Shown here in pieces: positions 1-64,000 of a DNA stretch of 64,000 nt. The stretch is from Chloroflexota bacterium (lineage in GTDB: Bacteria; Chloroflexota; UBA6077; JACCZL01): assembly GCA_030447245.1 (NCBI GenBank), contig JAUJPG010000003.1, forward strand, positions 1 through 64,000, read 5' to 3'. Made by a program: the position numbers and the translations under genes. Below the pieces are notes generated by a model. It was not told the DNA's origin, ran no database searches, and saw only the letters and a list, made by a program, of their open reading frames with translations. The stretch's first letter is position 1; every line of letters begins with the position of its first letter.

Positions 1-63
1 ACGGCCGGCTGCCCCAGCGGCGGCCTCAGAAATCCACTCTGCCAACCAGACGAAGGCACCGAC

Positions 64-1140
64 GTGATCGATCTGTCCTGGTTCGCCGTCCCGCTTGGCC
101 TCGGGCTGATCCTGCTGAGCCTGCTGGACGTGTTCATGACCGTCCTGCACGTCCAGGTGGAGAGCCCCATCTCCAACAAGCTCAACCGTTGGTTCTGGCA
201 CGCTTTGGTCGAGGGCACCCGCCCGTTAGGGAAGGGGACGCGGGATCAAGTCCTGGCGTGGGGGGCGCCACTGATGATCGGCGGCATCATCGTCTTCTGG
301 GCGCTGCTGTACATCCTGGGCTTCGGCCTGCTGTACCTACCCGTCGTCCACGATCCCGCGATCTTCTCGATCGAGGACGGGGCGCTGACGACGGCCGTCG
401 GCGACGCGTTCTACTTCAGCGCGGTCAGCTTCTTCACCATCGGCTACGGGGACATCGTGCCGGTCCACCCACTGGCACGCTTCGTCGGGGTCCTCGAGGG
501 CGCCTTCGGGCTGCTGACGATCTCGCTGTCGCGGACGTACCTGCTTTCGGCCCACCTTCCTTGATCAGCCGCAAGGTCAGCATGGCCGTGTCGCTCAGCA
601 ATCAGGTATCGGCTGGTCACCAGACGGCATCGCCGCTGAACGGTACGTCGAAGCGGGGCGGTTCGCCGTCCTCGGCGAGCGGCTGCGGACGTTGAACGAC
701 GAGCTGAATCTCGGGCAGGCCCATGGCTTCTTCCCGATCCTCTACTACGTGCGCCTGAAAGATGTCCACCAGTCGTTCGTGCGGATCCTCGTCGTCATCC
801 AGGGATTGGTGGCCACCTTGCGTTACGGACTCGATCCAGCGACCCACCGAGACGTGGTGACTGACCCGCGTCTGACGATGCCTTGAGGAAGCGCTGCTCT
901 ACACACTGCACGCTGGCTGATCTCCGCACCTCGCGCCACGAGGTGAGACGGAGGAGGACCTGGTAAGAGCTCACCTCGACCATGCCGCGCTGCTCGAGGA
1001 GCTGGTCGCGCGCGGGACTGTCCGTGGCCCCGCGGCATGATCGCTCCACGGCCGAGGCCCATGCGCGGTTTCGGGCGGCCACCGACCGCTACATCGGCGC
1101 CTACGCCGAGAATGGGCTACGAGCCAAGTGCTGTCTGGGC
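64..1140 (+). pseudogene. Broken two-TM potassium-channel-type ion channel
   Basis: The first reading frame (64-564) encodes two membrane segments around a pore loop containing TIGYGD, the selectivity-filter signature of the K+ channel superfamily. The protein should continue into a cytosolic domain, and it does, but in other frames: about 545-620 (LISRKVSMAV), 620-886 (ERYVEAGRFA then GQAHGFFPILYYV), and about 890-1135 (PRGETEEDLVRAHLDHAALLEEL). At least three indels are needed to join them, so as written the product stops at residue 166 right after the second membrane helix. The family is recognisable from the pore motif; the cytosolic part is unassigned. It could be an intact gene spoiled by sequencing errors, since similar indels occur elsewhere in the window. 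Confidence 0.75.
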
Positions 1141-1897
1141 CACGTATGACCGCTTGGGCTCGGGACTCGGCCTTGGTGGGCCACACCGACGTCAAGGCGA
1201 ATGGACGCCGCCCGTCCTGAATACGGCGCCTGCAGCGTGTCAGCACGAAGCAGCGGTACCCTCGACCAGGGCCCACCACACAGGTCCAAGGTGCCTTTCT
1301 TGAACAGGCCGCGCAGCTGATCGGCTCGGCTGAGGGAGGTCGAAGCGGCCTCCCCTGTGCTGCTCTGGCTGAGCCGCCGGCAGCTCGGGTCGTGCCTCGT
1401 CATCATCTGCGCACGTGGAAGAAGCGTGCGCTTGGTCGCCGGTCAGCCGGTTGAAACGGTGCAGAGGTGCTGTCCGCGTCGCCCTCGACTACCGCCTTCG
1501 CCACTACCAAGATCCGACCCTGCTGCTTGGTCGGCGTCTCGGCCGTCAGGAAACGGGGCAAATCGTACAGACGTGGCGCTGCTCCCGATGTCCACCGTGA
1601 CGACCACGCCCACCTGGTGAGCCGCTGCCCGGCCTGGGCTACGATGCCGTGGCCTCCGGGTCAGCACCACGTGGGTGGTCACACCGCTTCCCGCACGACC
1701 AAGGCCGCAGAACGGGGGTCTGCCACACACCTGCTGGTCGCCCGGGTCGCGTGAAACCTCCTCATCCAGCTTCCTGCCACAGGGCCGCGGTCAGCCCTGC
1801 ACCTCGAGCGTCGGCGCGCCGCCGTACTGCTCCCGCTCAGACGGTGCTCTACACGGTCGGCCGCGACCAAGCCACTTCGGGGGCGGCCTCCTATCCC
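1141..1897. other. 757 bp with no recognisable gene
   Basis: Short frames are open here on both strands, but none has a plausible start with a ribosome binding site, a conserved motif, or composition like the neighbouring genes. The flanking genes on both sides are broken, so this may be further decayed coding sequence. Confidence 0.5.
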
Positions 1898-2575
1898 TCA
1901 TGGATCAGCTGGTGACGTCGGCCAGGGGAGCCAGATCTGACCCAGCTCGCCGTGCTCCCACGAGAACAGCAGGCTGGCGTTGAAGATTGAGCTGTACGTA
2001 CCCAGGGTTATCCCGATCAGGAGCGCAAGCACGAAGTTCTGGATCGTCACCCCGCCGAACAGATATAGCGCCACCATCGTCAGAGCATGGTGATCGACGT
2101 GTTGACCGATCGTCCCAGCGTCTGGATGAGGCAGTGATTGACCACGCCGGGCGAGCCGTCCGCCGGGCGTGGCGGACGATGTTCTCGCGGATGCGATCGA
2201 AGACGACGATCGTCGCGGACGGAGAAGCCGATCACGGTCAACACGGCGGTGATGAACAACGCGTCGAGCTCGATGGGCGACAGCCGCCCCAGGATCGAAA
2301 AGATCCCGAGTGCCAGGGCGTCGTCGGACGAGCGCCACCACCGCGCAGGTTCCGTAGCGCACCGGGTGAGGCACGCCGCGGAAGGCCCACCATGGGTACA
2401 GCAGGATCCCGCCGCAGGCCGCGGCCACGGCCAGGATGGCGTAGCGCACGATCTCGGCGGCAATGATCGGCGAGACGAAGTCCAGCCCGAGGATCTCGAC
2501 CGGCCTGGAAGCGCTCGGCCAGGGCCGCCACGACGAGCTGGCGCTCGGTCCGGGTCTGCACCTCGGCGCGCCCGC
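1898..2575 (-). pseudogene. secF: Truncated, frameshifted secF (Sec translocon auxiliary)
   Basis: Read on the minus strand across three frames, this matches the C-terminal two thirds of SecF, the inner-membrane partner of SecD that aids protein export. Pieces in order: EVQTRTERQLVVAALAERF (periplasmic domain end), EIVRYAILAVAAA (membrane helix), PIELDALFITAVLTVIGFSV (the SecF helix before the conserved D-R-I-R-E-N stretch, seen here in broken form), SVNTSITML, and FGGVTIQNFVLALLIGITLG with SSIFNASLL at the end. The N-terminal first helix and most of the periplasmic domain are missing: the homology starts directly behind the stop codon of the adjacent MFS gene. No secD is present. A cell needs a working copy elsewhere if this is not an assembly artefact. 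Confidence 0.8.
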
Positions 2576-2576
2576 A

Positions 2577-3826
2577 TCAGGGTTTGCCCATCTCCTCTGG
2601 CGGCCGCATCGCCCGGAAGGCGGCGAGAATCGCCAGGTCGTAGACAATCTTGAGGCCACCGGCGATCAAGAACGGCAAGCCGAGGGCCGGGTGGCGAGCG
2701 TCGCGCCGCCGAAGACGGGGGCGGCGGCAGCGGCCCCATTGCGGGCGACGGAGGTCAGCCCGGACGCCGCTGCGCGCTCGTCGGGGGCGACGACGGCCAT
2801 CGTGAAGGATTGGCGGGTGGGCACGTCCAACTGCGACAAGAGGTGGCGGGCGAGCAGCAGCGCGACGGCCAACTCCAGGCTTGGCATCAGCGGCACGAGC
2901 AGGAGTAGGACGTTGGACGGCAGGTGGGTAAAGACCATCGTGTTGAGCAGCCCGATCCGACGGGCGATCGGCACGGCCGCCAGGAACGAGATCGCCGAGA
3001 GCAGGTTGGTGCCGAAGAAGATCGCCCCCAGAGTCGCGGCGTCGACGCCGTAGCGCAGCGCAAACCAGTAAGCCACCAGCCCCTGGACGACGAAGCCGCC
3101 GGCGAAGGCGTCGAGCGCGAACAGGGCGGCCAGGCGAGCGACGATCCCGCGCGAGCGATGGACGCCGAAGCGGCGACCAAGCGTCCGCGGACCATCCGCA
3201 CCCTCTGCCGGAGCGACTTCGACGCGCGGCGAGAGGCGCAGCGTAAGGATCATCAGCAGCAGGCCGGTCGCGGCATACGCCAGGACGAGCGCGCGGTAGC
3301 CGGGCAGCGTCTCCAGGCCAAGCAGATCCGGCAGGCCGGCGGCCAGCGCGCCGAGCGCGCCGGCCAGCGAGCCGACGATGTTGTAGGCGGCGAACACGCC
3401 GGGGCGGCGCTCGTCGGTGGTCGTCTCCGGTAGGATCGACTGCTCGATCGAGAGGAACGGGCCAACCTCCTTGCCGGAGGGGCTGATCGTCCCGAGGACT
3501 GCCGCGGCGGCGAGCAGGATCGGGCTCTCGACGATGGCAAACACCGCGCCGGCGACGGCCATCAGCGCCCCGCCAACGGCCAGCACGCGGCGCCGGCCGA
3601 GGCGGTCGGCAACCTGGGTCAGCAGGACGGTCACGAGCGCTCCGCCGGCCAGCGCAACACCGAAGATCCCACCGATCGCGGCTGCGTCCAGCCCGAGCTC
3701 GGCCAGGTAGAGCCCGAGGACGACGCCCAGGAACCCGTAGGCGAACGAGCGCGCGCCGCACGCCGCGAACAGCAGCCACCCGTCCGCCGTGAGCGCGAGC
3801 AACGGCCGGAGTGTCGAGAGCCTCAT
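2577..3826 (-). CDS. MFS transporter (one frameshift near the 3' end)
   Basis: A 12-helix major facilitator protein of about 416 residues starting at the ATG at 3826. Motif A of the MFS appears after helix 2 as DRLGRRRVLAVGG. The main frame runs to about 2700 (GATLATRPSACRS); the expected last helix (ALGLPFLIAGGLKIVYDLAI) and the end EEMGKP lie in the neighbouring frame and stop at 2577, so one indel near 2700 separates them. The substrate cannot be read from sequence. Directly downstream on the same strand lies the secF fragment. Confidence 0.8.
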
Positions 3827-3942
3827 GCTCGGTCGAGCTTACGCCCCACGTCGGCGGCTGCCAAGGGCGCGGCTGCTAGGAGTGCGGCTACTCAGAGTGC
3901 GGGCCGCGGCAAGCGATACGCCCCCGCTCTACGGGAAGCGCG

Positions 3943-4644
3943 TCAGCCAGCGTGAGGGCCAGGCTCGTGGCGCAGGGCGTACATCAGGCGGTAGGTGCCG
4001 AGGACGGGGCCGGGCTGGGCGCCGTGGGTGTCCAGCTCGGCGGTCGAAAGCTGGGGCTTGCAGGCGGCCTGGAGCTCGTCGGGGCCGGTGCCTTCGACGA
4101 CGAGGACCCAGTCGGCGACGTGGTCTTCGCCGCCGCGCAGCTCGCGCTCGCGGGTCGGCGGGCGCGAGGACGCCGGGTCAGCTTCCAGGAGATGCGCGGC
4201 AACGATGCCGGGCTGTTCGAGGAGGGCCGGCATCGCCACCTCTTCGAGCCAGGTCCGCAGGCTGTCCTCGCGGCCGGGCCGGGGGCCGAAGCGGAGGGTC
4301 GCGACGGCGCCGCCTTCGCCCAGCCCGAGGGTGCGGGTGACCACGCAGGCCGAGCGGTTCATGTTGCGGAACGAGGGCATCACCCGACGGGTCCACTCGG
4401 TGGGGTTGTCGAGCCGCTCCAGATACACCGGCGAGGTCAGGACGTCCAGGCTCTCCGTGTCGTAGAAGGCGCAGAACTCCAGGTCGGCGTCGACGGCGAC
4501 GTAGCGGCGACCGCGCAGGAAGCCGGGCACGCCGACGCGCTCGGGGATGTGCTCACGGGTGTACCACTGATTGAAGTCGTCTTTGCCAGCCGGGTCGGCG
4601 TCGTTCCAGATCGCCAGGACGGCCTGGCCCTCGCGCGTGGTCAT
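3943..4644 (-). CDS. Two-domain dimeric alpha-beta-barrel protein
   Basis: A 233-residue soluble protein. I start it at the ATG at 4644 (MTTREGQ) because a strong GGGGAGGAG site lies just upstream; the longer open frame to 4788 has no such site. The N-terminal half (AIWNDADP then FNQWYTREHIPERV and PGFLRGRRYV) has the pattern of dimeric alpha-beta-barrel (EthD/antibiotic-monooxygenase-like) proteins, and the C-terminal half (TWLEEVAMPALLEQPGIV, then WVLVVEG) looks like a second copy of the fold. No catalytic residues can be named. It is divergent from the isochorismatase-type gene, with a 230-bp shared upstream region. Confidence 0.7.
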   Translation of the reverse strand: MTTREGQAVLAIWNDADPAGKDDFNQWYTREHIPERVGVPGFLRGRRYVAVDADLEFCAFYDTESLDVLTSPVYLERLDNPTEWTRRVMPSFRNMNRSACVVTRTLGLGEGGAVATLRFGPRPGREDSLRTWLEEVAMPALLEQPGIVAAHLLEADPASSRPPTRERELRGGEDHVADWVLVVEGTGPDELQAACKPQLSTAELDTHGAQPGPVLGTYRLMYALRHEPGPHAG

Positions 4645-4874
4645 GGCTCCTCCCCAGTCCTCGAGGTGTCTCATCCGGCAGCGGCCAGCCGTCCGTAGGG
4701 CCGGGGCTCGCCACGCGGTGTGCAGGCGCAGCGGGAGCTCCTCACCGCGGCGGCGGCAGTATGGATTGCACGGGCATGGGCGCGCCATGTATCAACGGGC
4801 GCATCCGACGCGCGGTGGGGCGGTCGCCCCACCGGGCCGTGGTGTCGGACAGCCCGCGCACGAGGACTCGATCG

Positions 4875-5510
4875 ATGGAGCATGACGGCGTCATGCCGCT
4901 TGCGGAGCGGATCGACCCGAAGACGACGGCGTTGGTCGTCGTGGACGTCCAGAACGACTTCTGCCACCCGGATGGCCTGATCGGTACGCTCGGCGCGGAC
5001 GTGGGCGCGGTGCAGGAGATGGTCCCGCGTTTGATGCTGTTGGTCGACCACGCGCGCGGGGCCGGCGCGGCTGTCATCTGGCTGCGACTGGTCAACAGCG
5101 AGCTTACGACGTCCGCGGTGGCTGACGAGCAGCGGCGGCGGACGCGACCCGGGACCGACCTGATCTGCAAGGCTGGGACCTGGGGCGCCGAGCTGTACCG
5201 GGTGGAGCCAGCGGAGGGCGAGCCGATCGTCACCAAGCGACGCTACAGCGGGTTCGTCGACACCGAGCTGGACCTGATCCTCCGCTCGCGAGGCATCAAG
5301 ACGCTGGTCCTTGGCGGCGTGGCGACCAACGTCTGCGTCGAGTCGACCGCGCGCGACGCCTACATGCGGGATTACTACGTGGTGCTGGTCGACGACTGCT
5401 CGGCGACCTACTCGCCGGCCAAGCACGCCGCGGCGCTCGGCAACATCGGCGACCACTTCGGGCTGGTCGCGCGGGCCGACGAGGTCTTCGCGGCCTGGCA
5501 TCGAACGTAG
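4875..5510 (+). CDS. Isochorismatase-family cysteine hydrolase
   Basis: A 211-residue cytosolic alpha/beta hydrolase of the isochorismatase/ureidoacrylate amidohydrolase superfamily. The Asp-Lys-Cys catalytic triad is visible: Asp in VVVDVQNDFC, Lys in IVTKRRYSGF, and Cys in GGVATNVCVESTARDA, which also contains the usual cis-peptide region. I place the start at ATG 4875; MPLAERI at 4893 is an alternative, and the open frame upstream to 4761 overlaps the divergent promoter region. Family members cleave C-N or C-O bonds in small amides or enol ethers; the substrate is not determinable here, although the nearby amino-acid-type importer makes an amide plausible. Confidence 0.88.
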   Translation: MEHDGVMPLAERIDPKTTALVVVDVQNDFCHPDGLIGTLGADVGAVQEMVPRLMLLVDHARGAGAAVIWLRLVNSELTTSAVADEQRRRTRPGTDLICKAGTWGAELYRVEPAEGEPIVTKRRYSGFVDTELDLILRSRGIKTLVLGGVATNVCVESTARDAYMRDYYVVLVDDCSATYSPAKHAAALGNIGDHFGLVARADEVFAAWHRT

Positions 5511-5689
5511 GACCGGACCGCGGCGGCGCGGCCCCGAGTGCGGGGCGACGGCCAGCAGACTCGCCTCGTCTGGCTTGTGCACGCGGGGTGGGTGAGAAAG
5601 GTGAAGGATCTGGGCCCGGCATTGTTTATTGCCCCCGACTTATGTCCCCAGTACAATGGGCCAACTTACCCAAGTGCCGGGAGGCGAGC

Positions 5690-6999
5690 ATGATGAGGAC
5701 GATGCGGTTAGGCAGATTGGCGGGCCTGATGCTGGCCACCACGCTCGCGGGCGTCGCCTGCATGCCCGGCGCACCGGCTGGGGGGGGCGGCAGCGCCGGT
5801 CAGAAGCCGGCCGAGATCAAGGTTGCGATGGTCGATTTCCAATCCGGCGGGGCGGCCAAGTTCGGGACGGCCGCGCTCAACGCCGGCAAGCTGACGTTCG
5901 ATCAGCTCAACGCCGCCGGCGGCATCGGCGGGGTGAAGGTCAACTACCAGACCGTGGACGAGGCCGGGACGGTTGACCAGGTCGTCACCAATTACCGACG
6001 TCTGGTGTTGGATGAGAAGGTCGACGTGGTGATGGGCTACACCTCGAGCGCCAACTGCCTGGCGGTCGCACCCGTTGCCGAGGAGCTGAAGAGGCTGACG
6101 CTGATCCACATCTGCGGCACCTATCGACTCTTCGAGGAGAACAACCTCAAGTACGTCGTCCGGACCGGCGCCCACGGGGTGACCGACGCCGTCGGCGCGG
6201 CGCTGTACGCCGCTCAGGTCAAGCCGAACTTGCAGACCGTAGCGGCGATCAACGACGACTACGCCTGGGGGCGCGACTCCTGGGAGCTCTTCAGGGCCGC
6301 GCTGCTGAAGGAGAAGCCGAACGTCCAGATCAAGGAAGAGCTCTGGCCGAGGGCCTTCTCCGGCGAGTACTCCGCCGAGCTGTCCAAGCTCCAGGCGGCC
6401 AAGCCGGACATCATCCACACCAGCCTGTGGGGCGGTCACATGGACAGCTTCATCAAGCAGGCCCAGGCTCGCGGGCTGTTCAACGAGACGCTGGTGGTGA
6501 TGACGACCGGCGAGACCGGCCTGCTGACCCTCGGCAAGGACGTCCCACCGGGCGTGGCGATGAGCGGCCGCGGCCACTACATGTACATCCCGGATCCTGA
6601 GCAGAACGCGCTGAACAAGAAGTTCATCGCCGACTACACCGCAGCCTACAACGAGATTCCGGTCTATCCGGCCCACCGGATGGTCCAGGCGGTCACCGGC
6701 ATGAAGGCCGCCTATGAGAAGGCGATGAAGGCCAACGGCGACAAGTGGCCGACCCAGGAGCAGGTCGCCGAAGCCTTCCAGGACCTGACCTACGAGACGC
6801 CGTCCGGCACGATCAGCACCAAGGTGAACCACGACACCCACCAGCAATCGGTCTACGGGATCACCGGCACGCGGCCGGACCCCCGCTTCGGCTTCCCGCT
6901 GCTCGAGCAGATCCAGATCTTCCCCCCAGAGCGGGTCAACCCCCCGCCAGGCCAGAAGACCATCGAGTGGATCTCAACAGCTGGCCGGCCAAGAAGTAG
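5690..6999 (+). CDS. ABC transporter substrate-binding lipoprotein (LivK-type)
   Basis: A periplasmic-binding-protein type I of about 436 residues. The start MMRTMRLG at 5690 is preceded by GGGAGGCGAG and gives a lipoprotein signal with lipobox LAGVAC, then a Gly-rich linker and the mature domain from KVAMVDFQSG. It should capture a branched-chain amino acid or related solute for the permease genes downstream (livH to livF), from which it is separated by a hairpin and repeats. One base is probably missing near 6970: in the written frame the protein runs on to 7048, but restoring a G in the GAGTGG codon pair gives the natural end LNSWPAKK with a stop at 6997-6999 just before the hairpin. The ligand is not predictable. 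Confidence 0.85.
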
Positions 7000-7001
7000 G
7001 T

Positions 7002-7035
7002 GCGGTGGGGCTGCCCGCGCGGGCAGCCCCACCGC
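7002..7035 (+). terminator. Perfect 17-bp hairpin after the binding-protein gene
   Basis: GCGGTGGGGCTGCCCGC at 7002-7018 is followed directly by its exact reverse complement at 7019-7035, two bases after the inferred stop codon. There is no U-tract, so it may work as a Rho-type or mRNA-stabilising hairpin that sets a high lipoprotein-to-permease ratio. This is inference from position. Confidence 0.5.
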
Positions 7036-7157
7036 CCGGCAGGGGTGATGCAGCGAGCACGAGCTTGAGGAACGTGGCATCCCGAGCGGAGCGATATCGA
7101 CCCCACCCGAAGCGGTCGTCCTTCCCCTACACGATCATCCCGGGCAGCCCTCGGGGT

Positions 7158-7290
7158 GTCATCTCGAGCGAAGCGAGGGATCTCATGCTCTCTGCACAGT
7201 CAACATGAGATCCCTCGCTTCGCTCGGGATGACACGGCTAGGGATGACATGGCTCGGGATGACACGGCTAAGGATGACATCGCTCGGGAC
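7158..7290. repeat. 30-16-30 inverted repeat, copy 1, with short direct repeats
   Basis: Left arm 7158-7187 and right arm 7204-7233 are 30 nt each, complementary except for one base, with a 16-nt loop. The core is CGAGCGAAGCGAGGGATCTC. From 7228 to about 7290 follow four diverged short direct repeats of the type GGATGACAyGGCTmrG. Two more full copies (20619-20694, 22908-22983) and a decayed one (27637-27697) occur in this window, all between genes. Confidence 0.9.
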
Positions 7291-7390
7291 GACGTATAAG
7301 GACCAGGATGGCACCAGAGTGCTCAGGTGGAGCTGGCGCGGTGACGCAGTGCTAGCGATGCTCGGGTAGGCACAGGAGCAAGGCGGGCGC

Positions 7391-8296
7391 ATGGACCAAC
7401 TCGCGCGGATCGTGCTGGACGGCATCGTCTTCGCCTCATACCTGTTCCTGGTCTCGGCTGGGCTGACGTTCATCTACGGCGTCATGCGGATCCTGAACAC
7501 GGCCCACGGCAGCATTTACGGGCTGGGCGCGTATACGGCGGCCTGGCTGCTGCTCAGGCTCTGGCCTGGCGGGTCCGGGTCGATCCCGATCTGGGGCAGC
7601 TATCTGGTCCTGCTGCTCGGGGCGCTGATCGTTGGCCTGATCATCGGGCCGCTGATGGAGCGGCTGTTTATCCGGCGGGTCGTCGACCGAGGCGAAGTGA
7701 TCCCGCTGATCCTGACGTTCGCGTTGTTCTTGATCCTTGACGACGTGATGAAGCTGATCTGGGGGGTGGACCCACTGCTGGCCGACCTGCCGTTCTCGAT
7801 GCTCGGCGCGATCAGCCTGGCCGGCATCAACTATCCGGTCTACCCGTTCCTGCTCACGCTGGTCGCGGTTGGAGCGGCCTTCGTGATGTGGTTCATCATC
7901 AACCGCACGCGCTTCGGCAAGCTGGTGATCTCGGTGATCGCCGACCGCGAGGTCAGCGGCACACTCGGGATCAACGTCCCACGCATCTACACCTTCGCCT
8001 TCACCCTCGGGGCGATCCTGGCGGCGCTCGGCGGGGCATTTGTCGCGCCGATGATCTCGGTCGTGCCGGGTATCTCGGTCGAGGTGATCATCCTGTCGTT
8101 CGCGGTCACGACGATCGGCGGGCTGGGCTCGGTCGGTGGCGCGGCGATCGGCGCGGCGCTGGTCGGGCTGCTGCGCTCGATGGCTGTCCAGTACGTTCCC
8201 GAGCTCGACCTGTTCGTGATCTACGCTTTGATGACGCTGATCCTGCTGATCAAGCCGCGCGGGCTCTTCGGAGGCGTGGAGGCGCGGAGGATATGA
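7391..8296 (+). CDS. livH: Branched-chain amino acid ABC permease LivH
   Basis: A 301-residue integral membrane permease with about eight hydrophobic helices. The LivH pattern is clear: an N-terminal helix leading to AGLTFIYGVMRILNTAHGS, and near the C-terminus the cytoplasmic-loop region GLGSVGGAAIGAALVGLLRS. It forms the channel with LivM. The ATG at 7391 follows AGGAGCAAGG. Its stop overlaps the livM start by 4 bp (ATGA at 8293-8296), which indicates translational coupling. Confidence 0.92.
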   Translation: MDQLARIVLDGIVFASYLFLVSAGLTFIYGVMRILNTAHGSIYGLGAYTAAWLLLRLWPGGSGSIPIWGSYLVLLLGALIVGLIIGPLMERLFIRRVVDRGEVIPLILTFALFLILDDVMKLIWGVDPLLADLPFSMLGAISLAGINYPVYPFLLTLVAVGAAFVMWFIINRTRFGKLVISVIADREVSGTLGINVPRIYTFAFTLGAILAALGGAFVAPMISVVPGISVEVIILSFAVTTIGGLGSVGGAAIGAALVGLLRSMAVQYVPELDLFVIYALMTLILLIKPRGLFGGVEARRI

Positions 8297-9447
8297 CGCT
8301 AGACCAGGACGCAGCGGTGGCCCGCGACGCCGGGGTCGGCCGGGACGCGCGCTTCCGCTCAGACGCGGAGTCCGAGCCACCTGGCGACAGGCCGGTTTCG
8401 CCGCGTGCTCGTCGCGCGCGGTTCGAGCGGGGGCGACTGATCGCGCTGGCTATCCTGGCGGTCCTGGCGCTCCTGCCGTTTCTCGGCATGCCGGGCTGGC
8501 TACTGTTCCTGCTGACGATCGCCTTTTCCAAGGGGCTCGTCGTCCTCGGGGTGGTGCTGCTGCTGCGGGGCGACCTAGTGTCCTTTGGCCACGGACTGTA
8601 CTACGCGGCCGGGGCCTACACCGTGGGGCTGCTCCTGCGGGCTGGCTTCCCGGTCCGCGACGCGTTTCCGCTCGCCGTGCTCGGCGGGGTGGTGGCGGCG
8701 CTGGTGGCGGCGCTGGTCGGACTGTTCCTGGCGCGCTACCGCGGGATCTTCTTCGGGATGTTGAGCACGGCGTTCTCGATGATCCTGTACTCGCTGCTGC
8801 TGAAGCTGTACTGGGTGACCGGCGGGACCGACGGCATCGCGGTGCGGGTGCCGACCACTCTGGGGATCCAGCCGTCGGCCGACTTGATCCGGGTGGTCCA
8901 GTATTACTTTGTGCTGGCGATAGCGGCCGGGGTGGCCTACCTGGCCTACCGCGTGGTGAACTCACCGCTCGGCTTCTTGATGCGGGGGATCAACGACAAC
9001 GAGATCCGCGTGGAGTACATGGGCGCCTCGGTGCGGCGGGCGATCTATCAGACCTACGTCCTGGCCGGGGCGCTTGGCGGCCTGGGCGGGGCGCTCGTCG
9101 CGGTGACGGTCGGCCACATCGCGCCCGACCTGGCGTACTGGACGGCGTCCGGCGAGTTCATCTTCATCGCTCTGCTCGGCGGCTCCGGCAGCGTGTTCGC
9201 CCCGTTCATCGGGGCAACGGTGTTCGAGATGGTCCGCAACTACGCGTTCAAACTCTCCCCGTACACCTGGCAAATGCTGCTCGGGTCGGTGCTACTGGTG
9301 ATCATCCTGTTCGCGCCGGGCGGGCTGTGGAGCATCATCGAGCGGCTGACCCAGCGGGCCGCCGCGCGGCGCGCGGCCGCTGCCGACCCGGGGACCGGGG
9401 CCGGCGACGACAAGGGGCGGGGATGGGCGTTGTCCTCGAAGCCGTAA
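8293..9447 (+). CDS. livM: Branched-chain amino acid ABC permease LivM
   Basis: A 384-residue permease starting at the ATG at 8293 inside the livH stop. It has an unusually charged, Asp/Arg-rich N-terminal tail of about 50 residues before the first helix, then the LivM hallmark LVSFGHGLYYAAGAYTVGLL and the C-terminal motif LLGGSGSVFAPFIGATVFE. The open frame extends far upstream inside livH, but that part is a shadow of livH. The end overlaps livG by 25 bp. Confidence 0.92.
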   Translation: MTLDQDAAVARDAGVGRDARFRSDAESEPPGDRPVSPRARRARFERGRLIALAILAVLALLPFLGMPGWLLFLLTIAFSKGLVVLGVVLLLRGDLVSFGHGLYYAAGAYTVGLLLRAGFPVRDAFPLAVLGGVVAALVAALVGLFLARYRGIFFGMLSTAFSMILYSLLLKLYWVTGGTDGIAVRVPTTLGIQPSADLIRVVQYYFVLAIAAGVAYLAYRVVNSPLGFLMRGINDNEIRVEYMGASVRRAIYQTYVLAGALGGLGGALVAVTVGHIAPDLAYWTASGEFIFIALLGGSGSVFAPFIGATVFEMVRNYAFKLSPYTWQMLLGSVLLVIILFAPGGLWSIIERLTQRAAARRAAAADPGTGAGDDKGRGWALSSKP

Positions 9448-10172
9448 ACGTCGTCCGCCACTTCGGCGCGGTCAAGGCGTGCGACGACCTGAGCGTGCAG
9501 CTCCAGGAGGGACAGACCGTCGGGATCGTCGGCCCGAATGGCTCCGGCAAGACGACGTTCGTGAACATCGTGACCGGCTACGTCAAGCCGACGGGTGGTC
9601 AGATCCGCTTCAAGGGCGACAGCATCATCGGTCTGGAGCCTCGGAAGATCGCGAACCTGGGCATCACCCGCTCGTTCCAGGTTCCGCAGCTCTACACCAG
9701 CCTGACCATCCTGGAAAACATGCTGATCGCGCTGTCGATCCGCTCGAAGCAGCAGTGGGGCTTCTGGCGTCCGCTCAGGTCGGCCGCGCGCCTCGAGGAG
9801 GCGTCTCGGCTGCTGGCCGACTTCGGGTTCACGGACGGGATCGATCACAAGGCTTCGACACTGCCGGAGGGTGGCCGGAAGCTGCTAGACGTGGCGTTGT
9901 CGTTCGCGCTCCAACCGACGATCCTGTTGCTCGACGAGCCAACGAGCGGGGTCAGCGTCGACGACAAGTTCGCCGTGATGGACACCTTGATGGGCGTCGT
10001 CAAGCACAGCGCGATCACCGCGGTGTTCATCGAGCACGACATGGACGTGGTGGCACGCTACGCCGACCGGGTGCTCGTATTCTCCGAGGGCACCATCCTG
10101 GCGGATGGCACCTCGGCGGAGGTCTTCGCCAACCCGGCGGTGCGGACCCACGTCCTGGGCGAGGGCGTCTAG
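9423..10172 (+). CDS. livG: ABC transporter ATPase LivG
   Basis: A 249-residue ATP-binding subunit starting at ATG 9423 (MGVVLEAVNVV), overlapping the end of livM. Walker A GPNGSGKTT, a signature region in the family-typical degenerate form LPEGGRKLLD, Walker B ILLLDEPTSGV and the H-loop in VFIEHDMDVV are all present. It pairs with LivF on the cytoplasmic face of LivH-LivM. Confidence 0.92.
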   Translation: MGVVLEAVNVVRHFGAVKACDDLSVQLQEGQTVGIVGPNGSGKTTFVNIVTGYVKPTGGQIRFKGDSIIGLEPRKIANLGITRSFQVPQLYTSLTILENMLIALSIRSKQQWGFWRPLRSAARLEEASRLLADFGFTDGIDHKASTLPEGGRKLLDVALSFALQPTILLLDEPTSGVSVDDKFAVMDTLMGVVKHSAITAVFIEHDMDVVARYADRVLVFSEGTILADGTSAEVFANPAVRTHVLGEGV

Positions 10173-10182
10173 AAGGGCAACC

Positions 10183-10866
10183 ATGCTGAAGGTTGACGGG
10201 GTCACGGTCAAGATCGCCGGGTTCACGATCCTGCGCGGGCTGAATCTCGAGGTCGAGACCGGCAGCATCGTGGGGTTGATCGGGCGCAACGGAGCCGGCA
10301 AGACGACGACGCTGCGCAGCATCATGGGACTGATGGAGCTGGAGTCGGGCGACATCCAGCTGGAGGGCCGGAGTCTGAAAGGCCTGGCGCCACACCAGCG
10401 AGCGTCGGCCGGTATCGGCTACATGCCGGAGGATCGGCGGCTGATTCCGGCCTTGAGCGTCGAGCAGAACATCCTGATTCCGGCCTGGGCGCGGAACATC
10501 CCGCGGGCCGAGGAACGGCTTGCCTTGATCTACCGGCTGATGCCGGAGGTGAAGGCGCTGGCCCAACGGCCGAGCACCCAGTGCAGCGGCGGCCAGCAGA
10601 AGCTCGTCGCGCTGGCGCGCTGCTTCATGAGCGGGTCAAAGCTGCTGCTGCTGGACGAGCCGTTCGAGGGGGTGGCGCCGGCGCTGTCCCAACGGCTGGT
10701 CCAGGCGACCAAGGAGCTGGCGACCGCCGAGATGGGCATGTCGGTCCTGGTCTGCGAGTCCGAGTTCAAGTGGGCGCGGCTCCTGGCCCAGAAGACCTAC
10801 ATCATCGAGCGCGGCGAGACCCGCGACGAATCCGACGCCCCGGCCGCCGCCCACGCCGCGCACTGA
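10183..10866 (+). CDS. livF: ABC transporter ATPase LivF
   Basis: A 227-residue ATPase from ATG 10183 (MLKVDGVTV), 10 bp after livG. Walker A is GRNGAGKTTT, the signature CSGGQQKLVALARC, Walker B LLLLDEPFEGVAP; the region GIGYMPEDRRLIPALSVEQN is typical of LivF. It ends the operon; the next gene is on the other strand. Confidence 0.92.
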   Translation: MLKVDGVTVKIAGFTILRGLNLEVETGSIVGLIGRNGAGKTTTLRSIMGLMELESGDIQLEGRSLKGLAPHQRASAGIGYMPEDRRLIPALSVEQNILIPAWARNIPRAEERLALIYRLMPEVKALAQRPSTQCSGGQQKLVALARCFMSGSKLLLLDEPFEGVAPALSQRLVQATKELATAEMGMSVLVCESEFKWARLLAQKTYIIERGETRDESDAPAAAHAAH

Positions 10867-10909
10867 CGCCGCCATGCCCTGCATCTGCGGCGCGTGCTCG
10901 CGCGGGGGA

Positions 10910-11587
10910 TCACGGCGACCCGAGCAGGGCCGATGCCACGAGATGCCGCATACCCCGCTCAAGCGCTTGGCGGCGCGTGAACCCGATGTTAGGGTCGGGG
11001 AGATCAAGCCAGTCCTGGTACTCTGACGACCGGCGTCCAAGCGCGTTCCACTGCTCCCACAGCTCGATCTCGTCCCACGTCGCCCGGCCGGCCTGGTGGA
11101 GATCTTCGAGGTGGATGGCGACGCGCGTAAGGTAGATCGCAAGGCGCTGACGCAGGTATGCCCACCCACGCTCGGTCAGGCTCGCGACTCGGTTGACCTC
11201 GGTGAGGTACGACCGATCGACGTTCCCGATCGCGAGGAAGTCGGCTGCCCAAAGCATCCCATCGCCGAACAGGTCGGGGAGCGGGCAGGCACTGAATGGG
11301 CCGCGCCATTCATTCGAGATGCCAAGCTTGCTGCCCTCACGGACCAGCGCTACGGTCTGTACTCGGGCGAGGACGCCACGGGCATACATCTCGCATGGGT
11401 AGGTCAGCGCGAGCGCGGTCCGTCGCTCGATCCGCACCTTTGGCTCGGCGTCGAGACGGTCGCCGCCCTGACCTTTGATGTAGGGGACATCTCGAAAGAC
11501 ATCCCCTTGGAAAATCGGCCGGCGAGGCGTGAGCTGGCGGAAGAAGGCGTCGCGGTTGAGTGGCCAGTCGGCGCCTGGCTCCCTCAC
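10910..11587 (-). CDS. 225-aa partner of an AbrB-like regulator; possible toxin
   Basis: I do not recognise the family with certainty. It is a soluble protein that begins PIFQGDVFRDVPY, followed by a strand-rich region with ALTYPCEMY and a helical C-terminal half (WAYLRQRLAIYLTRVAIHLEDL). The pattern G-D-[VI]-F-x-D-[VI]-P followed by S/T-x-P-C resembles some PemK/MazF-like barrel proteins, but this is a weak resemblance. Its start is 3 bp behind the stop of the AbrB-like gene, so the two are translated from one message. The AbrB partner, tight spacing and operator-like sites suggest a toxin-antitoxin-like or autoregulated pair. Confidence 0.6.
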   Translation of the reverse strand: MREPGADWPLNRDAFFRQLTPRRPIFQGDVFRDVPYIKGQGGDRLDAEPKVRIERRTALALTYPCEMYARGVLARVQTVALVREGSKLGISNEWRGPFSACPLPDLFGDGMLWAADFLAIGNVDRSYLTEVNRVASLTERGWAYLRQRLAIYLTRVAIHLEDLHQAGRATWDEIELWEQWNALGRRSSEYQDWLDLPDPNIGFTRRQALERGMRHLVASALLGSP

Positions 11588-11589
11588 CG

Positions 11590-11892
11590 CTAGAAGTCCC
11601 AGTCGGTGAGCGCCCGGGGTATTGGGTCGGCTCCGACCGGCATGCCCGCCCCACGCGGAAGCTCGAGGCTCCGGTCGCCCTCATTGCCGACGAAGCGCCC
11701 CCTCGGCCGATCGCGGCCGACGCGTCGATAGAGCAGGTCGCCGTCGATCGCCTCCACCATGTACTCGTCGCCGAGCTCAATCTGCGCCACGGCGACGATT
11801 TCGGCCGGGACCGTCAGCGTGCGCGCATTCCCGTTTCGACTCACCCGTACGGGACCTCCGGCCACGGCCGGCTCCGGCTCAAGATTCGGCAT
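11590..11892 (-). CDS. AbrB/MazE-like DNA-binding protein
   Basis: A 100-residue protein from the ATG at 11892, preceded by GGGAGAG. The central swapped-hairpin pattern of AbrB/MazE domains is visible: VRVSRNGNARTLTVPAEIV, then ELGDEYMVEAIDGDLLYRR. The C-terminal tail (LELPRGAGMPV to LTDWDF) would contact the partner if this is an antitoxin. The longer open frame up to 12036 runs through the promoter and is not used. Confidence 0.8.
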   Translation of the reverse strand: MPNLEPEPAVAGGPVRVSRNGNARTLTVPAEIVAVAQIELGDEYMVEAIDGDLLYRRVGRDRPRGRFVGNEGDRSLELPRGAGMPVGADPIPRALTDWDF

Positions 11893-11903
11893 GACGCTCT
11901 CCC

Positions 11904-11949
11904 TTGTACGTACCAAAATTATTGTACGTACGCGCGAAGCGACGGTCAA
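11904..11949 (-). promoter_or_regulatory. Promoter with two GTACGTAC operator sites
   Basis: On the minus strand TTGACC (11949-11944), a 17-bp spacer and TACAAT (11926-11921) form a near-consensus sigma-70 promoter for the AbrB-like gene. The 10-mer TTGTACGTAC occurs twice as read on +, at 11904-11913 and 11922-11931, 18 bp apart; each contains the palindrome GTACGTAC. One copy overlaps the -10 box and the other lies just downstream, the usual layout for autorepression. Confidence 0.75.
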
Positions 11950-12060
11950 GCCGGTCGCGCGCGGCGACACCGGGCACACGTACCCACCTGAAAGGTGGCC
12001 GCGGTCACGGTCTGGCGGGGGCGTCCTATTTCGCACCGCAATCTGGCTAAGTCGCGTGTC

Positions 12061-12519
12061 CTAGCCCGCCTCGACGAGCGCAGCGAGTTTCTCGAGTGAC
12101 GACCGCCAGCCGACCTCGTTGTCGGCGGGCGGCAGGCCGGGCGGTAGCCCGTCGTGCACGGCAAGGACGTCGGTGCCGCCGTCTGCATCGGCGAGCGTGA
12201 TCGTGATCGTCATCTCGCCCCGCAGCGCGGGATCTGTCGTCTCGAACTCGACCACTTCCACAACCTGCTCGTTCGCCACGAGCTTCACGAAGTGGCCGTG
12301 GTACGTGTCGGTGTGCGCGGTCGTCTTGCCGGTCCCGGTCGGCGCGTCGTAGGTGAGCGAGATCCGGAACGAGCCGCCTTCGCGGGCGTCGAAGGTATGC
12401 ACGTGGCTGGTCATGCCGGTCGGCACCATCCATGTAGCGACCGCACGCTCGTCCAGAAGCGCGCGATAGACGATCGCGCGGGGCGCGTTCACGCGGCGAC
12501 TGACGCGGGTCGAGCTCAC
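12061..12519 (-). CDS. SRPBCC (AHSA1-type) domain protein
   Basis: A 152-residue START-like fold protein starting at GTG 12519. The pattern is typical of activator-of-Hsp90-homology proteins: VNAPRAIVYRALLDERAVATWM at the N-terminus, the mid-region GGSFRISLTY, ITITLAD, and a final helix GWRSSLEKLAALVE. Such proteins bind hydrophobic ligands; no specific role is evident. It is monocistronic. Confidence 0.85.
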   Translation of the reverse strand: MSSTRVSRRVNAPRAIVYRALLDERAVATWMVPTGMTSHVHTFDAREGGSFRISLTYDAPTGTGKTTAHTDTYHGHFVKLVANEQVVEVVEFETTDPALRGEMTITITLADADGGTDVLAVHDGLPPGLPPADNEVGWRSSLEKLAALVEAG

Positions 12520-12758
12520 GCCCGAACAGTAGCACGTGCAGCAAGACGAGCCACTCGCCGAAGGGGTGGCGGAATCGCCGAAGCGAAAGTGAGGGCTCGT
12601 TATCAGAAGGCGAAGGAGCCTTGATCAGCGCCTCACTCCTGGGAGACCCCCATGTCGGTCTTCGATCCCCCGGTCGAGGGGGCACCGAGGCCCTCGGGGG
12701 GCTACACTGAGGGTAGGCAATCGGCGCCGCGGAACCAGCACTCCTGAGGAGGGCGAGG

Positions 12759-13724
12759 ATGGACAGCTACCTGCCGCGCGGGGTGATCCCGGCGAATCTG
12801 CTTCCGTTCAACGCGGATCTCAGCATTGACAAGACAGCGTACCGAGGGCACCTGCGAGACCTGGCCGAGACCCGCGGGGTGACGGCGATCACAGCCAACG
12901 CCCACGCCTCGGAGACCGCCTCGCTGACCCAGGCCGAGCGGCGACGGACCCTCCAGATCGCCGTGGACGAGGTGGGCGACCGCGTGCCGATCATCGCCGG
13001 CGTCTACGCCGACGGGACGTTCGAGGCGGCCGACCAGGCCCGCGACGCGGCGGCGGATGGTGCCCGCGCTGTGCTGGTGTTCCCCGCCACGCCGTTCCTG
13101 GCGGGTGTCCAGCATCGGCCGGAGATGGTCTACGCGCACTTCGCGCGGATCGCGGACGCCTCCGGGCTGCCGCTCATTGCCTTCCAGTACCCGATCCACT
13201 CGGGCCTGGGGTACACGACCGAGATGCTGGTCCAATTGGCGGAGCGCGTGCCGAACGTCGTGGCGATCAAGGACTGGAGCCAGGACATCGTGGTCTGCGA
13301 GCGCAACCTGCGGGCGCTGCACGGGCTGGGGCGGCCGTTCTCGGTGCTGACCACGTACAGCCAGGCGCTCCTGCCGGCCCTAGTCCAGGGCGCCGATGGA
13401 CTCTTGTCTGGTCATGGCAGCGTCGTGGCCGCGCTCCACGTTGAGCTGTGGGAGGCCGTCCGGCGAGGCGACCTGCACGCGGCCCAGTCGGTGGCCGAGC
13501 GGTTGTTCGTCCTGACCGAGGTGTTCTACGCCGACCCATTCCTGGACATGCACAATCGGATGAAGGCGGCGCTGGTGCTGCTCGGACGACTGCCGGCGGC
13601 GCACGTCCGCCCGCCGCTGCTGCCGATCGAGCCGGACGAGAAGGCACGGATCCGAGCCGCGCTGGAGGAGGCCGGCCTGCTCGGGGCGGTCGAGCGCCAC
13701 CTCGTGGGCGCGGCGACACCGTAG
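12759..13724 (+). CDS. DapA-family (DHDPS/NAL superfamily) aldolase
   Basis: A 321-residue TIM-barrel class I aldolase or dehydratase. ATG 12759 follows GAGGAGGGCGAGG. Family features: an N-terminal PANLLPFNADLSID, a Tyr in IAFQYPIHSG at the position of the catalytic tyrosine, and the Schiff-base lysine in NVVAIKDWS. The usual G-T/S-T-G-E loop is replaced by ANAHASETASL, so it is not dihydrodipicolinate synthase proper and probably acts on another keto acid. It lies 9 bp upstream of an amidohydrolase gene, which suggests a joint catabolic role. Confidence 0.88.
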   Translation: MDSYLPRGVIPANLLPFNADLSIDKTAYRGHLRDLAETRGVTAITANAHASETASLTQAERRRTLQIAVDEVGDRVPIIAGVYADGTFEAADQARDAAADGARAVLVFPATPFLAGVQHRPEMVYAHFARIADASGLPLIAFQYPIHSGLGYTTEMLVQLAERVPNVVAIKDWSQDIVVCERNLRALHGLGRPFSVLTTYSQALLPALVQGADGLLSGHGSVVAALHVELWEAVRRGDLHAAQSVAERLFVLTEVFYADPFLDMHNRMKAALVLLGRLPAAHVRPPLLPIEPDEKARIRAALEEAGLLGAVERHLVGAATP

Positions 13725-13733
13725 GGCGGCTCG

Positions 13734-15253
13734 GTGCAGCATGACCCTGGGCGCGTGACGCAGCCGATCGACCTGTTGGTGCGCGGTGGGACGGTCTACA
13801 CACCGACCGGCCACGCCCGCGCGGACCTGGCGATCCACGACGAGAAGATCGTCGGGATCGGGCTGGCCGATCACCTACCCGCGGGGAGGCAGACGCTTGA
13901 CGCCAGCGGGCTGGCGATCCTGCCCGGCATCTGGCACACCCACTGCCACTTCCGAGAGCCGGGCCACACCGACAAGGAAGATTTCGCGAGCGGGACGCTG
14001 GCCGCGGCGGCTGGCGGCGTGACTTTTTGCCTGGACCAGGTCAACAACAGCCCGCACCCGACGAGCCTGGCCGCGTTCCAGGCCAAGCGCGAGCTAGTCG
14101 CCCCCAAAGCGCACGTCGACTTCGGGCTGTACGGCGGTGGACTCCACCCTGGGGAGATCGGGTCGATCGCCAGGGCTGGCGCGATGGCGATCAAGATCTT
14201 CAACACCCGACATCCGAAGGACGCCTACCCGTACATCCCCGAGCTGGGCGTTACTGACCACGGGCTGATGTACGAGATCTTCGAGGCGGCCGCCCAGGCT
14301 GGTGTCGTCGTCGCGGTTCACCACGACGACACCGACTGGACCAAGCGGATGGTCTTCCGCGAGTACATCGACACGGGCCGGGTGGACAACCAGGCCTACA
14401 TGGAAGCGTACGAGAAGGGGTACATGTACGGCCACGGGATGGTGGCCGGGCTGGCGGCCTCGCTGTACTACGCGCGGCTGGCCGGGGTGCGGCTGTATGT
14501 GCTCCACGTCGGGGTGATGCCGGTCGGCGCGTACGAGCTGCTGCGGCACGCCAAGCGAGAGCTGGGCCAGACGGTCTATGGCGAGATGGAGCTGACGGCA
14601 ATGCTGATGGACCGCGCCCAGGCCGAGAAGGTGGGGCCGTTCACCTACCTCTGGGCGCACAGCCCAGAGGCAGCCTGGCAGGCAGTGGCCGACGGCATCC
14701 CGGACGTCTTGCAGTTAGAGCACGCCCCACACACGCGCGCCGAGGTCGAGTCTGGCTGGCAGGACAACTTCTCGATCCCGCTGGGGATCGCGGCGTCCAG
14801 GAGTTCGTTCCGCTCGTGCTGACCCAGGTCAACGCGGACGGCTGCGGCTGGAAGACGTCGCACGGCTGTGCTCGGAGAGCCCGCCGGATCTTTGGCCAGT
14901 ATCCGCGCAAGGGCGCGATCCAGGTCGGCTCGGACGGCGACCTGACGATCGTCGACATGGACCGCCGCGCGACGTTGACCGCGGCCGACATGCGCTCCAA
15001 GACCGGCTTCACCTCCTGGGAGGGCGTTCAGGTCACCGCGATGCCGGTCTACACGGTCGTCCGCGGCCGCGTGGTGATGGACCACGGCACGCTTCTGGCC
15101 GAGCCCGGCTTCGGCCGCTTCACGCCAGGCCCCGGCGGCGAAAGGTTGACCGGCACGGCATACTCGCCGTCTCGATCAATGCAACTTCTCAGAGCGATCC
15201 GAGCAGAAGCGGGAGCTCATGGTCGGGTACATGACGGGAGATCGACAGGATGA
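13734..15253 (+). CDS. Dihydroorotase/hydantoinase-type amidohydrolase (frameshifted)
   Basis: A cyclic amidohydrolase of about 500 residues. Metal ligands: HTHCHFREPGHTD at the N-terminus, AIKIFNT with the lysine normally carboxylated, AVHHDD, and YVLHVG. The last motif, usually D-H-A-P-H, reads EHAPHT, with Glu for Asp. Frame 1 runs to 14822, but the continuation GVQEFVPLVLTQVNA, then FGQYPRKGAIQVGSDGDL and the C-terminal VVRGRVVMDHG lie in another frame. Missing G/C bases near 14793, 14848 and 14880 would restore one protein. It probably hydrolyses a cyclic amide upstream of the DapA-like enzyme. The start is GTG 13734 or GTG 13755. Confidence 0.8.
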
Positions 15254-16020
15254 ACGACGACGTGCTGAGCGCGGTGGATCGGGGACTGGCGACGCTGACG
15301 CTGAGCCCGGACAAGCTGAACGCGCTGCGGTTCGAGACGGTGGCCCAACTTACTCAGCGGCTGCGGGAGGCGGAGGCGGACCGCTCGGTGGGAGTGGTCG
15401 CGATCCGGCACTGGCAAGGCGTTCTCGGTGGGCGGCGACCTGGCGGCGCTTTCGGCATTGACGGCCGACGACATGCCGCGCTGGCACGCCGGCCTGAACG
15501 AGCTAGGACTGCTGATGCGGCGGTTGGGCAAGCCGATCGTCGCCGCGGTGAACGGCTACTGCATTGGCGGCGGCAACGAGCTGAACCTGTTCTGCGACCT
15601 GACGATCGCCTCAGACCAGGCGCGGTTTGGCCAGGCCGGCCCGCGGGTCGGCTCAGTCCCGGTCTGGGGGCGACCCAGCTCCTGCCGCGGCTGGTGGGCG
15701 ACAAGCGTGCGCGCGAGATCATCTTCCTGTGCCGCCAGTACACGGCGGCCGAGGCGCTCCAGATGGGCTGGATCAACGCCGTCGTCCCACACGAGGAGCT
15801 GCTCGCTGAGGTACGCCGCTGGGCCGACGAGATGCTTCAGATGAGCCCGGCCGCGCTGCGCGCCGCCAAGCAGGCCTGGGCCGACGACGATCAGCAGCTC
15901 GCCGCCTCGCTGGAGCGCGGCGGCCGCCTGCTGACCGAGCTCTGGAGCAGCGACGAGGGCAAGGAAGGCATGGCCGCGTTTGTCGCCAAGCGTCCGCCAG
16001 ACTTCGGCCGCTTCAGGTGA
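15250..16020 (+). CDS. Enoyl-CoA hydratase/isomerase family (two compensating frameshifts)
   Basis: A crotonase-fold protein. The first part (LATLTLSPDKLNALRFETV) and last part (from ATQLLPRLVGDKRAREIIF) are in one frame. The middle, with the oxyanion-hole region GKAFSVGGDLAALSALTADD and the helix IVAAVNGYCIGGGNELNLF, is in another. Two bases are missing near 15406 and one G in the run at about 15666-15670, together a multiple of three, so the outer frame is kept. Corrected, the gene is a normal enoyl-CoA hydratase-like protein of about 257 residues. It converges with the acyl-CoA synthetase gene, overlapping by 8 bp. Confidence 0.8.
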   Translation: MNDDVLSAVDRGLATLTLSPDKLNALRFETVAQLTQRLREAEADRSVGVVAIRHWQGVLGGRRPGGAFGIDGRRHAALARRPERARTADAAVGQADRRRGERLLHWRRQRAEPVLRPDDRLRPGAVWPGRPAGRLSPGLGATQLLPRLVGDKRAREIIFLCRQYTAAEALQMGWINAVVPHEELLAEVRRWADEMLQMSPAALRAAKQAWADDDQQLAASLERGGRLLTELWSSDEGKEGMAAFVAKRPPDFGRFR

Positions 16021-17659
16021 GGCGGCGCTTGAGGTCTTCGCGGAGCTGGAACTTCTGGACTTTGCCGGTCATGGTGCGGGGGAGAGCTTCGATGGGCTCG
16101 AGGCGCTCGGGAAGCTTCTGCTTGGCGATCTGGTGGGTGAGCAGGAAGTCAGTGAGGTCTGAGAGGGTGAGCGAGCCGGCGCCGGGTTTGGCGACGACGT
16201 AGGCGCAGGCGCGCTCGCCGAGGCGCTCGTCGGGCATCGCGACGAGGGCGACGTCCTGGATCGCGGGGTGGGTGTAGAGCAGGGCCTCGATCTCGGCGAC
16301 CGGGATGTTTTCGCCACCACGGATGATGATGTCCTTGGTGCGGCCGGCGATGCGCAGGAAGCCGTCAGGGTCGAAGTAGGCGCGGTCGCCGGTCTTGAGG
16401 AAGCCGTCTTCGGTGAACGACGTCTCGTTGAAGTCGGGACGCTTGTAGTAGCCGACGGACAGGGCGGGCCCGCGGATCTGGAGGTCGCCCTCCCCGTAGG
16501 GCGGGCAGGGGTTCCCCGCGTCATCGAGGACGCGCACCTCGGCCCAGGGGAGCGGGCGGCCGTCGCTCGTCTCGGCTTTCTGCTGAGGATCGGACGCGGC
16601 AAGCGCGGTCCCAAGGCCGTACTCGGTCATACCCCAGCCAGGATGGATCTTTCCGAGGCGGGCGGCGCCATCCCGGACGACGATCGGCGGGATCGGCGCG
16701 CCGGCGGTGATGAAGGCGCGGAGAGTCCGCGCCTTCTCGGGCGTGAGGTTCGGGGCGTAGGTCAGGTCGCGCAGGAAGGGGGTCGCGCCGGCGATGGTCG
16801 TCACCCCGTGGCGGGCGATCTGCTCGACGACGTGCTCGGGGTCCCAGACCGGCTGGAAGACCATCGTCCCGCCGAGCATCACGCTGATCAGCACCCCCCA
16901 CAGGAAGCCAGTCTGGTGGCCGACCGGCGAGACGACAAGGTTGACCTGCTCCGGCGCGAGCTGGAGGTGGTCAATCAGTCCCTGGCCAGTGGCGCGGAGG
17001 GTGTTGTGGGTGTGCATGACCCCCTTGGGCTCGCCGGTCGTCCCCGAGGTAAACGCCAGCTGGACGACGCTGTTCGCGTCGAGCGCAGACTCTAGATCGG
17101 ACGGGTTGGCCCTGTCGGTGCGGGTCAGGAAGTCGTCGTAGCTCAGGAGGCCGGCGCCACTCGTGTCCAGCGCGCCGACGACGACGACGTGGTCCAGGTG
17201 GGGCAGCTCCGGACGAAGCTCGGCCATCATCGCCACGTAATCGAAGCCGCGGAAGCTGGACGGGACGACCATCAGCTTGGTCGCGGTGCGGGTCAGGATA
17301 AAGCGCAGCTCGAACTGGCGGTAGATCGGGGTGATGCCGTTCAAGACTCCGCCGACGCGGCTGATGGCGAGCGCCAGGACGACGTACTCGTACCAGTTGG
17401 GGAGCTGGACCGAGACGACGTCGCCGCGGTCCACGCTGAGCGCGCGGAGGGCGCGGGCGGCCCGGCCAACCTCGTCGGCGAGCTGACCCCAGCTCAGGCG
17501 CGTCTCCTCGGGGCCGCCGCGCGCCGGACTGACGACGGCCAGATGGTTTGGCCGCGCGCGGGCATGATGGTCCAGGAAGTCGTGGAGCAGCGTCGTCCCC
17601 CAGGCGCCCTGGCCGGTGTAGCGGTGGACCATCTCGGGCGTCAGTCGCAAGCCTTCCAC
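16013..17659 (-). CDS. Acyl-CoA synthetase (AMP-dependent ligase)
   Basis: A 548-residue ANL-superfamily ligase that activates a carboxylic acid to its CoA thioester with ATP. GTG 17659 follows GAGGGGAAATCCC. The P-loop AFTSGTTGEPKG is near residues 202-213. Later come GWGMTEYG, KTGDRAYFDPDGF, the hinge region RTKDIIIRGGENIPVAEIE and the C-terminal catalytic lysine in PRTMTGKVQKF. It is the last gene of a minus-strand fatty-acid-type cluster and lies 18 bp behind the acyl-CoA dehydrogenase. Chain-length preference is not readable. Confidence 0.93.
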   Translation of the reverse strand: MEGLRLTPEMVHRYTGQGAWGTTLLHDFLDHHARARPNHLAVVSPARGGPEETRLSWGQLADEVGRAARALRALSVDRGDVVSVQLPNWYEYVVLALAISRVGGVLNGITPIYRQFELRFILTRTATKLMVVPSSFRGFDYVAMMAELRPELPHLDHVVVVGALDTSGAGLLSYDDFLTRTDRANPSDLESALDANSVVQLAFTSGTTGEPKGVMHTHNTLRATGQGLIDHLQLAPEQVNLVVSPVGHQTGFLWGVLISVMLGGTMVFQPVWDPEHVVEQIARHGVTTIAGATPFLRDLTYAPNLTPEKARTLRAFITAGAPIPPIVVRDGAARLGKIHPGWGMTEYGLGTALAASDPQQKAETSDGRPLPWAEVRVLDDAGNPCPPYGEGDLQIRGPALSVGYYKRPDFNETSFTEDGFLKTGDRAYFDPDGFLRIAGRTKDIIIRGGENIPVAEIEALLYTHPAIQDVALVAMPDERLGERACAYVVAKPGAGSLTLSDLTDFLLTHQIAKQKLPERLEPIEALPRTMTGKVQKFQLREDLKRRLT

Positions 17660-17677
17660 GGGATTTCCCCTCCCCTT

Positions 17678-18832
17678 CTACCGGCCGAGCAGGTCGCGGG
17701 CGATGAGGACGCGCTGGATCTGGTTGGTGCCCTCATAGATCTGGGTGACCTTGGCATCGCGCATCATCCGCTCGACCTGGGCTTCTTGCATGTAGCCATA
17801 GCCACCGAGCACCTGGACGGCGTCGGTCGTCACGCGCATCGCCAGGTCGGAGCACATCGTCTTGGCGACGCTCGCCTCCTTGCCGTGGGGGGAGCCGTCG
17901 GCGTCGACGGTCCTGGCAAGCGCGTACAGGTACGCGCGGGCGTGGGCGAGCCCGATGTACATGTCGGCGAGCAGGAGCTGGACGGCCTGGTGCTGGCCGA
18001 TCGGCCGGCCGAAGGCTCGGCGCTGGCCGGCGTAGTCGAGCGCGATGTCGAAGGCGCCCTGGGCGATGCCGAGCGCCTGGGCGGCGCACGACAGGCGCGA
18101 CTTGTTCAGGACGGCCATCGCGATGCGGAAGCCCGCGCCCTCTGGGCCGATCCGATTCTCGATCGGCACCCGCACGTCTTCCAGGACCAGCTCGGCGGTG
18201 TCGGAGCCGCGCATCCCCATCTTCTTCTCGATTTTGGCGACGCGAAAGCCGGGCATGCCCTTCTCGACGACGAACGCGGACAGGCTCTCGTGGCCGGCGC
18301 CGAGATTGGTCGCGGCGTAGACGGCCACGAGATCGGCGCGCGAGCCGTTGGTGATGTAGACCTTAGTGCCGTTCAGCGTGTAAGCGTCGCCAGCGCGAAC
18401 GGCGCGGGTGCCGAGTCCCGCGACGTCCGAGCCGGCGTCCGGCTCGGACAGACCGAGCGCGGCGATCTTCTCGCCGGCGGCGAGCTCCGGCAGCCAGCGC
18501 TGGCGCTGCTCGTCGCTGCCGGCCACGAGCAGGGTCAACGCGCCATTCGTCTGGGTCATGTAGATCAGCGAGGTCGTCCCACACGCGCGCGCCAGCTCCT
18601 CGACGGCCAGCAGGTAGCTCAGGGTCGACGCGCCGGCCCCGCCATACGCCTCCGGCAGGGCCAGGCCGAAGAAGCCGAGCTCGGCCAGCGCGGCAACATG
18701 GTCGTCCGGGAACTCAGCCCGCTCGTCGACCTCGACGGCGCGCGGGGCGATCTTGTCGCGCGCGAGCCGGCGGGCGGTATCGCGGATCAGCCGCTCCTCG
18801 TCCCCCACGAACTGGTCAGAGACCTCCATCAT
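17678..18832 (-). CDS. Acyl-CoA dehydrogenase
   Basis: A 384-residue FAD flavoprotein catalysing the alpha-beta oxidation of acyl-CoA. Family signatures are present: ALGLSEPDAGSDVAGL (signature 1), NGTKVYITNGS, and the C-terminal QVLGGYGYMQEAQVERMMRD (signature 2) with YEGTNQIQR after it. The catalytic base should be the Glu of YEGT. The start ATGATGGAG is at 18832. Within the same operon as the synthetase (downstream) and an SDR (upstream). Confidence 0.94.
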   Translation of the reverse strand: MMEVSDQFVGDEERLIRDTARRLARDKIAPRAVEVDERAEFPDDHVAALAELGFFGLALPEAYGGAGASTLSYLLAVEELARACGTTSLIYMTQTNGALTLLVAGSDEQRQRWLPELAAGEKIAALGLSEPDAGSDVAGLGTRAVRAGDAYTLNGTKVYITNGSRADLVAVYAATNLGAGHESLSAFVVEKGMPGFRVAKIEKKMGMRGSDTAELVLEDVRVPIENRIGPEGAGFRIAMAVLNKSRLSCAAQALGIAQGAFDIALDYAGQRRAFGRPIGQHQAVQLLLADMYIGLAHARAYLYALARTVDADGSPHGKEASVAKTMCSDLAMRVTTDAVQVLGGYGYMQEAQVERMMRDAKVTQIYEGTNQIQRVLIARDLLGR

Positions 18833-18897
18833 CTAGGTCGCTCGCCTTCCCCGGGCGGTCAACTCGGCGCCCAGGGCACGCCTCGCTCCAACGACCA

Positions 18898-19659
18898 TCA
18901 TCGGGCGGCCATGCCGCCGTCGAGCAGGATGACCTCGCCGGTCATGTAGGCGGACGCCTCCGAGGCGAGGTACACCACGAGCGGGCCGAGCTCCTCGGGG
19001 CGGCCGAGACGCCGCAGCGGGATCTGCTTCTGCAGGTACTCCAGGCCCCGTGAGTCCTGGCGGAGATCGGCGTTCATGTCGGTTGCAAAGTAGCCGGGGG
19101 CGACGGCGTTGACGCGGATCCGGTGGCGAGCCCACTCGACGGCGAGCGCCCTGGTGAAGTGGGCGACGGCCGCTTTACTGGTGCAGTAGCCAACGACGTT
19201 CGGCACGCCCATCTCGCCGAACACGGAGCCGACGTTGACGACCGACCCGCCGCCACCACGGACCATGAGCGGCCCCAACGCCCGGCAGCCGTAGAAGACG
19301 CCGTGAAGGTTGGTGTCGACGACGCGGTGCCAGTCGGCCGGGTCGGTCTCCAGCAGCGGCCCTTCGACGACGATCCCGGAGTTGTTGACCAGGACGTCGA
19401 CCCGCCCGTACTCGCCGTCCGTGGCCTCGGCCAGGTGCTGCATGTCCTCCCAGCGCGTGACGTCGGTCGGGACGGCGAGCGCCCGGCAGCCGAGGCGCTC
19501 GACCTCGCCGGCGGTCTCGTCCAGCGCCTCGCGCGTGCGGGCGGCCAGGACCAGGTCGGCACCAGCCCCGGCCAGCGCCAGCGCAATCGCCTTGCCGAGC
19601 CCGCGGCTGGCGCCAGTGACGACAGCGACCCGCCCGTCGAGCTTGAACATGGCGTCCAT
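18898..19659 (-). CDS. Short-chain dehydrogenase/reductase
   Basis: A 253-residue classical SDR. ATG 19659 (MDAMFKLDG) follows GGGAGGACCT; the longer frame to 19716 lacks a site. The cofactor motif TGASRGLG, NNSG, the catalytic Ser region NVGSVFGEMG and YCTSK (Tyr-x-x-x-Lys) are all present, ending with the usual ILLDGG. The Asp/Arg pattern after the second strand (AART) hints at NADP. In this setting it may act as a 3-hydroxyacyl dehydrogenase or a ketoreductase. Confidence 0.92.
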   Translation of the reverse strand: MDAMFKLDGRVAVVTGASRGLGKAIALALAGAGADLVLAARTREALDETAGEVERLGCRALAVPTDVTRWEDMQHLAEATDGEYGRVDVLVNNSGIVVEGPLLETDPADWHRVVDTNLHGVFYGCRALGPLMVRGGGGSVVNVGSVFGEMGVPNVVGYCTSKAAVAHFTRALAVEWARHRIRVNAVAPGYFATDMNADLRQDSRGLEYLQKQIPLRRLGRPEELGPLVVYLASEASAYMTGEVILLDGGMAAR

Positions 19660-19719
19660 CAGGTCCTCCCTGCCTGCTGGTCCAGTCCCACGCCTCCAGG
19701 GGGTGCGACCCAGCACACG

Positions 19720-20511
19720 CTACCGCGCTTTCCAGACCGGGGTGCGCTTTTCGAGGAAGGCAGCCAGGCCCTCATTCTTGTCGTCCGTGCCGTAGGCGAG
19801 CCCAGTGAGCGCCAGCTCGTGGGCCAGGCCGTCGTCGAGTGACATCTCAAGCCCCCTGGTGACCGCGTCGATTGCGAGCGGGACGGCGAGCGGCGCTCGT
19901 TGGAGGATCGTTCGGGCGAGCGCTTCGGCAGCGTCGCGCAGCGCGTCGGGCGGGACGACGCGCGAGACCAGGCCGGCGGCGAGCGCTTCGTCAGCCTCGA
20001 GCTGGCGTCCGGTCAGGATCAGCTCGAGCGCGCGGCCCCGGCCGATCAGTCGCGCCAGCCGCTGGGTACCGCCGAAGCCAGGGATCAGCCCGAGGCTCAG
20101 CTCGGGCAGGCCGAAGGCGGCGTTCTCGGCGGCAATCCGAACGGTACAGCTCAACGCCAGCTCGCAGCCCCCGCCGAGTGCGTAGCCGTTGACCGCTGCG
20201 ATCGAGACGAGGCCGAGGGTTTCCAGGCGCCGAAAGACCCGCTGGCCGTGGGCGTTCAGCGCCATGCCGCCAAGGGCGTCCAGGTTGCGCAGCTCAGAGA
20301 TGTCGGCACCGGCAACGAACGCCCTGGGCCCAGCGCCAGTCAGGATCAGGCAGCGCACGTCCGGGTCGGCCGCGGCGCGCTCCAGGGCGTCGGCCAGCTC
20401 GTCCAGCGTCTGGCGGTTCAGAGCGTTCAGACGTTGCGGTCGGTTGAACGTCAGCCAGGCCAGGCCTCCGCCAGGCTCGTAGAGCAGATTGTCGTAAGCC
20501 GCCGATGTCAT
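19720..20511 (-). CDS. Enoyl-CoA hydratase/isomerase
   Basis: A 263-residue crotonase. ITLT-type N-terminus LAWLTFNRPQRLNALN, oxyanion hole GADISEL, VNGYALGGGCELALSC, and LPELSLGLIPGFGGTQRL with the catalytic Glu of LPE. Residue order and length are normal for enoyl-CoA hydratase. It lies 60 bp upstream of the SDR; a repeat-rich spacer of 270 bp lies behind its start. Confidence 0.93.
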   Translation of the reverse strand: MTSAAYDNLLYEPGGGLAWLTFNRPQRLNALNRQTLDELADALERAAADPDVRCLILTGAGPRAFVAGADISELRNLDALGGMALNAHGQRVFRRLETLGLVSIAAVNGYALGGGCELALSCTVRIAAENAAFGLPELSLGLIPGFGGTQRLARLIGRGRALELILTGRQLEADEALAAGLVSRVVPPDALRDAAEALARTILQRAPLAVPLAIDAVTRGLEMSLDDGLAHELALTGLAYGTDDKNEGLAAFLEKRTPVWKAR

Positions 20512-20618
20512 CGCTCCGCCCCGTATCTTCTCGAGGCTCCGAACGCCGCGCCGGTGATCCCGAGCGGTTTCCAGGTCATTCCGAGCATACTTCCTGTCGT
20601 CCCGGGCGTGGCCTCTCC

Positions 20619-20694
20619 GTCATCCCGAGCGGAGCGAGGGATCTCATGCTGACGGGAGCGCAACCATGAGATCCCTCGCTCCGCTCGGGATGAC
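20619..20694. repeat. 30-16-30 inverted repeat, copy 2
   Basis: Arms 20619-20648 and 20665-20694 are perfectly complementary over 30 bp, with a 16-nt loop. The core reads CGAGCGGAGCGAGGGATCTC; compared with copy 1 the differing bases are changed on both arms so pairing is kept. Shorter partial units (TCATTCCGAG, GGATGACGGAGGACGTGCT) surround it between about 20555 and 20755. Confidence 0.92.
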
Positions 20695-20780
20695 AGGAAG
20701 CTGCTCGGGGTGACGGAGGACGTGCTTGTCAGGATGACGGAGGACGTGCTCGGATAGGGCTGAATTCCCGTGGCGAGGCA

Positions 20781-21977
20781 TCAGATAACCCCCTCGGTGC
20801 GAAGCTCGGTCAGGTCGCTGGCGGTACAGCCGAGGCTGTCAGCAAGGACCTGATCGGTGTGCTGGCCGAGGAGCGGCGGCGGCTCCATGCGGCGCGGGCC
20901 GGGCCGTTCGCCGCCAAGAGTCCAGGGCGGCGCGACGAGCTGGACGGGGCCGGCCACCGGGTGCTCGACCGGGACGATCATCTCGCGCGCCTTCACTTGC
21001 GGGTGGGCGACGACCTCGCCGAGATACTGAATCGGCGCGCAGGGAACGCCGGCCGCGCCGAGCCGCTCGAGCCAGTGGGCCGCCGGCTGGGTGAGCAGAA
21101 CGCTCTGAACGCGGGGCAGCAAGGTGGGCCGGTTGCTGGTCCGGTCACGGTTGGTGCGGAAGCGCACGTCGTTGAGCAACTCCTCCAGGCCGATCGCGCG
21201 GCAGAAGCGCTCCCAGAGCCGCTCGGCGCCGGTGGCGACGACGATGTCGCGGTCGGCTGTCGCCAGGGCCTGGTAGATGGTGATTGGCGAGTCGGTCGCG
21301 CCGCTCGGGCGAGGCTCCAGACCGGAGGCAAGGTAGGAGACGATCCTGGGTGTCATCAGTGCGAGCTGGCCTTCGAGCAGGCTAACGTCGATCAGCGTGC
21401 CACGGCCAGTCCGCTCGCGGGCGAAGAGTGCGGCGGCGATGGTGAAGGCGGCGATCAGCCCGGCGGTCATGTCACTCAGAGCTGTCCCCACCTTCTGGGG
21501 CCGACCGCCCTGCTCGCCGGTGACGCTCATGATCCCGCTCAGCGCCTGGGCGATCAAGTCGTAGCCTGGCTGGTCGCGCCAGGGGCCGGTCAGGCCGAAG
21601 CCAGAGATGGCACAGTAGACGAGCCTCGGGTTGTCCTCGCTCAGCGCGTCGTAGCTCAGCCCGAGACGGTCGAGCGTCGACGGCTTCAGGTTCTCCAGGA
21701 AGACATCGGACCCATGGACGAGCCGACCGAGCAGCTCGCGGCCCCTCGGTTTGGCAACGTCCAGGGTAACGCTCTTCTTGTTGCGATTGGTGGAGGGGAA
21801 CCAGGCGCTCTCGCCCTCGACGAACGGCGGTCCCCAGCCCCGGGCGTCGTCGCCGCTGCCGGGCCGCTCGACTTTGAGCACGTCGGCACCCATGTCGGCC
21901 AGGAACATCGAGCAGTAGGGCCCGGAGTAGGCCGTCGAGATGTCGACGACAGTGACGCCGCTGAGGGGGGCGGTCAT
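20781..21977 (-). CDS. CaiB/BaiF-type (class III) CoA-transferase
   Basis: A 398-residue enzyme that moves CoA between carboxylic acids. I use ATG 21977 (MTAPLSG), which leaves the preceding gene free; ATG 22007 would overlap it. Family features: N-terminal GVTVVDISTAYSGPYCSMFL, ADMGADVLKVERP, FPSTNRNKKSVTLD, and GTALSDMTAGLIAAF with the Asp expected to form the acyl intermediate. It probably activates the acid that feeds the adjacent oxidation genes by using another acyl-CoA. Confidence 0.92.
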   Translation of the reverse strand: MTAPLSGVTVVDISTAYSGPYCSMFLADMGADVLKVERPGSGDDARGWGPPFVEGESAWFPSTNRNKKSVTLDVAKPRGRELLGRLVHGSDVFLENLKPSTLDRLGLSYDALSEDNPRLVYCAISGFGLTGPWRDQPGYDLIAQALSGIMSVTGEQGGRPQKVGTALSDMTAGLIAAFTIAAALFARERTGRGTLIDVSLLEGQLALMTPRIVSYLASGLEPRPSGATDSPITIYQALATADRDIVVATGAERLWERFCRAIGLEELLNDVRFRTNRDRTSNRPTLLPRVQSVLLTQPAAHWLERLGAAGVPCAPIQYLGEVVAHPQVKAREMIVPVEHPVAGPVQLVAPPWTLGGERPGPRRMEPPPLLGQHTDQVLADSLGCTASDLTELRTEGVI

Positions 21978-21981
21978 CGCC

Positions 21982-22845
21982 TCATCCGCGCGACTGTTCG
22001 TACCCATGGAAGCCGCGACCGGTCTTGCGGCCGAGGCGTCCGGCCTTGACCATCCGGCGCAGGAGCGGCGGCGGGGCGAACTCCTCTCGGCCGGTGTCGG
22101 TGTGGAGCGCCTCGGAGGCGTGCAGGTGGACGTCCAGGCCGATCAGATCGGCCAGCTTGAACGGACCCATCGGGTAACCCAGACCCAGCTCGACGCCGGT
22201 ATCGATCTCGTCCAGGCTGGACAAGCCATCGTCGTAGGCCTGGATGGCCTGGTTCAGGTAGGGGATCAGCAGGCGGTTGACGATGAAGCCAGGCGAATCC
22301 TTGGTCCGGATCGGCTGCTTGCCGAGCGCGGCGGTAAAGGCCACGGCCCGCTCGAACGCGGCTTCGGACGTCTCGACGGCGCGGACGACCTCGACGAGCT
22401 TCATGAGTTGAGCGGGGTTGAAGAAGTGCAGGCCGACGACCTGCTCGGGGTGGGCGTACGCAGCGGCGATCTCGGTGACCGACAGGCAGGAGGTGTTCGT
22501 GGCCACGAGCGCCTCGGGCTGGAGCACGTCGGAGAGCGCCCGCATCGCGGTGCGCTTGGCATCGACGTCTTCAGTGACGGCCTCGACGACGACGACGCAC
22601 CTGGCAAGGTCGCGCCACTCGGTGGTGCCGCTGATCCGACCGCGAAGCGTCGTCTGTTCTTGCTCGCTCAGCTTGCCCCGCCGCACGCCGTCGCCGAGGA
22701 AGCGGTCGATCCGCTCGAGGCCGGCCCGCAGGACCGGTTCGGCGACCTCCAGGACGACGACCGTGCAGCCGGCCTGCGCGGCGGCCTGGGCGATGCCCGA
22801 GCCCATCGTCCCGCAGCCCAGCACGCCGACCGTCTGTTCGTTCAT
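21982..22845 (-). CDS. 3-hydroxyacyl-CoA dehydrogenase (copy A)
   Basis: A 287-residue single-domain NAD-dependent dehydrogenase. Rossmann motif GCGTMGSGIAQAAAQAG at the N-terminus, VATNTSCLSVTEIA, the catalytic His in VVGLHFFNPAQLMKLVEVV, and the C-terminal dimer domain with GLGYPMGPFKLADLIGLD. It sits directly upstream of the CoA-transferase (4 bp apart), so the pair is co-translated. A second paralogue lies at 23133-24008. Confidence 0.94.
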   Translation of the reverse strand: MNEQTVGVLGCGTMGSGIAQAAAQAGCTVVVLEVAEPVLRAGLERIDRFLGDGVRRGKLSEQEQTTLRGRISGTTEWRDLARCVVVVEAVTEDVDAKRTAMRALSDVLQPEALVATNTSCLSVTEIAAAYAHPEQVVGLHFFNPAQLMKLVEVVRAVETSEAAFERAVAFTAALGKQPIRTKDSPGFIVNRLLIPYLNQAIQAYDDGLSSLDEIDTGVELGLGYPMGPFKLADLIGLDVHLHASEALHTDTGREEFAPPPLLRRMVKAGRLGRKTGRGFHGYEQSRG

Positions 22846-22907
22846 GCGTTCGCCCTTCTCCGGTGGTGGGAGATCACGTGAGTCATCGGTGGTGGGAGAT
22901 CACAGAT

Positions 22908-22983
22908 GTCATTCCGAGCGCAGCGAGGGATCTCATGGTTCCTGTAGGGTCAGCATGAGATCCCTCGCTGCGCTCGGAATGAC
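22908..22983. repeat. 30-16-30 inverted repeat, copy 3
   Basis: Arms 22908-22937 and 22954-22983 pair perfectly over 30 bp around a 16-nt loop. The core is CGAGCGCAGCGAGGGATCTC. Partial direct units of CTGCGCTCGGGAGGACAC follow to about 23060. It separates the two 3-hydroxyacyl-CoA dehydrogenase genes. Confidence 0.92.
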
Positions 22984-23132
22984 ACACTGCCGCTGCGCTC
23001 GGGAGGACACTGGGGCTGCGCTCGGGAGGACACACTCTCGCTGCGCTCCCGATGACCGAGGAAGCGCTTGGGAGGACATACTGCTTGCCTACGCGCTTCA
23101 GGCTCCGATGACACTCTGTTTGCATCCTCGTT

Positions 23133-24008
23133 TCAGGCTCCAAAGACGCCGGCGGCCTCGTAGGTGTAGAAGCCGCGGCCGGCCTTACGGCCAAGATAGC
23201 CAGCCTCGATCATCTTGCTGACCAGCGGCGGCGGCGCGAAGCGGTGGTCGTGCAGCTCCCGGTACAGGCTCATCGAGACCTCGTAGTGGATGTCCAGGCC
23301 GACGACGTCGAGCAGCTCAAACGTCCCCATCGGGTAGCCCAGCCCGAGCTTGATCGCCGTGTCAATGTCCTCAACCGTCCCCAGACCGGCTTCAAGGGCC
23401 CGAATGCAATCGTTCTCGAACGGGATCAGGAACAGGTTGACGATGAAGCCGGGGGTGTCCTTGGTCGAAACCAGGACCTTGCCAAGCTGCTCGCCGAACG
23501 CCCTGGCGCGCTCAAATGCCTCGTCGCTCGTCTGGAGTGCGCGCGAGAGCTCGACGAGCTTCATCAGCGGGGCCGGGTTGCAGAAGTGCATCCCGACGAC
23601 CCGATCGGGCCGCCCCGAGCCGGCGGCCATGGCCGTGATCGACAGCGTCGAGGTGTTCGACACGAAGATCGTCTCGGGCGGACAGACGTCGTTCAGACGG
23701 CCGAACAGCTCTTTCTTGGCGTCCAGGTTCTCCCAGATCGCCTCGACGACGACGTCGCACTCGGCGAGGTCGGAGTCCTGGGTGACCCAGCGGAAGCGGC
23801 CGTGGTGCTCGTCCTTTTCGGTCGGGCTGAGCTTGCCGCGTTTGACCCCGCCGTCGAAGAACGCTTCCACCCGCTTGCGGCCCTCTTGGACGCGCTCCGG
23901 CGAAACCTCGCGGACGACCGTCTCGATCCCGGCCCTGGCGGTCACAATGGCGATCCCGGAGCCCATCGTTCCAGCGCCGACCACGCCCACGCGCCGCACC
24001 GTCGTCAC
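23133..24008 (-). CDS. 3-hydroxyacyl-CoA dehydrogenase (copy B)
   Basis: A 291-residue paralogue of the gene at 21982. GVVGAGTMGSGIAIVTARAG, VSNTSTLSITAMAAGS, VVGMHFCNPAPLMKLVELS and GLGYPMGTFELLDVVGLD cover cofactor, catalytic and dimerisation regions. GTG 24008 is the start. Two such genes separated only by a repeat island suggest a duplication followed by divergence, or different substrates (for example 3-hydroxybutyryl-CoA and a longer or branched substrate). Confidence 0.93.
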   Translation of the reverse strand: MTTVRRVGVVGAGTMGSGIAIVTARAGIETVVREVSPERVQEGRKRVEAFFDGGVKRGKLSPTEKDEHHGRFRWVTQDSDLAECDVVVEAIWENLDAKKELFGRLNDVCPPETIFVSNTSTLSITAMAAGSGRPDRVVGMHFCNPAPLMKLVELSRALQTSDEAFERARAFGEQLGKVLVSTKDTPGFIVNLFLIPFENDCIRALEAGLGTVEDIDTAIKLGLGYPMGTFELLDVVGLDIHYEVSMSLYRELHDHRFAPPPLVSKMIEAGYLGRKAGRGFYTYEAAGVFGA

Positions 24009-24172
24009 AGCCTGACCTCCCGCCCCCGGCCTGTCCCGCCGCGGCGACAGTGTAGCGCCGGGCGTCCTTCGTCAACAGCCGAGTCCTGGAACGGGATGCG
24101 GCCGGGTTCGTACACTGCCACCCGGGCGTCGATACCTCTGATGGCTGTCGACGAGGTGGAGGATCCAGGGTC

Positions 24173-25225
24173 ATGATTCTTGCATCGCTGCGCGTCGAAT
24201 CCGCCGAGCTGGAGCAGCGGACCGGCTGGTCGCTCAAGCCGGAGGGGGCCTGTAAGGAAGACCGCTGTGTCCTCCTGCCGGCAGACGGGGGTGGGGACGG
24301 CGCGATAGACGCACGGGTGCTTGCCGAGCGGCTGGGTATGCCGCTGGTCCACGACGCCGCGAACGGGTTGTGGTGCCTCGGGCCGGAGTCCGGTGGTCGC
24401 GCGCTGACCAGCGCCCGAGCTCCCGAGCTGACCTTGCCGGCCCTGGACGGCACGCCGTTTGGTCTGAGCTCGCTCCGAGGCACCAAGGTGCTCCTGCTCG
24501 CGTGGTCCTCCTGGTGAGGCTGCCGCTTTGACCTGCCCGGGTGGCAGGAGCTGCGCAGCGAGCTGCACCCGCGGGGGCTCGAGATCGTCACCGTCGCCCT
24601 CGACGCCGGCGGCGCCGAGGTGGTCCGGCCCTGGATCGAGGCAGCCAACCCGGAGCACCCATCCCTGATCGACCAGGCGCACCTCGTGGACGAGCTGTTC
24701 GGCATCGTGAACGTGCCGAGCGGCGTCTGGATCGACGAGGCGGGCATGATCGTGCGGCCGCCCGAGACGGCGTACCCGAAGCGCCCGTACTTCCTCGATC
24801 GCGAGACGCCGTCAGATGCGACGCCTCGGCTAGCCTCGCGGGTGGCGGAGGGGAGAAAGCTTCGAGTCGAGCCAGAGAAGTACGTGGCGGCGCTGCGTGA
24901 CTGGGTCGCCCATGGGTCGGACAGCCGCTTCGCGCTCTCGCCGGAGGAAGTCGTGCGGCGCAGCCGCCCTCGACCCATGGAGGAGGCCACGGCGGCTGCG
25001 CACTTCGAGCTGGGACAGCACTTCCACCGCCTCGGCCGCGGCGACGACGCGGTCCGCCACTTCCGAATGGCGCATCAGCTTCAGCCCGACAACTGGACCT
25101 ACAAGCGGCAGGCCTGGAGCCTGGTCGACCCGGATCAGGGACCGACGGAGCTGTATGAGAGTGACTGGCTGTCCGACGTCCAGAAGATCGGAGCCGAGAA
25201 TTACTACCCGCGCCTCGAGATGTAG
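24173..25225 (+). CDS. Redoxin-type selenoprotein; UGA at 24515-24517 read as Sec
   Basis: One continuous frame of 350 codons is broken only by a TGA at codon 115. It falls exactly where a thioredoxin-like fold needs its nucleophilic cysteine: LLLAWSSW-[UGA]-GCRFDLPGWQEL, giving W-S-S-W-U-G-C. After the UGA the frame continues normally (GLEIVTVALD, FGIVNVPSGVWIDEAGMIVRP with the cis-Pro), ending at 25225. Residues 1-80 form an unassigned N-terminal part containing GACKEDRCV; residues 82-240 the AhpC/TlpA-like domain; residues 270-340 a TPR-like pair of helices (FELGQHFHRLGRGDDAVRHF). From memory, related ResA-like redoxins with a WAxxUGC motif are known as selenoproteins. ATG 24173 is the start. 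The alternative is a nonsense mutation or base error, but its exact position and the hairpin behind it argue for selenocysteine. Confidence 0.8.
24519..24559 (+). promoter_or_regulatory. Bacterial SECIS-like hairpin after the in-frame UGA
   Basis: CCTGCC (24532-24537) pairs with GGCAGG (24543-24548) around the 5-nt loop CGGGT. Lower helices CGC/GCG (24524-24526 with 24553-24555) and GCTG/CAGC (24519-24522 with 24556-24559) extend it almost back to the UGA. The apical loop begins 20 nt after the UGA and has G as its second base, matching the known layout of bacterial SECIS elements (loop roughly 16-37 nt from the UGA with an early G). Function is inferred. Confidence 0.65.
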
Positions 25226-25351
25226 TGGACCGGCCACGCGGGGCCCCTGCCATTCCCTTGAACGATGCACCGGCGTGCTGGCTCGGTCAGGCACAACGAA
25301 CGGTGGGGCGGAGTATCCTTGGGTCGGCACTGGCGGGTTCGGAGGTAGCGC

Positions 25352-26296
25352 GTGAAGCTCGGGTTCTCACTGCCGATCGCCGGCGCGTGGGCGACGCCGG
25401 AGAACCAGGTCCTGGTGGCGCGCGAGGCCGAGAAGCTGGGCTACCATTCGCTCTGGACGCTCCAGCGGCTGCTGTATGCGCTGGAGCCCCAGAACGAGTA
25501 CCCGGCAATGCCAGGCCCGCGCTGGCCCGAGTTCATGCAGTCGGTCGTCGATCCGATCGTCACGCTGGCATACGTCGCGTCCCAGACAACGCGGATCCGA
25601 CTCGGGATCAGCGTGCTCGTGATGCCGAACTATGCACCGGTGGTGCTGGCCAAGCAGCTCGCCACCCTGGACCGGCTCTCGGGGGGACGGCTCGATGTCG
25701 GCCTGGGGCTGGGCTGGTCGCGGGACGAGTACGAGGCGGTGGGCGTGCCATACAGCCAGCGCGGCAAGCGGGGGGACGAGTTCATCCGCTGCCTCAAAGC
25801 GATCTGGACGGACGACGTCGTCGAGTTCCGCGGCGAGTTCTACACCGTCCCGAAGTCGCTCGTGCAGCCGAAGCCAGTCCAGACGCCGCACCCGCCGATC
25901 ACGGTGGGTGGCTACGGGTCCGCGGCAGTCCGGCGGGCGGTCGAACTGGCCGATGGGTTCAGCGGTGGCAATGTGCCGCTAGCGCAGGTCGCGCCACTGG
26001 TCGGCGAGCTGAAGGAAGCAGCCGCCGCGGCCGGCCGCGATGCGGAGGCACTCCAGATTATCTGCCGCGGGACCTACCGCATCCACGACGCGCCCCAGGG
26101 GGCCGACCGGCGCGCGCTGTTCGGGACGGTTGACGAGATCCGTGAAGACGTCGGGCGCTACGCCGCGGCCGGCCTGACCGAGCTGTTTCTGGAAGCGAAC
26201 GTCTTCGAGGCGATGGAGCCCGCTGCCGAGGCGATGGACCGCACGCTCGGCGTGATGGAGGCGCTGGCGCCCAGCCAAACTTCCTCAAGGGAGTGA
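25352..26296 (+). CDS. LLM-class (luciferase-like, probably F420) oxidoreductase
   Basis: A 314-residue TIM-barrel flavin/F420 oxidoreductase, GTG 25352. Family features: MKLGFSLPIAGAWATPE, TRIRLGISVLVMPNYAPVVLAKQLATLD, LSGGRLDVGLGLGWSRDEYEAVG, and the region PHPPITVGGYG. The pattern fits the F420-dependent LLM subgroup widespread in Chloroflexota and Actinobacteria, but FMN use cannot be excluded. The substrate is unknown; it lies upstream of a tricarboxylate-type transporter. Confidence 0.88.
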   Translation: MKLGFSLPIAGAWATPENQVLVAREAEKLGYHSLWTLQRLLYALEPQNEYPAMPGPRWPEFMQSVVDPIVTLAYVASQTTRIRLGISVLVMPNYAPVVLAKQLATLDRLSGGRLDVGLGLGWSRDEYEAVGVPYSQRGKRGDEFIRCLKAIWTDDVVEFRGEFYTVPKSLVQPKPVQTPHPPITVGGYGSAAVRRAVELADGFSGGNVPLAQVAPLVGELKEAAAAAGRDAEALQIICRGTYRIHDAPQGADRRALFGTVDEIREDVGRYAAAGLTELFLEANVFEAMEPAAEAMDRTLGVMEALAPSQTSSRE

Positions 26297-26418
26297 TAAG
26301 CCGCATGGATCGCGGCCCGCGTGGTACATAGTTAGCCCCTGAGGGAATCGGTCCTCTGAGGGCGGAGGAACCCACGGTCGCGGACGGATCCGCGGCACCT
26401 ACCAATGGAGGTGTCCAG

Positions 26419-27603
26419 ATGTCACAGCGCTTGTCTCGCCGCAAGGCCCTGCTCGCCATCCTGGCGACCGCGACGGTCGCCTGCACGCCGGCCCAGCCCG
26501 CGGCGGCGCCCCAGGCGGACGCCAAGCCGACCGATCCACCCAAGCCAGTAGCGAGCCCGGCCACGGCGGCCTCCCCTTCGCCGTCCCCAAGTCCGAGCCC
26601 GAGCCCGGCTGCCGGGGCATCGCCGGCCGCCATGGCATCGCCGGCCGCGGCCAGCCCGGTGGCGGCCGCCAAGCCGGCCGCGCTGCCGCCGAAGCCGGCG
26701 GGCTTCCCGAGCGGCCCGATCCAGATGTGGGTCGGCTTTCCAGCGGGCGGCAGCACCGACGTCGGTGCTCGCATCCTGGCCGCGGCGATGGACCCGATTG
26801 TCGGGCAGCCGGTGACTGTGGTGAATAAGCCGGGCGGCTCAGGGCAATCGATGTGGACCGAGCTGATGCGCCAGCCGCCGAACGGGAGCATCCTCGGCCT
26901 GTCGAACGTGCCCCAGCTCCAGACGACTATTATCGATCCCGAGCGGCAGGCGGTGTTCACCCTTGAGAGCTTCACGCCGATCGCAAACCAGGTGCTCGAT
27001 CCGGGGTCGATATTCGTCCCGACGAATAGCCGCTTCCAGACGCTCGCGGATGTAATCGACGCCGCGCGTCAGAATCCCGGCCGGATCTCGGCGGGCGACA
27101 CCGGCATCGCTAGCGACGACCACCTCCAGACGCTGGAGCTCGGGAAGCTCGCTAGCGTCGAGTTCCGGGTCGTGCACTTCGAAGGGGGGACGCCCCAGAC
27201 GACGGCAGTGCTTGGCGGCCAGATCGACACGGCGATCAACAACGTCGGGGAGTTCACCAGCAAGGTCAAGTCTGGCGACGGCCGACTGCTCGCCGTGGCC
27301 GACGACAAGCGGAGCGTGTTCGTGCCGGACGTGCCGACGTTCACCGAGCTAGGCTATCCGATCATCTCGTACTCCGGGCGTGGCTACATCGGGCCGGCCG
27401 GCATGAACGCCGATCTGGTCAACTACCTGGCGGCGGTGATCCAGGCGGCGATGGACACGCCGGATGTGCGGATGCGCATGGACGAGGTCGGCCTGGCTCA
27501 GCGATTCCTTGGCCCAGCCGAGTTCAAGGTCTTCCTGCAGGAGCAAATGGACCGCGCCAAGGACCTGTTCACGCTGGTCGAAGAGGAGCGCAAGCAAGGC
27601 TGA
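26419..27603 (+). CDS. tctC: Tripartite tricarboxylate transporter binding protein TctC
   Basis: A 394-residue lipoprotein of the Bug/TctC family. GGAGGTGTCCAG precedes ATG 26419. The signal peptide ends at a lipobox (ATVAC), then follows an exceptional linker of about 75 residues built from Ala/Pro/Ser/Lys (with SPSPSPSPSP). The folded domain starts near residue 95 with GPIQMWVGFPAGGSTDVGAR, the TctC hallmark, then VVNKPGGSGQSMW. It should bind a carboxylate for the TctB-TctA membrane components that follow. Confidence 0.92.
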   Translation: MSQRLSRRKALLAILATATVACTPAQPAAAPQADAKPTDPPKPVASPATAASPSPSPSPSPSPAAGASPAAMASPAAASPVAAAKPAALPPKPAGFPSGPIQMWVGFPAGGSTDVGARILAAAMDPIVGQPVTVVNKPGGSGQSMWTELMRQPPNGSILGLSNVPQLQTTIIDPERQAVFTLESFTPIANQVLDPGSIFVPTNSRFQTLADVIDAARQNPGRISAGDTGIASDDHLQTLELGKLASVEFRVVHFEGGTPQTTAVLGGQIDTAINNVGEFTSKVKSGDGRLLAVADDKRSVFVPDVPTFTELGYPIISYSGRGYIGPAGMNADLVNYLAAVIQAAMDTPDVRMRMDEVGLAQRFLGPAEFKVFLQEQMDRAKDLFTLVEEERKQG

Positions 27604-27636
27604 GCCGAGCGGGCGGCGCCAGGACGAACGTCGAGC

Positions 27637-27697
27637 ATCTTGAGTGGAGCGGAGGATCTTCTCTCTTGACAAGATTGCTCGTTCCGCTCAGGATGGG
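27637..27697. repeat. Decayed copy of the inverted repeat (copy 4)
   Basis: CATCTTGAGTGGAGCGGAGG on the left and its partly complementary partner GCTCGTTCCGCTCAGGATG on the right resemble the arms of the three intact copies but have several unpaired differences and a shorter loop. It lies between tctC and tctB. Confidence 0.6.
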
Positions 27698-27747
27698 ACG
27701 GGAGTGGCACTCGCGATTGTTGGCCCCTGGCTTCCTTGGAGGTAGGG

Positions 27748-28209
27748 ATGGCGCGCGCATACCAGATCGTCAGCGTTGGGTTCGTGCTGCTGGGGCTGTT
27801 CGTCTTGTGGCAGTCGATCCAACTGCGGTACTTCAGCCGCCTCGGCCCGGGACCGGGCTTTTTCGGCGTGTGGCTCGGCGGGCTGGTCGCCGCGCTAGCT
27901 GTGATTCTCCTCCTGCAGAACACGCTTCCCCGCTGGCGACCCAGCGGCCCGCTGGAGGTGCTGCCCCCTCGGGAGGCCCGCGCGCCGGTGGCGATGACCG
28001 TGGCGAGCTTGCCGGCCACGGTGCTCCTGCTCCCGTTGCTCGGCTTCCGGCTCACCGCGCTCGGCCTCTGCCTGTTCTTGCTGCTGGCCGTCGGACGTCA
28101 GCCCTGGTGGCTGTCGGGGGTGGTGGCGTTGGGGTGTAGCTTCGGGATCCACTACGTATTCACGGCCCTGCTCGGGGTCGTCTTGCCGACCGGCGCGATC
28201 GGGATCTGA
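27748..28209 (+). CDS. tctB: Tripartite tricarboxylate transporter small subunit TctB
   Basis: A 153-residue protein with four predicted membrane helices, from ATG 27748 after GGAGGTAGGG. Sequence such as FVLLGLFVLWQSIQL, PGPGFFGVWLGGLVAALAVI and a last helix with GVVLPTGAIGI is typical of TctB. It joins TctA in the membrane complex. Confidence 0.9.
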   Translation: MARAYQIVSVGFVLLGLFVLWQSIQLRYFSRLGPGPGFFGVWLGGLVAALAVILLLQNTLPRWRPSGPLEVLPPREARAPVAMTVASLPATVLLLPLLGFRLTALGLCLFLLLAVGRQPWWLSGVVALGCSFGIHYVFTALLGVVLPTGAIGI

Positions 28210-28236
28210 CGACGCTGTCGTCCCACGAGGTCTGAC

Positions 28237-29737
28237 ATGGAATCGTTCGGACTGCTCGGCATGGGCCTGGCGAACGCGCTGACGCCGACCAATCTGCTGT
28301 TCGCCTTGATCGGATGCACCCTCGGCATGCTGGTCGGCGTCCTGCCGGGCGTCGGACCGACGGCCGGCATCGCAGTGCTGATCCCGCTCACGTTCAAGCT
28401 CGACGCGACCGGCGCGATCATCATGCTGGCGGCGATCTACTACGGGGCGATGTACGGCGGGACGATTACCTCGGTCTTGCTCAACACACCCGGCGAGGCG
28501 GCGTCAGTGGTGACGACGTTCGACGGTTACCAGATGGCCCGTCAGGGGCGGGGCGGTGTGGCGCTCGGGATCGCGGCGATCGGCTCGTTCATTGGTGGGA
28601 CCATCGCTACGTTCGGGCTGGTGCTGGTGGCCCCGCCGCTGGCCAGGTTCGCGTTGTCGTTCGGGCCGGCCGAGCAGTTCGCGCTCCTGATCCTGGGACT
28701 GTCGACGCTGATCGGTCTGACCGGCCGCTCGGTCGTGACCGGGATGATCATGGGGCTGAGCGGGTTGATGCTCGGCCTGGTCGGGCTCGACCCGGTGACC
28801 GGTGCGCCACGGCTGACCTTCGGCATCCCAGACCTGTTCGACGGAGTCGAGTTCGTGACCGTGGTCATGGGACTGTTCGGGTTCAGCGAGATTCTGATCA
28901 ATCTGGAGCAGCCTGGCCCTCAAGATCTTCGCAACGAAGATCTCGTCGCTGTGGCCGAACCGCGAGGAGTGGGGCCGCTCGGTCGGGTCGATCGCGCGCG
29001 GCACTGGGCTCGGTTTCATGCTCGGGCTGATCCCGGGCACCAACTCGGCGATCGCGTCGTTCCTGTCGTACGTGGTCGAGCGGCGCTTCACCAAGCAGCC
29101 GCTCGGGACCGGTGCGATCGAAGGCGTGGCCGCGCCGGAGACGGCCAACAACTCGTACACAAGTGCCGCGCTGATCCCGCTGTTCACGCTTGGGCTGCCA
29201 AGCTCGCCGGGCGATCGCGATCCTGGCGGGGGCGTTCATCATCAACGGCTTGGTGCCGGGCCCGCTGCTCTTTCGCGGCCGAGGTCGTCTGGACGATCAT
29301 CGCCAGCCTGTACGTCGGCAACGTGATGCTGCTGATCATGAATCTGCCGCTGCTCGGGCTGTGGGTCAGCGTGCTCAAAATCCGCTACCCGATTCTGATG
29401 GTCCTGATCCTGATCTTCTCGATCGTCGGCTCGTACAGCCTGAGCGGAAGCATCTTCGACGTCGGGGTCATGTTCGCCTTCGGCGTGCTGGGGTACTTCT
29501 TCAAGAAGCTTGACCTGCCAATGGCGCCGCTGGTGCTGGCGTTGGTGCTCGGGCCGCTGATCGAACGGGCGCTGAGGACCTCGCTGGAGATCTCGGCCCG
29601 GCAGCCCGGACATCTTCTACACCAGCCCGATCGCGGCGACGTTGCTGGTCCTCGCCGCGACCGTACTGCTCGGCTCGGCCTTCCAGATGCTCCCGTTCCA
29701 ACGCCAGGCCGCCGCCGCCGAGCAAGTCGAAGTCTGA
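28237..29737 (+). CDS. tctA: Tripartite tricarboxylate transporter permease TctA (several frameshifts)
   Basis: The large 11-12 helix permease of the TctABC system. The first 230 residues are intact and diagnostic: GMLVGVLPGVGPTAGIAVLIP, YYGAMYGGTITSVLLNTPG, ARQGRGGVALGIAAIGSFIGG. From 28915 the protein continues in other frames: LKIFATKISSLWPNREEW then GFMLGLIPGTNSAIASFLSY and ETANNSYTSAALIPLFTLG to about 29210; AIAILAGAFIINGLVPGPLLF; then VVWTIIASLYVGNVMLLIMN to about 29600; and a last part ending QVEV at 29737. At least four indels are required. Either four sequencing errors or a dead gene; upstream tctC and tctB are intact. Confidence 0.85.
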
Positions 29738-29765
29738 CCGACAGACTCACAGCGTGTTTCCGTAG

Positions 29766-29786
29766 GTCCCCCTACCTTCGGGGGAC
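29766..29786. terminator. Hairpin between convergent genes
   Basis: GTCCCCC (29766-29772) and GGGGGAC (29780-29786) pair across a 7-nt loop, between the end of tctA and the end of the convergent VOC gene. No U-tract on either side, so its role as a bidirectional terminator is inferred from position. Confidence 0.45.
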
Positions 29787-29870
29787 GTCCCTATCGCGAC
29801 CACAGCCACGAATCCGCGGTGGCCAATCGCCGATCGATCCATACAGCAGATCGCCCCGCCGGCCCTGAGC

Positions 29871-30293
29871 CTACTCAGCGATGGCCATGTGCGGGTTCCA
29901 TACGATCTCCCATACATGGCCATCAGGATCCTGGAAATAGCCGGCGTAGCCACCCCAGAAGGTCTCGCCGGCGGCCTTGACGATCGTTGCCCCGGCTCGT
30001 TTGGCCTGTTCCATCACGGCGTCGACTTCGTCGCTGCTGCCCACGTTGTGGCCGATGGTGAAATCAGTCGCACTCGGTGGTTGGAGAGTGAGCCCAGCGT
30101 CGCGAGCAATGCTGGTCCTTGGCCACAACGCAAGCATCAGACCGTTCTGGAGATTGAAGAACACCACCGCGCCGTACTCGAATTCCTGGCCCACGATGCC
30201 TTCAGTCGGCAGGCCAAGCCCGTCCCGATAGAACGCCAGCGACTCGTCCAGATCGCTCACACCCAAGGTAAGTACCGTGATTCGCGGCTTCAT
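29871..30293 (-). CDS. VOC-family (glyoxalase/bleomycin-resistance-like) protein
   Basis: A 140-residue protein with the two-module vicinal-oxygen-chelate fold: RITVLTLGVSDLDESLAFYRD at the start and GYFQDPDGHVWEIVWNP at the end, where Glu of W-E-I-V-W is a typical metal ligand. ATG 30293. A metal-dependent lyase, dioxygenase or a binding protein; no substrate can be inferred. Confidence 0.88.
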   Translation of the reverse strand: MKPRITVLTLGVSDLDESLAFYRDGLGLPTEGIVGQEFEYGAVVFFNLQNGLMLALWPRTSIARDAGLTLQPPSATDFTIGHNVGSSDEVDAVMEQAKRAGATIVKAAGETFWGGYAGYFQDPDGHVWEIVWNPHMAIAE

Positions 30294-30296
30294 CAC

Positions 30297-30640
30297 GTTT
30301 CCCGTCCCCTCCGACTGTCGACGGGTAGTGTAGCGGCAGCCGTCGGGCGTTCGCGGTCCGTTGACACGAGTATCGTTGCCCGGTTCGCGAGCCCGAAGCG
30401 AGCCCTAGCCGGGCGGAGCAGGAGCACGCCTCGGCGGCGTGGTGGCCTGCCCGCAAGCCGCGCGACGGCGAAGGTACTGGGTGCCTGCTCAATTGGGATC
30501 CAGGAGCACCCTCGGTCCGGCCGTCCTCGGGCCTGGGCACGCACCAAGCGCGCCAGAGGGGACTCCGAGACGGCGCGCACCATTCCCCCTTGACATTGAG
30601 GATCCAGAACCCGGAGGCAGGGCGGCATGCTGCCGGGCCA
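30297..30640. other. 344 bp without a recognisable gene
   Basis: No frame with a ribosome binding site and recognisable protein. A short inverted segment near 30376-30425 (GGTTCGCGAGCCCGAAGCGA) does not continue into a longer structure. It borders the transposase remnant at 30643. Confidence 0.5.
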
Positions 30641-30642
30641 TC

Positions 30643-30854
30643 ATGGCTCACCTGCTGGTAGCCGACGATCCGTGTGAAGGCATCACACCGCTGTGACCAA
30701 GCATGGCTGGGTCGTCCAACGCGGCCTGGCGTGGCTACTCGGATTCCGCCGCCTCGGCGTGCGCTACGTGCTTCACGTCGATCTGCTGCAGGGGGTGCTT
30801 CACCTCGTCTGCTCGCTCATCTGCATCCGCTTCCTTAGCACGGCACCATCCTGA
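30643..30854 (+). mobile_element. Internally deleted IS5-type transposase remnant
   Basis: The 18 codons from ATG 30643 (MAHLLVADDPCEGITPL) look like the N-terminus common to IS5-group transposases (L-x-D-x-x-W-E-x-I-x-P-L). They are followed at once, in an overlapping frame from 30693, by the C-terminal end (KHGWVVQRGLAWLLGFRRLG, then LLQGVLHLVCSLICIRFL). The catalytic middle of some 200 residues is absent. No clear terminal inverted repeats were found. Confidence 0.65.
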
Positions 30855-30878
30855 GGCAGGGAGATCCGGGCGAGCCGA

Positions 30879-31553
30879 TCAGCCACACCGTTCCAGCGCC
30901 TCGGCGAGGTGTCCGGGTCGGGATAAGAACGGGCAATGTCCGCCAGGGATCTCGATCGCCTCCACGCCAAGTCGTTCGCGAGCGGCTCGTCGCGCCCACG
31001 CCGGAGTAGTCGTACGGTCGTCCGTGCAGACGATGTACGCGCACGGCACCTCGGGCCAGGCGCTGAGCGGGGTCACCTCGCTCCCTAGCACGCCGGGTTC
31101 CGGGCGCAGCCGGCGGAACGCGTCGTGAGCAAGCTCGGGTGGGCAGTCGTGGAGCAGGAAGCGGATCGCCACCGCCTCGTCCTCCCAGAACGGGGCCTTG
31201 GCTGTGAACATCTCGGGATTGAACATGTCTGGTTCGGCACCAAGCTGGTCTACCACCGTCTGGCCGGGCCGCGGCAGGAGCGCGTGGAGGAAGACCAGCC
31301 GCTTCATCGAGTGCTGCGCGACCACCAGCGGGATGATCAAGCCCGCTAGGGAATGACCGACCAGCACTAAGTCGTTGAAGGCGGCGAAGGCTCGTGAGAC
31401 CACCTCGGCACAGCGCGCCGCGCCGACCGCCAGGTCTTCCGGCATCAGGTCGACCGTTGTCACCCCGTGTCCGCGCGCCTCAAGCTCGGGGATCAACCAT
31501 TCCCAGCACCACGCGGCGAATCCGCCGCCATGGACCAAGCCGAACGTGCTCAT
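30879..31553 (-). CDS. Alpha/beta hydrolase (esterase EstC-like)
   Basis: A 224-residue hydrolase; I start at ATG 31553 (MSTFGLVHGGG). The oxyanion region VHGGGFAAWCWEWL, nucleophile elbow VGHSLAG, and a C-terminal catalytic His in IEIPGGHCPFLSRP are present; the acid is probably Asp in VCTDDRTT. The arrangement is like plant-type methylesterases/hydroxynitrile lyases. Single-gene unit. Confidence 0.88.
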   Translation of the reverse strand: MSTFGLVHGGGFAAWCWEWLIPELEARGHGVTTVDLMPEDLAVGAARCAEVVSRAFAAFNDLVLVGHSLAGLIIPLVVAQHSMKRLVFLHALLPRPGQTVVDQLGAEPDMFNPEMFTAKAPFWEDEAVAIRFLLHDCPPELAHDAFRRLRPEPGVLGSEVTPLSAWPEVPCAYIVCTDDRTTTPAWARRAARERLGVEAIEIPGGHCPFLSRPGHLAEALERCG

Positions 31554-31680
31554 GGGGGAACCCCCATCGGTGAAGATCGCTGGGGCAATGTCGGGCCGCG
31601 ATCTCACACTGCGAGGTTACCCAGTGCCTCTCGCGGACCTGCCAGGTAGCGCGCTAGCGACTGAGTGATGCAACACGCTG

Positions 31681-31992
31681 CTAGTAGTGGTAGCGCGCTT
31701 GCAGAAAGTCAATCCGGTCGCCGCGGACCAGGTAGACGATTCTGTGCTCCTGGGTGAGGCGGCGCGACCACGTGCCAGCCGCGAGATACCGTAGCGGCTC
31801 AGGCTTGCCGATGCCAGTGAACTGGTCGCGCGCGATCGCTTCGATCAGATCGAGCGCGCGGAGCGCGGTCTTGCGGTCTGTCTCGACCCAGTAGCGGAGA
31901 TCCTCGCGAAACTCTAGCTGGAAAACCGTTGTGCGAGGGGACCGGCCTGGAGTGGCGGGCGCTGGCGCGGACCGACTACGCCTCGGGACCAA
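31681..31992 (-). CDS. yoeB: Txe/YoeB-family toxin
   Basis: The C-terminal 80 residues are a typical YoeB mRNA interferase: FREDLRYWVETDRKTALRAL, FTGIGKPEPLRYL, TWSRRLTQEHRIVYLV, and the end ARYHY. The Glu, Arg, His and Tyr residues of the active site are kept. No ATG or GTG lies in frame between the antitoxin stop and the first conserved residue; the nearest candidate is TTG at 31992, which would overlap the antitoxin gene by 17 bp and add about 18 atypical residues. Either weak initiation limits the toxin, or the first codon was damaged. Confidence 0.82.
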   Translation of the reverse strand: MVPRRSRSAPAPATPGRSPRTTVFQLEFREDLRYWVETDRKTALRALDLIEAIARDQFTGIGKPEPLRYLAAGTWSRRLTQEHRIVYLVRGDRIDFLQARYHY

Positions 31993-32263
31993 GGCCCAAC
32001 TCGCGACGAAGGTCGGCGATGGACTGTGACTCACCGGCAAGCGCTTCGGCGCGATCCAGCGCGGCCAGTAGACGCTCGGCATTCTTTGGCGAGCGCAGGA
32101 CGTGCGCCGTCTCGACCAGGCCGGCGAGCTCGGCAGCCGAGATAAGCACGGCGTCATCCGCTCCACGTCGGCGAATGATGACCGTCTCGCGATCGGCGGT
32201 GACACGATTCAGCAGCGCGGCTAGATTCGCCCGTGCCTCGGTATAGCTTGTCTGGATCGCCAT
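31976..32263 (-). CDS. yefM: Phd/YefM-family antitoxin
   Basis: A 95-residue antitoxin from ATG 32263 (MAIQTSYTEARANLAAL). The N-terminal DNA-binding domain (NLAALLNRVTADRETVIIRR, DAVLISAAELAGL) is typical of Phd/YefM; the acidic, helical C-terminus (AEALAGESQSIADLRREL) should wrap around the toxin. It precedes and overlaps the toxin gene. The longer open frame to 32539 runs through the operator and the opposite-strand riboswitch and is not used. Confidence 0.88.
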   Translation of the reverse strand: MAIQTSYTEARANLAALLNRVTADRETVIIRRRGADDAVLISAAELAGLVETAHVLRSPKNAERLLAALDRAEALAGESQSIADLRRELGLGPEA

Positions 32264-32289
32264 CCGCCTCTCCGCCGTGGCCCGTGAGC

Positions 32290-32308
32290 TGTACTGCTTT
32301 ACTGTACA
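32290..32308 (-). promoter_or_regulatory. YefM-type operator (TGTACA core repeats)
   Basis: On + the sites TGTACT (32290-32295) and TGTACA (32303-32308) lie 13 bp apart; together they form an inverted repeat TGTAC-N9-GTACA on the minus strand. E. coli YefM-YoeB is known to bind TGTACA core repeats. TACAGT, a plausible -10 box of the antitoxin gene, lies inside it, 30-40 bp upstream of the start. Confidence 0.65.
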
Positions 32309-32442
32309 TGGGAGGATTGGATCGAGCCAGCCGTGGACCCCATGCGGACGGCGGGGCATCTCCGCCGAGGTGCAACCGCAGCGCTGTGTTGCCCGCTTGT
32401 TGAAGGCGGTCGGCAGGCGGTGGTATCGTTGGGGTGGAAACG

Positions 32443-32528
32443 GGAGTCCGGGGAGCCGGGCTGAGAGGGCGGCCTGCTTGCCGCCGACCGTCCGAACCTG
32501 ATCCGGATCATGCCGGGCGCAGGGACCA
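32443..32528 (+). ncRNA. TPP (thiamine pyrophosphate) riboswitch
   Basis: The THI-box hallmarks are present in order: GGGGAGCCGGG followed by CTGAGA (32461-32466), a variable hairpin GGCGGCCTGCTTGCCGCC, then GAACCTGATCCGGATCATGC followed by CCGGGCGCAGGGA (ending at 32525). These are the two conserved arms that bind the pyrimidine and pyrophosphate parts of TPP. A short P1 helix (GTCC/GGAC) closes it. It lies 87 bp upstream of the alcohol dehydrogenase-LuxE gene on the same strand and ahead of a terminator. Confidence 0.93.
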
Positions 32529-32549
32529 GATGGCCGCATCGCCTTTCAG

Positions 32550-32581
32550 CGCCGACGGACGACCCGTCGGCGTTTTCTGTT
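32550..32581 (+). terminator. Intrinsic terminator of the TPP riboswitch
   Basis: CGCCGACGG (32550-32558), loop ACGAC, CCGTCGGCG (32564-32572), then TTTTCTGTT. A 9-bp GC-rich stem with U-tract, between the aptamer and the coding region, so TPP binding most likely stops transcription of the operon. An antiterminator pairing was not traced. Confidence 0.88.
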
Positions 32582-32612
32582 CCCGTTCCGATCAGGATCT
32601 GGGGGAGCACGG

Positions 32613-34988
32613 GTGGGCGAGCGAGCGACGATGCGGGCGGCCCGCTACTACGGTCCGGGCGCTGAGCTGGTGCTCGAGACGGTGCCGGTGCCGAGCCGGC
32701 AGCGGGCGAGGCGCTGGTGCGGGTGCTCGCGGCCGGCATCTGCCACACCGAGCTGCAACTCCTCGACGGCACGCTGAACCTTGGCGTCGCACCGCTGACG
32801 CTGGGCCACGAGATCGCCCGGCGAGGTGGTTCGGCTGGGCGAAACCAGCCGCGCTCCGCGTGACCTCGGGGGTGTCAGTGTCGGCGAGCGTGTGGTGGTG
32901 TACTACGACGCGCCGTGCGGCGAGTGCGGCTGGTGCGCGAGCGGCGAGGAGCAGGTCTGCCCGAACGGGGGAGCGAAGATTGGGCTTTCTGGCGACGGGG
33001 GCTTCGCGGAGTACGCGCGGGTGCCGGTGCGCAATCTGCTGCCGATGCCGAATGGGCTAGAACCAAGCGCGGCGGCACCGCTCGGCTGCTCGGCGGCGGC
33101 CGCGCTCCACGCGCTGCGGGCCGTGGCCGCGGTCCAGGCTGGCGAGCGCGTGCTGGTGTACGGAGTCGGCGGAGTCGGACTGTACCTGGTCCAGCTGGCG
33201 AAGCTGGCTGGCGCGACGGTCCTGGCGGTTGGCCGCTCGCCGGACAAGCTGCGACTCGCGCGCGAGCTGGGCGCTGACGTGACCCTCGACGCGCGGGAGC
33301 AGGACGTCGTCGCCGGTGTGATGGCCACGACCGGCAGCCAGGGGGTCGAGGCGGTCTTCGAGCTGGTCGGCAGCGACGAGACGATGTCGAACAGTGTGGC
33401 GGCGCTACGTCGGCGCGGGCGGCTGGTGTTTGTGGGGTACGGCGCGGATCGGCTGCGGATCAACCCGCTCCACCTGGTCCTGAAGGAGCTCCAGGTGCGC
33501 GGGGCGCTCGGCAACACGCGCGCCGAGCTGCGCGACGTACTGGCGCTGGCGGAGGAGGGTACGCTCCGCTCGGTCATCACACGCCGGGTGCCGCTCGAGG
33601 AGGTCAACGGGGCGCTCGCCGCGCTCCGACGGGGCGAGGTGGTCGGGAGGGTGGTGCTCGACCCAGCGCTCACCGTTGTGGCGGAAGTCTCGGCAACGGC
33701 GGAGCGCGGGTTGACCGTCGTCGCAATGCCAACGACGGTGGGCGGTGCCCCGGCTGTCCCAACGCACGGACGTCACGGCGGCAGCGCGTCCGCTGCGCCG
33801 CCGTCGTCTACCGCGACCGGGGTCCGACCGCTCGAGGCTGAGCTGCTTCAGTTCATCGGCCGCGGGATCGACGTGCCGCGTGACGATGAGGAGTTCAACG
33901 ACCTTGCGCTGCGGCTGTTCGGCTACCAGTTCCAGTCGAACGGGCCGTACAGAGCGTTCTGCGAGCGGCGCGGGCGGACCCCGGCGACCGTGGCGCGGTG
34001 GCAGGACGTGCCGGCGGTACCGATCTCGGCGTTCAAGGCGACCCAACTGACGTGTGAGCCCATCGAGGGCGCGCGGGAGTTCAACTCGAGCGGCACGACG
34101 CGACCCGACGAGAAGAGCCGCCACTTCCACCCGAGCCTGGCCGTCTACGACCTGAACGCCTCGCTGAACTTCGAGGCGCATGTCCTGCCAGAGCGGGCTC
34201 GGCTGCCGATGCTGGTGCTGTTCCCGCGTCCCGAGGAGCTGCCGAACTCCTCGCTGGCGCACTGGCTGGCGTTGATGGCCGGCCGGTTCTCCGCGGACGG
34301 CGGGCGCTGGTTCGTCGGGCAGGAGGGGCTGGACGCGCCGGCGCTGATCGGAGCGCTATGCGACTCGGAGGAGATTGGCCAACCGATCTGCATCCTGGCG
34401 GCCAGCTTCGCGCTGGTCCATGCCCTGGATCACTGCGCGGCGAATGGCCTCCGCTTCAAGTTACCGGCCGGTAGCCGCCTGATGGACACCGGCGGCTACA
34501 AGGGCAAGTCGCGCGAGCTGGACAAGGCGGAGCTGTACCGGTTCGTCGCCGACAGGCTCGGGATCGCGGACGATCATCTGGTGAACATGTACGGGATGAC
34601 CGAACACAGCACGCAGTTCCTGGACGCCGTCCTGCGGGATCGGCTGCGCGGGAACGGGAGTGCTGGACGACGATACAAGACGGTGCCGCCCTGGGCACGC
34701 ACGCTGGTGCTCCAGCCGGACACGCTGACGCCAAGCGTGCCCGGCGCGCCCGGGTTGCTGTGTCACTGGGACCTTGCCAATCGGGCGTCGGTGATGGCGG
34801 TGCTCTCGGAAGACGTCGGGTACGCGGTCGAGGGTGGGTTTGAGCTGATCGGCCGTGCCCAGGGGACCGAGGCGCGCGGCTGCTCGATCGCCGTGGACGA
34901 GCTGATCGCAGCGGGGCGACAGGCCGTGCAGGATGGATCGCGCTCCTTCGAGGCAGCGCCCGACGCGACAAGGACGAATGCACGATGA
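32613..34988 (+). CDS. Zn alcohol dehydrogenase fused to LuxE-like acyl-protein synthetase
   Basis: About 790 residues in two parts. Residues 1-350: medium-chain dehydrogenase with catalytic-zinc motifs GICHTE and GHE, four structural-zinc cysteines ([15 protein letters not shown]) and NAD motif GVGGVGL. A 50-residue Ala/Thr/Ser/Pro linker follows without stop. The rest is a LuxE-type (PF04443) acyl-protein synthetase: [37 protein letters not shown], and a Cys near the C-terminus (RGCSIA), where LuxE carries its acyl-accepting cysteine. GTG 32613 has GGGGGAG 5 nt upstream. Two indels break the frame near 32693 (one base missing) and 32817 (one extra C). The first part should reduce an aldehyde; the second activates a carboxylate. 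Its stop overlaps the luxC-like start. Confidence 0.85.
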
Positions 34989-36547
34989 CGCTGCCACAGG
35001 TGACGCCCTGGGTGCTGCCCGGCCTGGAGCCCGCCGACGTGAGCGACTGGCGGACACTGGAGTTCGGCGTAGAGGCAGCTCCTCGTGCCTACGCCGTAAC
35101 GACGCCGGGGGAGGGCCGTGAGGGGGCCAAGAGCAGGCATGGGGATCTTCCCGTACGGCTTCGGTTTCCTGTTCTCACGCCGGAACAACTTGGCGGGGTG
35201 ATGGAGCGGATCGCGGCGGCGCGGGACGGGTACCTGGCCGAATTGCCGGTCCTGCGGATTGCGGAGCTGCTCGACCGAGCAGTCAGCCGGTGGCTCGAGC
35301 CACACTCGGCGTGGCGGCAGCTCGCCGAACAGTGGCTGCCGCTCGTGACCGGGTACCCAGGACCAGTCATCCGCAAGGGACTGGCCGGCTACCTGGCAAC
35401 CTTCCGGCTGGAGAACACCCGTCGACTGCTGGAAGAGGAGCTACGCGACCCACGCTTTTTGGACGAGCTTCGGCCACGCGGTGTCGTTGGCGGCAAGTCG
35501 CGGGCCTGGGGGCCACGATTGACGACGCACGTGTTCTCGGGCAACGTGCCGGGCCTACCTTTGCAGAGCCTGGCCTGCGCCCTGCTGACGAAGTCGGCCA
35601 GCCTGGGCAAGGCGGCGTCTGAGGAGCCGCTGTTCCCGGCCCTGTTCGTCCAGTCGCTCGCCGAGGTCGACCCAGAGCTGGCGGCCTGTTTCGGCGTCAC
35701 CTGGTGGGCGGGCGGCGACGCGGCGCTCGAAGACGTCGCCTTCGGCCGGGCGGATGCGGTAATCGCGTACGGCGGCGTCACGGCGATCGACGCGATCAGG
35801 GCGCGGGTGCCGCTCGGCACGCGGTTCGTGGCGTACGGCCACAAGCTATCGTTCGGGGTAGTCGGGCGCGAGTGGCTGACGCGCGAGCGGGCCGCCGAGG
35901 CCGCCGAGCGGGCTGGCTACGACACGGCCAAGTACGACCAGCAGGGGTGCTTGTCGCCGCACCTGTTCTACGTGGAAGAGGGCGGCGAGGTGTCACCACG
36001 CGGCTTCGCCGAACTGCTGGCATCTGCGCTGGGTCGCTACGAGCGGGCGATGCCGCGCGGCCGGATCGGGCTGGATGAAGCGGCCGCGATACGCGAGCTG
36101 CGGTCCGGCTACGAGTTCCGCGAGAACGCCAGCCTGTACGAGAGCCCGGGTGATACGGCCTGGACCGTGGCGTACGACGAGGACCCGCGCTTCGAGCCGT
36201 CGTGTCTGAACCGGACGGTACGGGTGAAGCCGGTCCGCGACGTGCTGGACGCAGCCGAGCTCGCCCGGCCGGTCCGAACGTACCTCCAGACGTGCGGGGT
36301 CGGGCTGGACTCGTTGCGTGCGGAGGCGCTGGCAACAGCGCTTGGGCGGCTGGGGCTGGACCGAGTCTGTCCGCTGGGGCGCATGCCTGATCCGTCGCCG
36401 GCCTGGCACCACGACGGACGCTTCAACCTGCTCGACCTGCTCCGCTGGACCGACCTGGAGCCGGACGCCAGCGGCGGGCGCTGGGAATTCGCCCACCCGG
36501 AGCGCGGCGTGTACGGGGGGACGGTGGAGGCAGTCCGTGCAGACTGA
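34985..36547 (+). CDS. LuxC-like acyl-CoA (acyl-protein) reductase
   Basis: A 520-residue protein of the LuxC/acyl-CoA reductase family (PF05893), ATG 34985 overlapping the upstream stop (ATGA). It reduces an activated acyl group with NADPH to the aldehyde. Seen: HVFSGNVPGLPLQSLACALL (nucleotide-binding half), WWAGGDAALEDVAFGRADAV, IDAIRARVPLGTRFVAYGHK and the catalytic Cys in KYDQQGCLSPHLFYVEE. In bioluminescent bacteria LuxC works with LuxE; here the two are adjacent and translationally coupled, and the dehydrogenase domain in the previous gene could take the aldehyde to an alcohol. There is no luciferase, so light production is not implied. Confidence 0.9.
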   Translation: MTLPQVTPWVLPGLEPADVSDWRTLEFGVEAAPRAYAVTTPGEGREGAKSRHGDLPVRLRFPVLTPEQLGGVMERIAAARDGYLAELPVLRIAELLDRAVSRWLEPHSAWRQLAEQWLPLVTGYPGPVIRKGLAGYLATFRLENTRRLLEEELRDPRFLDELRPRGVVGGKSRAWGPRLTTHVFSGNVPGLPLQSLACALLTKSASLGKAASEEPLFPALFVQSLAEVDPELAACFGVTWWAGGDAALEDVAFGRADAVIAYGGVTAIDAIRARVPLGTRFVAYGHKLSFGVVGREWLTRERAAEAAERAGYDTAKYDQQGCLSPHLFYVEEGGEVSPRGFAELLASALGRYERAMPRGRIGLDEAAAIRELRSGYEFRENASLYESPGDTAWTVAYDEDPRFEPSCLNRTVRVKPVRDVLDAAELARPVRTYLQTCGVGLDSLRAEALATALGRLGLDRVCPLGRMPDPSPAWHHDGRFNLLDLLRWTDLEPDASGGRWEFAHPERGVYGGTVEAVRAD

Positions 36548-37385
36548 GCTTCGACCGGTAGAGGCTGGCCTCGCGCGCCCGCTCGGCCAGGTGCCGACGG
36601 TTCGCCTGCGCGGTGTGACCAAGCGGTTCGGGGAGGGCGCCGACGAAGTGCTGGCGCTGGACGGCGTTGACCTCGAAGTGTGGCCGGGCGAGCTCTTTGG
36701 GGTGGTCGGCGAGAGCGGCTGTGGCAAGACGTCGCTGCTGCGCCTGGTCGCCGGCCTGCTGGAGCCGACGACCGGCGTGGTCGAGCTGGACGGACGGCCG
36801 GTCCAGGGGGCGTCCCCAGACGTGGGGATCGTTTTCCAGCGGCCGGTCTTGCTGGAGTGGCGGAGCGTGCTGGACAACGTCCTCCTACCGATCGAGATCG
36901 CCGGGGCCCCGCGCGACGAGCACGTCGGGCGGGCCCGGGTGCTGCTGCGGGACCTGGGCCTGGCCGGATTCGAGGATCGACGTCCACGGGCGCTTTCGGG
37001 CGGGATGCAGCAGCGGGCGGCGCTCGCGCGGGCGCTGCTGACCCGGCCGCGGGTGCTGTTGCTGGACGAGCCGTTCGGCGCGCTTGACGCGATCACCCGC
37101 GAAGCGCTTCAGATTGAGCTCGCCCAGGTCTGGGACGAGCCAGGTGCGACAGCGCTGCTGGTCACCCACGACATCGCGGAGGCCGTCTTCCTGGCCGACC
37201 GGGTGGCCTTGATGACGCCTCGTCCGGGTCGGGTGGCCCACGTGTTCGAGGTGCCGCTCGGCCGCCCGCGGACGCCGGAGCACCGGTATGACCCCAACTT
37301 CATCAGGCTGTGCCGAGAGATCCGACAGGCGATGGAAGACGGACGGCGGACCCCTGACCACGGGTACCGGAGGGCTGGGGCGTGA
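36537..37385 (+). CDS. ABC transporter ATPase, ThiZ/SsuB/TauB type
   Basis: A 282-residue ATPase from GTG 36537, overlapping the end of the luxC-like gene by 11 bp; the open frame further upstream is a shadow. Walker A GESGCGKTS, Q-loop FQRPVLLEW, signature LSGGMQQRAALARAL, Walker B VLLLDEPFGALD and H-loop LVTHD are intact. The subfamily matches nitrate/sulfonate/taurine and thiamine-precursor importers. With the TPP riboswitch upstream the ThiZ role is most likely. Confidence 0.92.
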   Translation: MQTELRPVEAGLARPLGQVPTVRLRGVTKRFGEGADEVLALDGVDLEVWPGELFGVVGESGCGKTSLLRLVAGLLEPTTGVVELDGRPVQGASPDVGIVFQRPVLLEWRSVLDNVLLPIEIAGAPRDEHVGRARVLLRDLGLAGFEDRRPRALSGGMQQRAALARALLTRPRVLLLDEPFGALDAITREALQIELAQVWDEPGATALLVTHDIAEAVFLADRVALMTPRPGRVAHVFEVPLGRPRTPEHRYDPNFIRLCREIRQAMEDGRRTPDHGYRRAGA

Positions 37386-38164
37386 TCCTCCAGCGGGGGG
37401 ACGCGAAGGCGGCGGTCCGGCCGTCCGCCGTGGCCGCGGGGCTCCTCCTCCTGCTGCTCGTCGGCTGGGAACTCGTCGTGCGGGCACTCGGGGTGGCGCC
37501 ACTGGTGCTGCCGGCGCCGAGCGTGGTGCTTGCGGAGCTTCTCAGGCAGATCGCGGGGGGGCTGCTGTGGGGACACCTGTGGGTCACGCTGACCGAAGTC
37601 GTACTCGGCTTCGCGGCCGGAGGGGTGCTCGGGATCGGGCTCGGGGTGCTGGTCAGCCAGTCGGCAGGGATGGCGGCGATCCTGCGGCCGTATATCGTCG
37701 CGTCGCAGGCGATGCCGAAGCTGGCGCTCGCGCCGATCCTGGTGCTCTGGTTCGGGTTCGACCTGACGCCGAAGGTGGTGATCGCGGCGCTGATCTCGTT
37801 TTTCCCGCTGTTCGAAAATACCGTCGCCGGGCTGCGGGCCGTGGACCCGGACCAGATTGAGCTGTTCCGCTCGATCCGCGCCAGCCGTCGGCAGATGTTC
37901 TTGAAGCTCCGCTTGCCGTGGGCGGTGCCCTACCTGGTAGCGGGGGCGAGGGTGGCGTTGATCCTGAGCCTGGTGGGAGCGGTGGTGGGTGAATTTGTCG
38001 GGGCCAACAAGGGGCTCGGGGCGCTGATCGTCGCCGCTCAGGGGACGATGAACACGCCGCTAATGTTCGCCATCTTCGTCGTCCTGACGCTGCTCGGGAT
38101 CGGTCTATCGTTGGCGGCCGATTGGGTCGAGCGGGTGGCGTTGCGCTGGCGGTTCGGCGAGTGA
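37382..38164 (+). CDS. ABC transporter permease, ThiX/SsuC type
   Basis: A 260-residue permease with about six helices, GTG 37382 overlapping the ATPase stop by 4 bp. The coupling (EAA) loop reads EVVLGFAAGG at the start of the transmembrane domain and FRSIRASRRQMFLKLRLPWAVP in the loop before KGLGALIVAAQGT. Belongs to the binding-protein-dependent permease family of the neighbouring ATPase and NMT1/THI5-like binding protein. Confidence 0.92.
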   Translation: MILQRGDAKAAVRPSAVAAGLLLLLLVGWELVVRALGVAPLVLPAPSVVLAELLRQIAGGLLWGHLWVTLTEVVLGFAAGGVLGIGLGVLVSQSAGMAAILRPYIVASQAMPKLALAPILVLWFGFDLTPKVVIAALISFFPLFENTVAGLRAVDPDQIELFRSIRASRRQMFLKLRLPWAVPYLVAGARVALILSLVGAVVGEFVGANKGLGALIVAAQGTMNTPLMFAIFVVLTLLGIGLSLAADWVERVALRWRFGE

Positions 38165-38174
38165 GGAGGTCTGG

Positions 38175-39221
38175 ATGGGCGGTTCGATCACTCGACGCGG
38201 GCTGCTACGCGGCCTGGCAATGACCGTCGGCGGCTCGCTGTTGGCGGGGTGCGCGCAAGCCCCGCCGGGCGCGCCGGCACCTTCCGCTCCCGCTGGCCCG
38301 GCGGCGGCGAGCGCGGAGAAGGTCCGGATGGCAAGCTGGAGCCAGCCGATCGCCGAGCAGGCGAACCTCTATGCCGCGCGTGAGCTGGGCTGGTTCCGCG
38401 AGGAGGGGATCGAACTGGAGTACATCCCCGGTGCAGGCGGCGGCGACGCGATCAAGCACATCCTGGCCGGCAACGCCGACCTGGCATTCGCGAATCTTGA
38501 GCCGATGTTCTTCGCGCTGGACCAGGGCTCCAAGCTCCGGGCGGTCTACAACATCTACCCCGAAAACGTCTTCAACGTGATCGCGCTGAAGCGCCAGGGC
38601 GTCACGCGAGCCGCCGACTTGAAGGGCAGGAAGGTCGGCGTCTACAGCCGCGCCAGCGGGACGTACCACAACCTGCTGGTCGTCTTGCGCTCGGCTGGCC
38701 TGGGCGAGGGCGACGTGGAGGTGATCGCGACCGGGGTGAACAACTTCGGTGCGCTGCTCCAGGGGCAGGTGGATGCCCAGGCGGCGACGGATACGGGGCT
38801 GTTCCTGGCGCGGGAGCAGGGACTCGGCGAGGTCGACGTGCTCTGGGCGCGCGACGTGCTGAACACGCCAACCGATGCCTTCGTCGTGACCGAGGAGGCG
38901 TACGCCGGGCGGAAGGAGCTGCTCCGCCGCTTCCTGCGCGCGTACAAGCGCGGCAGCCAGTGGATGCTCGATAATCCGGAGCAGGCTGCAGAGCTTGCCC
39001 GAACCCACGCGACCGACGGCCAGGACGTCGCGCGCAGCCTGGAGATTATCAAGCTCCGCAACGCGGCGACGGTGAACGACGACACGCGCCGCGGCGGCCT
39101 GGGCTGGTTCAACCTGGACGTGCTGCGCCAGGTCGAGCAGACGTTGTTCGAGCTGAGCCTGACCAAGAATCGTGTCGACGTGACCCAGGTGTTCACGAAT
39201 GAGCTGGTCCAAGATCTCTGA
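38175..39221 (+). CDS. ABC substrate-binding lipoprotein, NMT1/THI5-like (ThiY type)
   Basis: A 348-residue lipoprotein, ATG 38175 after GGAGG. The signal carries twin arginines (TRRGLLRGLAM) and lipobox LLAGC; a Pro/Ala linker follows. The mature fold begins WSQPIAEQANLYAARELGWF, and EEGIELEYIPGAGGGDAIKH, GNADLAFANLEPM, LKGRKVGVYSRASGTYHNLL are typical of NMT1/THI5-like proteins, several of which bind pyrimidine or formylaminopyrimidine forms of thiamine precursors. The ligand is inferred from family and riboswitch. Confidence 0.9.
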   Translation: MGGSITRRGLLRGLAMTVGGSLLAGCAQAPPGAPAPSAPAGPAAASAEKVRMASWSQPIAEQANLYAARELGWFREEGIELEYIPGAGGGDAIKHILAGNADLAFANLEPMFFALDQGSKLRAVYNIYPENVFNVIALKRQGVTRAADLKGRKVGVYSRASGTYHNLLVVLRSAGLGEGDVEVIATGVNNFGALLQGQVDAQAATDTGLFLAREQGLGEVDVLWARDVLNTPTDAFVVTEEAYAGRKELLRRFLRAYKRGSQWMLDNPEQAAELARTHATDGQDVARSLEIIKLRNAATVNDDTRRGGLGWFNLDVLRQVEQTLFELSLTKNRVDVTQVFTNELVQDL

Positions 39222-39247
39222 CGCTGACGTCCCCGGGGGCACGGGGC

Positions 39248-40255
39248 ATGGAGGGACCGGTGACTGGAACTGATGGATCCGGACCGCTGCCAACCGCGTC
39301 CAGGCTGCCGCGGCCTCCGTTTCTCCGTGAGCGCTCGGCAGGGGCATCGCCGGGGCGGCAACTCCGGGAGGTGCTGGCCCGACCGGGACTGGCGATCGCG
39401 CCGGGCGCAGCCGACGCGCTGACCGCGCTGCTAATCGAGGAGGCCGGGTTGCCAGTCATCTATGTGACCGGAGCGGGTATCGCCAACGCCCAGCTCGGCG
39501 TCCCCGATGTGGGACTGGTTTCATTGGAAGAAGCCTTACGGGTGGTGCGGGCGATAACGGCGGTGGTATCGACGCCGGTCTTCGCGGATGCCGATACGGG
39601 GTACGGCAACGCGATCAACGTGACACGGACGGTCCGCGAATTCGAGCGGGCGGGAGCAGCCGGCATCCAGTTGGAGGACCAGGTCACGCCCAAACGGTGC
39701 GGCCACTTCGAGGGCAAGGAGATCGTCGCGGCCGAGGAGATGGTGGCCAAGCTCCGCGCGGCCCGCTTTGCCCGGATCGACCCGGACTTCGTGCTCGTCG
39801 CGCGGACCGACGCGGCGGCAGTGGCCGGCCTGGATGAGGCGCTCCGGCGGGCGCGGCAGTATGCCGAGGCGGGAGCCGACGCGATCTTCGTCGAGGCGCC
39901 GCGGACGGCAGCGGAGCTGGCCAGAATCCCGCGCGAGGTGCCTGGCGTGCCGCACGTGGTCAACATCGTCGAGGGCGGCAAGACGCCAGTCCTGCCGGCC
40001 GCCGAGCTGGCGGACATGGGGTTCTCGCTGGCCCTGTACGCCAACCTCTCGCTGCGGGCCGCGATGCGCGCGGTCCGCGCGGCACTGGGACACCTCAGCG
40101 TGACCGGCAGCTCGATCGGGCTGGAGGAGCAGATCGTGACGATGGCCGAGCGGCAGGCCGTGGTTGGGCTGGGCGAGGTCGAGACCCTCGAGCGAGCGTT
40201 CCTCAAGGAATCACCAGAGAAGGAACCGGCAGAGCGGCCGCGGACGTCTTTCTGA
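39248..40255 (+). CDS. Isocitrate lyase/PEP mutase-family enzyme
   Basis: A 335-residue TIM-barrel enzyme of the isocitrate lyase/phosphoenolpyruvate mutase superfamily, 26 bp after the transporter. IAPGAADALTALLIEEAGLP, FADADTGYGNAINVTRTV (metal-binding Asp), GIQLEDQVTPKRCGHFEGKE with the catalytic Cys of K-R-C-G-H, and VARTDA. The KRCGH loop points to a C-C lyase (methylisocitrate lyase or oxaloacetate hydrolase/decarboxylase type) rather than PEP mutase. Its substrate and relation to thiamine are unknown; position suggests transcription with the riboswitch operon. Confidence 0.9.
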   Translation: MEGPVTGTDGSGPLPTASRLPRPPFLRERSAGASPGRQLREVLARPGLAIAPGAADALTALLIEEAGLPVIYVTGAGIANAQLGVPDVGLVSLEEALRVVRAITAVVSTPVFADADTGYGNAINVTRTVREFERAGAAGIQLEDQVTPKRCGHFEGKEIVAAEEMVAKLRAARFARIDPDFVLVARTDAAAVAGLDEALRRARQYAEAGADAIFVEAPRTAAELARIPREVPGVPHVVNIVEGGKTPVLPAAELADMGFSLALYANLSLRAAMRAVRAALGHLSVTGSSIGLEEQIVTMAERQAVVGLGEVETLERAFLKESPEKEPAERPRTSF

Positions 40256-40259
40256 TGCC

Positions 40260-40811
40260 GTGAAGGTGCAGATTGCGGTTCTGTTCTGGCTGGTGACGCT
40301 GATCTGGTCGCTGGAGCTCGCCGACCTGCTGTTCTTTCGCGGCGCGCTCGACGGCTTCGGTATCTGGCCGCGGCGGGTCGACTGGCTGTGGGGCATCCTG
40401 TTCGCGCCGTTTCTCCATGGCGGCCTGGGGCACCTGGTGGCCAACACGGGGTCGTTGCTGTTCCTGGGCTGGCTGGTGTTGCTGCGACGGGTCGGCAACT
40501 TCTTGGTGGTGACGGTACTGGCGATCCTGACCAGCGGGCTTGGAGTCTGGCTATTCGGGCGGCCGGGCAGCATCCACATCGGGGCGAGCGGATTGGTCTT
40601 CGGGTACCTGGGCTACCTGCTGCTGCGCGGCTACTTCGAGCGCAGCGTCAGCTCGATCGTGCTCTCGGTGGTTATCGGCCTGCTGTACGGCGGCGCCCTC
40701 TCGGGCCTGCTGCCGGGCGTGCCGGGCGTCTCCTGGGAGGGCCACCTGTTCGGCTTTTTCGGCGGCGCCGGCGCCGCGCGCCTGCTTGCCCGCCCGCGCC
40801 GCCCCTGGTAA
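40260..40811 (+). CDS. Rhomboid-family intramembrane protease
   Basis: A 183-residue protein with six hydrophobic segments, GTG 40260 immediately after the previous stop. The catalytic serine motif GASG is in IHIGASGLVFGYLGY, the histidine in SWEGHLFGFFGGAGAARL, and HGGLGHLVAN is the conserved H-x-x-x-H-x-x-x-N segment of rhomboids. Should cleave or bind transmembrane substrates; substrate unknown. Last co-directional gene of the block. Confidence 0.9.
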   Translation: MKVQIAVLFWLVTLIWSLELADLLFFRGALDGFGIWPRRVDWLWGILFAPFLHGGLGHLVANTGSLLFLGWLVLLRRVGNFLVVTVLAILTSGLGVWLFGRPGSIHIGASGLVFGYLGYLLLRGYFERSVSSIVLSVVIGLLYGGALSGLLPGVPGVSWEGHLFGFFGGAGAARLLARPRRPW

Positions 40812-40833
40812 CGTGCAGGACTGGTGGCTGTCG

Positions 40834-41277
40834 ATGAAGCCCTTTGATGATTATCCGCGTGGCGGTCGTTGGCCCTTGGGCCATTCCAACAATGTGGCGT
40901 GTCGGACTGGCTACGGCTTGGAGCTACAGCGACTGACAGGACAAACGTGCTGCGCCTACTGCGGGGTTAGCCTAATAGTCGATTACTATCGTTGGCTCTT
41001 CTTATCGGTAGATCACGTAGTCCCCAAGAGTGCTGCACTCCTCCTCGGCATTCCCTCTTCGTATACCGAGGACTTCTTCAATCAGGTCCTGTGCTGCTCC
41101 GGCTGTAATGGGTTCGGGAACAGGTACACTGTGCCCCCTGCCCTCGGTCAGGCACTGCCTGAATGGCAGCGGGACAGGTTTGTTGAGCTGCGAGATCGAG
41201 TGTTCAACGACCGGCGAGAACGAATCGCCAAGCGTCGAGCGATCGAACGAGCCTCTTTGAGAGGCAACCTTGGGTAA
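40834..41277 (+). CDS. HNH endonuclease
   Basis: A 147-residue HNH-type nuclease. Zinc cysteines CCAYCG and CCSGCNGFGNRY flank the core motif LFLSVDHVVPKSAALL with the catalytic D-H. The base composition is clearly less GC-rich than the surrounding genes (stretches such as GATTACTATCG), which suggests recent acquisition. There is no strong ribosome binding site; I start at ATG 40834. Confidence 0.85.
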   Translation: MKPFDDYPRGGRWPLGHSNNVACRTGYGLELQRLTGQTCCAYCGVSLIVDYYRWLFLSVDHVVPKSAALLLGIPSSYTEDFFNQVLCCSGCNGFGNRYTVPPALGQALPEWQRDRFVELRDRVFNDRRERIAKRRAIERASLRGNLG

Positions 41278-41329
41278 CCGAGCGTTCAGGAACGACTTCG
41301 TACCCTAAGAGGGCTGAGGAGTAACGGCG

Positions 41330-42901
41330 ATGTTCGACGTTCTGATTACCGGTGGGATGGTTGTCGACGGGGCGGGCAACGACGGGTTCTACGGGGCGGT
41401 CGGGGTCCAGGGGGACACGGTACGGGTGCTCCGGGGGGACGTCTCGGAGGTTGAGGCGGGGCGGCGGATCGACGCGACCGGGCAGGTGGTCTGTCCAGGG
41501 TTCATCGACGTCCACGCCCACTCGGGGCTAATGATCCTGGCCGAGCCGCGCCACGAGCCGAAGGTGCGCCAGGGGGTGACCACCGAGCTGATCGGGATCG
41601 ACGGCAACTCGTACGCGCCGTTCCACTCGCAGGAGGAGTTCCTGCGGTTCGTCGAGCTGAACTCGGGGCTGGATGGCAACCCGACGCTGCCGGGGCGCTG
41701 GTCGAGCGTGACCGACTACCTGGGGATGTTCGACCGCAAGGTCGCGGTCAACATCGCCTACATCCTCGGCAATTCGCCGCTACGGATCGCCGGCGTCGGC
41801 TGGGACAACCGACCGGCGACGCCCGAGGAGCTGCGGAACATGCGCGCCATGCTCCGCGAGGGGATGGAGGAAGGCGCCTTTGGGATCTCGACCGGATTGG
41901 ATTACCCACCGGGCAACTACGCCGACACCGACGAGCTGGTCGCCCTCTCCGAGGAAGCGGCCCGGCTGGGCGGGATCTACCACAGCCACGTCCGCTACAA
42001 GCTGGGCGACGGGTTCTTGGACCCGTTCCGCGAGGCGATCGAGATCGGCCGGCGGAGCGGCATCCCGGCCCACATCACCCACCTCTACCAGCGGGTCGGC
42101 AGCAAGGGCGGCGCCGACCAGCTGATCGGGCTGGTCGAGGATGCCCGCGGCGAGGGGCTGGACGTCACGTTCGACAGCTACCCCTACATCTACAGCAGCA
42201 CCCGCCTGCTGATCCTGTTCCCGGACTGGGCCCACGACGGCGGGCCGGAGCGGCTCAAGGCTGTGCTGCGCTCCGAGGAGGGGCGCGAGCGGCTGCGCCG
42301 CGAAGTGGTGCCGCGGGCGTCTTCCTGGCAGGACATGTGGGTGACGTACTTCAAGCGCCCGCACAACCATCGCTTCGAGGGGCGCTCGATCGCCGAGGTG
42401 GCCGAGATGCGAGGAGCGCACGTCGTCGACGCCCTGTGCGATCTGCTGCTGGACGAGGACTTGCAGGTGTCGTACGTCTCGGCCGGCGGCAACGGCAACA
42501 CACTGCCGAAGTTCGTCGCTCACCCGCTGTCGATGGTCGGCTCGGACGCCGTGCTGCTGGGCGACTTCCCGAGCCCGCGGACCTACGGCTGCTTTCCAGT
42601 GATCCTGGCCGAGTTCGTCCGCGATGAGAGCTTCCTCTCGCTGCCGCAGGCGATCCGCAAGATGACGTCGTTTCCGGCCCAGCGGCTGGGGCTGCCGGAC
42701 CGCGGGCTGCTGCGCGACGGGATGAAGGCCGACATCGTCGTGTTCGACCCGGGCCGGGTCAAGGCTCCGGCGACCCGCGCGAACCCGAAGCAGTTCCCGA
42801 TCGGCATCGAGTACGTGCTGGTCAATGGCGAGGTGGCGGTGGACCAGGGCCAGCCGACGGGGGTGCTGGCCGGCCGGGCGCTACGACGGGGCCGCACGTA
42901 G
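41330..42901 (+). CDS. D-aminoacylase-type amidohydrolase
   Basis: A 523-residue metal-dependent hydrolase (N-acyl-D-amino-acid deacylase/D-aminoacylase family), ATG 41330 after GAGGAG. PGFIDVHAHSGLMIL carries the H-x-H metal ligands, EPKVRQGVTTELIGIDGNSY, GAFGISTGLDYPPGNYADTDEL, YHSHVRYK and HITHLYQR the later ligands, and the beta-sandwich end is GMKADIVVFDPGRV to ALRRGRT. Its last 149 bp are repeated at 43572-43720. Confidence 0.9.
   Translation: MFDVLITGGMVVDGAGNDGFYGAVGVQGDTVRVLRGDVSEVEAGRRIDATGQVVCPGFIDVHAHSGLMILAEPRHEPKVRQGVTTELIGIDGNSYAPFHSQEEFLRFVELNSGLDGNPTLPGRWSSVTDYLGMFDRKVAVNIAYILGNSPLRIAGVGWDNRPATPEELRNMRAMLREGMEEGAFGISTGLDYPPGNYADTDELVALSEEAARLGGIYHSHVRYKLGDGFLDPFREAIEIGRRSGIPAHITHLYQRVGSKGGADQLIGLVEDARGEGLDVTFDSYPYIYSSTRLLILFPDWAHDGGPERLKAVLRSEEGRERLRREVVPRASSWQDMWVTYFKRPHNHRFEGRSIAEVAEMRGAHVVDALCDLLLDEDLQVSYVSAGGNGNTLPKFVAHPLSMVGSDAVLLGDFPSPRTYGCFPVILAEFVRDESFLSLPQAIRKMTSFPAQRLGLPDRGLLRDGMKADIVVFDPGRVKAPATRANPKQFPIGIEYVLVNGEVAVDQGQPTGVLAGRALRRGRT
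42752..42900 (+). repeat. 149-bp duplicated gene end, copy 1 (in the amidohydrolase)
   Basis: Identical to 43572-43720 except for one substitution at 42766 and two at 42895-42896. This copy encodes the natural C-terminus of the amidohydrolase. Offset between the copies is exactly 820 bp; the intervening segment contains two complete small genes. Confidence 0.95.
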
Positions 42902-42907
42902 GATCTG

Positions 42908-43261
42908 GTGAGCGCTCCCGGATCACGTGTCTTCTACCGCCTGGTCCAGACGAACCCGCCGACGCTCGACGACTTCAGATCGAACGAGACCTTGGGCAAG
43001 GCCCCACGTCGGCCGCTGTCCGAGCGAGATCGCGACCGCTGGCGTGGCCTGTCCATGTACGAGTCCGCCGAAGCGGCACGGGAGCTCAGCCGGGAATCAC
43101 CCTGGCACGGCACCTATGTGGCGGCCATCGAGATACCAGCCGAGGCATCTGCTCGCGCCAGGCAGACAGGACGCAATCGCGCCCATCACACGGTCTGGGC
43201 CAGTCCCGGGGATCTGCTGGCGTGGGTCGTGTCTGTGGCACCGGTCGAAGCGGTACACTGA
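42908..43261 (+). CDS. 117-aa protein of unknown function, first of a small pair
   Basis: GTG 42908 begins 7 bp after the amidohydrolase stop. The protein has RVFYRLVQTNPPTLDDFRSN, a middle R-W-R-G-L-S-M-Y-E-S segment and a C-terminal RNRAHHTVWASPGDLLAWVV. The order of an N-terminal Y-R, a central S-x-Y and a C-terminal H-H/Y-T-V-W faintly recalls small ADP-ribosyltransferase-like (RES/DUF952-type) folds, but I do not recognise the family. It is followed 16 bp later by an 85-aa gene, so the two form an operon. Confidence 0.6.
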   Translation: MSAPGSRVFYRLVQTNPPTLDDFRSNETLGKAPRRPLSERDRDRWRGLSMYESAEAARELSRESPWHGTYVAAIEIPAEASARARQTGRNRAHHTVWASPGDLLAWVVSVAPVEAVH

Positions 43262-43277
43262 GGAGGGTGAGCGTGAG

Positions 43278-43535
43278 ATGACGAGCAATGCGGGGATGCC
43301 AGGCTACGAGCTGTGGGACACCGAGTCTCGCAACCTGTTGTACGACTTCGACACCGAGGCCGAAGCGCTCGAAGCCGCCGGCGAGCTGATCGATCTCAAC
43401 CGATCGAGTTACCCCGGCACGCTCGCTCTCGTCCGCGTGGATGCGAGCGGACGCTCGACGACGCTGGCGCTCGGCGAGGCGCTCGGCGGGCTGGTGGCCC
43501 AAGATCGCGAGCGACGAGCAACCCGCTCGGCGTAA
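43278..43535 (+). CDS. 85-aa protein of unknown function, second of the pair
   Basis: ATG 43278 follows GGAGGGTGAGCGTGAG. A small acidic protein: GYELWDTESRNLLYDFDTEA, then EALEAAGELIDLNRSSYPGT and LALVRVDASGRSTTLALGEA. A predicted beta-beta-alpha-beta-beta pattern. Small size and tandem position suggest it is the antidote, chaperone or regulatory partner of the preceding protein. Confidence 0.65.
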   Translation: MTSNAGMPGYELWDTESRNLLYDFDTEAEALEAAGELIDLNRSSYPGTLALVRVDASGRSTTLALGEALGGLVAQDRERRATRSA

Positions 43536-43571
43536 GCCGCGATCCGTTCCTCCCTGCGCTTTGGTGCCCCA

Positions 43572-43720
43572 GGCCGGGTCAAGGCGCCGGCGACCCGCGC
43601 GAACCCGAAGCAGTTCCCGATCGGCATCGAGTACGTGCTGGTCAATGGCGAGGTGGCGGTGGACCAGGGCCAGCCGACGGGGGTGCTGGCCGGCCGGGCG
43701 CTACGACGGGGCCGGGCGTA
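43572..43720 (+). repeat. 149-bp duplicated gene end, copy 2 (detached)
   Basis: A second copy of the last 149 bp of the amidohydrolase gene, including its final codons, with nothing of the rest of the gene before it. It is not part of any gene here. Three mismatches to copy 1. Confidence 0.95.
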
Positions 43721-43748
43721 AGGGCATTGACAAGGACTCTCAACCACC

Positions 43749-44099
43749 TCAGCGAAGGCGGAAGGCGCGGTCCGTGACGACGAGCAGACGCCGGGCCAGA
43801 TCGAGCTGCAGGATGTCCGGCAGGTGATGCCTCACGAAGTCCAGAACTGCGCCACGCCCCGTCGCCGACGGCCGAAAGAGGACGGTGCCGGCATACTGCT
43901 CAGGTGGATTGGACCGGATGTCTCCGATTCCTTTGTCCATGGTCAGCAAGACCGGGGCTTCGGCGCGGACACGCTCGAGGATGAGCGAGTCGGGTGCGCC
44001 GCTGAGCTCTTCCTCGGGCACTGATCGCGCATCGTCGCCAATAGCGCGCAGATCGTCTCACAGCTCGACAGGCAGGTTCTCGTCGAGCTTGAACCTCAC
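43749..44099 (-). pseudogene. DUF5615 PIN-like toxin with in-frame stop
   Basis: From GTG 44099 the frame reads [13 protein letters not shown], then TGA (44060-44058), then DDLRAIGDDARSVPEEELSG, APVLLTMDKGIGDI and the end AFRLR. The D-E-N-L-P start and the T-M-D-K-G-I-G-D motif are typical of DUF5615 PIN-like nucleases. Codon 14 (Arg or Cys in relatives, by position) has become a stop. A shorter product could begin at GTG 44021, lacking the first catalytic Asp. Partner DUF433 gene overlaps upstream by 4 bp. Confidence 0.8.
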
Positions 44100-44332
44100 G
44101 CGGACCTTAGGGGGAGAAGGCTCTGCTCTCGCGCCAGCTCAGCAGCGTAGGCGACGGCGGCGTCGATGTGGAAGGGCCGCAGCGACGGGTAGCTGCGGAG
44201 GATCTCGTCGCGGCTCGCTCTTTCCGCCAGGCTGTCGAGGATGTTCGTCACGAAGACCCGGGTCCCGCGCGCGCAGAGCTGCCCGCCGCAGATCGCCGGA
44301 TCGCTGGTAAGGTGCTCTCGCCACTCGATCAT
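44096..44332 (-). CDS. DUF433 antitoxin
   Basis: A 78-residue protein with the DUF433 pattern: [60 protein letters not shown], a helix-turn-helix-like domain found as antitoxin of DUF5615 toxins. ATG 44332. The IS3-type element is inserted 29 bp upstream of its start, probably separating it from its promoter. Confidence 0.85.
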
Positions 44333-44392
44333 CGTTGAACTCCGCGCAACGTCCGAGGGGCTGGAGATGACCCGTTTCGGTGGAGAGTCTGA

Positions 44393-45264
44393 TCAGGCGG
44401 CGACCGCCTGGAGATGGTAGCGCGCTTCGAACTCGGCTGGAGAGAGATAGCCGAGGTGGAATGTCGACGATGACGATTGTAGAAGACCTCGATGTACTCG
44501 AAGATGGCCGTCCTGGCCTGCTGTCGGGTCGCCCAGGTCTGGCGATGGAGCAGCTCGGTCTTGAGAGTGGCGAAGAAGCTCTCAGCGACGGCATTGTCCC
44601 AGCACGTCCGGCCGGCCGACGCTCTGCTGGAGGCGGTGCTCGGCCAGCCGCCCGGCGTAGGCCCCGGCCAGGTACTGGGTGCCGCGGTCGGAATGGTGGA
44701 TCAGGCCCGGCAGCAGGACGGCGTCCGGCCAGCGCCATGGTGAGGGCGTCCAGCGCCAGCTCGGTGCGCAGGTGATCGGCCAGCGCCCAGCCGACCACCC
44801 GGCGGGAGCCCGGCGTCGAGGATGGCCGCCAGGTACAGCCAGCCCTGGTCGGTCCGAACATCGGTGATGTCCGCGACCCAGAGCCGGTCCACGTCGCTCG
44901 AGCAAGCGCCGCTGCACCAGGTCAGCGGCTTGGGTCGTCGGGTCGGAGATCGTCGTGCGGCGGACCCCCCGCGGCCGACAGCCGACCAGCCGGCCTCTCG
45001 CATCAACCGCGCAACCCGCTTGCGCGCGGCAGCCGTCCCCTGAACCCGCAGCTCGGCGTGGACGCGTGGTGCCCCGTAGATGCCGCGGCTGCGCTCGTGC
45101 ACCGCCCCGGATCGGGCGGTCAGCGCCGCGTTGGCCACCGCGCGTGCCGACGGCTGCCGCGTGCTCCAGGCATAAAATCCGCTCGGCGAGACCCCGAGCA
45201 CGCGACACAGCCGGACGACCGGATACGGGCCTGCTCCACCGCGATGAGCCCGGACCCGGCTCAT
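44393..45264 (-). pseudogene. IS3-type transposase orfB (frameshifted)
   Basis: The integrase-type transposase. Intact first part: GVSPSGFYAW, RGIYGAPRVHAELR, DRLWVADITDV (first catalytic Asp), then in other frames [29 protein letters not shown] (second Asp), CWDN-type segment with a broken catalytic Glu helix and [15 protein letters not shown]-like end before QAVAA. ATG 45264 overlaps the orfA stop. At least three indels. Confidence 0.82.
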
Positions 45265-45574
45265 CGGGTCGTCTCCTTGGCGAAGAAGGCCGCCGCTTTT
45301 ACCAGGATCTCCCGCTCCTGCCGCGGCACCAGGTTCTCCCGACGTAGCCGCGCCAGTTCCTCCCGCTCCGCCGTCGTCAACCCCGACCGCTGCCCGGCAT
45401 CCACCTCCGCCTGCTGGACCCAGCGGCGGACCGCCGTCTCGGTCAGGTCCAGGTCCCGGCAGACTTGCCCGAGGCTCTTGCCCGACGGCGGATCAGCGCG
45501 ACCGTCTCCCCCTTGAACTCCGCCGTGAACATCCGTCTCGCTCGTTGCGCCATGTGGACTCCTGCGAGGGTCAT
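45261..45574 (-). pseudogene. IS3-type orfA (helix-turn-helix, one frameshift)
   Basis: MFTAEFKGETVALIRR begins the usual IS3 orfA helix-turn-helix protein; then one base is missing near 45492 and the rest, KSLGQVCRDLDLTETAVRRW, WVQQAEVDAG, ERENLVPRQ-like leucine-zipper region (REELARLRRENLVPRQEREI) and AAAFFAKETTR, is in the next frame. Start ATG 45574 or 45532. Confidence 0.8.
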
Positions 45575-45719
45575 GCTGCCCTCCTCATTGTCGGTGTCCA
45601 CCAAATCGGGTCAAGTCCAGGGCGACGCGCGATCGTGCCTGGACGTCGCTAGCACGCCTCATCGCCCAAGATGATACGCAAAAGGGTTGACCGCGATGGG
45701 GCGGTGCGAGTCGTTCGAC

Positions 45720-46009
45720 TGAGTGGACCGTCCGCATGACCAGGGCACGCCCGAAGTCCGCGAGGATCAGGATCGGCCGTCACGGCAGGAGGTCGACCCA
45801 GACCCCGGCGAGGAGCCACAAGAGCAGGAGCGGCGCCGATGCCGCCACGCCGAGGATGCCCATGGGGCCCGCGCCGCCTCGACGAGCAGGATGGCGGTCA
45901 GCGGCACCGCTAGCAGGCTGACCTGCGAGCCGACCAACGAGACGGTCTGGCCCGCCCAGAGCTTCCGGAAGTCGGGGTGGCGCCAGAGCCCGGACAAGCG
46001 CGGAGGCAT
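45720..46009 (-). pseudogene. N-terminal fragment of an MFS transporter
   Basis: ATG 46009 begins MPPRLSGLWRHPDFRKLWAG then QTVSLVGSQVSLLAVPLTAI, the first helix of DHA3-type MFS efflux proteins. After an indel near 45870 the second helix GILGVAASAPLLLLWLLAGV and motif-A-like LLP-stop-RPILILADFGRALVMR follow, with an in-frame TGA at 45782-45780. The remaining 10 helices are absent. It sits 4 bp behind a hydrolase gene on the same strand. Confidence 0.75.
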
Positions 46010-46013
46010 CCTG

Positions 46014-46832
46014 CTAGCTCAGGGGGACGAGGTTGGGCGGGAGTGGGCGGCCTTCGAGCCAGGCGTGGGTGAGCTGGGCGAAGCGGTCGGGGGCCTCGAG
46101 GTTCCAGCTGTGGGAGACGCCAGGAACCAGGACGGCGCGGGCGTTGGGCAGGCGCGCGGCGATCTCGCGGGCCGAGCGGCGCAGGACAAGGGGCTCGTCC
46201 GCGCCGACGACGGCCAGGGTCGCGGCACGCGCCCATCGCAGTTCCGGTGGCGGCCGGTAGGTGAAGTTCTCGACGACGATCCGCATCAGGCTGTCGACGG
46301 TCGCCAGGCGGGCGTCGGCGCGGTAGGGGACAAAGTAGCGCTGGGGAATCCTCGACAGCAGTAGGATGCCGCGGACGAGCAGGGCGTTGCCGCGGATCGG
46401 GGTCAGGATGTGGAAGAGGAGGCGCAGGGAGTCCACGATGGTCGGGCCGCGGCGGCGCGGCAGCGGGGGCTCGGAAGGCGGTGGGGACAGCAGGGTACCG
46501 CTGAGGACGACGTGGTCGACGAGCTCTGAGTTGGTGGCCAGCAGCTCGAGGGCGACCTGGCTGCCGATCGAGAGGCCGACGACGTGTGCGTGGCCGCCGT
46601 GGGCCCGGCCGCGGATCAGCGCAGTGACGTGGCGGGCGGCGTCGGCGATCGAGAACGGGGCGACGTCGAGGCTGCCGCCGTGCTCGGGAAGGTCTGGCGT
46701 CAGGCAGTGGTACTCGGGCAGGCGCGCGGCGACCGGTCCCCAGGTCCAACCGCCGACACCGCCGCCGTGGAGGAAGACGATCGTCGGCGCTTCGGCCGGT
46801 CCGGCGGCGCGGACGTGGAGGGGCATGGGCAT
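46014..46832 (-). CDS. Alpha/beta hydrolase
   Basis: A 272-residue hydrolase from ATG 46832 (MPMPLHVRAAG). IVFLHGGGVGGWTWG (oxyanion region), LTPDLPEHGGS, the nucleophile elbow VGLSIGSQVALELLA, an Asp in VVGADEPLVL and a late His in VPGVSHSWNLEAP form the triad. Substrate unknown. The longer open frame upstream to 47036 covers the divergent LexA-box promoter. Confidence 0.88.
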   Translation of the reverse strand: MPMPLHVRAAGPAEAPTIVFLHGGGVGGWTWGPVAARLPEYHCLTPDLPEHGGSLDVAPFSIADAARHVTALIRGRAHGGHAHVVGLSIGSQVALELLATNSELVDHVVLSGTLLSPPPSEPPLPRRRGPTIVDSLRLLFHILTPIRGNALLVRGILLLSRIPQRYFVPYRADARLATVDSLMRIVVENFTYRPPPELRWARAATLAVVGADEPLVLRRSAREIAARLPNARAVLVPGVSHSWNLEAPDRFAQLTHAWLEGRPLPPNLVPLS

Positions 46833-46916
46833 AGTGTGCCAGGCTGACCAGTAGGGAGGGCCGAGGCTGGTGGGAGCCGAGGGCCGGGCCAGGGGTAGGG
46901 ATCGGCACGTCCCCAC

Positions 46917-46968
46917 TTGACGGACCGTCGGAGGGGCCGTATGCTGACAGAGAATAGAACATATGTTC
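46917..46968 (+). promoter_or_regulatory. Sigma-70 promoter with LexA-type (SOS) operator
   Basis: TTGACG (46917-46922), 17-bp spacer, TATGCT (46940-46945). The perfect palindrome AGAACATATGTTCT (46956-46969) contains GAAC-N4-GTTC, the box recognised by LexA of Gram-positive type. It sits just downstream of the predicted transcription start, an efficient repressor position. The start codon GTG 46986 follows with GGAGGTGAG. Confidence 0.75.
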
Positions 46969-46985
46969 TGACTCGGAGGTGAGCC

Positions 46986-47375
46986 GTGCCCCGATGTGAT
47001 TCCCAGGATACCCCGACCGATCAGCTTCGGCGTCACCGCGCCCGCCCGGATCCAGCCACGGCCGCGGTTCCCTCCCCGGTCGGGTCCGGCAAGGCCTCGC
47101 GCCGGCGCGCGCTCCGCCTGCGCCCCACGACGGTTGCCGGCCTGAGCCTGGTCGAAGAAGTCGCCCTGCTCCGCGCGGCAATCCGCCGCCTTGCTCGGGG
47201 TGACGAGGCCGCCGTGGACGTCAAGACGCTGGCCGAACTACGCCACCAGATCGACACGCTCTGCACCGCGCTCAAGACCCAGCACGCCCTGGACGGCCGC
47301 GACGCGGACGCCGCCTCAACCGCGCTGGCCCGCGTCCTGGAAGAGCTTGGCGACGAGTTGGGAGGGCCGCGGTGA
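46986..47375 (+). CDS. 129-aa protein, first gene of the SOS-type cassette
   Basis: Function not recognised. The first 50 residues are basic and disordered (RRHRARPDPATAA, GKASRRRALRLRP); the rest is a helical hairpin, probably coiled coil: LSLVEEVALLRAAIRRLARG then VDVKTLAELRHQIDTLCTAL and TALARVLEELGDEL. Resembles small helper proteins encoded next to phage-type genes. It overlaps the next gene by 4 bp (GTGA). Confidence 0.7.
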   Translation: MPRCDSQDTPTDQLRRHRARPDPATAAVPSPVGSGKASRRRALRLRPTTVAGLSLVEEVALLRAAIRRLARGDEAAVDVKTLAELRHQIDTLCTALKTQHALDGRDADAASTALARVLEELGDELGGPR

Positions 47376-47722
47376 GCCCACGCGACGCCCGCGGGGTGGG
47401 GACCGGGACCGGTGCGCTGGTGCTGGATCACGCGCTCGCGCGGTGGCGGCGGACGCGGTCCGCACGTGGAGCCGATGGCGCGGGCGGGCCGGATCACGTC
47501 ACCGAGCGGGCGACCGGCGACGGGTTGGAGGCGCTGGCCCGGCGGTTGGACGATGGAGGCTGCGCCTTCGGGCGCGTCAGCGCCGCGCGTGTCGAGTACC
47601 TGACCCGCGCCTACGAGCGCCTGGAGACCAAGCTGAACGCGATCCTGATGGCTGTGACCGGCACGTTCCTGAGCACCCTGGCCGGCCTGCTCCTCTACTA
47701 CGTGCGGGGGGCGAGCCATTGA
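47372..47722 (+). CDS. 116-aa protein with C-terminal membrane helix (XhlA-like)
   Basis: GTG 47372. An N-terminal soluble part, then a helix VEYLTRAYERLETKLNAIL leading into one membrane helix MAVTGTFLSTLAGLLLYYV with a very short tail. The coiled-coil-plus-single-helix layout is that of XhlA/holin-accessory proteins and of small membrane anchors. It could tether the sigma factor encoded next, or act on the membrane. It overlaps the next gene by 4 bp (TTGA). Confidence 0.7.
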   Translation: MSPRDARGVGTGTGALVLDHALARWRRTRSARGADGAGGPDHVTERATGDGLEALARRLDDGGCAFGRVSAARVEYLTRAYERLETKLNAILMAVTGTFLSTLAGLLLYYVRGASH

Positions 47723-48753
47723 GCACGACGGAGCACGACGACAGCGCACCGTCATCTCCGGTGGGAGCGGCCGCCTCACCGGAGATGACCCCTCCTACGA
47801 CGATCGAGGACGCGGGCGGGCGCGGCGGCCCGGCCGAGGGCCGGGCCGAGGGGGACCGGAGCGAGGAGGACCGGGCCGAGGCGGAGCGCATCAACGCGCT
47901 GATCCTGGCCTACCGCGCTGGGCGCTCCGAGCTTCTGCGGCCGATCTTCGACGCCCTGCGGCCGATCCTGTTCACCACGTTCAAGCGCTACGGCCCTGGC
48001 GGTCGTCCGCTGCCCGCCCTGCTGGAGCGGAGTGACTTGATCCAGCAGGGCTGGATCATCCTGGACGACCTGGCCCGACGCTGGGGACCGGCCGGCGGCG
48101 ACTTCGGCGCGTACGTTCGGACCGCTTTCCCGTGGGAGCTCTGGCGTTACGTCCGAGCGCACTCACCTCAGCGCCGCGCGCGGGCCGTCCGCGTCGACAC
48201 CGCCGACCACGACGACCTGCTCGAGCGTGTTGCCGACCGGACCGGCGACGACGGGAGGGCGTGGGACGGCCAGTTGATCACGGATGAGATGCTGGACCGA
48301 CTGGACCCACTGCAGCGGCGGGCGCTGCGGCTGCACCTGTTCGAGGATCAGACATTCGCCCAGGTCGCCAAGGCCCTCCAGCTCACCTGCACCGGGGCCT
48401 ACCGCGAGTACCGCCGCGCCCTGGACCGCCTGCGCTTGGAGGCCGGCATCGACGTCGAACCAGACGACGCGTCGGGCAGCCCCACGACGATCGAGCGGCT
48501 AGTCGTCGCACTGCACGAGGGGGTCGGTCCGGACGACCGGCTGCCGGGGCGGACGTGGCTCTGCGCTCGAACCGGGATCTCCGAGGTCCGCTTCGCCCGC
48601 CTGATGGGCGTGCTGGTCGAGCGCGGGTGCGTCACGGGACGCTCGGCCCGTCGCAGCGGCCGCCTGGTCCACGCCACACCGAGCGAGACGCTCGCCCACG
48701 CGACGCGGAACGAGGGACTTAGAGCAGATCGAGCACCTGGCTCAGGCTTGTAA
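47719..48753 (+). CDS. Sigma-70-family RNA polymerase sigma factor (divergent)
   Basis: About 344 residues from TTG 47719. After an acidic, low-complexity N-terminus, a region-2-like segment (ILFTTFKRYG, LLERSDLIQQGWIILDDLAR, FGAYVRTAFPWELWRYVRAH) is followed by a region-4 helix-turn-helix: LDPLQRRALRLHLFEDQTFA, VAKALQLTCTGAYREYRRAL. A C-terminal extension (GRTWLCARTGISEVRFARLM) looks like a second small winged-helix unit. The TTGA overlap with the membrane protein gene indicates coupling. Its stop lies inside the convergent HAD gene end. Confidence 0.75.
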   Translation: MSTTEHDDSAPSSPVGAAASPEMTPPTTIEDAGGRGGPAEGRAEGDRSEEDRAEAERINALILAYRAGRSELLRPIFDALRPILFTTFKRYGPGGRPLPALLERSDLIQQGWIILDDLARRWGPAGGDFGAYVRTAFPWELWRYVRAHSPQRRARAVRVDTADHDDLLERVADRTGDDGRAWDGQLITDEMLDRLDPLQRRALRLHLFEDQTFAQVAKALQLTCTGAYREYRRALDRLRLEAGIDVEPDDASGSPTTIERLVVALHEGVGPDDRLPGRTWLCARTGISEVRFARLMGVLVERGCVTGRSARRSGRLVHATPSETLAHATRNEGLRADRAPGSGL

Positions 48754-49396
48754 CGCGGTGGTCGAAGCTGGTGCTGGTACCGTAGTCGCCGCTCTGGTGG
48801 GCCTGCTCGATCTTGACGGCGACCATCCCGAGCGCCTTGGCCGCGTCAAGCTCGGTGAACGCGCCGTCCGCGACGAACATGCACGCGGATGGCTCGACGT
48901 CGAGCGCTTGCGTGGCGTGTAGGAACATGGCCGGGTCAGGCTTGGCCACACCGACCTCACACGACAGCGTTAGCGCGTCCATCAGCTCGGCCAGCCCGAG
49001 GTGGTGGACGACCTGGCCGGCCTGGCACGAGCAGTTGCTGACCAGCCCGAGCTTGTACCCGCGCCGCTTCAGCCCGCGAAGCAGCGGCAGCGTCTCCGGG
49101 TACAGCACGACGCCACGCTTCCAGGTCCTATGCTCGTGCGCGGCGAGCTCGGCGACCAGCTCGGCCGGTGGGTCGTTCCCCAGCCCGCGCAGCATCAGCC
49201 GGATCTGATCCTCCATGCCGCCAAGCGTCCCGAGCATCCGCTCCATCGCGTTCGCTCGCCAGACCGGGCCCCAGACCTCCGGATCGACGCCGGCCCGCCG
49301 CGCCAGCTCGCGCCGGCCCTCCTGGATCACGCCCGGAGTGATGTAGGCGAGCGTGTCGTACAGGTCGAAGAGGACCGCCTTCACCATCACATCCAT
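48719..49396 (-). CDS. HAD-superfamily hydrolase
   Basis: A 225-residue haloacid-dehalogenase-type phosphatase. Motif I FDLYDTLA (nucleophile Asp), motif II LVSNCS, motif III with Lys in GVAKPDPAMF, motif IV in FVADGAFTELDAAKALGM. ATG 49396 or 49387. The GVAKPDPAMFL pattern is that of phosphoglycolate-phosphatase-like proteins. The gene follows the AIR-synthase-like gene on the same strand with 25 bp between them. Confidence 0.88.
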   Translation of the reverse strand: MDVMVKAVLFDLYDTLAYITPGVIQEGRRELARRAGVDPEVWGPVWRANAMERMLGTLGGMEDQIRLMLRGLGNDPPAELVAELAAHEHRTWKRGVVLYPETLPLLRGLKRRGYKLGLVSNCSCQAGQVVHHLGLAELMDALTLSCEVGVAKPDPAMFLHATQALDVEPSACMFVADGAFTELDAAKALGMVAVKIEQAHQSGDYGTSTSFDHRVTSLSQVLDLL

Positions 49397-49421
49397 CGGC
49401 TTCTCAGTTTCGAGACACGGC

Positions 49422-50423
49422 TCACGATGAACCACGGCCGTGCTCTTCCAGGATACGCCACAGCTCGTCCCGAGCGACTGGCCCGACCTCCAGGCGCTTG
49501 TCGCCGATCACGAGCACCCGCTCCCGCTCGGTTACGCGGCCGATCTGTGTGGCCGGAATGCCGCGTTCGGCCAGCCCAGCGACCATCCGGGTCGGGTCGG
49601 AGCAGGCGACGAGCAGCGCGCCGCTGGAGATGAGCCGCAGCGGATCGGCACCGAGGACCGCGCAGAGCTGGCGGGTCTCGTCCAGGATCGGGACCAGCTC
49701 GGACTGGACGACGTAGCCGGTGCCGGAGGCTTCCGCCAGCTCCCAGAGCGCGCCGAGGAGGCCGCCCTCCGTCGGGTCGTGCAGGGCGGTTGCCCCGAGC
49801 TCGGCGGCCAGGATGCCCTCGGGAACGACGCTGAGCCGATCGGATAGGGCCTGAGCGGCGGTCACGGTCACTTCATCGAGCCGGCCGCGGAGCGCGTGCT
49901 CCAGGTCGGTCGCCAGGATCGCCGTCCCCTCGAGCCCGGCCGCCTTGGTCAGCAGCAGCCAATCGCCAGGCCGCGCGCCGGCCGACGTGACGAGCTTATC
50001 GCGCCGCGCCCGCCCGACGGCCGTCATCGACAGGATCGGGGTGACGAGGCCGGGCGCGACCTCGGTGTGTCCGCCGAGCACCTCGATGCTTAGCTCAACC
50101 GCCGCTCGGTGGATGTCGTCCATGATTCGCGCGACGTCTGCCTCGACCGCGCGCTCGGGCAGCAGCAACGTCGCCAGCACGCCGACCGGCCGGGCGCCCA
50201 TCGCGGCAACGTCGTTGCAGGCGACGTGGACACCGTACCAGCCGGCTCGTGCGCCCGCGCCAGTAATCGGGTCGCTCGACAGGACGCAGACCTCTTCGCC
50301 GAACGCGACGGCAGCCCCGTCCTCGCCGAGCCGGGCGTGGACGGCCACGTCGTCGCGCCGGACGCCGAGGCGGCCAAGGACCAGACGCTGGAGCGCGGCG
50401 GGGTCGAGCTTGCCGGTCTTCAT
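49422..50423 (-). CDS. AIR synthase-related (HypE/ThiL-like) protein
   Basis: A 333-residue PurM-fold protein, ATG 50423 (MKTGKLDPAALQRLVL). GEDGAAVAFGEEVCVLSSDP (N-terminal substrate strand), HVACNDVAAMGARPVGVLAT (the N-D-V-A-A-M-G-A motif), VLGGHTEVAPG and ALHDPTEGGLLGALWELAEA are typical of HypE-like members. It lacks the C-terminal P-R-I-C of true HypE and there are no hydrogenase genes nearby, so the substrate is open. Not SelD: the Cys/Sec-containing N-terminal motif of SelD is absent. Confidence 0.88.
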   Translation of the reverse strand: MKTGKLDPAALQRLVLGRLGVRRDDVAVHARLGEDGAAVAFGEEVCVLSSDPITGAGARAGWYGVHVACNDVAAMGARPVGVLATLLLPERAVEADVARIMDDIHRAAVELSIEVLGGHTEVAPGLVTPILSMTAVGRARRDKLVTSAGARPGDWLLLTKAAGLEGTAILATDLEHALRGRLDEVTVTAAQALSDRLSVVPEGILAAELGATALHDPTEGGLLGALWELAEASGTGYVVQSELVPILDETRQLCAVLGADPLRLISSGALLVACSDPTRMVAGLAERGIPATQIGRVTERERVLVIGDKRLEVGPVARDELWRILEEHGRGSS

Positions 50424-50747
50424 GTCACCCGGACCGTTCGTCGTTGCTCCGGGTCGAACCCCGGCGTTGCAACCTGCGGGACCTGCTTGACGGGCACGAC
50501 GATGCGGAGGGCGGTCGTCACGGGCCGGCATTATCGAGGACCGGCGAGTGGCGGGCAACACCGCCGGGACACTGGCGGGGACAGTTGGCCGTGCTCGGCG
50601 CGCGGCCCCCGGTGTCGTTCAGCGCGTCGGTTGCATGGTCGTGCGTTGGATCGGCTCCGGTACCATGTGCGTGGACGCGCCTGCGAGAGCGGCGGCGCTT
50701 GAGCGCGCCACTGCTCTGGAACCCGACGTGGCGCGGGAGACGCCGAC
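50424..50747. other. 324-bp intergenic region between divergent genes
   Basis: Contains the upstream regions of the AIR-synthase-like gene (minus) and the SGNH gene (plus). GC-rich open frames on both strands here show no recognisable protein. No clear promoter or operator was identified. Confidence 0.5.
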
Positions 50748-51845
50748 GTGACTCGGCCCCCAGGCCTTCTCGCCCACCCGGCTGCCCCAGCATCGACCGC
50801 AGAAGCGCCGGTCGTCGTCCCGCGCCGGCGGGATGAGCCGGCCGGCGCGGTGCTCCGTCGCTCGTTGTGGGCGAGCACGACGTTCGCTGTCCGCGCGCTT
50901 CTGATGGCCGCGATGACCCTCCTACTCGTGGACTGGGTTCTCTTCGACACGCCGGTCGTCGCGCCTCGCCTGCCGGTCAGCGATATCCGCCTACCTTCGA
51001 ACAAGCTGCTGCTCGCTAGCCGGTACCTCGACGCGCGCGTGCTGTACCTTGGGGACTCGCGCATCCTCCACGGGGTCGATCCCGCTGTCGTCTCACAAAC
51101 CTGTGGCTGCGGCCCCGGCTACAATGGCGCCTTCGCGGCTGCCGACCCCAGGCTGACCAGGATCATGGCCGACCAGCTCCTCCGGACGCTGTCGCCCCAG
51201 GTGGTCGTGATCGGCGTGTCCCAGTGGGAGTTGAGTGACGAGGCCGACGTTCGGCTCGACCGCCCGGCGATGGCGCTCGTACCACCGTGGCGGTTGGCCG
51301 AGTTCGACGTGAACCTCAGCCGCACCGAGCTGGCCGAGGCAACCATCGACTTCACCTGGCGGCTCTATCGGTACCGCGGCGAGCTGAGGGCCGCGTTCGC
51401 CCCGTCGGCGGCGACCGCTCCTCCCGTCGATCCGCGCCGCGGGTTCGGCCTGTACGACGGGCCGCGCAGGGTGCGCGAGCAAGACCTTGACGCGCGGCAG
51501 CGGCAGTGGTTCAGGGATTTCTCGGTCCGCGGTCGCCGCGCCGAGGCGCTGGCAGGGCTGCTCGACGACCTGCGCGAGAGGGGTATCCGGGTCATGCTCG
51601 TGGCGCCTCCGTTGCACGACAACTTCCGGGCTCGCGTGCGCCGCGAGGTGGATACGTTCCGCGCGGCCGTCGAGCAACTCGCGGCCGAGCGCGGCGCGCT
51701 GTTCGACGATCTCACCACGTCGCAGCCGATCGGGCTTACCCGTGACGACTTCCAGGACGTCGTCCACCTCACGGAGCCAGGCACCATCAAGCTCTCCCGC
51801 TATCTGAGCCGGATCATCAGGTCGCACGTCGACCTCGCTCCGTAA
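50748..51845 (+). CDS. Membrane-anchored SGNH-like protein (AlgX/DltD-type partner)
   Basis: A 365-residue protein from GTG 50748 with an N-terminal membrane helix (FAVRALLMAAMTLLLVDWVL) and an extracytoplasmic SGNH-hydrolase-like domain: VLYLGDSRILHGVDP holds the GDS nucleophile, then GYNGAFAAADPRL, VVVIGVSQWEL and a C-terminal D-x-x-H as DFQDVVHLTEPG. It lies directly before an MBOAT acyltransferase with a 1-bp overlap, the arrangement of O-acetylation pairs in which the MBOAT protein passes the acetyl group across the membrane and the SGNH protein places it on a glycan. Confidence 0.85.
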   Translation: MTRPPGLLAHPAAPASTAEAPVVVPRRRDEPAGAVLRRSLWASTTFAVRALLMAAMTLLLVDWVLFDTPVVAPRLPVSDIRLPSNKLLLASRYLDARVLYLGDSRILHGVDPAVVSQTCGCGPGYNGAFAAADPRLTRIMADQLLRTLSPQVVVIGVSQWELSDEADVRLDRPAMALVPPWRLAEFDVNLSRTELAEATIDFTWRLYRYRGELRAAFAPSAATAPPVDPRRGFGLYDGPRRVREQDLDARQRQWFRDFSVRGRRAEALAGLLDDLRERGIRVMLVAPPLHDNFRARVRREVDTFRAAVEQLAAERGALFDDLTTSQPIGLTRDDFQDVVHLTEPGTIKLSRYLSRIIRSHVDLAP

Positions 51846-53251
51846 TGCTGTTCAACAGCCTGCAGTACGCGATCTTCCTGCCGGTGACCTGGCTCCTGTT
51901 CTGGCTGACGCCGGCCCGCTGGCGCCCGGAGCTGCTCCTGGTAGCCAGCTACGTCTTCTACGCGAGCTGGAGCGCGCCCTTCGCCGGGCTGATGTTCGCC
52001 CTGGCAGTCGCGAACTACGGGTTCGGGCTGGCCGTCAGCCGGGCAACCCGCCACAAGCGGCTGGTGCTGTGGGGATGCATCACCGTGGATCTCGGTGTGC
52101 TTGCCTTCTTCAAGTACTGGAACTTCGCCGTGAGCAGCGCAGCGGACGCCGCGCGCTCGGCGACGGACCTCGCGTGGGCACCACCGCTCCTGGAGGTGGT
52201 GCTTCCTCTGGGTATCTCCTTCTTCACGTTCGAATTCATCCACTACCTCGTGGACATCTACCGAGGCTCCGTGCCTGTCCACAGCTTCTCGAAGTTTCAC
52301 GTGTTCGCGGCATTCTTCCCAACGCAGATCGCGGGACCGATCAAGCGGTTCCAGCAGTTCGTGCCGGCGCTCGGGGCGCTGCATCGATTCGACCCGGATC
52401 TCGCTCAGTACGGCGTGCGGCTCATCGCCATCGGCCTGGCGAAGAAGGTCCTCCTCGCCGACAAGCTCGCACCAGTGGCGGACGCTGGCTTCGCCGCCGG
52501 CGCCGCCGGCGCGATCGGGAGCGCAGAGGCCTGGATCGCGACCCTGGCCTTCTCCCTCCAGATCTACTTCGACTTCTCCGGCTACACCGACATCGCGCGT
52601 GGCTCGGCCGCCCTGTTCGGGTTCCACATCCCGATCAACTTCGATGCGCCGTACCTGGCGACTGGCGTCTCCCAGTTCTGGCGCCGCTGGCACATCTCGC
52701 TGTCGACCTGGCTTCGGGATTACGTCTTCATTCCGCTGGGGGGCTCCCGGCATGGACTACCGCTGACCGTGCGGAACCTACTCGTCACCATGACCCTAGG
52801 GGGGCTGTGGCATGGCGCGGCGTGGCACTTCGTACTCTGGGGTTTCTACTGGGGAGCGCTGCTCGCCATCGACCGCCTCGCGCGAGGCTTTCTGCCTTCC
52901 CGCCACTCGCCGGCCGCGACGGTGACCGGCTGGATCGTCACCCAGCTTGCCGTGTTGATCGGGTGGGTGCTGTTCCGGGCCGAAAGCCTGGCCGCCGCCA
53001 CGCCCATCCTCCGCGCCATGCTGACCTACCAACCGGCATCCGGCGCGCTGGCCGGCGTCGCCATGGTCTACGTGCCGGCAGTCGCCATCTTGCTCCTCCT
53101 CGTGTGGATCAGCACCCGTCGCCGCTGGTTGCCACCTCTGCCGACGCCACTGCGCCCGGTCTTCGCCGGCGCCGCGCTTGCGTTGGCGTTGGCGTACGCT
53201 GTGATCGCGGAGCCGTCGACGGAGCAGCCGTTCCTGTATTTCCAGTTCTGA
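51845..53251 (+). CDS. MBOAT-family O-acyltransferase (AlgI-like)
   Basis: A 468-residue multi-spanning membrane acyltransferase, ATG 51845. YAIFLPVTWLLFWLTP at the start, LGISFFTFEFIHYLVDIYRG, FPTQIAGPIKRFQQF, FDFSGYTDIARGSAALFGF and the catalytic region VSQFWRRWHISLSTWLRDYV plus TLGGLWHGAAWHFVLWG with the invariant His. AlgI-type proteins deliver acetyl groups for extracellular polysaccharide O-acetylation. Partner of the preceding SGNH gene. Confidence 0.93.
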   Translation: MLFNSLQYAIFLPVTWLLFWLTPARWRPELLLVASYVFYASWSAPFAGLMFALAVANYGFGLAVSRATRHKRLVLWGCITVDLGVLAFFKYWNFAVSSAADAARSATDLAWAPPLLEVVLPLGISFFTFEFIHYLVDIYRGSVPVHSFSKFHVFAAFFPTQIAGPIKRFQQFVPALGALHRFDPDLAQYGVRLIAIGLAKKVLLADKLAPVADAGFAAGAAGAIGSAEAWIATLAFSLQIYFDFSGYTDIARGSAALFGFHIPINFDAPYLATGVSQFWRRWHISLSTWLRDYVFIPLGGSRHGLPLTVRNLLVTMTLGGLWHGAAWHFVLWGFYWGALLAIDRLARGFLPSRHSPAATVTGWIVTQLAVLIGWVLFRAESLAAATPILRAMLTYQPASGALAGVAMVYVPAVAILLLLVWISTRRRWLPPLPTPLRPVFAGAALALALAYAVIAEPSTEQPFLYFQF

Positions 53252-53302
53252 GCCACGAGCTGGGGTTGGTGCCGTGCCGAGCAGCCGCGCTGGAGGCGTA
53301 GT

Positions 53303-53731
53303 ATGCCACCGAGGATTGCGCATGATCGCGAACCCATGAGGCGGGACCTGACACCGAGGATCGAGGCGATCAGTGCTGTCACGCTGGCGACCCACGACAT
53401 GGCGCGGGCCGTCCGGTTCTACCGTGCGCTCGGCTTCGCGCTTCACTATGGTGGCGAGGACGCGTCCTTCACTAGCTTCGACGTGGGGTCGGGCTTCCTC
53501 AACCTGATCGTGCAGCCGGAGGATCGCCGATGGTCATGGTGGGGACGGGTGATCTTCGTGGTGGCTGACGTCGATGCGCTCTATGCCCGCGCTGTCAGCT
53601 TCGGCCTCCGCCCGGCCGCGCCGCCCCGCGACGCCGAATGGGGCGAGCGCTACTTCCACCTCACCGATCCGGACGGCCACGAGCTCAGTTTCGCGCGGCC
53701 GCTCGGCGAGATCGAGGCAGAGCCACCGTGA
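53303..53731 (+). CDS. VOC-family protein
   Basis: A 142-residue vicinal-oxygen-chelate protein, ATG 53303 (or 53336). ISAVTLATHDMARAVRFYRA, GFALHYGGEDASFTSFDVG, and YFHLTDPDGHELSFARPL with the metal-ligand Glu. Function within the glyoxalase/dioxygenase superfamily cannot be set. Its end lies 32 bp from the converging polymerase gene. Confidence 0.87.
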   Translation: MPPRIAHDREPMRRDLTPRIEAISAVTLATHDMARAVRFYRALGFALHYGGEDASFTSFDVGSGFLNLIVQPEDRRWSWWGRVIFVVADVDALYARAVSFGLRPAAPPRDAEWGERYFHLTDPDGHELSFARPLGEIEAEPP

Positions 53732-53763
53732 GGCGCTTCGGTGGTGATGCCGGAAGCCACGAG

Positions 53764-56244
53764 CTAGTACGGCGTCGGGGTGCGCTCGCGGGTGGTGATC
53801 GGGCGGATGGCGGGGAGGTCGGCTTCGAAGAGGCTGAGGTTCTCGCCGAAGAGGGCCTCGAAGTCTTCGGAGGTGACGGCTTTGGACAGCCGCTGGCAGT
53901 AGGTCTGGCGCAGGCGGCGAACGTAGTGCTCGGCGTCGTAGTCGTCGGCGAACTCCTCGAGGAGCTTCTTGCGCTTGCCGCGGGCCTGGTAGTAGGTCAC
54001 GCGCTGGCCCGCGGCCCAGTGCTCGCGGCCTGCTGACAGCAGCACCTCGTACTGCTCCTCGCGGCGCCCGCTCCTGGCGTAGGCCCGGGGCGTCTTGGAG
54101 AGGATCACGCTGACGCACAGGTCGTCGACCGGCACCTCGCGGGCGCGTAGGCGGCCGACGGTGTCCAGAAAGAGGGCGCGGAGGGCCGGGAAGTCGCCGG
54201 CCAGCAGCAGCGGTGCCGCGTCGCGCAGGAACTGCTCGCCGTAGCGCTCACTCTTGGTCGAGCGGAACGAGCCGCCAACCAGCCGCACCTTGCCGTCGTA
54301 GCCCTGCAAGACGTAGTTCTTTTCTAGATAGCTGTACATCCTGGCGTAGCGGCCGTCGTGCTCGATCCTGATCCCGTTCGGCAGGCTCGCGCCAACCTCG
54401 TCGATCAGCCGGCGCTCGTCCTCTTCGGACCAGTGCGCCGGGACGCTGAACAGGACGCCGTCGGTATCCGCCTCGATCAAGAGCACGCCGCGGCGCTCTA
54501 GCTCGACCAGGATCTGGCCCAGGATCTCGCGGCCGCGGCGGGTCACCTCGCCGGCCGCGCGGAGATCGCCGAACAGCGCGAAGCTGGTCCCCAGGCTGCC
54601 GTAGAACGAGTTGATCAACTGCTTCATCGCGCCCGAGGCGGCGTCGTGGGCGACCGCCTCGCGGCTTCCGGGCGGGTGGCGACGAGACTCGGCCTTGTGG
54701 TGCAGGCGCAGCTCGGTCAGCTTGCCGAGCAAGGCCGGGAACGCGCCAAGGTCGTCCGAGCGCGGGCCAATCCCGTACGCCAGCATGATGCTCGGGTACA
54801 GCGAGGCGACGTCCGCCTTGACGACGTGCTCGACGATCCCGCTGGTGAACAGGTCCGTCCTCGCTCCGGCGTACGACTCACCGCCAGCCGCGCCCTTCGG
54901 CAGCGCCCGTCCTTCGCCCAGGTACGCGCGCACCAGCAGCGGCTCGATCAGTCCCTGGCCGGTGCCCGAGGTGGCGATCCGCTCGTACGGCTTGGGCACC
55001 ATCTGGGCCAGCCCGAACGGCGTCCGCAGCAGCAGGCGCGACAGCTCGCCGACCTCGAGGACGTCGTCCAGGGCATACCGGCGGATGCGCTCCGGGTCGG
55101 ATTGAAACGTGTCCCAGATCTCGGCGCCGGGCACGTACTCACGATCGTCGCGGGCGATCCCGAAATACTTGGCGGCTTCTTTGAGCCCCTGGTGGCGCAT
55201 GTCGCGGACGATTGCCCCGTAGCGACGCACGGCGTGGAGCGTGTCGACGATCTCGCGCCCGGCGACGGTCCAGCGGACAAACGGGCTGCTCTTCTCACCG
55301 ACCTTCAGACTATCCCGGTAGCTCGCCGGCTCGCCGCCATCGCGGCCAAGGGCCAGGCTGACGCCGAGCGCCTGGGCGCGGCGGACCAGGAACGAGAGGT
55401 CGAAGTCGAAGATGTTGTGGTTCTCCAGGATATCCGGATCGCGATCGCGAACGACGCCGACGAATCGCTCGAGGAGCTCGCGCTCGGACAGGTCGCCCAC
55501 GTCCAGAATGAGGCGGAAGCCGTCCGAGCCGGCGATGCTGATCATGAAGATTCGGTCCGAGGAAGGGTCCAGGCCGGTTGTCTCCAGATCGAACTGCATC
55601 CGCCGCAGATCGTCATAGGCCATGCCCTTGAAGTAGGTCCGGCCGGACAGCGCCAGGTATTGCTCGACCGGCGAGCGGAGATAGACTGTCCCGCGGAGCT
55701 CGCCCAGTCCGCGGCTGTCGTCCTCCCGGCTGCCGTCGCCAGCGCGGTGCTCTCCGCGACGTGGCTCCCCGCCGCGCCGGCGCCAGGCCGCCAGCATCCG
55801 CGCCTCGATCTCGGGCAGGCGCGTGGTCAGAACGAGCCAGCGATACTCGCCAGCCCCCTCGAGCTCGACGAGGCCCAGACCAGAGCGTACGTCCGGGACG
55901 CCCGCGCGCAACGCCGCGGGGTCGATCCGCTCGGGATCGAGCCCTTCGAGCAACCCTGGGTCGGACAGGAAGAAGCAGCTCGGGAAGCGGACCTCTTCGT
56001 AGACCGTCTGCTCGCCGACCCGGCGCCAGATCCGAGCAAGCCCAGCGCGTCCCGCGCTGACTGAGACGATGCCAGGCGTCGGATCGCGCCCGAACAGCAT
56101 CGCCGTAGGATCCACCGAGGCGAGCGGGGCGGCAGCAGGCGAACTCGAGGCCGGGGAATACGAAGCCGGGCTCAGCACCGGAGGCGTGACCTCATTGTCC
56201 CCCACGCAACTTCCCCGAACGCACGCGGCCCTGGCGCGCACCAA
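53764..56244 (-). CDS. Family B DNA polymerase with 3'-5' exonuclease
   Basis: Up to 826 residues. Exonuclease motifs: FDLETTGLD (near 217), ENHNIFDFDLSFL, YALDDVLEV. Polymerase motifs: A KADVASLYPSIML (near 477), B KQLINSFYGSLG, C IEADTDGVLFS (near 591). A KTPRAY-type thumb motif follows (SVILSKTPRAYARSG). All catalytic acids are present. Residues 1-48 form a Ser/Pro/Ala-rich extension and the start is unsure: TTG 56244, GTG 56241, or ATG 56100 (MLFGRDPTPG). Bacterial family B enzymes act in damage-tolerant synthesis or repair; related polymerases are common in Chloroflexota. Confidence 0.93.
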   Translation of the reverse strand: MVRARAACVRGSCVGDNEVTPPVLSPASYSPASSSPAAAPLASVDPTAMLFGRDPTPGIVSVSAGRAGLARIWRRVGEQTVYEEVRFPSCFFLSDPGLLEGLDPERIDPAALRAGVPDVRSGLGLVELEGAGEYRWLVLTTRLPEIEARMLAAWRRRGGEPRRGEHRAGDGSREDDSRGLGELRGTVYLRSPVEQYLALSGRTYFKGMAYDDLRRMQFDLETTGLDPSSDRIFMISIAGSDGFRLILDVGDLSERELLERFVGVVRDRDPDILENHNIFDFDLSFLVRRAQALGVSLALGRDGGEPASYRDSLKVGEKSSPFVRWTVAGREIVDTLHAVRRYGAIVRDMRHQGLKEAAKYFGIARDDREYVPGAEIWDTFQSDPERIRRYALDDVLEVGELSRLLLRTPFGLAQMVPKPYERIATSGTGQGLIEPLLVRAYLGEGRALPKGAAGGESYAGARTDLFTSGIVEHVVKADVASLYPSIMLAYGIGPRSDDLGAFPALLGKLTELRLHHKAESRRHPPGSREAVAHDAASGAMKQLINSFYGSLGTSFALFGDLRAAGEVTRRGREILGQILVELERRGVLLIEADTDGVLFSVPAHWSEEDERRLIDEVGASLPNGIRIEHDGRYARMYSYLEKNYVLQGYDGKVRLVGGSFRSTKSERYGEQFLRDAAPLLLAGDFPALRALFLDTVGRLRAREVPVDDLCVSVILSKTPRAYARSGRREEQYEVLLSAGREHWAAGQRVTYYQARGKRKKLLEEFADDYDAEHYVRRLRQTYCQRLSKAVTSEDFEALFGENLSLFEADLPAIRPITTRERTPTPY

Positions 56245-56442
56245 GGACGTTATAGAGGGGCACGGGGTTCGTCGGCCAGAACAACTCGCCGAAGCGGGTC
56301 AGACTCGGATGGAGGACCATGACATACGAATTGATCCACACGGTGCCACACCACCCGACCGATACGGGATGCTCCAGACCGACATGAGCAGCGGCATCTT
56401 GGCCGTGCCCTCGCGTCCCGCCCTCGTCGGGTCGCGAGCCGG

Positions 56443-56565
56443 TTACCGGGGGGTCTTGAAGGCGTCCAGCTGCTGGCGCGGCTCGGGGGGCCGGAGCCCA
56501 CTCATTCTGACCTTAGCCGGCTTCAGGGTCGTGCCCTTGTCCTTGCCTTTTCCCTTGTCGCCCAT
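56443..56565 (-). CDS. 40-aa basic protein (small ORF)
   Basis: ATG 56565 with GGAGGGA seven bases upstream. The product starts MGDKGKGKDKGTTLKPAKVR and ends AFKTPR. Lys/Gly-rich, no hydrophobic segment. Good ribosome binding site, codon use like the neighbours and isolated position between two larger minus-strand genes support expression. Function unknown. Confidence 0.65.
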   Translation of the reverse strand: MGDKGKGKDKGTTLKPAKVRMSGLRPPEPRQQLDAFKTPR

Positions 56566-56593
56566 GATTGTCCCTCCGCGAAGCCGGGGCCGA

Positions 56594-56616
56594 CCCCGCA
56601 CGATCGCCGTGCGGGG
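56594..56616. terminator. 9-bp GC hairpin downstream of the sigma gene
   Basis: CCCCGCACG (56594-56602), loop ATCGC, CGTGCGGGG (56608-56616), 75 bp beyond the stop of the minus-strand sigma factor gene and before the small ORF. No U-tract. Confidence 0.4.
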
Positions 56617-56690
56617 CGTGCCCGACCTGCTGTTACGGTGCCCCTTGCCTGATGCGCCTCAACCGTCGCGGTGTGGGCAACCGCTGGTTG

Positions 56691-57722
56691 TTAGCCTTCG
56701 ACGTACTCCGCCAGGCGGGCTCGGAGATCGGTCCGGCGCAGCTTGCGCAGCGCCTCCGCCTCGATCTGGCGCACCCGCTCGCGGCTGATGCCCAGCTCCT
56801 GGCCGATGTCGCCCAGCGCCTGAGCCTCGCCGCCGCCCAACCCGAACCGCAGCCGCAGGACGGCCCGCTCCCGTTCGGTCAGCGCCTCGCCCAGCGCGGC
56901 GTCGAGCCGATGGGCCAGGTCCGACCGCTCGGCAGCGATCTGAAGGTCGGTTGCCTCAGCGTCCGGCACGAGGTCGCCTACCGAGGTTTCGCCCTCCTCG
57001 CCAACCGGCGTCTCGAGCGAGATCGGCAGCTTGGCCGCCCGGAGCGTCTCTTCGACCCGCGAGACCGGCAGCTCTAGATGAGCCGCCACCTCGCGCAGCG
57101 CCGGCTCCCGTCCGAGCTCGCCGGCCAACTCCCGCTGGGCCTTGGCGATGCTCGACAGGAACTCGCCGACGTGGACAGGCAGACGAATCGTCCGGGCCTG
57201 CTCGGCGACCGCGCGGCTCACCGACTGACGAATCCACCAGTAGGCGTAGGTCGAGAAGCGGAAGCCCTTGCGCCAGTCGTACTTGTCAACGGCGCGGTCG
57301 AGCCCGAGATTACCCTCCTGGACGAGGTCCAGAAACGGCAGCCCACGGCCGATGTACTTCCGTGCGACCGACACGACCAGCCGCAGGTTGCACTCGACCA
57401 GGCGCCGGCGTGCCCAGGCACCACGGCCTACCACGGCCTCGAGCGCCGCGCGGTGGGCAGCGCCCATCTCCTCCGCATCGCGAGCCAATTCCTCGCGGGC
57501 GGCCCGCCCGGCTTCGTTCGCCTGAGCGTACTCAACCTCTTCCTTGGGAGTCAGCAGGGGATTGCGGGCCACTTCGCGCAGATAAAGCGCGGCGGCGCTC
57601 AAGTCCTCCGGCGTTGCCGCCAGCGTCTCGTCCGGGGTTAGCTCCTGAGGAGCAGCAATCTCTGCCTCGGTCGCCGCGGCGTCGAGCTGCAGATCAATGT
57701 CGTATTCAAGATTAATGGCCAT
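56691..57722 (-). CDS. Primary-like sigma-70 factor (RpoD/SigA type)
   Basis: A 343-residue group 1/2 sigma factor, ATG 57722 after GGAGGGGACGAG. Region 1.2 ([20 protein letters not shown]), region 2 ([60 protein letters not shown]), region 3 ([40 protein letters not shown]), region 4 ([40 protein letters not shown]). All core helices for -10 and -35 recognition are complete. Too short at the N-terminus (no region 1.1) to be sure it is the housekeeping factor; a group 2 alternative is possible. Confidence 0.94.
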
Positions 57723-57768
57723 CTCGTCCCCTCCGGCCGTCCACCTTCTTCCTTCGGGACGGACACAT

Positions 57769-57820
57769 AAAAAAACCGCTCCGCGGGCGACGCGCGGGCG
57801 GCCGTGCGAATGGGAGCGGT
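57769..57820 (-). terminator. Intrinsic terminator in the leader of the sigma gene
   Basis: On the minus strand ACCGCTCC (57820-57813) pairs with GGAGCGGT (57782-57775) and is followed by seven T residues (57775-57769). The loop of about 30 nt holds a GC-rich inner stem. It lies 47 bp upstream of the sigma ATG, in the right direction to stop transcription into it. GGGCGACG upstream (near 57838-57845) can pair with CGTCGCCC in the loop (near 57784-57791), a possible antiterminator. It may end a small RNA or work as an attenuator. Confidence 0.6.
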
Positions 57821-58080
57821 CATCGATCTACTGGGATCGTCGCCCCCACGCCTCGGCCTTTAGCCGCACCTGGTGCTCCCCATCGAGCCCGAGCCTGGCA
57901 ACCGCCACGTGCCTCTACCTCTAAGACGACAAGATATCGCCGAGGTTCCTCAGCGAGCGCGTCCATCATAGCAGCGACGATCAGTCAGGTCAAGACATCC
58001 TCGTTGCCGCCGGACAGCCGCGAGCGCCCGTTGCTCCTCCTGCCAACTTCTCTTCCATCTTTCAACGACTACAACATCAT
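57821..58080. other. Intergenic region upstream of the sigma gene
   Basis: 260 bp without a supported gene. It should hold the sigma-gene promoter and leader on the minus strand (part of the leader pairs with the terminator loop at 57784-57791). Confidence 0.5.
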
Positions 58081-58112
58081 CCGGTCGCGAATAATTCCGA
58101 ATTCGCGACCGG
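58081..58112. repeat. 12-bp perfect inverted repeat
   Basis: CCGGTCGCGAAT (58081-58092), 8-nt spacer AATTCCGA, ATTCGCGACCGG (58101-58112). It lies 65 bp beyond the stop of the MFS gene, in the region upstream of the sigma gene. Either a regulator binding site or a strong hairpin; no T-run follows on either strand. Confidence 0.7.
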
Positions 58113-58177
58113 GTGCGTCGCGATCTTGTCGCAAGTCTCGTGCCTCATGTCGGAGATACGAGCGGCGGCGTGGCGGT

Positions 58178-59737
58178 CTACACGGTGGAACGCTCTCCCG
58201 CCGCCTCGGAGCGCATGACAGCCGTGTCGGCCGCGGGCTCCGGTGCGGACGCGCTCAGCCGTCCGAGTGGCCCCGCGCTGCGCGCGAAGAGGGCGACGAT
58301 GCCGAACGTGGCCGCGGCGAGCAGGGCCGTGCCGAAGAACACCGGCCGGAGCGCATCGCCCAGGGCGAACTGGAGCGCGACAAGCGCTTCAGGCGTGAGC
58401 AATGCCTGGGCCGTCGGGTCGAGCGCGGCGGCCGAGATCGACCCTTCGCCCGAGGCGTCGAGCCGGGAGCGCAGGCCAAACTGGAGGATTGCGCCGAGCA
58501 GCGCCACGCCGATCGTGCCGCCAAGGCTGCGGAAGAGCTGGGTCGTCGAGGTCGCCACGCCGCGCAGACTCCACGGCACTGACTCTTGGACGGCCATCAC
58601 GAACGCGGCCGTGCTCGGGCCGAAACCGAAGCCCATGATGGTCACAGCCAGGTACAGGGCCGGCTTGGGTGTCTCCGGGTCGAGCACCGCCAGGCCAGCC
58701 GCCCCGAGCGCGACGAGCGAGGTCGCGCCGATCGCCGTCGCCCGAAAGCCGAGCTTCAGCAGGAGCTTCGGCCCGAAAAACCCACTCGCCGCCCAGGCCA
58801 GCAGCATCGGCGTGAGCACCGCCCCGGCTCCGGCAGCGTCCTCGCCTCGCACGCCCTGGACCCAGAGCGGGACGTACGACGTGACGCCAAACAGGACGGC
58901 GCCGGAGAGGAAGTTACCGACCGACGAGACGGCGATGATCGGGTGCATGAACAAGGACAGTGGCAGGACCGGCTCGGCCGCGCGTCGCTCGGCCCACACG
59001 AAGGCCCCGAGCAGAGCCGCACACAGCGCGCACAGGCCAACGAACTCGAGCCCGCCCCAACCCGTGGCCTCGCCGCGGGTCATCGCCACCAGCAGGATGG
59101 TCAGGCTACCGGTGAGCAGCGACGCGCCGAGCAGTTCCAGCGACACGGCCCTGCGCTCGACGCGCTCGGCGAAGACGCGCCCACGCAGGCGCGCGGCACC
59201 CAGCCCGAACGGGAGGCTCACGACGAGGACGCGGCGCCACGACCAGGACCGAGGCAGCCAGGCGCCGCGCGAGGGGCCGAGCAAGCTGGCCCCGCCCCAG
59301 AGCCCGCTGAAGAGCACCTGGACGCGGCCGCGCTCGTGGAGTGGGTAGAGGTCGGCCAACAGGGTGAAGATCGTCGGCATGACCGCGCCGGCGCCGAGCC
59401 CCTGAAGCGCGCGGAAGGCGATCAGCTCGCCCATCGAGCGGGCCAGCCCGCACAGGATGGAGCCCACCAGGAACAGTGCGATGCCGAGCAGGAACACTCG
59501 CTTGCGGCCGAACAGGTCGGCCAGCTTGCCGTAGACCGAGGGACGGTGACCGTAGACGTGAGCAGGTAGGCCGAGAAGACCCACGGGTAGAGGTCCAGAC
59601 GGCCGAACTCGCCGGCGATCGTCGGAAGCGCTGTTGTGACGACGGTCACCTCGAGCGCCACGACGGCCATCGCCAGGACTAGCCCGGCGGTCACGATCCT
59701 CCGCGCGCGGCCCGGTCAGTCGTTCCTCAGTTGGCAC
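58178..59737 (-). CDS. DHA2-type MFS multidrug transporter (frameshifted N-terminus)
   Basis: A 14-helix efflux protein of the EmrB/QacA type, about 520 residues. The first helix TAGLVLAMAVVALEVTVVTTA, ALPTIAGEFG and WVFSAYLLTSTVTVP lie in one frame (to about 59560), the rest in another: VYGKLADLFGRKRVFLLGIA (motif A), FRALQGLGAGAVMPTIFTLL, GLWGGASLLGP and the last helices to 58178. Indels near 59700, 59550 and 59270 are needed. Motif C of the drug/H+ antiporters appears damaged (LLGPSRGAWL). Exports unknown hydrophobic compounds. Confidence 0.82.
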   Translation of the reverse strand: MPTEERLTGPRAEDRDRRASPGDGRRGARGDRRHNSASDDRRRVRPSGPLPVGLLGLPAHVYGHRPSVYGKLADLFGRKRVFLLGIALFLVGSILCGLARSMGELIAFRALQGLGAGAVMPTIFTLLADLYPLHERGRVQVLFSGLWGGASLLGPSRGAWLPRSWSWRRVLVVSLPFGLGAARLRGRVFAERVERRAVSLELLGASLLTGSLTILLVAMTRGEATGWGGLEFVGLCALCAALLGAFVWAERRAAEPVLPLSLFMHPIIAVSSVGNFLSGAVLFGVTSYVPLWVQGVRGEDAAGAGAVLTPMLLAWAASGFFGPKLLLKLGFRATAIGATSLVALGAAGLAVLDPETPKPALYLAVTIMGFGFGPSTAAFVMAVQESVPWSLRGVATSTTQLFRSLGGTIGVALLGAILQFGLRSRLDASGEGSISAAALDPTAQALLTPEALVALQFALGDALRPVFFGTALLAAATFGIVALFARSAGPLGRLSASAPEPAADTAVMRSEAAGERSTV

Positions 59738-60137
59738 CCACGCCTCCTTCTACCGTGCCTGGGTGCCACACGTGCGACACCCAGCGGATGATAACGGCCA
59801 GAGCAGGCGCGAGATGCCTGATAGTCACTCGGGGCGCGATCGACACGTGCGCTCCGACCCGGCCAGAGCTGGCGAAAGGCCCGCGCTCGCAGGAGAGCAA
59901 CCCCAGCCTGGACCAGGACAGCACGCTTGACTGAACGTCCGCTTGAGGTCGGCCAGCGCCATTCACTCGCCTGACGCCCCAAGGGTGTCGCCAGCCAACC
60001 CGCGCAGCAGGCAGCCGCGGAAGGACTTCGGTCGCCGCCGATCGATGGCCTCGTCCAGGGTCTGGCGATTCGCCGCTTGCTGGGTTCGCACAGATCACGA
60101 CCGGCATCGTCGCCTGGGACGCCCGCCCACGACGGGG
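59738..60137. other. 400 bp without a recognisable gene
   Basis: Both strands contain open but unremarkable frames; no ribosome binding site with a conserved protein was found. One direct repeat of TGGGTGCCACACGTGCGACACCC-like bases (59759-59783) forms a short inverted GGTGTCGCACGTGTGGCACC structure just upstream of the MFS gene and might be its regulator site. Confidence 0.4.
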
Positions 60138-60968
60138 TCAATCTCCGAAGAAGGTCGGGCCAAACCGTGCTAGGCGGCGGCGCATGACGTCGATGGCGGC
60201 GGAGTTGTCGTCGACGAGCAGGAAGCGGCGGTGGAGCAGGCCGGCCGCCTCGCCGGTCGTGCCGCTGCCGGCGAAGAAGTCGAGGACGAGGTCGCCGGGG
60301 TTGGAGGAGGCGCGGACGATCCGCTGGAGGATTGCTAGCGGCTTCTGGGTGGGGTAGCCGGTCTTCTCACGGCCGGTCGGGCTGACGATGGTCTGGAACC
60401 AGGTGTCGGTGGGCGTCTTGCCAAGGGCGGCCTTCTCCGGGCCAACCAGGCCGGGGGCACGGTATGGGACACGGTCCAGGTCCTCGTAGTTGAACGTATA
60501 GCGGCGGCGGTTCTTGACGTAGACGAGGATGTTGTCGTGCTTCGCGGGCCAGCGGCGGCGGGCGCGGGCGCCGTAGTCGTAGGCCCAGATGACCTCGTTC
60601 AGGAAGTTCTCGCGGCCGAAGAGGCGGTCGAGCAAGACCTTGCAGTAGTGGACCTCGCGGTAGTCGATGTGGAAGTACAGCGTGCCGGTGTTCGCGAGCA
60701 CGCGGTGAGCCTGGACCATTCGGGGCCAGATAAAGCGGGCGTAGTCGTCGAAGGTGTCGGCGAAGCCGAGCGCCCCGAGCACGTCGGTTCGGTAGCGGTG
60801 TCCGGCAAAGCCGGTTCTGTCGCCGGCCGCGTCGCGGCTGGTCCTGGTACGCGTCCGGCGCTGGACCAGGCCGGTGTTGAACGGTGGGTCGACGTAGATC
60901 AGGTCAACCGAGCCAGCGGGCACGGTTGGCAAGACCTGAAGGTTGTCGGCGAAGTAGACGCGGTTCAT
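60138..60968 (-). CDS. Orphan DNA methyltransferase (N4-C/N6-A, beta class)
   Basis: A 276-residue amino-methyltransferase. Catalytic motif IV DPPFNTG is near residue 26 and the AdoMet motif I FAGSGTTGEAAGLL near residue 231, the beta-class order. GYPTQKPLAILQRIVRASSN is the usual segment before motif I. ATG 60968. No restriction endonuclease gene adjoins it, so it may have a regulatory or host-protective role. Target sequence cannot be predicted. Confidence 0.92.
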   Translation of the reverse strand: MNRVYFADNLQVLPTVPAGSVDLIYVDPPFNTGLVQRRTRTRTSRDAAGDRTGFAGHRYRTDVLGALGFADTFDDYARFIWPRMVQAHRVLANTGTLYFHIDYREVHYCKVLLDRLFGRENFLNEVIWAYDYGARARRRWPAKHDNILVYVKNRRRYTFNYEDLDRVPYRAPGLVGPEKAALGKTPTDTWFQTIVSPTGREKTGYPTQKPLAILQRIVRASSNPGDLVLDFFAGSGTTGEAAGLLHRRFLLVDDNSAAIDVMRRRLARFGPTFFGD

Positions 60969-61205
60969 CGGGCGGCGGCCGATAGTCTAGGGCGCGCGAA
61001 TGCGACGAACAAGACGGGGAGGGTGTGGGGCACCTCGGTAGCAGATTGGAGCTCTGCGAGCGCAGGCTCGGGGCCTGACGGCATGCCGCTGGTATACTCG
61101 GCGCCGACCGCGCGGGGCCACGGCCGAGCGGGCTCCGGCGGGCGCGGGCTCGGCCGCCCCGATCGAGGCCGAACTGGACGAGCCCGCGCCCGCGAGGCAG
61201 ACCGA

Positions 61206-62501
61206 ATGCACGGAGGAGCGGCGGAGCCCGAGACGTTCGTCTTCGTCAACGGCGCGCGTCACCGGATCCCGCCCCAGGGACTCCGCGTTGGCCGCGCGCC
61301 GGACAACGACGTCGTCCTCGTCGACACCAACGTCTCGCGCCAGCACCTGGTGATCTGGTCGACCCCGAGCGGCGCCTACCTGCGCGACCTGGGCAGCCAG
61401 AACGGGACCTGGGTCAACGCCCGCCGCGTCGGGGCCGGTCCGGAGGCGTTGCCACCGGGCGCTCGGATCCGGGTCGGCCGGAGCGAACTGCTGATCGAGC
61501 AGCGGAGGGCCCAACCGGGGACGACCCAGCCGCGAGGACACGCATTTCCCGCGGTTGGACCGGACCGTGCACAGGTCGGGCGCACTGTCGCGCCCGACCG
61601 CGCTGACGGCGCGCGGCGCGGCGGCCTCCTGCTGGGCAGCGCGGTTTCGGCGCTCGTGTTGGGCTTGTTCGGGCTGACCGGCTGGGCCGTGTTCCGGGCG
61701 TCGACGGGCGGTAGTGCCGAGAGCCCCCGGGTGCCGACGGCGTCACCAGCGCCGCCGTTCGGGGGCGCTGGCGGCGAGTCGCCCGGACCAGTCGTGATAG
61801 CGCCGGCCGGATCGGGTGCCGGTTCGGTCGGCGCCGGCACCCGTGGCTCGGGCCTCGTCCGCGCCCTGGGCGCCGCCGTGCGGGTGCTGGTGCCGACCGG
61901 CCCGAACCAGGGCAACGCCGGCTCCGGGACGGTCATCACCGCGCGTGGCCATGTTCTCACCAACCATCACGTCGTGAGCGACGAGGCAACCCGCCAGTTG
62001 ATCAATGGCGGCAACGGCATCGTGATCGCGGTTCCGCCGAGCGAGGGCGAGCCGGCCCGCCCCAGGTTCATGGCGCGGGTGATCGCTTCGGACGCGACGC
62101 TCGACTTCGCGCTGCTGCGGATCGTGGCGCTTGTTGGCGGCGGAGCGCTGCCGACCGACCTGGGGCTCCAACCGATCCCGATCGGCGACTCTGACACGGT
62201 CCGGATTGGCGATCCGCTGACGATCGTCGGCTACCCGCAGCTTGGCGGCCAGGGAGTCACGGTCACGCGTGGCATCCACTCTGGCATCCAGGTCTTCCCG
62301 AACGAGAGCGGGACGTTCTTCAAGACCGATACCGAGATCAACCCCGGCAACAGCGGCGGCATGGCGATCGACGGGGCCGGCCGGCTCGTCGGCGTCCCGA
62401 CCGCCGGCCGGGTCAGCCGCGAGGGCCTCGGCAAGCTTGGCCTGGTCCGCCCGATCAACCCGGCCCGCCCGCTGCTCGACCGCGCCGAGCAGGACCGCTA
62501 A
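61206..62501 (+). CDS. FHA-domain membrane serine protease (HtrA-like, no PDZ)
   Basis: A 431-residue protein, ATG 61206. Residues 10-98 form an FHA phosphothreonine-binding domain (GLRVGRAPDNDVVLVDTNVS, then RQHLVI and DLGSQNGTWVN). Residues 138-162 are a membrane helix; a Gly/Pro/Ser linker follows. Residues 222-431 are a trypsin-like protease: His in LTNHHVV (about 253), Asp in DATLDFALLRI (about 299), Ser in PGNSGGMAI (about 382). There is no PDZ domain. The fold suggests a kinase-controlled surface protease: a cytoplasmic FHA sensor tied to an extracytoplasmic catalytic domain. The open frame upstream is a shadow of the methyltransferase. Confidence 0.9.
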   Translation: MHGGAAEPETFVFVNGARHRIPPQGLRVGRAPDNDVVLVDTNVSRQHLVIWSTPSGAYLRDLGSQNGTWVNARRVGAGPEALPPGARIRVGRSELLIEQRRAQPGTTQPRGHAFPAVGPDRAQVGRTVAPDRADGARRGGLLLGSAVSALVLGLFGLTGWAVFRASTGGSAESPRVPTASPAPPFGGAGGESPGPVVIAPAGSGAGSVGAGTRGSGLVRALGAAVRVLVPTGPNQGNAGSGTVITARGHVLTNHHVVSDEATRQLINGGNGIVIAVPPSEGEPARPRFMARVIASDATLDFALLRIVALVGGGALPTDLGLQPIPIGDSDTVRIGDPLTIVGYPQLGGQGVTVTRGIHSGIQVFPNESGTFFKTDTEINPGNSGGMAIDGAGRLVGVPTAGRVSREGLGKLGLVRPINPARPLLDRAEQDR

Positions 62502-62586
62502 GCAGCGCCGTGATCGCTCAGTGCCGCCGAGCCCTGAGACGGCGCTCGTCGGACCCGACGGGCAGCGGCTCGGGCACAATCACGCC

Positions 62587-62964
62587 CTAGCCGGCGAGCT
62601 CGCGGACATTCTTGGTGTAGACCGGCGCCTGGCTGCGCGTCGCCAGCGCGGCGAGGTAGGCATCCACGAACGAGAGAGCGGCACCCGCGCGCCAGCGCTC
62701 GACGGCGTCAACCATCAGGTCCTTGTCGCCCTGGATACCCTCCCAGCTGAGGACCATCAGCAGGTACTCCCCCACCTGAGCACGGGTCATTTGCTGAACG
62801 TAGTGTGGCAGGGCGTAAGACAGCTCGTGCAGGACGAGCGGATCGAGGTACGCGCGTGCCCCACCGGCTTCCAGCGTGGCCAGGAATCTGCGGCACTCGT
62901 CCGCGTAACGGTCGGTGGTGTGTGCGTGAACGAAGACGTTCGTGTCGAGCAGGCCATCAACCAT
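62587..62964 (-). CDS. PIN-domain toxin VapC-like
   Basis: A 125-residue PIN-domain ribonuclease, ATG 62964 (MVDGLLDTN). Acidic residues of the active site: Asp in LLDTNVFVHAH, Glu in LVLHELSYAL, Asp in LSFVDAYLAALA, and the end PVYTKNVREL. It overlaps the end of the AbrB-type antitoxin gene by 8 bp. The toxic activity is RNA cleavage; the target is unknown. Confidence 0.9.
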   Translation of the reverse strand: MVDGLLDTNVFVHAHTTDRYADECRRFLATLEAGGARAYLDPLVLHELSYALPHYVQQMTRAQVGEYLLMVLSWEGIQGDKDLMVDAVERWRAGAALSFVDAYLAALATRSQAPVYTKNVRELAG

Positions 62965-63217
62965 CCCGAGTCCCGAGGACATCTTCCGCCGCGCGAGCAT
63001 GCCAGGACACTCGCTCCGCGAGATCGTCGATCGGTCCCTCGATCGGATAACGCTCCAGCGCTTCGGCCAGGCGCAGACGCGGGAGGGCGACAACTTCGAC
63101 CGTTCCAGGGGCCGTCACGCGGAATGTCACCGCATCGCCAGGCTGGATCTGCGCCGCGCGTCGAACGTCTCGTGGCAACGTCACCTGCCCACGCGCGAGC
63201 ACTTTTCCCAGCGCCAT
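62957..63217 (-). CDS. AbrB/SpoVT-type antitoxin
   Basis: An 86-residue antitoxin, ATG 63217. The DNA-binding domain is typical (LGKVLARGQVTLPRDVRRAA, QPGDAVTFRVTAPGTVEVVA); the C-terminal 35 residues (LAEALERYPIEGPIDDLAER) should bind the toxin. GGGAGGA precedes the start. Confidence 0.9.
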   Translation of the reverse strand: MALGKVLARGQVTLPRDVRRAAQIQPGDAVTFRVTAPGTVEVVALPRLRLAEALERYPIEGPIDDLAERVSWHARAAEDVLGTRDG

Positions 63218-63624
63218 GCAATTCCTCCCGTGTCAATCGGATCCGCGTGTACGTTCAATCTTCAACTGTACCATCGTAAGCAGGATGACGAACGGCTATC
63301 GATACGTACGTCCAGGACACCGTGACATTCGGAGCTACCGACGAGGCTCGGCAAGCCTGGCCTCGTCCGCCGCTACTCGACCGCGCCTCCAGCCGGGACC
63401 ACTGGGGTCCCTCGGTCAGTGACCTCCAGCGTATCACCGCCACGAACTCGAGCCAGGTACTCGCTGAGACGAAGCTGAAGCTCGCGTATCCCCACCTGCA
63501 TCGTGGCTACGGTATGAGGTCACTATGCCTCCATTGCATTCGCGTTAGTCGAGCATCAGCAGCCTGCATCGTACACTGACAGGAGCGGGCGGGGTACCGT
63601 GTTCGGCGTGTGAGGAGGCGACTG
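63218..63624. other. 407 bp with a decayed copy of the protease gene end
   Basis: No complete gene. The segment 63343-63390 matches the 3' end of the FHA-protease gene (62424-62485) with 39 of 43 bases and one internal deletion of about 19 nt. Upstream part (63218-63310) holds the antitoxin promoter region. Right part leads to GAGGAGG before the SDR start. Confidence 0.6.
63343..63390 (+). repeat. Partial duplication of the protease gene 3' end
   Basis: CTCGGCAAGC-x-TGGCCT then GTCCGCC, followed by GCT-x-CTCGACCGCGCC, corresponds to 62426-62451 and 62471-62486 in the protease gene, with a deletion between them that starts and ends in CGCC. The two copies flank the VapC/AbrB genes. Confidence 0.6.
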
Positions 63625-64000
63625 ATGGACCTGGAGCTGGGCGGGAAGACGGCGATTGTGACGGGTGGCAGCGTTGGCATCGGGAAGGCGATCGCTCGGC
63701 AGCTCGCCTTCGAAAGGTGTGACGTTGCCATCGTGGCCCGGAACCGTGAGCGGCTGGCGGACACGGCCCAGGAGCTGGGCGAGGAGACGCGGCGACGTAT
63801 CGAGCCGATCGCGGCGGACACTGGCACCGACGAGTCGGTGCGGAGCATGGTCGAGCAGGCGGTCGAGGCGTTCGGGCATCTGGATATCCTGGTCAACTGC
63901 GCTGCCAAGCCCGGGCGGCCAGGCGGCCCCGCCAAGCTGGCCGAGATCACCGACGACCTGTTCTGGGAGGACATGAACGTCAAGGTGCTCGGCTATCTGC
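63625..64000 (+). CDS. Short-chain dehydrogenase/reductase (partial, runs off the window)
   Basis: ATG 63625 with GAGGAGG upstream; 125 codons visible. The SDR cofactor motif TGGSVGIGKAIARQLA, VARNRERL and LDILVNCAAKPG (N-x-A-A variant) are present. The catalytic Ser/Tyr/Lys lie beyond the window end. Confidence 0.88.
   Translation, partial: MDLELGGKTAIVTGGSVGIGKAIARQLAFERCDVAIVARNRERLADTAQELGEETRRRIEPIAADTGTDESVRSMVEQAVEAFGHLDILVNCAAKPGRPGGPAKLAEITDDLFWEDMNVKVLGYL

Follow-up and report, generated by a model that had tools for sequence, protein, structure and literature searches.

The DNA analysed here, a 64,000-nucleotide stretch from a Chloroflexota bacterium (the window), carries an operon headed by a thiamine pyrophosphate (TPP) riboswitch, in which a zinc alcohol dehydrogenase (ADH) fused to a LuxE-type acyl-protein synthetase and a LuxC-type acyl reductase are followed by an ABC importer. 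We consider it fairly likely that this operon is a thiamine-starvation salvage module that reduces a pyrimidine carboxylate to HMP. More broadly, the evidence leans somewhat towards a so far unrecognised vitamin B1 salvage route in Bacillota, Pseudomonadota, Chloroflexota and small plasmids of food lactobacilli, in which LuxE-LuxC, together with a short-chain dehydrogenase (SDR) or ADH, would turn the pyrimidine carboxylate into HMP.

In the proposed pathway, thiamine starvation would induce the operon, with transcription running through the riboswitch terminator when TPP is low, as the anatomy of the aptamer and terminator suggests. A carboxylated thiamine precursor, probably 4-amino-2-methylpyrimidine-5-carboxylate, would be imported by the ABC system, or by an NCS2 permease in some relatives. 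LuxE would then activate the acid with ATP and carry it on Cys338, while LuxC would receive the acyl group on Cys322 and reduce it to the aldehyde with NAD(P)H. Finally, the zinc ADH fused to LuxE, whose place is taken by an SDR in most other bacteria, would convert the aldehyde to the alcohol, which in the case of the pyrimidine acid would be HMP, the substrate of ThiD. The sequences directly show the protein families, the gene order, its recurrence, the conserved residues and the thi gene content; we infer the direction, the substrate and the order of the steps, and take the roles of the two cysteines from the luminous system. Pyrimidine carboxylate is an oxidation product of thiamine, and the oxidised pyrimidine acid is an excreted metabolite.

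Organisation of the window operon

The TPP riboswitch aptamer (THI element) was matched at positions 32430-32540 of the forward strand and assigned to 32430-32532; in a search of 11.5 kb it covers all 105 positions of RF00059, scoring 49.2 bits with an E-value of 2.3e-7, and contains both the conserved CUGAGA and GAACCUGAU...GCGCAGGGA. Since this score is below the RF00059 gathering score of 54.3, a search of the whole window at the gathering score returned zero matches. Nevertheless, the E-value, the full-length alignment, the conserved core and the placement ahead of a terminator suggest that the element is likely a functional TPP aptamer. Our covariance model R1, whose training set includes the window, gives it 73.2 bits. 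The genome has two TPP matches in total, the other one (C74) being located immediately ahead of ThiG. The terminator scan yielded a single 11-pair hairpin with a T-rich tail at 32548-32574 of the forward strand, compared with a mean of 0.0 in shuffled sequences, corresponding to an intrinsic terminator that would form the expression platform. Both the aptamer and the terminator placed at the operon head by the preliminary description were thus recovered. The leader scan detected no sigma-70-like promoter, and folding of the leader gave no clean switch or antiterminator fold (z -1.17).

The first gene encodes the ADH, with its GroES and zinc-binding domains, fused to LuxE. Positions 32826-34988 of the forward strand hold both parts in a single frame (Pfam ADH_zinc_N, 1.1e-32; LuxE, 4e-17), in agreement with the fusion described earlier. 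The listed 720-residue open reading frame, however, misses the ADH N-terminus. Three-frame translation places the start at the ATG at 32631, and the 5' end of the ADH gene (32631-32825, forward strand) changes frame twice, with the first ~65 codons split between two frames. In the relatives L089 and L090, the ADH N-terminal part lies entirely in one frame. The frame changes, together with an aptamer under the Rfam cut-off, leave some chance, albeit a minor one, that the copy in the window has begun to decay and no longer functions, which would be compatible with a salvage role in its relatives. On the other hand, the reading frames of LuxE, LuxC and every importer gene are intact, the invariant cysteines are present, and small errors are possible in this 131-contig draft genome.

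The LuxE part scores 62.6 bits against PF04443 (cut-off 24.9), and its solved relative is 7xc6_E (E 2.5e-14), a cysteine of which aligns with the invariant Cys338 (89/89). The LuxC gene (34985-36547, forward strand) overlaps that of LuxE by 4 bp, and its assignment as a LuxC-like reductase was confirmed by PF05893 (286.5 bits, cut-off 21; E 4.1e-85). The LuxC relative 7xc6_A, identified by sequence, is also the top match by fold. Cys322 is kept in 90 of 90 aligned rows, counting the window, and in 13 of 13 controls. We take Cys338 of LuxE and Cys322 of LuxC to have the catalytic roles known from the luminous system.

Given these families, and public annotations as acyl-CoA reductase, long-chain fatty acid--CoA ligase or acyl-CoA synthetase, the module could be read as a fatty-acid-type acyl aldehyde/alcohol pathway whose TPP control has some unrelated cause. 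We regard this as highly improbable, as the window proteins fall far short of the NCBI fatty-acyl equivalog cut-offs, with LuxC reaching 73.2 bits against NF052251 (cut-off 750) and LuxE 52.2 bits against the long-chain-fatty-acid model NF052244 (cut-off 550), and as importers and thi neighbours recur alongside the pair.

Three importer genes follow on the forward strand, and Pfam confirmed all three of the earlier assignments: an ATPase (ABC_tran; 36537-37385, with start codons at 36537 or 36591), a permease (BPD_transp_1; 37382-38164) and a substrate-binding protein of the NMT1/THI5 family (PF09084, 155 bits, 3.2e-45; 38175-39221). Proteins of the NMT1 type bind many ligands. The best solved match of the binding protein is 4nmy (E 4e-13), with a weaker match to ThiY (3ix1, E 3.9e-10); THI5 (4h65) is also among its solved relatives, and SsuA-type models match it too. 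The likeness to ThiY and THI5 speaks for a thiamine precursor as ligand, whereas the better match to 4nmy and the range of NMT1 ligands speak against it. The ATPase and permease genes overlap by 4 bp, and the binding protein gene begins after a gap of 10 bp. LuxC and the ATPase either overlap or are separated by 43 bp, according to the ATPase start.

Downstream of the importer lie a lyase gene (39248-40255) and a rhomboid gene (ending at 40811), for which a shared transcript had been suggested. Across 90 loci that carry LuxE-LuxC or a portion of the module (the 80 best LuxC relatives, four loci of the window's class and six plasmid loci), neither gave a tblastn match at E 1e-5. Membership of the two genes in the module is thus not supported.

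Recurrence of the module

LuxE adjoins LuxC in all of the 80 best LuxC relatives, and R1 detected a TPP riboswitch upstream in 72 of them, directly upstream in 71 cases and ~700 bp away in the remaining one (L040). The preliminary description had named a lack of such recurrent linkage as something that would refute it, and the result does not refute it. A covariance model was chosen because a regular expression overlooked many aptamers; the training set of R1 comprised 31 aptamers, including two (L001, and L017 at 16084) that are not ahead of a LuxE, and 44 of the 72 riboswitches lie outside its training set. The riboswitch-linked loci span Bacillota, Pseudomonadota and one Bacteroidota-labelled bin, and a TPP riboswitch was also found at six of six plasmid loci (two of them being the same cassette) and at two Chloroflexota loci. 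For the weak betaproteobacterial riboswitches, RF00059 confirmed three of the three tried, two of them over its cut-off. Gene order was counted by tblastn, taking gaps below ~500 bp as contiguous; clustering of open reading frames was set aside for this purpose because of spurious opposite-strand genes in GC-rich loci.

Neither model detected a TPP riboswitch at L013, L051 or L075, the first of which covers just 311 bp before its first gene. The four WOR-3 loci, the closest relatives outside the phylum, have neither a riboswitch nor thi genes beside LuxEC. Within the phylum, all 13 other LuxC-family genes from 301 genomes are without a riboswitch and without LuxE nearby. A single clade of all TPP-linked LuxC proteins was not recovered, as seven controls and the WOR-3 set are interspersed among them in a quick tree, where some forks have a support of just 82 to 93 and from which the short rows L098, L099 and L100 were dropped.

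At the place of the window's zinc ADH, an SDR is present in 72 of the 80 loci; the eight others are three contigs that end too soon, the four WOR-3 loci and L003. The ADH-LuxE fusion is found in those Chloroflexota loci whose contigs extend to it. Furthermore, two unrelated importer types alternate among the 80 loci, a ThiXYZ-like ABC system (56) or an NCS2 nucleobase permease (6), the latter acting as the substitute in Bacillota and Chloroflexota. In eleven operons, mostly alphaproteobacterial, and on the two Pantoea plasmids, neither type of importer is linked to the module. A third conserved reductase and alternating importers are consistent with import of an acid followed by its reduction to the alcohol.

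thi genes and the candidate substrate

The preliminary description had proposed that an oxidised thiamine precursor, either a pyrimidine carboxylate or thiazole acetate, is turned back into the alcohol. Our results support this general reading. Of the two substrates, the pyrimidine carboxylate is favoured here, because ThiD is nearly universal in carrier genomes, full-length ThiM is missing in half of them and NCS2 proteins are nucleobase permeases; the case for thiazole acetate is weaker.

Some of the 80 operons contain thi genes, most frequently ThiD (10), followed by ThiE (5) and ThiM (3; L017, L036 and L080, with L036 lacking ThiD). Among 50 carrier genomes, ThiD is present in 48, ThiE in 48 (42 over its cut-off), ThiG in 39, ThiC in 29 and full-length ThiM in 25. 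ThiC and ThiG occur together in 25 of the 50, ThiC without ThiG in none of the 46 non-WOR-3 carriers, and 14 carriers, the window's genome among them, have ThiG but lack ThiC, a pattern that favours the pyrimidine branch. Carriers available as laboratory organisms include Geobacillus thermodenitrificans (L059) and Ureibacillus thermosphaericus (L063), the latter with no ThiC found.

The three operons with ThiM, and the half of carriers with a full-length copy, would suit a module that reduces 4-methylthiazole-5-acetate to hydroxyethylthiazole for phosphorylation by ThiM. In 21 of the 46 non-WOR-3 carriers, however, full-length ThiM is missing, and the thiazole product would therefore be unusable by the known kinase; moreover, ThiG is present in 39 of the 46, which should therefore be able to make thiazole themselves. 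Together with the predominance of ThiD over ThiM in the operons and the nucleobase-like ligand suggested by the NCS2 permeases, this makes a thiazole substrate unlikely.

Five carrier MAGs (L011, L013, L022, L062 and L081) have no ThiC, ThiG, full-length ThiM or Thi4; two of them also lack ThiD, and the other three have both ThiD and ThiE. Having none of the thiazole sources searched for, they are hard to fit to a pyrimidine substrate unless the MAGs are incomplete. They would be accounted for if the module restored thiamine from thiamine acetic acid, that is, intact thiamine with an oxidised hydroxyethyl side chain. We judge this very unlikely, given that ThiD and ThiE lie in some operons and are each so widespread among carriers, that three of the five MAGs themselves retain both, and that NCS2 permeases are improbable carriers of thiamine.

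Further points count against the pyrimidine carboxylate: the importer-less operons, the WOR-3 loci, the three loci with no riboswitch by either model, the 25 carriers that have both ThiC and ThiG, the operons with ThiM (one of them lacking ThiD), and the presence in the window's genome of TenA, a pyrimidine salvage enzyme. In addition, the module does not track ThiC loss within the window's class, where ThiC is absent from 4 of 5 LuxC-positive versus 15 of 24 LuxC-negative genomes (p 0.63), and a class-wide tie between the two was rejected.

Relation to known systems

Like the bioluminescence LuxC-LuxE of Photobacterium phosphoreum (7xc6), the module pairs an acyl-protein synthetase with an acyl reductase, here encoded by adjacent genes, and the two systems match in sequence, LuxC fold and catalytic-type cysteines. 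Unlike the luminous system, it has a third partner (SDR or ADH), a TPP riboswitch and usually an importer, and it scores far under the fatty-acyl equivalogs; the five plasmid stretches that come with annotation list no luciferase. Carboxylic acid reductases (CARs) and acyl-CoA reductase/ADH pairs likewise convert acids via aldehydes to alcohols with ATP and NAD(P)H. In contrast to these systems, LuxE and LuxC are separate proteins here and stand in a vitamin context. The ThiXYZ system with TenA/YlmB salvage of N-formylaminopyrimidine (ThiY, 3ix1) also relies on a TPP-controlled NMT1/THI5-type ABC importer feeding pyrimidine salvage, but proceeds by deformylation and deamination, whereas the present module would reduce an acid.

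The founding survey is reportedly that of Rodionov 2002. ThiXYZ is linked to TPP control in PMC5627462, a pyrimidine salvage scheme is given in PMC10470507, and PMC9870897 mentions an NCS2 permease separately from a TPP riboswitch. The covered sections of PMC3766115, PMC2258182, PMC7780320, PMC5627462 and PMC10470507 contained no LuxC/LuxE-thiamine link; more generally, the main texts searched yielded neither a link of LuxC or LuxE to thiamine or a TPP riboswitch nor a description of acid-to-alcohol salvage of a B1 precursor.

The proposal offers a function, open to testing in culture, for a widespread gene set labelled as fatty-acid enzymes in the public records examined. If it is correct, bacteria could recover vitamin B1 from the oxidised pyrimidine acid. 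This would explain the pyrimidine supply of some bacteria without ThiC, make this acid an unmeasured B1 currency in soils, sea and ferments, and change accounts of B1 dependence between organisms. LuxC/LuxE acid reductases would gain a vitamin role, and new importer candidates would be added. As a side observation, the term 'thiamine acetic acid' is in use in the literature, and matches for thiazole or thiamine acetic acid were mostly unrelated.

Operon structure and the ADH::LuxE fusion

The window represents contig 34 of a 5.2 Mb draft genome with a completeness of 90.2%. The Rfam TPP model matched at 32430-32540 over its entire length with 49.2 bits, below the curated 54.3, and a strong terminator follows the aptamer (32548-32574), in agreement with the preliminary description. 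Pfam likewise named every gene proposed there: alcohol dehydrogenase (ADH) and LuxE in a single 720-aa frame, LuxC, the ABC ATPase and permease, and an NMT1/THI5 binding protein as the last importer gene. The tight packing claimed for these genes (overlapping or at most 11 bp apart) holds for LuxE/LuxC and ATPase/permease, which overlap by 4 bp each, and for the permease and binding-protein genes, separated by 10 bp, while the ATPase gene either overlaps LuxC or lies 43 bp beyond it, according to the start codon chosen.

The ADH starts at 32631, its initial portion being split over two frames. In L089 and L090, two loci from the window's class, ADH::LuxE is one uninterrupted ORF (817 and 974 aa). 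This indicates that the fusion is genuine; the break in the window is then an error of the draft or a sign that the gene is decaying in this genome.

Immediately upstream of the riboswitch, on the opposite strand, lies a Phd/YefM antitoxin and YoeB-like toxin pair (31681-32266, minus strand). Further downstream, a 153-bp direct repeat of 97% identity (42748-42900 and 43568-43720) duplicates the 3'-terminal part of the amidohydrolase gene at 41330-42901.

Recurrence of the riboswitch-linked module

Using the window LuxC as the query of a one-genome-per-species scan, we found 189 relatives and kept the best 80. LuxE lies immediately 5' of LuxC in all 80, and a covariance model trained on 31 aptamers placed a TPP riboswitch ahead of the operon in 72, of which 44 were not in the training set; the linkage first described in the window is therefore recurrent in other genomes. 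These 72 loci span 23 named genera (Bacillota, 33 loci; Pseudomonadota, 38; one Bacteroidota-labelled bin); loci from Bacillus, Domibacillus, Azospirillum, Ramlibacter and Polaromonas are over-represented. Betaproteobacterial aptamers reached just 32-45 bits with our model; the Rfam model detected all three that were tried (58.8, 57.5 and 47.2 bits). At L040 the riboswitch is ~700 bp away from the operon. Among the loci lacking one, the L003 sequence begins within the ADH, L013 offers only 311 bp 5' of its first gene, and L051 and L075 have full flanks that the Rfam model did not match either. The remaining four, L004-L007 from WOR-3 bacteria, have no TPP riboswitch ahead of LuxE-LuxC.

These WOR-3/Stahlbacteria loci are the nearest LuxE-LuxC pairs outside the phylum and also lack adjacent thi genes; from their translations, the neighbors resemble an anti-sigma/STAS regulatory set. 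Their genomes contain ThiC and lack ThiG, with Thi4 in one.

Within Chloroflexota, 18 of 301 genomes carry a LuxC-family gene (E 1e-20), five of them as the module: the window's genome and four others of its class. The 13 non-module genes are 23-37% identical, and their surrounding 12-14 kb lacked a TPP riboswitch as well as matches to the window LuxE, the window binding protein and the NCS2 permease; weak SDR or ATPase matches occur near three.

Matches were also found in 27 plasmid records, with the riboswitch present in all six examined. A TPP-NCS2-LuxE-LuxC-SDR cassette is shared by a 10-kb Lactiplantibacillus plantarum plasmid and a 21-kb Levilactobacillus brevis plasmid. On these small plasmids, whose recorded sources are food and makgeolli, riboswitch and four genes occupy L106:1391-6321 and L107:2948-7878; each carries integrase and toxin-antitoxin genes, and one a transposase. 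A Niallia taxi megaplasmid has two tandem TPP riboswitches (L111:2394-2491 and 2581-2679) ahead of NCS2-LuxE-LuxC-SDR.

Importers and enzymes

The ThiXYZ-like importer, ThiD and ThiM were all encountered beside TPP-linked LuxC/LuxE. The commonest order, TPP-LuxE-LuxC-ATPase-permease-SBP-SDR (SBP, the NMT1/THI5-type binding protein), accounts for 44 of the 80 loci and TPP-LuxE-LuxC-SDR for 11; ThiD is the first gene in seven. In six loci the importer is an NCS2 permease, and two of these are ordered TPP-ThiM-ThiD-ThiE-NCS2-LuxE-LuxC-SDR; in L013 ThiD-ThiE is located 3' of the SDR. An SDR is present in 72/80, the exceptions being three contigs that end first, the four WOR-3 loci and L003, a Chloroflexota locus with the fused ADH instead. 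L089 and L090 are ordered TPP-ADH::LuxE-LuxC-NCS2, and L092 starts within LuxC, followed by NCS2. Some operons have no linked importer; at L003, none was matched in the 2.2 kb 3' of LuxC. The differing orders and importers thus suggest that enzyme set and importer type are exchanged, while a logic of import, activation, reduction and second reduction under TPP control is kept.

LuxC cysteine 322 is conserved in 90/90 rows and 13/13 controls, and the C-terminal LuxE cysteine 338 in 89/89 rows. The solved LuxC-LuxE complex of Photobacterium phosphoreum (7xc6) is the sole solved sequence match for both proteins at E 0.01 and, by structure, ranks first against the LuxC prediction (TM 0.73; pLDDT 82.2). 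Despite this likeness to the bioluminescence enzymes, both proteins score far below the NCBI cut-offs for fatty-acyl enzymes. In luminous systems the relay proceeds from ATP through acyl-AMP, LuxE-Cys, LuxC-Cys and NADPH to the aldehyde; by analogy, the module would use the same relay.

In five annotated public stretches, LuxC/LuxE are labelled acyl-CoA reductase, long-chain fatty acid--CoA ligase or acyl-CoA synthetase, the SDR 3-oxoacyl-ACP reductase or SDR, and the importer solute carrier family 23 or ABC transporter. In the literature searched, we found no paper connecting LuxC/LuxE with thiamine or the TPP riboswitch. Overall, the comparative evidence supports well a new, predicted role for known enzyme families.

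Thiamine genes and the likely product

The survey of thi genes covered 50 carrier genomes: that of the window and 49 picked for spread from the 80 loci. ThiD is present in 48, ThiE in 48 at E 1e-15 (42 above its cut-off), ThiG in 39 (E < 1e-90), the TenA family in 33 and ThiC in 29. ThiM is full-length in 25, with 26 above the Pfam cut-off and 32 at E 0.001 including partial matches. ThiG occurs without ThiC in 14 genomes and ThiC without ThiG in four (all WOR-3); 25 have both and seven neither. Five MAGs (behind L011, L013, L022, L062 and L081) showed no ThiC, ThiG, full-length ThiM or Thi4; these, like the rest of the 49, may be incomplete. In Ramlibacter montanisoli (L009) and R. cellulosilyticus (L072), neither ThiC nor full-length ThiM was found; ThiG is present and ThiD is the operon's first gene.

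Because of this gene content, the module product is more likely to be HMP, the alcohol used by ThiD, than hydroxyethylthiazole, the preliminary description having considered both a pyrimidine carboxylate and thiazole acetate as substrates. The corresponding pyrimidine acid is reportedly a urinary thiamine metabolite in the rat. Within the window's class, ThiC is absent from 15/24 LuxC-negative versus 4/5 LuxC-positive genomes (p 0.63), and its absence from genomes without LuxC weakens the argument from auxotrophy.

The window's own genome encodes ThiG, ThiD, ThiE and TenA; ThiC was not matched, and the ThiM family gave a weak match at best (29.3 bits). The other TPP riboswitch of this genome lies ahead of ThiG and a ThiE/TenI-type gene (region G000:C74:4485-6109).
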